Virus record (IMG/VR): IMGVR_UViG_3300003873_000622
Coordinates: 1 to 20,853 of that record
Length of the DNA: 20,853 nt
Source of the DNA: a virus
Strand: one strand, 5' to 3'
In this document: piece by piece, positions 1 through 20,853 of the stretch
Position numbering within the stretch: position 1 is the first letter of the stretch
Layout: every line of letters starts with the position of its first letter
Notes under the pieces: model-generated
The model's input: only the letters and a program-made list of their open reading frames with translations
What the model was told of the DNA's origin: nothing
Database searches by the model: none
Position numbers and translations under genes: made by a program

Positions 1-257
1 TTATCAGTCCACTGGTCAAACTTCAATCTTCCCTCGATGAGAATCTTGCTGCCTTTGTGCAGGTACTGGTTCGCAATCTCGGCACTTCTTGAAAAAAAAG
101 TGACATCAACAAAGCAGACTTCCTCTTTTTTCTCTCCGTTTTGCGTGAACTTGCGTGAGGTTGCAATGGCCGTGTTTGCTATTGCACTACCGCCTTGAGT
201 ATATCGAAGCTCGATGTCTCGCGTGAGATTACCGGCTATTATGATTTTGTTAAACAC
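1..257 (-). CDS. ssb: single-stranded DNA-binding protein, partial (C-terminus off the left end)
   Basis: About 85 codons of an OB-fold SSB are visible, starting at a GTG (255-257) preceded by a GAGGTGG ribosome binding site. The N-terminus reads MFNKIIIAGNLTRDIELRYT, followed by a Phe-Val-Asp-Val strand and LKFDQWTD, the typical order of bacterial SSB. The role is to coat ssDNA during phage replication and recombination. The acidic C-terminal tail lies outside the window, so partner binding cannot be judged. The start codon lies inside the end of the preceding 46-aa gene, so translation is probably coupled. It is the most distal gene seen of the leftward early operon. Confidence 0.9.
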   Translation of the reverse strand, partial: MFNKIIIAGNLTRDIELRYTQGGSAIANTAIATSRKFTQNGEKKEEVCFVDVTFFSRSAEIANQYLHKGSKILIEGRLKFDQWTD

Positions 258-390
258 TTTTAACCACCTCATATTCATGCTCTCGAAACTTACACATAGT
301 GCCAAACATCTTGACTGTTGCAACTTTCGTCTTTGCGTCGTAGTGCTCCACTGGAAGCACTATATTATAATCAAATATTTTTATCTTCAT
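250..390 (-). CDS. small hypothetical protein, 46 aa
   Basis: The ORF starts at ATG 388-390 behind AAGGGA and ends at TAA 250-252, overlapping the SSB start by 8 nt. The protein begins MKIKIFDYNIVLPVEHYD and has alternating charged and hydrophobic residues consistent with a small beta-rich fold. No family is recognised. The support is its SD, the overlap with ssb and the 10-nt gap to the DUF3310 gene. It is below the size that most gene finders report. Confidence 0.6.
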   Translation of the reverse strand: MKIKIFDYNIVLPVEHYDAKTKVATVKMFGTMCKFREHEYEVVKSV

Positions 391-400
391 TTTTTCCCTT

Positions 401-700
401 TTATCTGTATTTAAACTCTAGCATAGCTTTGCCTAGTGCCAAAGATACTTCATCATCGTAGTAGCCACTGTCCGATAAATCTTCTAAAAGAGAGAGATAG
501 TTCTCATATGTATGTATCTTCTTAATGTCACTCTCTTTTTGTCCTTTGTTCTCTAGCCGGTACTGGTACTTAAATATATTTGCTTTGCAAAAGCCTATCA
601 TCTCCGTAACCGTGAGTACTTTTTCAAGCTCCTCAATGGCGCTTGTCTTGCCAGTGTCGTAGTGTGATGATTCTTTGTTTATGAGTGGGTGTAGTTTCAT
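401..700 (-). CDS. DUF3310-like phage protein
   Basis: 99 aa. The centre has the DUF3310 pattern: a His-Tyr near the N-terminus (HYDTGK), a helix, then a segment equivalent to the family's GN-x-x-KY-x-x-R (KANIFKYQYRLENKG), and a helix rich in Asp/Lys. DUF3310 proteins are common in phage early regions, and one branch is annotated as nucleotide-kinase-like; the biochemical role is not settled. The start overlaps the stop of the upstream 316-aa gene by 4 nt, so they are co-translated. It probably works in phage nucleotide or DNA metabolism, by inference from the family and the neighbouring SSB. Confidence 0.7.
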   Translation of the reverse strand: MKLHPLINKESSHYDTGKTSAIEELEKVLTVTEMIGFCKANIFKYQYRLENKGQKESDIKKIHTYENYLSLLEDLSDSGYYDDEVSLALGKAMLEFKYR

Positions 701-1647
701 TGTTTTATCCTTATTTTATTTCTGCTCAAGTATGTTTTTATCGTATTATTCGTGCAGCCTAGTTTTTGTGCTATCTCTTTTGCAGATAGTCTCTTCTCAA
801 CTCTTAAGTATCGCAGCTCCTCGATGCTTACTTTTTTATTTCGTTTTTTGAGTCCGTACTTTCCTGCCAAGATGGCCACGGTAGTTAGGGCACATTTGAA
901 AATGTCAGCACACTCTTTGAGTGTTTTGTTTTGCGTGATGTAAAGCTGTTCAAGTTGTTTTTTTGTCGGTCTTTTGTACTCGTATGCTTGTAGTTTTCGC
1001 CGCGTGAGTGCTTCTCTTTTTTGTGCAACTTTAATAGTTACCTCTTTGAAATCTTTAAAAGCCCATAAGTAACCTTTTGATAGTCCGCAGGTCTTAATGG
1101 CTCTGCGCACATTCTCTCTTAAAAAACCGTATCTTTCAACTGCACCCTGTGACGAGTACTCTTTAACTATCCTGTATGTTTTAGGGCATATCTGCACTAT
1201 GGGCTTTGCGTGAGGTTGGTTCTGTCGTTTTTTGCGCTGCTCTTGAGACATAACGATGCCTTTACGGCCACTTTTGTGTCTAATGCCTCTCTCTTTTTTG
1301 CCAAGTCCAAGTCGCTTGATCTCTTTCATGACCCAGTGTTCTGGAACATTGAGCTCTTGTGCTATCTCATGAGTCGTTTTTTGTTTGACCCAATACTCTT
1401 TCATGATGAAAGATGCTTCTAACGGCTCTCTCTCATCTAGCGGAATATATGCAGCCGGTGTTTCGCTCTCTGGTTCTTCATAATCTTCATCTTCGTGATA
1501 TACATCTTGTGTTTGTTGTTGATCTGCGATGTATCTATCCATATCAAACATAGATTTAGAGATGTACTTAGAATATTTCGGATTTGAATAGAGATAACTT
1601 TCTTGAATTTCAAAGTAGTTCACGGCCAATTCTAAAGATACTTTCAT
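697..1647 (-). CDS. multi-HTH protein with NUMOD1-like DNA-binding segment
   Basis: 316 aa. Seen: an acidic linker (about 48-60), a first HTH (about 78-115, with the TTHEIAQELNVPEHWV turn), a NUMOD1-like module (about 149-197, PIVQICP...EYSSQGAVERYG...NVRRAIKTC...GYLWAF), and two more HTH segments (about 227-265 and 273-313, the last SAKEIAQKLGCTNNTIKTYL). NUMOD1 modules are usually the DNA-binding part of GIY-YIG or HNH homing endonucleases. No nuclease motif is present here, so it is more likely a sequence-specific DNA-binding regulator, or a homing enzyme remnant turned regulator. SD is GAGGAG, 6 nt before the ATG; the start overlaps no gene but lies 11 nt from the preceding stop. Confidence 0.6.
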   Translation of the reverse strand: MKVSLELAVNYFEIQESYLYSNPKYSKYISKSMFDMDRYIADQQQTQDVYHEDEDYEEPESETPAAYIPLDEREPLEASFIMKEYWVKQKTTHEIAQELNVPEHWVMKEIKRLGLGKKERGIRHKSGRKGIVMSQEQRKKRQNQPHAKPIVQICPKTYRIVKEYSSQGAVERYGFLRENVRRAIKTCGLSKGYLWAFKDFKEVTIKVAQKREALTRRKLQAYEYKRPTKKQLEQLYITQNKTLKECADIFKCALTTVAILAGKYGLKKRNKKVSIEELRYLRVEKRLSAKEIAQKLGCTNNTIKTYLSRNKIRIKQ

Positions 1648-1657
1648 TTTCAGCTCC

Positions 1658-1804
1658 TCATTTTAAAAGCCTAAAAAGCTTGAGTATCATCTGCTTTTGT
1701 TTGTCGGTCATCGGTTCATCTAGTAGAATATACACAAGCCCTTTTGCTTCTCTTGTCACATCTTTTGCTTCTTGTAGCAACTCTTTTACGCGTGTCTTGC
1801 TCAT
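1658..1804 (-). CDS. small hypothetical protein, 48 aa
   Basis: The ORF begins at one of two adjacent in-frame ATGs (1805-1807 or 1802-1804) and ends at TGA 1658-1660, just before the SD of the 316-aa gene. The protein (MSKTRVKELLQEAKDV...) is a charged, probably all-helical polypeptide ending in LKLFRLLK. No family is recognised. The preceding gene's TGA overlaps the tandem ATGs, the usual sign of coupled small phage genes. Confidence 0.55.
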   Translation of the reverse strand: MSKTRVKELLQEAKDVTREAKGLVYILLDEPMTDKQKQMILKLFRLLK

Positions 1805-1953
1805 CATCGCTTCTTGGTGTAAAAATCTTTGATTGTATAATCATTGTTTTTGATAATGTCACAATGGTCCTCACACAAAAACCAACGAACCGCAATAGTT
1901 ATCATAACTATCACAGCTACTATCCAGATTACTATCGCAGTTGTTTCGTTCAT
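1804..1953 (-). CDS. small single-pass membrane protein, 49 aa
   Basis: The ORF starts at ATG 1951-1953 behind AAAGG. Residues about 4-26 (TTAIVIWIVAVIVMITIAV) form one strong transmembrane helix near the N-terminus, followed by RWFLCEDHCD and a charged tail ending YTKKR. The stop overlaps the next gene's start region. Function unknown; single-pass micro-proteins in phage early operons often act on host membrane complexes or in superinfection exclusion, but nothing in the sequence shows which. Confidence 0.55.
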   Translation of the reverse strand: MNETTAIVIWIVAVIVMITIAVRWFLCEDHCDIIKNNDYTIKDFYTKKR

Positions 1954-1992
1954 CTTTTTACCTTTTTTGTGATATAATTCTCATCTACTTAT

Positions 1993-2067
1993 TTATAAGA
2001 TCTTTTCGGCGAGTTGTTCCAGCAACTCTTCGAATCTCTCAAAACCGTTTTTAATCCGTTTTGCCAT
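1993..2067 (-). CDS. 24-aa micro-protein, first gene of the leftward operon
   Basis: A 24-codon ORF (MAKRIKNGFERFEELLEQLA...) with an almost perfect ribosome binding site, GGAGGTAACGAA before ATG 2065-2067, the best SD in the leftward operon. The sequence is a basic N-terminus followed by an amphipathic helix. It could be a real small regulator or a leader peptide for the operon. Nothing else identifies it. Confidence 0.5.
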   Translation of the reverse strand: MAKRIKNGFERFEELLEQLAEKIL

Positions 2068-2080
2068 TTCGTTACCTCCT

Positions 2081-2163
2081 GTTTAAGATATATTCACGGT
2101 GGAGTCTTTTGCTATAATGTTGTTGCGAAACACAAAATAAAACAAAAGGCTCCATAATAAATA
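2081..2163 (+). promoter_or_regulatory. promoter/hairpin element E1 upstream of the 224-aa membrane protein
   Basis: Contains TATTCA (2091-2096), a 16-nt spacer and TATAAT (2113-2118). The -10 box is enclosed by inverted arms TGGAGTCTTTTG (2100-2111) and CAAAAGGCTCCA (2143-2154), which pair with one G-T wobble. The right arm contains an AAAAGG SD-like sequence. It is a near-copy of the element at 3143-3222. At the position where that copy has tandem ATG start codons, this one has ATA-ATA, and the gene uses an ATG at 2165. The leftward operon starts on its other side. Confidence 0.6.
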
Positions 2164-2164
2164 T

Positions 2165-2839
2165 ATGGATAAAAAAATGAATAAACAAAAAGCACGCGAA
2201 AAAAAAGGTTTGATGCAGTGGGTTAGTGGTTATGAAAATAATCTTTCTTTGGTTTTAGACTCTCTTAAATATGAATTGTCAGATGTAAACAGAGATAGAA
2301 CATTGCAATACAATACTTCCAAAACGCTGTTATGGCTCAATGTTGTATTTGTAGGTATTTCAATCAAAGTTCTTGAGTACAACCCAAATATATGGCTTTA
2401 TGCTCTTTTTATTATTATCTCATCATTGAGTATTTTGTTTACTCTTGTTGGAATGATGGAGGGTAAGTACAATGCTTATGCTTCTCCAGGAAGAGCTTCT
2501 GATTATGCAAAAATTCCCAATGATGAGTGGATTGCATCAAATGGCTTACTTGCTAATATTCAAGCTTTTAGAAGGGCTATAAAATACAACGGTATAAATC
2601 TAATAAAACGCTCAAGATGGATTAGAAAAGCCAAGTTTGCGTCTGTTTGTTCATTTATTGTTTTATTGCTATTGAGTGTTAATTCGCTATACCTCAAAAC
2701 TAAAGGAACACAAATGGCAAAACAGCCAAATACACCAACAAAGTCGATTATCAAAACAACTCCTGTAAGAAGATCAAACGAGTCGGCATCACAAAAGCCA
2801 GTAAGAGCACCTAAGCCACCTAAAGGTTCAAACTCTTAA
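2165..2839 (+). CDS. three-TM membrane protein, cargo gene
   Basis: 224 aa. Predicted helices: about 54-70 (TLLWLNVVFVGISIKVL), 76-96 (IWLYALFIIISSLSILFTLVG) and 159-177 (ASVCSFIVLLLLSVNSLYL), with a 60-residue soluble segment between the second and third and a Lys/Pro/Ser-rich C-terminal tail (about 178-224). No signal peptide or catalytic motif is seen. It is transcribed opposite to the neighbouring early operon from its own promoter and is followed by a terminator, the arrangement of a prophage 'moron'. A role in superinfection exclusion or defence is plausible by position only. The two-helix-plus-one layout recalls membrane effectors of bacterial defence systems, but I see no diagnostic motif. 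Confidence 0.6.
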   Translation: MDKKMNKQKAREKKGLMQWVSGYENNLSLVLDSLKYELSDVNRDRTLQYNTSKTLLWLNVVFVGISIKVLEYNPNIWLYALFIIISSLSILFTLVGMMEGKYNAYASPGRASDYAKIPNDEWIASNGLLANIQAFRRAIKYNGINLIKRSRWIRKAKFASVCSFIVLLLLSVNSLYLKTKGTQMAKQPNTPTKSIIKTTPVRRSNESASQKPVRAPKPPKGSNS

Positions 2840-2840
2840 A

Positions 2841-2862
2841 AAGTAAGCCTCACGGCTTGCTT
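2841..2862. terminator. hairpin terminator after the membrane gene
   Basis: AAGTAAGCC, loop TCAC, GGCTTGCTT: a 9-bp stem with one G-T pair, 2 nt after the stop of the 224-aa gene. The U-tract is poor on the plus strand, and A-rich sequence lies on its other side, so it may act in both directions. It also ends the small minus-strand gene at 2861-2926. Confidence 0.55.
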
Positions 2863-2926
2863 AATCATCAAACAGTGCTATTGTCATAAACAAAAGCAGC
2901 ATAAGCCACCACCAATCATCCATCAT
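2861..2926 (-). CDS. 21-aa transmembrane micro-protein
   Basis: Starts at tandem ATGs (2921-2926) behind AAAGGAAAG and ends at TAA 2861-2863. The peptide begins MMDDWWWLMLLLFM and ends ALFDD: a single hydrophobic helix with a three-Trp belt and Asp pairs at both ends. The frame stays open upstream to about 3052, so a longer 55-aa form (ATG near 3028) is possible, but that start has no well-placed SD. Function unknown; size and design resemble regulatory membrane peptides or toxic micro-proteins. Confidence 0.45.
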   Translation of the reverse strand: MMDDWWWLMLLLFMTIALFDD

Positions 2927-3142
2927 CTTTCCTTTAAAACTCTGTGCAACATACAGAGGAGAGCCTATGTCAAGAGGCTGTAACTGTATGCTACATTGAG
3001 ATTTATTTAAGCGATATGCCTTTCCCATATCTACATGCTGCCTTAAAAGCACATAGTTTTTTCACTACTGTTATTTTTTGACCTATGTTCGCGGATAGGT
3101 TTACATGTAAAAGATTTGAATTACCACTGCTAATGCTTATCT

Positions 3143-3222
3143 GTTTAAAATATTCACGGTGAAACCTTTGTGATATAATTGAGTTGCAACAAAAATCAAA
3201 CACAAAGGCTTCATGATGAACA
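3143..3222 (+). promoter_or_regulatory. promoter/hairpin element E2 upstream of the 85-aa gene
   Basis: TATTCA (3151-3156), 17-nt spacer, TATAAT (3174-3179) within TGTGATATAAT. Arms TGAAACCTTTGTG (3160-3172) and CACAAAGGCTTCA (3201-3213) pair at 12 of 13 positions and enclose the -10 and the expected start of transcription (about 3186). The right arm contains the AAAGG SD and the first base of the ATG. Inner TTGA/TCAA (3179-3182/3196-3199) can extend the structure. It is homologous to E1 at 2081-2163. Confidence 0.65.
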
Positions 3223-3470
3223 TAGAAGTAAAATACACCGACCACGGCATAGCTAGACTTCCACATATAGATACTATGGATTATCTCCCAAGAGTAGGAG
3301 AGGTCATTGTCAACGAAGAACTCGCGCATAGCAGCTGCACTGGGAGGTTTGTCATAAACGACATATTTCATATAAAAACAAGCGAAGGTTTTAAATGCAC
3401 TGTGGAGTGCATAGAAATATCTGGCGAAGATGACATGAGATCTAAACTCCAAGAGTCCGGTCACTTGTAG
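3213..3470 (+). CDS. small hypothetical protein, 85 aa
   Basis: Starts at the first of two ATGs, 4 nt after AAAGG. Beta-rich pattern: VGEVIVNEELAHSSCTGRFVINDIFHIKTSEG followed by FKCTVECIEISG, i.e. strands separated by a Gly turn, like a small barrel. No family is recognised. It has its own promoter (element E2), and its 3' end overlaps the convergent 69-aa gene by 10 nt. Probably a phage accessory gene. Confidence 0.55.
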   Translation: MMNIEVKYTDHGIARLPHIDTMDYLPRVGEVIVNEELAHSSCTGRFVINDIFHIKTSEGFKCTVECIEISGEDDMRSKLQESGHL

Positions 3471-3670
3471 ATTTTCGCAAGTATCTCTTTTTGGAGTGAA
3501 TCTAATTTCGCTCCAATAGATACTAATTTATCATCAAATGCTTTCATCTCATCTCTACTATAGCCAGCTCTGCCCATTGGAGATAAACTGTTTCTAAGCA
3601 TTCTCTGCGCCTCTTTAATGTTGTCTGTAGTATGAACCAAAGCTTTTATCTTTTTATCCTCTAAAGGCAT
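3461..3670 (-). CDS. small helical hypothetical protein, 69 aa
   Basis: ATG 3668-3670 is preceded by AAGGAAAGAGTAA, a good SD. The protein is Lys/Asp/Glu-rich and predicted helical (DKKIKALVHTTDNIKEAQRM ... FDDKLVSIGAKLDSLQKEIL). No family recognised. It converges on the 85-aa gene with a 10-nt overlap, so the two transcripts are antisense to each other at their ends. Confidence 0.55.
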   Translation of the reverse strand: MPLEDKKIKALVHTTDNIKEAQRMLRNSLSPMGRAGYSRDEMKAFDDKLVSIGAKLDSLQKEILAKIYK

Positions 3671-3723
3671 TTACTCTTTCCTTACGATAAGCATTAACAG
3701 TGATAATTCAAAACAACTCAAAC

Positions 3724-3750
3724 AAAGCCGCCATGTTTCAGGCGGTTTTT
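3724..3750 (+). terminator. rho-independent terminator
   Basis: Stem GCCGCC / GGCGGT around ATGTTTCA, extended by A-T pairs and followed by TTTTTTG. It points rightward and would stop transcripts from element E2 before the methyltransferase promoter. Confidence 0.7.
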
Positions 3751-3767
3751 TGTTTGGATAAGAGAAT

Positions 3768-3782
3768 GATACAATATGAATC
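3768..3782. promoter_or_regulatory. repressor operator OM1 upstream of the methyltransferase
   Basis: GATACAATATGAATC fits the 15-bp pattern GATWC-N5-GWATC found three times beside the S24 repressor gene. Its centre is about 62 bp before the expected start of the methyltransferase transcript. Confidence 0.65.
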
Positions 3783-3802
3783 TTTAAAGCAATATTAAAA
3801 AG

Positions 3803-3817
3803 GATACAAAAAGAATC
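3803..3817. promoter_or_regulatory. repressor operator OM2, inside the methyltransferase promoter
   Basis: GATACAAAAAGAATC, same consensus. It lies 7 bp before the TATAAT box, in the -35/-10 spacer, where bound repressor would block RNA polymerase. Confidence 0.7.
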
Positions 3818-3824
3818 TTTATGC

Positions 3825-3830
3825 TATAAT
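3825..3830 (+). promoter_or_regulatory. -10 box of the methyltransferase promoter
   Basis: TATGCTATAAT: an extended -10 with expected start near 3837, about 30 nt before the leader ORF. No good -35 is visible, which is usual for Campylobacterota. Confidence 0.6.
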
Positions 3831-3866
3831 TCTTATATAAAAACTAAAAGGTATGAGGATTGCTTT

Positions 3867-3935
3867 ATGAAAATTATGAAAAATAACTATGCCGTTGAAT
3901 ATAATGACGGTACTAAAATTGATTGGTGTAAATGA
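3867..3935 (+). CDS. 22-aa leader ORF of the methyltransferase
   Basis: ATG 3867-3869 follows GAGGAT at 7 nt, a better SD than the methyltransferase itself has. The peptide begins MKIMKNNYAVEYNDG and ends DWCK. Its TGA (3933-3935) is one base before the methyltransferase ATG (3937), so the methyltransferase is probably translated by re-initiation. It could set methyltransferase level, or be a small protein in its own right. Confidence 0.5.
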   Translation: MKIMKNNYAVEYNDGTKIDWCK

Positions 3936-3936
3936 T

Positions 3937-4962
3937 ATGAAAACGATTAAGGCGGTAGATTTCTTTTGTGGTGCAGGTGGTTTGACACATGGGCTTAAAC
4001 TTGCAGGTATAGAAGTTTTTGCCGGTGTGGATGTAGATGAATCATGCAAAGAGACTTATGAGTACAACAACTCTGCAGAGTTCATAAACAAGAGTATAGT
4101 AAAGATAACAGCAAAAGAGGTAAAAGATATATTTGCTAAACACAGCACAAAATCTGACTACACTATGATTGCAGGATGTGCCCCATGCCAGCCTTACAGT
4201 GCGATGAATACAAGAAAAAGAAAAGATGATGATAGAAAGACATTACTTGATGAGTTTAGACGCATTATAAAAGGTGTTCATCCACATTTTGTTCTTATGG
4301 AGAATGTCAGTGGGCTAAATTTAGACAATCCATACTTTGTAAAATTTTTAGATATGTTACACTCAAAAGGTTACAGGTATGAGTATAAAGTTTTAAATGC
4401 AAAAAATTTTTCGGTTGCCCAAAATAGAAAAAGACTATTTCTTATCGCTACACGATTAAAAAGAGTTAAGTTGTCATTTGAAAATATAGTTGAGAAAAAC
4501 AGTATTACACTCAAAGATGTCATTTATGAGCTTGAGCCTATCGCTCATAACAAACCATCAAGATATGATCCACTACACAAATCAAAAGTACTTAATGAAA
4601 TAAATCTTAAACGCATAAAAGCTACTCCAAAAAATGGAGGTTTAAGAAGTGCCTGGAGTGAAGAGTTGAAACTACCATGCCATAGAAAAAAAGAGGTTTT
4701 TTTAGATAACTACGGAAGACTTTCGTGGGATAAGCTAAGCTCTACCATAACTACAAAGTTTCACGAATACTACAGTGGAAGATTCGGACATCCTGAGCAA
4801 GACAGAGCTTTATCGCTTAGAGAGGGTGCCCTTATACAATCCTTCCCAAAAAGCTACAAGTTTATAGGAAAAGAAAATCAGATAGCAAGACAAATAGGAA
4901 ATGCAGTACCCGTAAACCTTGCTCGTGCAGTAGCTGAGACTTTTGTTTTAGCTACTGCTTAG
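3937..4962 (+). CDS. DNA (cytosine-5-)-methyltransferase
   Basis: Transfers methyl from S-adenosylmethionine to C5 of cytosine in a specific site. Starting at ATG 3937 the protein has 341 aa with all core motifs in order: I (DFFCGAGG, 8-15), IV with the catalytic Cys84 (GCAPCQPYS), VI (ENV, 122-124), VIII (AQNRKRLFLI, 161-170), a target-recognition stretch ending RLSWDKLSSTITT, IX (HPEQDRALSLREGALIQSFP) and X (QIGNAVPV). An in-frame ATG at 3889 would add 16 residues before motif I, but the SD and the leader ORF favour 3937. It converges on the GHKL-nuclease gene with a 15-nt overlap, so they form a restriction-modification-like pair. Two phage repressor operators sit at its promoter. Target site not predictable from sequence. 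Confidence 0.93.
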   Translation: MKTIKAVDFFCGAGGLTHGLKLAGIEVFAGVDVDESCKETYEYNNSAEFINKSIVKITAKEVKDIFAKHSTKSDYTMIAGCAPCQPYSAMNTRKRKDDDRKTLLDEFRRIIKGVHPHFVLMENVSGLNLDNPYFVKFLDMLHSKGYRYEYKVLNAKNFSVAQNRKRLFLIATRLKRVKLSFENIVEKNSITLKDVIYELEPIAHNKPSRYDPLHKSKVLNEINLKRIKATPKNGGLRSAWSEELKLPCHRKKEVFLDNYGRLSWDKLSSTITTKFHEYYSGRFGHPEQDRALSLREGALIQSFPKSYKFIGKENQIARQIGNAVPVNLARAVAETFVLATA

Positions 4963-6840
4963 AGAATTTGTTTTTTCATAGATATCTATGAACTCTTTGT
5001 GGTATTCTTTTGCTTGCTCTAACATCATGTTGTAGCTGAGAAAATACATATTGTCTTTTTTAAGACCATCTAATCGTGTTCTTACATACTTGTCATTTTT
5101 AAGTTCTTTACCTACTATATAGGTTTTTACATACTTAAACTTACTTCTATCGGAATTGTTTTCATCAAGATTTGCCTGTATAAAGACATGATAATCTTGC
5201 ATCTGATCTAACTCCTCTTTGCCTATCTTTTTTTGTGAACGCTTAATCTCTATAATATAAAGAGTATCTCCAAATCCTCTACACATAAAATCGAGTCTTC
5301 TACTATCAATATCTAGAGCACTGTCATCAAACTCATCATTAAGTAGTTTTTCGTAAGTGTCTTCTTCGCTAAAAGAGGCTATTCGAGGTTCTAGTATCCA
5401 TGGAAACTTGCTTAAAAAACTATGCATAGTCTCTACACTTTTTTTGGCAACTTCAAGTGTATTGTTTTTTATGAGTGTTTCAAACTTCTGTATCGTCTCA
5501 ACTCTTCCAAGTGAGAGTCTGTAATGCTCTTTTGCTTCTATAACTTCCCAATCTTTTAATAGTTTTAAAAGTTCTTCAGACTCTACGTCTTCATCCATAC
5601 TGCTTGCAAAATCTTGAAATACCTGAAACTCAAAAGCTCCTTCTACATACCCTAAGAGGTCTTTTGTTTTTGAAACTTCAAGATTTGAAGATATAACTAT
5701 GTCTGTTATTTTTTTTGCTAGCTTTTTATCTTGAGAACTCTGAAGAGAGCTTTCGTACCAAGATGTATTGATTCCGTATGTTCCTTTTAGTTCACTCTCT
5801 CTAGCTTCTACTCTTAACTCTCTCCACTTTTTACCAACTTTGTTGATGATTTCGTTAAGATGGCTTCTAAGTATAGTTGCTTCATTGTTATCCCAGATGA
5901 GAGAGTTTCTTGCAGTAGATATATAATCTTGTGAATTGTCTTCATCCATATAGTCTATCTGTATCGATCCGCTCATATAGGAAAAAGCGTGAGAATTGCT
6001 AAGTTTTACATCATAAAATTCTGGGTTGTTGGCTAATTTTCCACGTACATAAAGAGTGATACCTTTGAAAACTTCTTTTATAGTATCGTGTGTTGTTATG
6101 ATACGACCTGTGATGCTTTTTTGCTCAAAGTAAGTTTTTGTGCTTGCATGAACACCTAATGATTCCAGATCATCTGGAATATTCCATGCAAACTGCATAT
6201 TTTCTTCTATGAGGTTTGTTTTGTTTTGGAGTGTAAGTTCTGTTTTTGTTGTCCCATCAGTAATAGTACATAAAAAATTTTCATCAAAGATATTTAGCCT
6301 TGTAAGAAGTGAGTTTGCAGTAGATTTTATGTTGACTTGTGTTGTTCTTGTAAGGTCTTTCAAAATAATTTTAGTGTAGGGAGCCACATCTGTCTCTTTG
6401 TTGTCCATATCTGCTTTAAGTGTTAGTGGTTTATCATCTGTACGATTTATAAGTGTGTCATAGTTCATGGTAAATGCGTTTATTTTTCCACCTTTACAAC
6501 TCTCGACATATATCTCTTTGCATATGCCAAAAACTGAGAGTTTTCCTATTCCTTTTTTCCCAGTTACTTTTCTTTTATATTTTTGTGAAGTTGAACCTTC
6601 TGTTTTTCGCTTGTTTCTTCCTATATTTAAAAAATCTTTGTTTAGTTCTTCTGCACTCATTCCATGCCCATCATCAAGTATTTCAATAGATTTGTTTTCT
6701 TGATCTACTGTTATGATGACATGTGATGCATCTGCATCGTAAGAATTTGTGATGAGTTCTGCAAGGACAGGTGGCAAAGTACTGTACATACTTAATCCTA
6801 GATGTTTTATGACTATTGGGCTAAACTTTATTTCAAACAT
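4948..6840 (-). CDS. GHKL (MORC-like) ATPase fused to Shedu/DUF4263-like PD-(D/E)xK nuclease
   Basis: 630 aa. The N-terminal GHKL ATPase shows the N box (LAELITNSYDADAS, E28/N32/D35), the D-x-G-x-G motif (DDGHGMS, D57-G60) and the G-x-G-K-L-S lid motif (KKGIGKLS, 95-102). A transducer-like region follows (to about 340), then a helical linker. The C-terminus (about 470-600) has FPWIL (479-483), RLDF with D517, and IIEIK with E531/K533: the D...E-x-K core of a PD-(D/E)xK nuclease in the arrangement of DUF4263/Shedu proteins. MORC-like GHKL ATPases are known next to methyltransferases in bacterial restriction systems. I infer an ATP-gated endonuclease paired with the convergent C5 methyltransferase. 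SD GGAGAA 8 nt before ATG, own promoter. Length and all key residues are intact, so it is probably active. Confidence 0.8.
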   Translation of the reverse strand: MFEIKFSPIVIKHLGLSMYSTLPPVLAELITNSYDADASHVIITVDQENKSIEILDDGHGMSAEELNKDFLNIGRNKRKTEGSTSQKYKRKVTGKKGIGKLSVFGICKEIYVESCKGGKINAFTMNYDTLINRTDDKPLTLKADMDNKETDVAPYTKIILKDLTRTTQVNIKSTANSLLTRLNIFDENFLCTITDGTTKTELTLQNKTNLIEENMQFAWNIPDDLESLGVHASTKTYFEQKSITGRIITTHDTIKEVFKGITLYVRGKLANNPEFYDVKLSNSHAFSYMSGSIQIDYMDEDNSQDYISTARNSLIWDNNEATILRSHLNEIINKVGKKWRELRVEARESELKGTYGINTSWYESSLQSSQDKKLAKKITDIVISSNLEVSKTKDLLGYVEGAFEFQVFQDFASSMDEDVESEELLKLLKDWEVIEAKEHYRLSLGRVETIQKFETLIKNNTLEVAKKSVETMHSFLSKFPWILEPRIASFSEEDTYEKLLNDEFDDSALDIDSRRLDFMCRGFGDTLYIIEIKRSQKKIGKEELDQMQDYHVFIQANLDENNSDRSKFKYVKTYIVGKELKNDKYVRTRLDGLKKDNMYFLSYNMMLEQAKEYHKEFIDIYEKTNSLSSS

Positions 6841-6875
6841 ACTATATTGTTCTCCAAAATTTTAAATACTTTATA

Positions 6876-6881
6876 ATTATA
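6876..6881 (-). promoter_or_regulatory. -10 box for the GHKL-nuclease gene
   Basis: On the minus strand CATTATAATTAT gives TATAAT, about 35 nt before the ATG, followed by a GGAGAA SD. No GATWC-N5-GWATC operator is seen near it, unlike the methyltransferase promoter. Confidence 0.5.
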
Positions 6882-6925
6882 ATGGGTTTAGTAGTGTAAA
6901 GTTCTGTAGTGTCAAGATATTGCAT

Positions 6926-7501
6926 CTACAAATCCGCAAGTATCTTGATGGCTCTTGCACACTTTACATCATCTTTTTCCCTTATAAGCGGCGTGTAGTT
7001 GCTGTTAAACGGCATAAGTGTTACAAGGTTTGTGTTTTCATCTACAAGATACTTCTTTATGCCGCTTTCGCCATCTATGGTGGTGTAGTGGACTATGTCA
7101 CCGTTATTTATCTCCATCTCTCTGTCACAGATGATGATGTCGCCGTGCTTTATCTTTGGCAGCATACTATCTCCATCTGCTTTTACTGCATAGGCACCAT
7201 CGCGCGCATAGTTTTCTGGTACTGGTATATGTTCTATGGCATCAGGGTAGGCGATGTTTGGAACGCCGCAAGAGGCTACGCCTATAAGCGGGACTGTTTT
7301 TACTGCTATCTCTTCCCCGAAGAGTTCGCCTACATGTACATTTAATATTTCAGCAATTTTTTTTATTTGTTCATCATCAGGATGTCGCACACCATTTGAC
7401 CAATTTGTGACAGCACCTCTTGTTACTCCAATTTGTTCAGCAATGCTTTTTGCTGTAAACCCTTTTTTTTTCATAATTTTTTTAAAATTCTTAGCGAACA
7501 T
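6926..7501 (-). CDS. S24-family (LexA/CI-like) phage repressor
   Basis: 191 aa. N-terminal XRE helix-turn-helix (about 5-60: TAKSIAEQIGVTRGAVTNWSNG), then a peptidase S24 domain. Cleavage site C78-G79 (ASCGVPN; a Cys-Gly scissile bond as in UmuD), catalytic Ser112 (GDSMLP) and Lys149/150 (GIKKYL). It should bind operators as a dimer and cut itself when RecA is activated, making the prophage SOS-inducible. SD AAAGGA precedes ATG 7499-7501. It is divergent from the Cro-position gene, with three operators between. Two more operators upstream of the methyltransferase suggest it controls that gene as well. Confidence 0.9.
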   Translation of the reverse strand: MFAKNFKKIMKKKGFTAKSIAEQIGVTRGAVTNWSNGVRHPDDEQIKKIAEILNVHVGELFGEEIAVKTVPLIGVASCGVPNIAYPDAIEHIPVPENYARDGAYAVKADGDSMLPKIKHGDIIICDREMEINNGDIVHYTTIDGESGIKKYLVDENTNLVTLMPFNSNYTPLIREKDDVKCARAIKILADL

Positions 7502-7515
7502 ATAATTCCTTTATA

Positions 7516-7530
7516 GATACATATTGTATC
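7516..7530. promoter_or_regulatory. repressor operator O1
   Basis: GATACATATTGTATC: palindrome with a 3-bp centre. It overlaps the likely -10 (TACAAT on the minus strand) of the repressor gene, so it is placed for autoregulation. Confidence 0.75.
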
Positions 7531-7539
7531 AATAACTAA

Positions 7540-7554
7540 GATTCAAAAAGAATC
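7540..7554. promoter_or_regulatory. repressor operator O2
   Basis: GATTCAAAAAGAATC: perfect half-sites GATTC/GAATC. Centre is 24 bp from O1. Confidence 0.75.
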
Positions 7555-7573
7555 ACTTTAATGAACTATTAAG

Positions 7574-7588
7574 GATTCGTTATGTATC
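7574..7588. promoter_or_regulatory. repressor operator O3
   Basis: GATTCGTTATGTATC: fits GATWC-N5-GWATC. It overlaps the start codon (7582) of the Cro-position gene; centre is 34 bp from O2. Confidence 0.65.
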
Positions 7589-7815
7589 ATTCACTTATGG
7601 AACGAGAAAAATTAAAAAATATACTTCTTAAATACTATACAAACCCTGCGTCAAACCACATTTTAAGAGGTATTCGCAAACCATCGTATGAAAATATGTT
7701 GCATATGCACAAACAAGATAGTGTACCGTTTGAGATTTGGCAAGATATTAAATCCTATTTACAAGAGAATGATACGAATAAATCTACTACAAATACAAAT
7801 AAGGATGTAGCATAA
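7582..7815 (+). CDS. Cro-position small protein, 77 aa
   Basis: First gene of the rightward operon, divergent from the repressor. ATG 7582 follows AAGGA at 6 nt. The protein is Lys/Asn-rich, with possible helices (LMEREKLKNILLKYYT; PFEIWQDIKSYLQEND) and a polar Ser/Thr/Asn C-tail. A helix-turn-helix with alternation like ILRGIRKPSYENMLHMHKQDSVPFEIW is plausible for a Cro-like repressor but not diagnostic. Position and operator O3 over its start are the main evidence. Its TAA overlaps the next ATG (TAATG). Confidence 0.65.
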   Translation: MYHSLMEREKLKNILLKYYTNPASNHILRGIRKPSYENMLHMHKQDSVPFEIWQDIKSYLQENDTNKSTTNTNKDVA

Positions 7816-8312
7816 TGAAAGAGTACACACATAACAAAAGACCAAAAGAGCCAAAGTTATGCACTATGATCCGCAGGAGCATAACATTAAACCGTAAAGA
7901 ATTGGGACTTAGCTTTGAAGATGTTGCAAATGAACTCGGGCTGAGTGAGGGAACACTCTCAAACAAGTTAAAACCGGCAAAAGCTGAGAACGATATGACG
8001 CTCAGTGAGTTTATACACTTCATGGAACTTACAAATGACTTCTCAGCTTTTGAATACATTGCAGATCTGTTTGATAAAGTAGTTGTAGATAAAAGCATCG
8101 ATAAGGCAAATGTCTCAGACATCAATTTGCTTGTAGATATAGCAAATATGGAAAATTCTGATGTATTTCGTGTTGTTAAAGAGTCAATAGCTGACAAAGT
8201 GATAACACAAGAGGAACAAGAAGCGATACTCAAAGAGATCGAAGAGGCACAAAAAGCAAATGCACAGTTAAAAGACCTGGTGCTGCATTTGGCAACTCAA
8301 GAAGAGAAATAG
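7815..8312 (+). CDS. phage CII-family (Phage_CP76-like) regulator
   Basis: 165 aa. The segment VANELGLSEGTLSNKLKPAK followed by LTLSEFIHF-like MTLSEFIHFMELTNDFSAFE matches the Phage_CP76 family: HTH, 'KLNP' turn, then the 'leEa...tgd' helix (about 38-80). The C-terminal half is helical and ends in a Glu/Lys-rich stretch. CII-type proteins activate lysogeny promoters early after infection. Start overlaps the stop of the Cro-position gene. The 3' end overlaps the convergent minus-strand ORF at 8297 by 16 nt. Confidence 0.75.
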   Translation: MKEYTHNKRPKEPKLCTMIRRSITLNRKELGLSFEDVANELGLSEGTLSNKLKPAKAENDMTLSEFIHFMELTNDFSAFEYIADLFDKVVVDKSIDKANVSDINLLVDIANMENSDVFRVVKESIADKVITQEEQEAILKEIEEAQKANAQLKDLVLHLATQEEK

Positions 8313-8542
8313 GGTGGGTAAAAGATTTTGAAAAATTGTCTGAAGCTCTTGTTAGCTCGAACAGCCCAAACTACGAAGGGTGAACTTGCAATAATTGCAA
8401 CAACTGTTGGTATGTTTAAGATGGTTGTGATAAAGATGAAGATCATTAGTATTATGATTGTTATGATGTTATCTATGATATTTAATAAAATAGGATTTAT
8501 TTTATTTGATATATTTATTGTTTCTTTTTTGCCTCTTTTCAT
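8297..8542 (-). CDS. small two-TM membrane protein, 81 aa
   Basis: Basic N-terminus (MKRGKKE), two hydrophobic helices (about 18-41 and 44-63), basic/aromatic tail. Its ATG overlaps the stop of the upstream minus-strand ORF (ATGA, 8539-8542), with AAAAGG 7 nt before it. It ends inside the last codons of the CII-family gene. No family recognised. A 146-codon plus-strand ORF (8328-8768, TTG start) runs through the same DNA; I prefer the minus strand because of ATG starts, SDs, the coupling overlap and an upstream promoter, but the choice is not certain. Confidence 0.5.
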   Translation of the reverse strand: MKRGKKETINISNKINPILLNIIDNIITIIILMIFIFITTILNIPTVVAIIASSPFVVWAVRANKSFRQFFKIFYPPYFSS

Positions 8543-8784
8543 CCTTGCACCTTTTCATTTTTATGATTTTTTGTTTTGTTTTGTTTTCGGTTTTGTGCTT
8601 GCATCATCTGGAGCCTGGTCTTATAGATGGTCGATTTCTTCCAACACTTACGAAGCATATCGTCTTGTTTTGCAATCTTCTTATCGGCTTTTGAAAGAAG
8701 GTAAATATAGTAAGGTAAAATCAAAACTGGGGAAGATTGAACAGTCTTTAAGGCTACATCTAAAATAAGAGAAGTAATATCCAT
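8539..8784 (-). CDS. small membrane-anchored basic protein, 81 aa
   Basis: N-terminal hydrophobic segment (about 14-31, TVQSSPVLILPYYIYLLS) followed by a Lys/Gln/Asn-rich cytoplasmic-type tail (KADKKIAKQDDMLRKCWKK...). SD AAAAGG lies 9 nt before ATG 8782-8784. The layout (one TM plus coiled, basic tail) recalls spanin or holin-associated proteins, but no motif supports that. It is coupled to the two-TM protein by an ATGA overlap, so the two may act together in the membrane. Confidence 0.5.
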   Translation of the reverse strand: MDITSLILDVALKTVQSSPVLILPYYIYLLSKADKKIAKQDDMLRKCWKKSTIYKTRLQMMQAQNRKQNKTKNHKNEKVQG

Positions 8785-8919
8785 TTTATAAAGCCTTTTC
8801 TTTGGAATTGGTTTTTAGAGTGGATAAGTAGCTAAATCTTGGCGGATGGAAGCTACTTACCCGTTTATAGTCGCACAAAGGCGAACTGTGATTATATCAC
8901 AGATGTTTTTGTGCTTGAA
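8785..8919 (-). promoter_or_regulatory. minus-strand promoter and structured leader for the 8539/8297 genes
   Basis: On the minus strand: TTCAAG (8914-8919), 17-nt spacer, TATAAT (8891-8896) in the context TGTGATATAAT. The box is inside the palindrome CTGTGATTATATCACAG (8886-8902). The roughly 100-nt leader can form a 9-bp hairpin, TAAGTAGCT (8825-8833) with AGCTACTTA (8851-8859), before the AAAAGG SD. The palindrome resembles a TGTGA/TCACA regulator site over the -10. Confidence 0.45.
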
Positions 8920-8934
8920 AAAATATCTTTTGTT

Positions 8935-8999
8935 GTGCCTGTTAGCTATATTTTGCGCAATTTCCTGTTTACCTTTTTACTTTGAGAGTTAGCAGGCAC
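8935..8999 (+). promoter_or_regulatory. long-range inverted repeat upstream of the winged-helix gene
   Basis: GTGCCTGTTAGCT (8935-8947) can pair with AGTTAGCAGGCAC (8987-8999) over 13 continuous positions, two of them G-U. The 39-nt loop includes a C/T-rich stretch. The G-U pairs suggest folding as RNA in the leader of the 9030 gene, though a DNA site is not excluded. Confidence 0.4.
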
Positions 9000-9029
9000 T
9001 ACAAAGGCTCAAATATTATAGGAAATGAT

Positions 9030-9284
9030 ATGTCAAGAGCATTAAGAACATCAAAACATCGTGGTATGGTTCAGATTGTACTCGAACATCTCCAAGATGG
9101 TAAAAGTATAACAGCTTATGAAGCGGTAGATTTGTGGGGTGAGTTAAATGTACGTAATAAGATCAGTGAACTGCGTCGCCGTGGATGGCAGATACATTCC
9201 CAAGAAATTCCTTCTCCAAATGGCGGTAAATTTAAAAAATATTATTTGAATATGGAACATCCGCGAGGTGGCGAAGATGAGTAA
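9030..9284 (+). CDS. winged-helix DNA-binding protein (HTH_39-like)
   Basis: From ATG 9030 (SD AGGA at 6-7 nt) the protein has 84 aa. An earlier TTG at 8982 lies in the hairpin arm and is unlikely. The pattern MVQIVLEHLQDGKSITAYEAVDLWGELNVRNKISELRRRGWQI followed by GGKFKKYYL fits the small phage helix-turn-helix family in which 'IT..EA' and 'ISELRRRG' are conserved. It binds DNA, probably in replication or early control. Its stop overlaps the helicase start. Confidence 0.75.
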   Translation: MSRALRTSKHRGMVQIVLEHLQDGKSITAYEAVDLWGELNVRNKISELRRRGWQIHSQEIPSPNGGKFKKYYLNMEHPRGGEDE

Positions 9285-10521
9285 TGTGAATTATTATAAC
9301 ACTGCTTTTGAAAAGACAGTCCTCTCCTCACTTATTTTTCAACCAGAGCTTATAGAGCGTTATGGTCACTCTCTTAAATATGAAGACTTTTACCTTCCTG
9401 CGTTTGCAAATATCTTTAAAACAATCATGGAACTTGAAGCTACCGGCAAACCGATAGATGAAGAGTTCATAAAAGGGCGTATGCTTATACACAAGACGTT
9501 TGATGAAGTTGCACTCTTGGATGTACTTATGGCAAACCCTATGCACCATCTTGATCCATACATAGAAGAGGTAAAAAAGCTTGCACAGTTTCGCGCACTT
9601 CACAATCTAGGTATTCATCTTGTTAATGAAGAGTTTAATGAAGTTACAGAAGCTATAAATTATGCAGAAACGACAATAAAAGATATTATAAATATGAATC
9701 TCTTTGCTGATGAGTTTGGCATAATCTCTTTAGTAGATGCACCTGATGGTGAGACAGAGTTTATACTTCAAGAGTGGTTGCCACTTCCTCGTGGAACTGT
9801 GAGTTTAGTCGTTGCACCTGGTGGAACAGGTAAGAGCTGGACAGCATTGCAAATGGCATTGAGACACACAGCCAGTACTGGACTCAAAACTCTAGCATGG
9901 CTCAGTGAAGACCCTATTTATGAGTCCAAACAAAGAGCATCTTCAATTTGTCGTGAGATATTACACACTCCGTTTAATACTATGCGCAATCTAAGAGTAA
10001 TTTCACGCCCTCCGATACAGATGATGAAAAATAAGCAGTTCAATCCCTCTAATTTCTACAAACTCCGTAAAAATCTTGCAGGACATGATCTCATTATCAT
10101 TGACCCACTTTTGGCGTTTTATGGCGGTGATGAGAATGACAATTCACAAGCTAGAGCATTTATGCAACCGTTTATGGATTGGGCGAGAGAAGAGAATATA
10201 TGTATAGTTTTTTTGCATCATTCAAAGAAAAACAGTGATGACAGTGCTAAGGGGAGCGCACGTGGAGCAGGGGCGTTTGTAGATGCTGCAAGAACTGTGT
10301 ACCAGATAGATAAGATATATCACAATAAGCATACAGGAGCACTAGATATGGATAATGTACATATGAGAGAGTTTAGGCTTGCAAAAGATAATTACGGTGT
10401 TATACGGTTCTTAAATGACTTTAAAGTGCAAAGAGAGATAACACCAAAGAAGAGTGCACAAGTAGTTGAATCCTCATATTCTAACTATGTTGAACCTAAA
10501 ATAGAGATGACACTGATATGA
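9277..10521 (+). CDS. replicative helicase/RecA-type ATPase with DnaB-N-like domain
   Basis: From ATG 9277 (SD GAGGTGG) the protein has 414 aa. Residues about 8-100 resemble the DnaB N-terminal helical domain (AFEKTVLSSLIF...LKYEDFYLPAFANIF). About 150-385 is a RepA/AAA_25 RecA-like core: Walker A GGTGKS (182-187), Walker B LIIIDP (272-277) and the IVFLHHSKK sensor segment. It should load at the phage origin as a ring helicase, with the adjacent initiator. The C-terminus ends EPKIEMTLI, a tail nearly repeated in the antirepressor. It starts in the end of the winged-helix gene and overlaps the initiator gene by 4 nt. Confidence 0.8.
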   Translation: MSNVNYYNTAFEKTVLSSLIFQPELIERYGHSLKYEDFYLPAFANIFKTIMELEATGKPIDEEFIKGRMLIHKTFDEVALLDVLMANPMHHLDPYIEEVKKLAQFRALHNLGIHLVNEEFNEVTEAINYAETTIKDIINMNLFADEFGIISLVDAPDGETEFILQEWLPLPRGTVSLVVAPGGTGKSWTALQMALRHTASTGLKTLAWLSEDPIYESKQRASSICREILHTPFNTMRNLRVISRPPIQMMKNKQFNPSNFYKLRKNLAGHDLIIIDPLLAFYGGDENDNSQARAFMQPFMDWAREENICIVFLHHSKKNSDDSAKGSARGAGAFVDAARTVYQIDKIYHNKHTGALDMDNVHMREFRLAKDNYGVIRFLNDFKVQREITPKKSAQVVESSYSNYVEPKIEMTLI

Positions 10522-11339
10522 GAATGAATTATACACTTATGCCTACTGATTATGTAAATCAGTTAAAGTCAGTAGGCAGGCGAAAGAAAGCTCGTGCGTT
10601 TATGGAGTACTTTAACGATATGGAGTGCAATGAAGATAACTCTTATGGCTTTTATGCAAAGAGCTGGGAAGTAAGCAAGAGCACTGCTTATGCTTGGGTC
10701 GATGAGTTTCACAAAGAGTGTGGGTTATTTATCGCTCATTGGGAGTTAAAAAACAAGCGACATTACTCCTATGCAAAAAATACAGCCGAACGACAGCCGA
10801 ACGACAGCCGAACGAAAACAAATGCCACAAAGCCCAATATTACGGAGTTTCAAGAGGTAGGCAAAACGACAGCCGAACGGCAACCGAACAAAGCTCTTAA
10901 TACTTGTATTGTTGTTGGGGGCGGCGATGAAGATAAAACAGAATTTGCAACTGATGGAGAGTTTAATACTTACTACAGTGAGTTGAGATTTATAGCAGGT
11001 AAGTATGCAGGTAAAAAAGATGAAGCTTATAAGAGCTATATAAAAGTCAAAGAGTTTTTAAATATAAAAGTGCTTGTAAAGGCTTATAAAGAGTATGTGA
11101 AGTCTGTGAAAGTTCATAACAATGAGAAAATACAGGGTTTTAAAAAGTTTATAGACGGTGAAATGTACTTAGCATTTCTTCCTAAAAAGATAAAAGTCAT
11201 AAGTGAGTTGGGAGTTTTTGAAGGATACTACGACAGTGAGAGCTTAAAAACATCAGACGGCAAATACTTTGGCATACCACATGGAAAGTATCTTGAGTTT
11301 TTAAGAGATCAAAAAATAGAATTTTTGGAGGTTGCGTGA
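10518..11339 (+). CDS. phage replication initiator-like protein with internal iterons
   Basis: 273 aa in three parts: an N-terminal winged-helix-like DNA-binding domain (about 8-75; YGFYAKSWEVSKSTAYAWVDEFH), a low-complexity linker with repeated T-A-E-R-Q-P-N (about 85-125), and a C-terminal helical domain (about 140-273) that may contact the helicase. The linker is where the gene carries tandem 11-bp repeats. The arrangement, initiator gene containing its own origin between DNA-binding and partner-binding domains, is that of lambda O, although I see no detailed similarity to O. The start overlaps the helicase stop (ATGA). Confidence 0.65.
   Translation: MRMNYTLMPTDYVNQLKSVGRRKKARAFMEYFNDMECNEDNSYGFYAKSWEVSKSTAYAWVDEFHKECGLFIAHWELKNKRHYSYAKNTAERQPNDSRTKTNATKPNITEFQEVGKTTAERQPNKALNTCIVVGGGDEDKTEFATDGEFNTYYSELRFIAGKYAGKKDEAYKSYIKVKEFLNIKVLVKAYKEYVKSVKVHNNEKIQGFKKFIDGEMYLAFLPKKIKVISELGVFEGYYDSESLKTSDGKYFGIPHGKYLEFLRDQKIEFLEVA
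10782..10890 (+). repeat. 11-bp iterons, candidate phage replication origin
   Basis: ACAGCCGAACG occurs three times in perfect tandem (10782-10792, 10793-10803, 10804-10814) and again at 10869-10879, followed by a degenerate copy GCAACCGAACA (10880-10890). The period equals about one helical turn. The repeats lie in the linker-coding part of the initiator gene. Confidence 0.75.
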
Positions 11340-11929
11340 TGATAGTTGAAGTTAAGCTTGAAGGTATTGATGAAGCTCTTGCGGTGTTGAGACCTGGTAT
11401 AGCAAAAAAAACCATGATAAGAACTCTTAATGATATCATGACTAGAAGCACTACTAAAGCTAAAAGAAAAGTACGTGAGAGATATAACATTAAGGCTAAA
11501 CAGCTTAATCGTTATGTCAAAGCAGGAAAGGCGGATGGAACTGACTTAGAAGCAAAACTAAGTGTTATGAGCCGTGATGTTTCCCTCTTCCATTTTATAA
11601 ACAGAAGTAGCATAAGTAGCTCTTTAAAGTCTAAACGCAAAGGAAGAAGACCTATTAAAGTTAAAGTCCTTAAGCAAGGGGGAACACATGTGTTAAGACA
11701 TGCATTCTTGATGATAGATAAGCAGGGTGACATCGGTATATTTGAAAGAGTTGTTGGTGTTAAGAGCGATAAGACAGGTAAAGATAAAATTATAAGACTA
11801 AACACAACAGGACCAGCAAAGATGTTTGACAAAGCAGGAGTACCTGAGATGCAGAAGTATGTCGATGACAATACAGGTAGAATCTTCAAGCAGAACTTCG
11901 ATTACTACATAGGCAAAGCAGATGTTTAA
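11339..11929 (+). CDS. minor tail protein Z-like (GPZ family)
   Basis: From ATG 11339 (SD GGAGG at 7 nt) the protein has 196 aa. The N-terminal half, MIRTLNDIMTRSTTKAKRKV followed by RERYNIKAKQLNRYVK, matches the prophage minor tail protein Z family, which is involved in tail completion. A lysine/arginine-rich middle (SLKSKRKGRRPIKVKVLKQ) and a C-terminal helix follow. Its place between replication and terminase genes, far from other tail genes, is unusual. Its stop is followed by a 145-nt gap. Confidence 0.75.
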   Translation: MIVEVKLEGIDEALAVLRPGIAKKTMIRTLNDIMTRSTTKAKRKVRERYNIKAKQLNRYVKAGKADGTDLEAKLSVMSRDVSLFHFINRSSISSSLKSKRKGRRPIKVKVLKQGGTHVLRHAFLMIDKQGDIGIFERVVGVKSDKTGKDKIIRLNTTGPAKMFDKAGVPEMQKYVDDNTGRIFKQNFDYYIGKADV

Positions 11930-12074
11930 GGTACTCTGTGGCATAAATAGTTATACGGGGCTACGTACTCGCAGAAATCGTGTGGTTTTTTGGGTTTCAA
12001 CTTGCTTTACTTTATATTTTAAAATGTTCTGTAAACTTCTTATTTTAGGGGTTTGTAGAGGATTGTGGTTATAG
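11922..12074 (+). CDS. possible 50-aa ORF filling the gap before terminase small subunit
   Basis: ATG 11922 overlaps the end of the GPZ gene and the frame runs to TAG 12072-12074, directly abutting the next ATG at 12075. The peptide (MFKVLCGINSYTGL..., then Cys/Phe/Leu-rich) looks unlike a conserved protein, and only AGG at 8 nt serves as SD. The exact fit to the gap is the only support. Otherwise the gap holds AT-rich DNA with a weak possible promoter (TAAAAT near 12018) and no clear terminator. Confidence 0.25.
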   Translation: MFKVLCGINSYTGLRTRRNRVVFWVSTCFTLYFKMFCKLLILGVCRGLWL

Positions 12075-12767
12075 ATGTTAGATCTTATTACTGCTGCTAG
12101 ATGTTTAAAAATGCTCGAGAATAAAGCTAGTATTAAATACTCGAAATCATACTTTTCACAAATGGTCAAAGATGGAAAAATTCCATATCACAATAAGCCT
12201 GATTCACCAAAAAAGTTTTTTAAATACGCAGAAGTGCTTAAAGCGATTGAAGATTCAAAGGATCCTACTCGTGATGCGCAGAGAATTGCCAATGAGCAGA
12301 AACGAAAAAAGGAGAGTAGCACACTTCTTGATATAGTCGGCACATATAGGTCTGTTGCAGATATGACACCTCAAGAGATAGAGATAGAAAAAAAGGCAGC
12401 ACAAAAACTTAAAGATGAAGCAGAAGCTGCTAAAAAAGAAGCATTGGCAGCAGGTGCAAGTGAAGATGAGGATATTTGGGAGTCAAGTATTCCAGGAGGT
12501 GTTACTCAAGCTGCTGCAAAAGCTGAAAAGGAATACTGGCTTGGAAGAAAAGCAGAGCTTGAGTTTAAAAAGATGAATGGAGAGCTGATAGGAATTGAAG
12601 AGGTTCAAAGAGAAGCCTTTGAGATGGCAAAGGGTGTTCGTGATGCATTCTTGGCACTTCCTGCTCGTCTTGCGCCTATTTTAGCAGCAGATAGTGATCA
12701 GTTTTCTATTCAAAATAAGCTTACTTTGGAAATTAACAGTGCTTTGGAGAGTTTGAGCCATGAGTAA
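12075..12767 (+). CDS. terminase small subunit-like protein
   Basis: 230 aa. The N-terminus (about 5-60) looks like a DNA-binding module followed by a basic stretch (YSKSYFSQMVKDGKIPYH...FFKYAEVLKAIE). The middle (about 70-145) is charged and coiled, rich in Ala/Lys/Glu. The C-terminus has ELEFKKMNGELIGIEEV and VRDAFLALPARLAPILA, a pattern common in Nu1/DUF1441-type small terminase subunits. It should recognise the packaging site and recruit the large subunit. The start codon of the large subunit overlaps its end by 8 nt. Confidence 0.75.
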   Translation: MLDLITAARCLKMLENKASIKYSKSYFSQMVKDGKIPYHNKPDSPKKFFKYAEVLKAIEDSKDPTRDAQRIANEQKRKKESSTLLDIVGTYRSVADMTPQEIEIEKKAAQKLKDEAEAAKKEALAAGASEDEDIWESSIPGGVTQAAAKAEKEYWLGRKAELEFKKMNGELIGIEEVQREAFEMAKGVRDAFLALPARLAPILAADSDQFSIQNKLTLEINSALESLSHE

Positions 12768-15700
12768 AATGCCTTATATAAGTGCTTTTAAGTTTGGGAT
12801 TAAACCTGATCCTTTGATGAGTGTGGCTGAGTGGTCGGATAAAAAAAGGATGCTTCCATCAAAAAGTAGTGCAGAACCTGGAAGATGGAGAACGAGCAGA
12901 ACACCTTATCTTAAAGAAATAATGGAGGCTCTTTCTCCACAAAGTCCTGTCCAGGAAGTGAAAGTTATAAAAGCGACTCAGCTTGGATTTTGTCTTAAAT
13001 TAGATACAAAAATACCAACCGCAAAAGATTTTGTCACTATGAGTGAGTTGCAGGTAGGTGATGTTGTGTTTGACGAGAACGGATTGGAATGTAATATTAC
13101 ATACAAATCACCTATTTATACAAATCATAAGTGCTTTCGTATTACATTTGATGACGGAGTTAGCGTTATTGCAGATGCAGATCACAAGTGGAAAGTAAAT
13201 CGTTTCAGTGATACGCAGTTTTCAAAAAGATTTCAAAAAAGTATAGTTACAACAACGCAAGCTATGTTTGCAGATTTTGAATATAAAGGAAAAAAACGCT
13301 ATTCGATCAACAATGCAAAAGCTGTAGTAATGCCTAAGGCAGATCTACCGGTTGACCCTTATTTCCTTGGTATATGGCTTGGTGATGGAAAACAAAAAGG
13401 AAATGAGATAGGTCTTTATGATGTCGATGCTCCATTTATACTTGAGAAGTTTGATGAAGCAAAAATACCTTATCGTGTGAAAAAGCGATTGGATCAGCAT
13501 CTTTGGGTAGTAAAATTTGGTACTGGTAATGGTGATATGTGTTTACGAGGTCACAGTCGAGTAAACAATGTGTACGCAGATGGTGGCTGTAAAACCTGCA
13601 AAAGGCAACAAAAACAAGGAAAATTAGACCCTATCTTGCCAAATAGTAAACTTTTCGAGATGCTTCAGGCTTTAAATGTGACAAAATGTAAACATATCCC
13701 AAAAGAGTATCTTTTTGCATCGATAGAACAGCGAATGGCGCTTTTACAGGGATTAATGGACACTAATGGATATATTGATGCAAAAAAAGGTCGATGTGGC
13801 TATGACAGTTCTAACAAAAGACTTGCAGATGATGTACGTATGCTTATTGAGTCGTTAGGATTTAAAGTCTTTCTCGAAATATCCACAAGAGATACAAATT
13901 ATGCGTCTCATAAAACGATATACAGGCTTCGTTTTAGAGCATATAAAGGTGATGCAGTCGCTACTCTTGAGAGAAAATTGTCAAAACTAAAAGAAAATAG
14001 CAGTAGAAGCTATGTGAGCTACAGAAGACGGATAGTTGATATTGCAGAAGTACCAAGCACTGCGGTGCAGTGTATAGAGGTTGATTCTCCTTCACATCTT
14101 TTTTTAGCTACTGAGCATTTTATACCGACACATAACACGGAACTGGCAAACAATGCGATTCTTTGTTATATGGATTTGTATCCGTGTCCGATACAGATGA
14201 TTATGCCGACAGAGAAACTCGCTTCTAAGCACTCCAAAGCGAAGCTCACGCCGTCTATCAAGTCTATTCCATCTGTGATGCGTAAAGTTAAAGATGCAAA
14301 AACAAAAGATGATGCCGGTGGGAGCTTTGAAAAAGAGTTTGACGGCGGGATGTTGTCACTTGGGTGGTCCAACTCTGCTGCATCGTTTGCATCGTTTTCT
14401 GCGAGATTAGTCATCCTTGATGATGTAGAGCGTTTTCCTGAAGATGTAGAGGGTGAGGGTAGTCCCGTTGACCTTGGGCGTAACCGTGCCGATGCATTTC
14501 CAAACAGAAAAATCTACATCAATTCTACTCCAAAAAATAAAAATGGAGTTATTGACAGAGAGTATCAGGACTCTGACCAGAGAGAATACAACATGCCTTG
14601 TCCTCATTGCTCAAAAATGATTACATTTAGTTTTAATGAGGATGATTTGCATTTTGTGTTTGAGTATGATGAAGAGAACTATGAGCTTTTAAGCGATGTT
14701 CGTTACAAGTGTGAACATTGCGGAGGGTTGATTGAGGAGTACCAAAAAACTCAAATGATGAGCGAGGAAGAGGGTGCGAAGTGGATCGCGAATAATCCAG
14801 GGCATCACCATCGAGGGTACAAGCTCAATAGCTTCTATGCGCCATTAGGCTGGGTAAGTTGGGTTCACATAGTGCGAGAGTACCTCAAAGCGAAAAAAGC
14901 CGAAATAAACGGTGATACTTCACTCATACGACGCATATACAATACACGCTTTGCACTTCCTTTTGAAGAGAAGTTCGAGAGTACTTCAAGTGATGACTTT
15001 ATGCTGCTTAAAAATGAGATTGCACCTGGTGTTGTTCCAAATGACACAGCAGCTCTTGTGATGGCAATAGATGTGCAGCTTGATCACTTTTGGTATAAGG
15101 TTGTAGCACTTCAATATGGAGCAGGTAAACATACGGTGAGATATGGTCGTGCTGAGAGCTGGGCAGAGCTTGAGGAGATCATGCGCATACATTACAGTGG
15201 TGAGAATGGAAGCATATATGCTGTAACTATGGCGGCAGTGGATTCTGGCTATAAAAGAGATGAAGTGTATGAGTTTTGTGCGATGAATTCGGATGTAGCA
15301 ATTCCTATCAAAGGTGCTAGTGGACGACCTGATGCCCCTTGGAAAGTTAGCAATGTAGAGCGAGATATCAATGGCCAGACTATAAAAACAGGGCTAAAAC
15401 TCTATGTGATAGATACAGAATACTTCAAAGATATGTTACATGCGCAGATAGAACGTTCCATACTGCTTAAAAAAGAGGGAAAAACTGGTGAGAATACCTT
15501 TAGTATGCATAGCGAGAGTGATGCCTTCTATGTAAAGCAGATGACCAGTGAACATAAACATTGTGATGTTAATCAAAAAACGGGAGCAGAAAAGTGGACC
15601 TGGATAAAAAATATAAGCAAAGCAGATAACCACTACTGGGATGATGGTGTTTATACGACATTTTTGGGTGAACTCCTTGGGATTCGCTTCTTGCAAAGAG

Positions 15701-15783
15701 AATCTATTGTGAAAAAAAAGCAAAAAAACAGACCTAAGCGAGTAAGAAACAGTGAATACGACGACTATATGAGTAACTTTTAA
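12760..15783 (+). CDS. terminase large subunit (GpA family) interrupted by an intein
   Basis: 1007 aa precursor. Removing residues 78-459 leaves a 625-residue terminase, the usual GpA length. The exteins join as ATQLGF/TELANNA, the P-loop-equivalent motif of this family. The ATPase follows with a Walker B-like LVILDDVERFP; two Cys pairs (CPHC and CEHC) mark a zinc-binding insertion; the C-terminal nuclease shows VMAIDVQLDHFWYKV, AAVDSGY and NHYWDDGVY with acidic residues for metal binding. It packages phage DNA into the prohead and cuts it. The intein must splice before the ATPase can work. It starts in the small subunit gene (8-nt overlap). Confidence 0.92.
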   Translation: MSKMPYISAFKFGIKPDPLMSVAEWSDKKRMLPSKSSAEPGRWRTSRTPYLKEIMEALSPQSPVQEVKVIKATQLGFCLKLDTKIPTAKDFVTMSELQVGDVVFDENGLECNITYKSPIYTNHKCFRITFDDGVSVIADADHKWKVNRFSDTQFSKRFQKSIVTTTQAMFADFEYKGKKRYSINNAKAVVMPKADLPVDPYFLGIWLGDGKQKGNEIGLYDVDAPFILEKFDEAKIPYRVKKRLDQHLWVVKFGTGNGDMCLRGHSRVNNVYADGGCKTCKRQQKQGKLDPILPNSKLFEMLQALNVTKCKHIPKEYLFASIEQRMALLQGLMDTNGYIDAKKGRCGYDSSNKRLADDVRMLIESLGFKVFLEISTRDTNYASHKTIYRLRFRAYKGDAVATLERKLSKLKENSSRSYVSYRRRIVDIAEVPSTAVQCIEVDSPSHLFLATEHFIPTHNTELANNAILCYMDLYPCPIQMIMPTEKLASKHSKAKLTPSIKSIPSVMRKVKDAKTKDDAGGSFEKEFDGGMLSLGWSNSAASFASFSARLVILDDVERFPEDVEGEGSPVDLGRNRADAFPNRKIYINSTPKNKNGVIDREYQDSDQREYNMPCPHCSKMITFSFNEDDLHFVFEYDEENYELLSDVRYKCEHCGGLIEEYQKTQMMSEEEGAKWIANNPGHHHRGYKLNSFYAPLGWVSWVHIVREYLKAKKAEINGDTSLIRRIYNTRFALPFEEKFESTSSDDFMLLKNEIAPGVVPNDTAALVMAIDVQLDHFWYKVVALQYGAGKHTVRYGRAESWAELEEIMRIHYSGENGSIYAVTMAAVDSGYKRDEVYEFCAMNSDVAIPIKGASGRPDAPWKVSNVERDINGQTIKTGLKLYVIDTEYFKDMLHAQIERSILLKKEGKTGENTFSMHSESDAFYVKQMTSEHKHCDVNQKTGAEKWTWIKNISKADNHYWDDGVYTTFLGELLGIRFLQRESIVKKKQKNRPKRVRNSEYDDYMSNF
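12991..14136 (+). other. intein with LAGLIDADG homing endonuclease in the terminase
   Basis: 382 aa, Cys78 to Asn459. N-terminal splice block: CLKLDTKIPTAKDF...LQVGDVVFDENG. Block B: SVIADADHKWKV (His142). Two LAGLIDADG-type motifs: YFLGIWLGDG (201-210) and LLQGLMDTNGYID (328-340), each with an acidic residue. Between them is a possible zinc knuckle, C261-x3-H265 and C277-x2-C280. C-terminal blocks: CIEVDSPSHLFLATEHFIPTHN followed by Thr460 as the +1 nucleophile. All splice residues are present, so both splicing and homing appear intact. Inserted at the most conserved site of the terminase, as inteins usually are. Confidence 0.92.
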
Positions 15784-15793
15784 GGGGTAACTG

Positions 15794-15994
15794 ATGAGTA
15801 AAAACTTTTGGGATAAACGCGAGAACATAAAAACAAAGCCCTCAGTTGCTTTAAGAACTGAGCGTGTGATCTATCATGTGATGGAGAGGTATTCCATAGG
15901 TGTTGGGCAGGCTATAGAGAAGATAATGCAGGAGAATTTGTACGATAAGGTGCTTGAGGAGCTTAGTGCTGTTTATAGTGATATCAAGCAGTAG
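15794..15994 (+). CDS. small hypothetical protein, 66 aa
   Basis: ATG 15794 follows AAGGGG, 10 nt after the terminase stop. The protein (NFWDKRENIKTKPSVALRTE...) has a basic N-terminus and two helices (ERVIYHVMERYSIGVGQAIEKIM; DKVLEELSAVYSDIK). The region looks like a short helical phage structural or packaging accessory, but no family is recognised. The late operon appears interrupted just after it. Confidence 0.55.
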   Translation: MSKNFWDKRENIKTKPSVALRTERVIYHVMERYSIGVGQAIEKIMQENLYDKVLEELSAVYSDIKQ

Positions 15995-15996
15995 TT

Positions 15997-16025
15997 TTGA
16001 CATATTAGAAAAATAGTTGTACAAT
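15997..16025 (+). promoter_or_regulatory. strong sigma70-type promoter
   Basis: TTGACA (15997-16002), exactly 17 nt, TACAAT (16020-16025). Expected start near 16031. No ORF follows on the plus strand, so it probably makes the RNA at 16031-16150. Confidence 0.7.
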
Positions 16026-16030
16026 TACAG

Positions 16031-16150
16031 CAAGAAGTTAGCTTCTTCTGGTGTAAAACCATCGGAGTTCGTTTCGGACGTCACGCTAGGGATTGCTTAG
16101 GCAAGGCATTAGCCAACACCCGTAAAATGCAGTAGTTTTTGGTCTACTGC
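16031..16150 (+). ncRNA. structured small RNA, possibly C4-like antisense RNA
   Basis: Follows a near-consensus promoter and has no ORF. Elements: hairpin AAGAAG-TTAG-CTTCTT (16032-16047); closing stem GGTGT (16050-16054) with ACACC (16116-16120); inside it TTGC-TTAG-GCAA (16093-16104) and GGC-ATTA-GCC (16105-16114); and 3' hairpin GCAGTAG/CTACTGC (16129-16150). This is a branched fold with a TTAG loop twice. C4 RNAs of phages P1/P7 lie near ant genes and control antirepressor synthesis, and an AntA/AntB gene is 2.2 kb downstream. The C4 assignment is inference; the promoter and stems are seen. Confidence 0.5.
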
Positions 16151-16551
16151 TCTTCAACAAATATCGTTTTTAACTCCAACCTTTTTTTGATATGTATCTT
16201 TAATTTTACAAGTTTCACACTTTTTGTGTCGTATTTTTTATAAAATTCTATGAAAATCAGCGATGCTCCTGTCTTTTTATCGCGTGTAATACTCTTTTTT
16301 ACTGTATGAAAGTGCTGTATAATCTCAGGAATTTCACAGATAAACTCCACATCATCAGGGTGTCGGCGTTTTACATGACGGATCTCATTGCTTTTGATGA
16401 TGCAGGTGTACCCGGCCATATCAAAGTGAAGTATTCCCTTTACCCTTCGCACGGTCTCATGTGGTATCTCAAAGCAAAGTTCTTTTTTGAACTGTGAATC
16501 TTCCAAAGAGTTTTTTATATGCTCACAGATGAGCTCTTTGAGTGTACTCAC
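16144..16551 (-). CDS. PBECR/barnase-EndoU-like RNase candidate (phage toxin-type)
   Basis: 135 aa. A central segment, NEIRHVKRRHPDD followed by IPEIIQHFHTVKKSITRD and later VKLVKLKIHIKKRLELKTIF, has the H-x-x-KRH / beta-strand / 'L..T.F' layout of the phage-barnase-EndoU-colicin-RelE-like nucleases (PBECR), which cleave RNA. His and basic residues likely form the active site. It starts at GTG inside the end of the BRCT gene (GTGA overlap, SD GAGGAG). PBECR domains are usually fused to phage morphogenesis proteins; a stand-alone one in a coupled operon with a regulator is less usual. The family call is by eye. Confidence 0.5.
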   Translation of the reverse strand: MSTLKELICEHIKNSLEDSQFKKELCFEIPHETVRRVKGILHFDMAGYTCIIKSNEIRHVKRRHPDDVEFICEIPEIIQHFHTVKKSITRDKKTGASLIFIEFYKKYDTKSVKLVKLKIHIKKRLELKTIFVEEQ

Positions 16552-17402
16552 TCCTCCTCATCCTGTTTGCTTGCCATCTCTTTAAGTTCTATGCAGTTTT
16601 TTATCTTGTTTTTTTCGTCTAAAATTGTATCAATAATTTTCTGAACATCCTTTGTCATATAACAACCAACCCAATTAACAGCATAGTCGTAATCTTTTTG
16701 CAGTCTGTTTAATTTCCCTTTTGTTGTTTTTAGCTTATTGACACTTTCAATCCTACCTTTTGCAAGCATATTGACACTATTTAAAATCATAGAATGAATT
16801 TTTAGTACTATTTCATCTAAATGTTGTTCTTGTTGCTGTTTTGGCAGCATATCGTAGAGGTATCTTACAAATTGTACATAATCATGATAATAAAGTACAC
16901 CATGAAGTGACAATATATGCAGTATCTCTTTGAATGGATCATCCGTTTGGAAGTGTTTTGATTTTACTTCTTTACCATAATCATCTATCAATATACCACT
17001 TGATGGCTTAATGGGATTCTTTTCTTCTTTTAGGAAACACTCTTTTAAAGAGTCTATGAAATTTTCTTCTTTATCCTCTACTGTTTTATCCAAAGATTTT
17101 ATAAAGGACTGCTCATGAACTATTTTTAGTTCTAAAAAATCTTTCTCTTTTTTGATTTTTAGGGCTTCTTCTATCTTATTGCCATAATTCCCATGTTTCC
17201 ACCCTTCTGAAGCAACCTCACCGACAATCAAATAATTTATATTGCCAGATAATCTACTTTTTATAATTCCACCGCGTTGTATAATTATATTTTTAACTTG
17301 ACCTCTACTACCAATGGTAAATGTCCCTGTCAATACAAACGAACGACCTTGAAAGTCTATAGAACTAACATCATCAAATATGTCATCTTTTGTAAAAATC
17401 AT
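16548..17402 (-). CDS. BRCT-domain protein
   Basis: 284 aa. Residues about 15-105 form a BRCT domain as in NAD-dependent DNA ligase: FVLTGTF, QVKNIIIQRGGIIKSRLSG with the conserved Gly-Gly, NYLIVGE, then GNKIEEALKIKKEKDFLELKIVHEQSF. The rest is a charged region and a helical C-terminal domain (about 160-284) without a recognised family, ending IKNCIELKEMASKQ. BRCT domains bind DNA ends or phosphopeptides; alone they are not enzymes. It is coupled to the 41-aa gene before it (TAATG) and to the RNase after it. Its last 12 residues nearly repeat in the 41-aa protein because of a 35-bp direct repeat. Confidence 0.75.
   Translation of the reverse strand: MIFTKDDIFDDVSSIDFQGRSFVLTGTFTIGSRGQVKNIIIQRGGIIKSRLSGNINYLIVGEVASEGWKHGNYGNKIEEALKIKKEKDFLELKIVHEQSFIKSLDKTVEDKEENFIDSLKECFLKEEKNPIKPSSGILIDDYGKEVKSKHFQTDDPFKEILHILSLHGVLYYHDYVQFVRYLYDMLPKQQQEQHLDEIVLKIHSMILNSVNMLAKGRIESVNKLKTTKGKLNRLQKDYDYAVNWVGCYMTKDVQKIIDTILDEKNKIKNCIELKEMASKQDEEE
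16571..16605. repeat. 35-bp direct repeat, copy 1
   Basis: Identical to 17428-17462 over 35 bases, beginning TTGCCATCTCTTTAAG. Codes for the KNCIELKEMA segment at the BRCT protein C-terminus. Confidence 0.85.
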
Positions 17403-17527
17403 TATTTTTCTTCCCCGTCTTGCTTTGTTGCCATCTCTTTAAGTTCTATGCAGTTTTTTATCATCTCTATGGTGATGTTGTTTTTTTTGCAGAAGGCTCC
17501 GGTTTCTACATAGTTAAAATAGTTCAT
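17402..17527 (-). CDS. 41-aa protein sharing its C-terminus with the BRCT protein
   Basis: ATG 17525-17527 lies in the end of the XRE gene (14-nt overlap) and its TAA overlaps the BRCT ATG (TAATG). The protein begins MNYFNYVETGAFCKKNNITI and ends IKNCIELKEMATKQ..EEK, the latter nearly identical to the BRCT protein's end. It may be the remnant of a duplicated or truncated gene, or a short partner of the BRCT protein. Poor own SD; probably translated by coupling. Confidence 0.55.
   Translation of the reverse strand: MNYFNYVETGAFCKKNNITIEMIKNCIELKEMATKQDGEEK
17428..17462. repeat. 35-bp direct repeat, copy 2
   Basis: Perfect second copy of 16571-16605, same orientation, 857 bp away. The two copies bracket almost all of the BRCT gene. 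Confidence 0.85.
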
Positions 17528-17861
17528 CGTCTTTTTTAATTTTTTCTAATCTATTTTTAATTTTTTCTTTAAATTTAGGACTTGCATAGTCTCTAATAAG
17601 TTGGCATAGTTGTTCATCTTCATTACTTATTTTAGGAGTTGTTTCTTTTAACTCTGTGCCGAGTTCAATATAATCTACTTCCTCTTTTGTTAGTAAATCT
17701 AAAAGGGCTACTTTTAATGAACTAGGTAGAGTAGAAGGGCCTCTTCCGACCTCATAACGATTATAAGCTGTTGCATTGATATTTAAAAGATTTGCAAAAT
17801 CTTTTTGAGTGTATCTTTTACTAACTCTTAGTTCTCGTAATCTTTCAAACCATTTATTCAT
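17514..17861 (-). CDS. XRE-family regulator
   Basis: 115 aa. Helix-turn-helix about residues 5-60 (LRELRVSKRYTQKDFANLLN followed by INATAYNRYEVGRG). C-terminal half acidic then basic (NEDEQLCQLIRDYASPKFKEKIKNRLEKIKK), with no protease domain. First gene of the minus-strand four-gene operon and probably its autorepressor or antitoxin-type regulator. SD AGGA 7 nt before the ATG. Divergent from the 17994 gene. Confidence 0.85.
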   Translation of the reverse strand: MNKWFERLRELRVSKRYTQKDFANLLNINATAYNRYEVGRGPSTLPSSLKVALLDLLTKEEVDYIELGTELKETTPKISNEDEQLCQLIRDYASPKFKEKIKNRLEKIKKDDELF

Positions 17862-17889
17862 GACAAAATCCTAAAATTGATAATTTTTA

Positions 17890-17918
17890 TTGACATTATG
17901 TAAATTTTTATATACAAT
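17890..17918 (+). promoter_or_regulatory. sigma70 promoter between XRE gene and 17994 gene
   Basis: TTGACA (17890-17895), 17 nt, TACAAT (17913-17918), pointing right. Inverted TATGTAA (17897-17903) and TTACATA (17929-17935) flank the -10 and may be the XRE regulator's operator. They differ from the S24 repressor operators. Confidence 0.65.
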
Positions 17919-17993
17919 TATGCAGTTATTACATATTATCATTTATATTTACCTGATTATATCGTAATACTAAATAAATAAAAAAGGTTATAT

Positions 17994-18245
17994 ATGTGTA
18001 AATTTAACACTAAAGTATCGTTATCAGCGAATATCAGGTGTGGATTGTGGTGCAATCAGCTTACATTGGATGATATGAGTGAGGCAATAGGCATCAAAGT
18101 TGGGCAAATCAGAACTTCTATAAGCAGAAAGTTTAAACGAGGTAATTCTATCTCTCCACAAGATAAGAAAATGATAGAGTATCTAAGAAACAACTGTAAA
18201 GGGTTTGAAGAGTATTGTAAAACTGAAAAGTTACTGCAAAAATAA
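17994..18245 (+). CDS. small HTH-like regulator, 83 aa
   Basis: ATG 17994 follows AAAAGG at 7-8 nt. The centre, LTLDDMSEAIGIKVGQIRTS followed by ISRKFKRGNSIS, looks like a helix-turn-helix. Cys-containing ends (MCKFNT; NIRCGLWCN; NNCKGFEEYCK) give five Cys in 83 residues, high for this region, possibly a metal site. It is divergent from the XRE gene and directly before the antirepressor, the place of a Cro- or icd-like gene. Confidence 0.55.
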   Translation: MCKFNTKVSLSANIRCGLWCNQLTLDDMSEAIGIKVGQIRTSISRKFKRGNSISPQDKKMIEYLRNNCKGFEEYCKTEKLLQK

Positions 18246-18276
18246 GTATTTAGATGACGGCAATCATCTAAATACT
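18245..18276 (+). terminator. 13-bp hairpin after the 17994 gene
   Basis: AGTATTTAGATGA, loop CGGCAA, TCATCTAAATACT: a perfect 13-bp stem overlapping the last base of the stop codon. No T-run follows, so it may be a processing site, mRNA stabiliser or regulated attenuator rather than a classical terminator. Confidence 0.5.
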
Positions 18277-18298
18277 AAATGCATACCTACACCAAGGT

Positions 18299-18331
18299 TT
18301 GTATTTTACCATAAATAATAAGGAAATACAA
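18299..18331 (+). promoter_or_regulatory. RBS-sequestering hairpin of the antirepressor
   Basis: TTGTATTT (18299-18306) pairs perfectly with AAATACAA (18324-18331). The right arm ends on the first base of the ATG and the AAGG SD is in the loop next to it. The fold would limit initiation at the antirepressor. Confidence 0.5.
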
Positions 18332-19071
18332 TGCAATCGTTAATAGAAATAAAAGTTACTACAATAGGTGCTGAAGAAGTGAATTCAGTTAATGCAAGAG
18401 ATATTCATAACTATCTTGGAGTGAAGACAAAATTTGCTGACTGGATTCAAAGAGCCATTAAAAAATATGACTTTGTTGAAGGCGAAGATTACCTAGTTCT
18501 CAAAAATGAGAAACAGGTCAATAATCAGATAAGAGTATCAAAAGAATACATAGTAACCCTAGACATGGCAAAAGAACTCTCCATGCTTGAGAATAATAAA
18601 AAAGGGAAAGAGACTAGAAAGTATTTTATTCAAATGGAGAAAGAGGCTGTTGCCAAACTCCAAGCCCCATCAGACTCAAATGCAGTGATGCTTGAGATGC
18701 TTAAGATGCAACAGCAGCTTATAGAGAACTCCCAAAAACAGACCGAGGCGGTTATAGAGCTTGTAAAGAGTATGCAACAAACACCACAGCTCACGCAAGA
18801 GCCACAAACGCAGTACCTCGACAGCCGTGACCGTAAAAAACTACGTGATGCCATTGGAGCAAAAGCCAAAGAGGTGGCAAAAGATTTGGGCGTTTCAGTC
18901 TCAACCATCAGTCCTGCCATTTGGATAGAGCTGAAAAACTTTTTTGATGTGGATGATTATCAGGACATATTAAAAAGCCAGCTTAAAGATGTTATGCACT
19001 TCGTGATGTTTTGGGAGCCACGCAAAGGTGCTTCTCAAAAAGAGCCTAAAATCGAAATGAATTTGGTTTAG
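18331..19071 (+). CDS. AntA/AntB-family antirepressor
   Basis: 246 aa. N-terminal AntA/AntB domain (about 18-105: VNARDIHNYLGVKTKFADWIQRAIKKYDFVEG then DYIV-type ...KEYIVTLDMAKELSMLENN and RKYFIQMEKE). A Gln-rich coiled linker follows (about 120-165), then a C-terminal DNA- or partner-binding domain (about 168-235; KKLRDAIGAKAKEVAKDLGV). It should inactivate a phage repressor and favour lytic growth. SD AAGG. Its end, EPKIEMNLV, matches the helicase C-terminus. Confidence 0.85.
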   Translation: MQSLIEIKVTTIGAEEVNSVNARDIHNYLGVKTKFADWIQRAIKKYDFVEGEDYLVLKNEKQVNNQIRVSKEYIVTLDMAKELSMLENNKKGKETRKYFIQMEKEAVAKLQAPSDSNAVMLEMLKMQQQLIENSQKQTEAVIELVKSMQQTPQLTQEPQTQYLDSRDRKKLRDAIGAKAKEVAKDLGVSVSTISPAIWIELKNFFDVDDYQDILKSQLKDVMHFVMFWEPRKGASQKEPKIEMNLV

Positions 19072-19081
19072 GTGGTGTGAG

Positions 19082-19291
19082 ATGGATATTATAGACGTAT
19101 TAGATAAAATAGACGACTACTCACGCACCATTAAAGGTGTTGCAGGACTTATAAACGATATGCAGATGAGTGACGGCTCAGGAGAGTACATCTACTCAGA
19201 GGCACGTTATATGATTTTGGAAAATGTACTTTTTGATGTTGTGCAAAATATGGACAAGCTTTATGAGGAGATAGAGCGGCAGGGGAGATGA
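19082..19291 (+). CDS. small hypothetical protein, 69 aa
   Basis: Starts 10 nt after the antirepressor stop with GGTGGTG as SD. Acidic and helical (MDIIDVLDKIDDYSRTIKGV; ENVLFDVVQNMDKLYEEIE). No family recognised. It belongs to the antirepressor transcript. Confidence 0.55.
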   Translation: MDIIDVLDKIDDYSRTIKGVAGLINDMQMSDGSGEYIYSEARYMILENVLFDVVQNMDKLYEEIERQGR

Positions 19292-19540
19292 ATCTCTGCC
19301 TCATTTTGTGCAAATTTCTGCAAATTTTACAAAACTTTTACAAATTTACCCCTCTTTTTTAGTGAACTTTTTAGTACAAAATGAGTACATTTTAACAAAA
19401 GCTAAATTTTTACACCTATTTTACGAACTTTTACACCTCTAGCATAAAAATAAAAAAAAGTCTATGTCAGATTTTCGCGGATAGAAAACTTTTTTAAATT
19501 CTGCAAAAATGGTGCAAAAGTTTTCAAAAGGGTCTTAGAG
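19292..19540 (+). repeat. 249-nt non-coding stretch with TTTTACA-type repeats
   Basis: No ORF. Five 10-11-bp units in two clusters: TTTTACAAAAC and TTTTACAAATT (19325-19346), then TTTTACACCTA, TTTTACGAAC, TTTTACACCTC (19408-19439), and AGTACAAAATGAGTACA between. The helical-turn spacing suggests a protein-binding region. It is also partly complementary to the RNA at 16031. A packaging site or leader of the following late genes is possible. No strong promoter is seen. Confidence 0.4.
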
Positions 19541-19771
19541 ATGGCAAAAACACTCGGTGAACAGCTCGAAGAGGTACAAAACGCAATAAGTGCAGTTTTG
19601 ACATCACAGAGTTACAAAATGAACGGTCGTGAACTCACTCGTGCTGATTTGTCTGCTTTAGAGATGCGGGAAGAGAGGCTTTTTGCTTTGATTGAAAAAT
19701 TTGGGAATGATTATTCTCCATCACAAAACACAAAGGTAGGTATGCGTGTTCCCATTCACTTCTCTCTTTAG
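19541..19771 (+). CDS. gpW-like/DUF6148-like head-tail joining protein
   Basis: 76 aa. MAKTLGEQLEEVQNAISAVL then SYKMNGRELTRADLSALEM then REERLFALIEKFG: a helix, a 'Y..nGR..tradL' hairpin and a second helix, the size and layout of the small protein found between terminase and portal in lambda-like phages. The C-terminal residues overlap the portal start by 26 nt. The family call is by pattern, not a search. Confidence 0.65.
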   Translation: MAKTLGEQLEEVQNAISAVLTSQSYKMNGRELTRADLSALEMREERLFALIEKFGNDYSPSQNTKVGMRVPIHFSL

Positions 19772-20853
19772 AAAAAAATCATCACCAGATATTAAACGCC
19801 GTTTTTATGAGGGCGGTAAACGCAGTGCGCGTGCTGACTTTGCAAATGGTAATGCTCCTTTTGAGAATACTGCCTCTTTAGATAGAGACACACTTCGCTC
19901 TCGTGCGAGATGGTTACATGAGAACAACTCCATCATCAGTGGGATAGACCACTCCATAAAAGTCAATGCCTTTGGAAACGGGATGAAGTTTCAAAGTAAA
20001 ACAGGCATAGATAAGCTTGATGTAGAGATAGAAAATAAATTTACTGAGTGGATGAAGCCACATAACTGCGACATCACAAAAAGACAGCATTTTTATGAGA
20101 TGCACTCAACTATACCTGGGCAGAGAATGACTGATGGCGAAGTACTCATCCATAAAGTGCTTACAAGCGATAAAAGAAATCCTTTTAAGTTGCAAATTAT
20201 TGAAGCAGATAGATTTGATGCTACTTTTGGCGTAAGAGGTATGACGCAAAGCAGTGAAAACTTTGTAGATGGGATAGAGCTTGACAGTTTTGGCGCACCA
20301 CAAACTTTTGTGCTTACAAATGGTTATGTCAGCAACATCAAAGTAGATGCATCGGAGGTTATTCATTACTACAAAAGAGATAACAGGGTTTCGCAGTATC
20401 GCGGTATCAGTGAATACAAACAAATCATTATAGATATGCGAAACCTTGCGGCTTACCAAAGCTCTACCATTGCTTCGCTTCGTGCTAGAAGTGCCATAGG
20501 GTATGCCATAGAGACCGACAATATTGCAGGACATCAGAGATTTGGAGCGCAAGAAGAGGCGCATGACCCTGTATATGACATCAATGGGATTATGGTTCAT
20601 TATCTCAATCAAGGAGAGAAGCTGCATATGTTTGATCCGAGTATTGGAGCAACTGAGTATGACTCTTTTGTTCGCTCTGTTGTGCGGATGATAGCAGTTG
20701 GTCGCAAAGTGAGTTATGAACTTGCATTTCGTGACTACTCTCAGACTAACTTTTCATCAGCTCGCGCTTCACTCATCCAAGATAACAAAACATTTGCAAA
20801 AGAGCAGTGGCATTTCGCTACTTATGTGCTTAACCCTATCTTTGAGGAGTGGC
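19746..20853 (+). CDS. portal protein (lambda gpB family), partial, runs off the right end
   Basis: Likely start GTG 19746 behind AAAGGTAGG, giving FPFTSLFRKKSSPDIKRRFY and about 369 visible residues with no stop. Family marks: RSRARWLHENNSIISGIDHS (about 55-75), WMKPHNCDI, GEVLIHKV, EVIHYYKRDNRVSQYRGISE, and near the end VSYELAFRDYSQTNFSSARA. The portal is the dodecameric ring at the head vertex through which the terminase pumps DNA. The reading frame is open to the edge of the window. Confidence 0.9.
   Translation, partial: MFPFTSLFRKKSSPDIKRRFYEGGKRSARADFANGNAPFENTASLDRDTLRSRARWLHENNSIISGIDHSIKVNAFGNGMKFQSKTGIDKLDVEIENKFTEWMKPHNCDITKRQHFYEMHSTIPGQRMTDGEVLIHKVLTSDKRNPFKLQIIEADRFDATFGVRGMTQSSENFVDGIELDSFGAPQTFVLTNGYVSNIKVDASEVIHYYKRDNRVSQYRGISEYKQIIIDMRNLAAYQSSTIASLRARSAIGYAIETDNIAGHQRFGAQEEAHDPVYDINGIMVHYLNQGEKLHMFDPSIGATEYDSFVRSVVRMIAVGRKVSYELAFRDYSQTNFSSARASLIQDNKTFAKEQWHFATYVLNPIFEEW

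Follow-up and report, generated by a model that had tools for sequence, protein, structure and literature searches.

The locus and its two proteins

The DNA analysed here, referred to as the window, is a piece of 20.9 kb that derives from an uncultured temperate phage. It carries a gene for a C5 cytosine DNA methyltransferase (MTase, 341 aa; 3937-4962, + strand) and, facing it, a gene for a 630-aa protein that joins a GHKL ATPase to a C-terminal PD-(D/E)xK nuclease of the paraMORC3 / BbrUII-HgiDII-like type (4948-6840, - strand), the latter assigned by means of profiles, motifs and structure models. The two genes are convergent and overlap tail-to-tail by 15 nt (4948-4962), as the original prediction from the sequence had stated, and both were called as Type II restriction-modification (R-M) components by PADLOC. 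The gene for the phage immunity repressor, an S24-peptidase protein of the LexA/CI type (6926-7501, - strand), precedes the nuclease gene, with which it shares its strand, by 85 nt; a weak promoter-like site (6900-6873) is found between the two, and a scan of the window revealed no terminator-like site there. Beyond the repressor gene follow a gene in cro position (7597-7815, + strand), whose start was set by homology with the related phage L015, and a gene for a CII-type regulator (Phage_CP76; 7815-8312, + strand).

The MTase matches PF00145 with an E-value of 1e-64 and all its catalytic motifs (DFFCGAGG, GCAPCQP, ENV, QNRKR, QIGNAVP) are intact, in agreement with the first reading of the sequence. 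Its open reading frame opens at 3889; all close homologues begin as at 3937 (MKTIKAVDFF), which is most likely the true start. A 22-aa leader ORF (3867-3935, + strand) ending 1 nt 5' of this start may be due to chance. A candidate repressor-independent promoter, ATGAAA-18-TATAAT (3876-3905, + strand), is a consensus match only (10/12) from a scan in which promoter-like sites were fewer than in shuffled DNA, and is a possible source of basal methylase.

The N-terminus of the nuclease matches HATPase_c_3 (2e-24). It carries the GHKL residues E28/N32, D56xG58xG60, G94-K96-G97-x-G99 and T156, and the C-terminus carries R515xD517, E531xK533, Q546 and Y550, in this order. Across 77 homologues Y550 never varies, and conservation reaches 90% or more at the GHKL residues, R515xD517, E531xK533 and Q546; this substantiates the intact ATPase with a C-terminal nuclease core that had been proposed. 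NCBIfam model NF050001 (BbrUII/HgiDII restriction enzyme) was matched over the full length (residues 6-625) with 298.5 bits, below the curated equivalog cut-off of 550. Judged by this profile score, the window nuclease is a relative of the family and not an assigned member, and its target can therefore not be assumed to be GTCGAC, the sequence modified by the m5C MTase M.HgiDII (PMC5867850). There are no GTCGAC sites in the window against 1.25 or 0.42 expected under two models, a comparison that is uninformative for a 6-bp target.

An AlphaFold model of the full nuclease (pLDDT 88) matches the ATPase modules of Hsp90 and MORC3. When the C-terminal domain was modelled alone (pLDDT 87), the top PDB match was DNA-bound E. 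coli SduA (8ps5; E 0.006, prob 0.97, TMq 0.46), the next ones included Nt.BspD6I, and B. cereus Shedu (8ti8) came fifth; these fold matches (E 0.006-0.03, TM about 0.4-0.5) are weak in isolation. Comparison of the nuclease sequence profile with the PDB likewise gave weak matches only, to NucS (E 0.019) and Shedu (0.23). The models support a Shedu/RE-type fold of the C-terminus, with a weak structural likeness to nucleases and 8ps5 as the best match. The more specific assignment to DUF4263 was not upheld, since Pfam SduA_C/DUF4263 does not match the window protein and matched just 1 of 11 relatives, at 5e-4. The nuclease assignment is based on motif and fold together, the conserved sequence motif carrying more weight. 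Queried as a single sequence, the nuclease matched nothing in collections of viruses and genomes; finding its relatives required alignments.

A conserved distal operator pair with variable cargo

The operator pattern GATWC-N5-GWATC, searched over the 20.9 kb of the window, occurs at 5 sites where 0.05 are expected. Three of them form the repressor/cro cluster, GATACATATTGTATC (7516-7530), GATTCAAAAAGAATC (7540-7554) and GATTCGTTATGTATC (7574-7588), spaced by 24 and 34 bp. The other two, 35 bp apart, lie upstream of the MTase gene: the OL-like distal operators a, GATACAATATGAATC (3768-3782), and b, GATACAAAAAGAATC (3803-3817), all five being given on the + strand. A weight matrix trained on the three repressor-side sites alone recovers just the two MTase-side sites, at 18.9-20.7 bits, the next best site scoring 4.8, and the window-wide pattern search found no operator at the nuclease promoter. 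By pattern and matrix scan, the earlier reading that two putative repressor operators stand at the MTase promoter only is therefore sustained. Palindromes common to MTase promoters and further sites of the viral loci were also sought in a generic way, which gave too much noise to be of use.

The distal pair is embedded in a characteristic scaffold. An intrinsic-terminator-like hairpin (3724-3749, + strand), equivalents of which precede the scaffold in sibling phages, would insulate the promoter from rightward transcription. It is followed by TTGTTTGGATAAGAGAAT (3750-3767, + strand), which is near-identical in L015, L179, L183 and L246. Operator b lies directly upstream of the extended -10 box TGCTATAAT (3822-3830, + strand) of an inward, putatively repressor-controlled promoter that we term Pi; at the -10 position TTTATGCTATAATTCT is shared by the window and L015, and L246 comes close to it. 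The order is thus hairpin, TTGTTTGGATAAGAGAAT, operator, 19-20 nt, operator and then TTTATGCTATAATTCT; the scaffold is marked by TTGTTTGGATAAGA.

Related phages were found via the repressor and the replication protein. These siblings share the replication and CII genes and, in L015 and L179, the terminase genes with the window (replication and terminase proteins of the latter two about 78-95% identical), but lack the R-M pair. L015 has three repressor/cro operators of the form RATACANTTNGTAYT (one mismatched) and a further pair, spaced by 35 bp, at 10759 and 10794, ahead of a 139-aa ORF converging on the repressor. L179 shows three operators GRTAANNNTATTAYC plus two at 4659 and 4694, and L183 three operators TTAMCAAANNNNTAA plus two at 5207 and 5241; the looser pattern in L183 is not unusual in count alone, but in the matrix scan these two sites clearly lead the ranking. 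All three siblings share the 3 + 2 plan, and although the operator letters differ, the geometry is constant: the distal pairs are 34-35 bp apart and sit on the conserved promoter scaffold, 1.1-3.7 kb from the repressor-side three. In a fifth phage, L246, the scaffold recurs with an operator pair of a further type and different cargo, a SocA/Panacea-type antitoxin gene being among the genes inward of the scaffold; its contig ends before the repressor region, and the 3 + 2 plan covers the window, L015, L179 and L183. The scaffold pattern matched 14 viral contigs, of which L015, L179, L183 and L246 are clear and L236 is doubtful, while the rest look like chance; among 397 Campylobacterota genomes it matched none, and no integrated copy was found.

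Because siblings with other cargo share the five-operator plan, the MTase-side operators are best seen as an ancestral second, OL-like operator site. That they arose for, or were acquired by, the MTase is rejected, since phages without the R-M pair have the same site. Similarity between the window and L015 stops just past the -10 box, where the R-M pair then follows. The recurrence of scaffold and operators identifies the distal site as an OL-like element that is conserved and has a promoter pointing inward, and what lies from there to the repressor as variable cargo. At the level of sequence, the R-M pair is shown to occupy a slot between the distal operator pair and the S24 repressor gene; its absence from sibling phages and its presence at unrelated chromosomal places speak for cargo.

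An operator motif that stands in the repressor/cro interval and recurs at another promoter, as it does in the window and three siblings, is a lambda-like two-site immunity trait. In lambda, the OL/OR immunity region consists of two separated operator clusters served by one repressor, with the rex genes beside cI as accessory genes in between. The window differs from lambda in that its distal promoter points inward to the repressor and would drive cargo, and in that its 3 + 2 operators have another sequence.

Relatives of the pair and known systems

A C5 MTase lies within 500 bp of the nuclease in 75 of 80 viral and 60 of 80 genomic relatives, in convergent orientation in 36 and 16 of them, respectively. 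MTase matches number 151 in 741 kb close to the nuclease and 12 in 1064 kb farther off, an approximately 18-fold higher density. This adjacency, which indicates a genuine R-M-like module, answers the question of whether the same gene pair co-occurs elsewhere in the affirmative. The original prediction of a one-protein ATP-dependent restriction enzyme with its own MTase holds insofar as pair, adjacency and Shedu-like fold match are concerned; it has to be revised in that the family is a known one, and therefore the proteins are not the surprise. They are of an already known type, and the new part is their wiring to the lysogeny switch of a phage.

The accessible part of Iyer et al. 2008 names the architecture paraMORC3 and describes a GHKL plus S5-type ATPase, a C-terminal RE-fold domain with D-ExK and R-M or DNA methylase neighbourhoods, making no mention there of regulation by a phage repressor (PMC2292703). 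The window nuclease shows these traits: intact GHKL motifs, an S5-type transducer domain and the RE-fold domain with E-D-ExK (conserved R515xD517/E531xK533, with Shedu and further RE-fold nucleases as weak structural matches). The HgiDII/BbrUII R-M systems (NF050001) share a C5 MTase adjoining a one-polypeptide GHKL ATPase-nuclease, whereas the window pair is convergent, phage-borne and placed under a phage promoter. VcSduA of V. cholerae, a type I-D Shedu protein described in 2025, also joins an N-terminal GHKL ATPase to a C-terminal PD-(D/E)xK domain and was tested as anti-phage, requiring both ATPase and nuclease residues; no MTase partner is mentioned for it, and the window protein in turn has no Pfam SduA_C match (PMC12137116). 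The ParaMORC3/Dcm pair of Escherichia phage PhiR44_1 is convergent as well and resides on a temperate (P2-like) phage, but nuclease (R) and MTase (M) are only 26% and 41% identical to those of the window, and it sits between portal and replication genes, away from the repressor.

The R-M pair has its closest homologues on chromosomes, at unrelated places in four Campylobacterota (L230-L233), with R 56-62% and M 68-72% identical. In phage L252 an MTase 73% identical to that of the window faces a different nuclease that is only 31% similar. L230, L232 and phage L252 have a related helix-turn-helix (HTH) gene divergent from the MTase, together with an identical 21-nt promoter box; in L233 an HTH gene unrelated in sequence to the other HTH proteins lies upstream of the MTase in tandem, and in L231, also chromosomal, the MTase lacks an HTH neighbour. 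These HTH assignments are sequence patterns recognized by eye, none of which Pfam matched. Neither the HTH gene nor the 21-nt box of the cassette was found in the window, which thus departs from C-protein-controlled R-M systems with a dedicated controller beside the MTase. The simplest reading of these comparisons is that the cassette has shed its regulator and is driven from the phage promoter instead.

A circuit of the shape proposed here is known from Kpn2I, where the regulator C.Kpn2I represses the M promoter and R is regulator-independent; Kpn2I has a dedicated C protein, and the window a phage immunity repressor (PMC6237814). R-M and prophage immunity regulation also cross in the case of a C.Csp231I-type controller that interferes with the Rac prophage repressor gene; there the R-M regulator disturbs the prophage (PMC11014345), while in the window an R-M gene lies where the prophage repressor could control it. 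A non-exhaustive search by title and abstract found no matching literature on phage-repressor control of R-M genes.

A proposed lysogeny-timed circuit and its alternatives

In the model that we favour, and consider probable, a mobile Type II-like R-M cassette has settled in the cargo slot, the repressor silences the inward MTase promoter and the nuclease is partly co-transcribed with the repressor, so that the methylase would come first and the nuclease at lysogeny, with cutting gated by ATP. The repressor would bind the distal operator pair and so shut down the inward promoter, from which the MTase would now be transcribed. The nuclease is presumably transcribed at least partly together with the repressor, given the same strand, the 85-nt gap and the missing terminator-like site. 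The original prediction gave the nuclease a promoter of its own, which is too simple: a weak promoter-like site is present, yet read-through from the repressor gene may contribute.

When repressor is absent, either in naive infection or at induction with the S24 repressor cleaved, the inward promoter would fire, methylase would accumulate and both host DNA and newly replicated phage DNA would be marked early; this precedence of the methylase follows from a repressor that silences the MTase promoter and a nuclease that goes with the repressor. Establishment of lysogeny would then add the nuclease and lower the methylase to a maintenance level, and convergent transcription could add mutual interference. 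A strongly repressed MTase together with an active nuclease would mean a lysogen cutting its own DNA, and the model therefore needs leak or a second promoter; the weak internal promoter at 3876-3905 may supply the latter. Finally, an ATP-bound GHKL dimer would clamp DNA and allow the PD-(D/E)xK domain to cleave superinfecting DNA that lacks methylation.

Unlikely, though the strongest competitor, is the explanation that slot is shared and target is not: the nuclease would be a methylation-independent Shedu-type defence, silent until an infection cue, and the MTase a lytic-phase gene that shields the phage's DNA against restriction by the host. VcSduA acts with host viability preserved and no MTase mentioned (PMC12137116), a gated nuclease would remove the problem of lysogen suicide, and L252 combines nearly the same MTase with another nuclease. 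Against this, the strong MTase adjacency spans bacteria, archaea and phages, the protein matches over its full length a family whose name comes from restriction enzymes that have m5C partners, and in none of the four full-length Campylobacterota homologues has R parted from M.

R-M pairs can act as addiction modules, and the pair is cargo on a temperate phage; its main effect could accordingly be prophage maintenance, loss of the prophage diluting the methylase before the nuclease and killing cured cells. We regard this as improbable; nothing in the sequence separates it from defence, and the two roles are compatible. It is hardly credible that the MTase-side sites arose as palindromes by chance or serve a different protein, since, even with a post hoc consensus in AT-rich DNA, neither the excess over expectation, nor their recovery by a matrix trained on the other locus, nor the recurrence of the 3 + 2 plan in L015, L179 and L183, whose operators differ in sequence, would be accounted for.

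Under the lysogeny-timed model the phage immunity repressor would fill the job of a C (controller) protein, as the infection/lysogeny switch times methylase versus nuclease. More tentatively, at somewhat less than even confidence, we suggest that the repressor replaced the controller of the cassette through insertion and HTH loss, turning the lysogeny decision into a 'methylate first, restrict later' timer, with induction boosting the methylase that protects progeny DNA. The puzzle noted in the original prediction, an MTase lowered in the lysogen next to a nuclease with its own promoter, is partly explained by the slot. The avoidance of new-host killing by mobile R-M systems is usually credited to dedicated controllers; here the phage appears to supply the timing. 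Being conserved across repressor specificities with varied cargo, the slot may also be a place to seek further defence or conflict genes.

Apparent exchange of the partner gene beside a related methyltransferase

Phage L252 carries, at 7608-10661, a methyltransferase 73% identical to that of the window together with an HTH regulator, both inserted between the terminase and portal genes. The GHKL protein opposite this methyltransferase is not the same as that of the window (31% similarity over 300 aa), and the nuclease half of the restriction-modification pair appears to have been exchanged in L252.

A 21-nt box, TATTAAAATAATACAACTTAT, is identical in L252 and the chromosomal Campylobacterota loci L230 and L232, and lies between the methyltransferase gene and the divergent HTH gene (L230, 6394; L252, 7960; L232, 6796 in reverse-complement coordinates, minus strand). 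The box is a candidate target of the HTH regulator family found beside it, for which a Pfam search returned no match.

Further cargo and neighboring genes

In L246, a fifth phage with the same scaffold, the corresponding slot (6469-8244) is occupied by candidate toxin-antitoxin-like cargo: one gene with a SocA/Panacea antitoxin domain and one 228-aa gene of unknown function. Left of the distal operator, several phages of the group carry related genes without assigned function (window, 2165-2839; L015, 11141-11764, minus strand; L183, 3222-3842); their products are predicted by eye to be membrane-type proteins, and Pfam searches of the window and L015 products gave no match. An AntA/AntB-type antirepressor gene (18331-19071) is distant from the immunity region.

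Terminase insert and the BRCT/PBECR3 pair

An intein-like insert containing LAGLIDADG homing-endonuclease domains splits the GpA-type terminase large subunit gene (12760-15783), occupying approximately residues 78-397. The gene is continuous in L015 and L179, and the insert is present in L176.

Overlapping minus-strand genes at 16144-17402 encode a Barnase/EndoU/RelE-like PBECR3 nuclease (16144-16551), to which L179 shows similarity confined to the last 26 residues, and a BRCT-domain protein (16548-17402). This pair is possibly a further cargo or conflict module.
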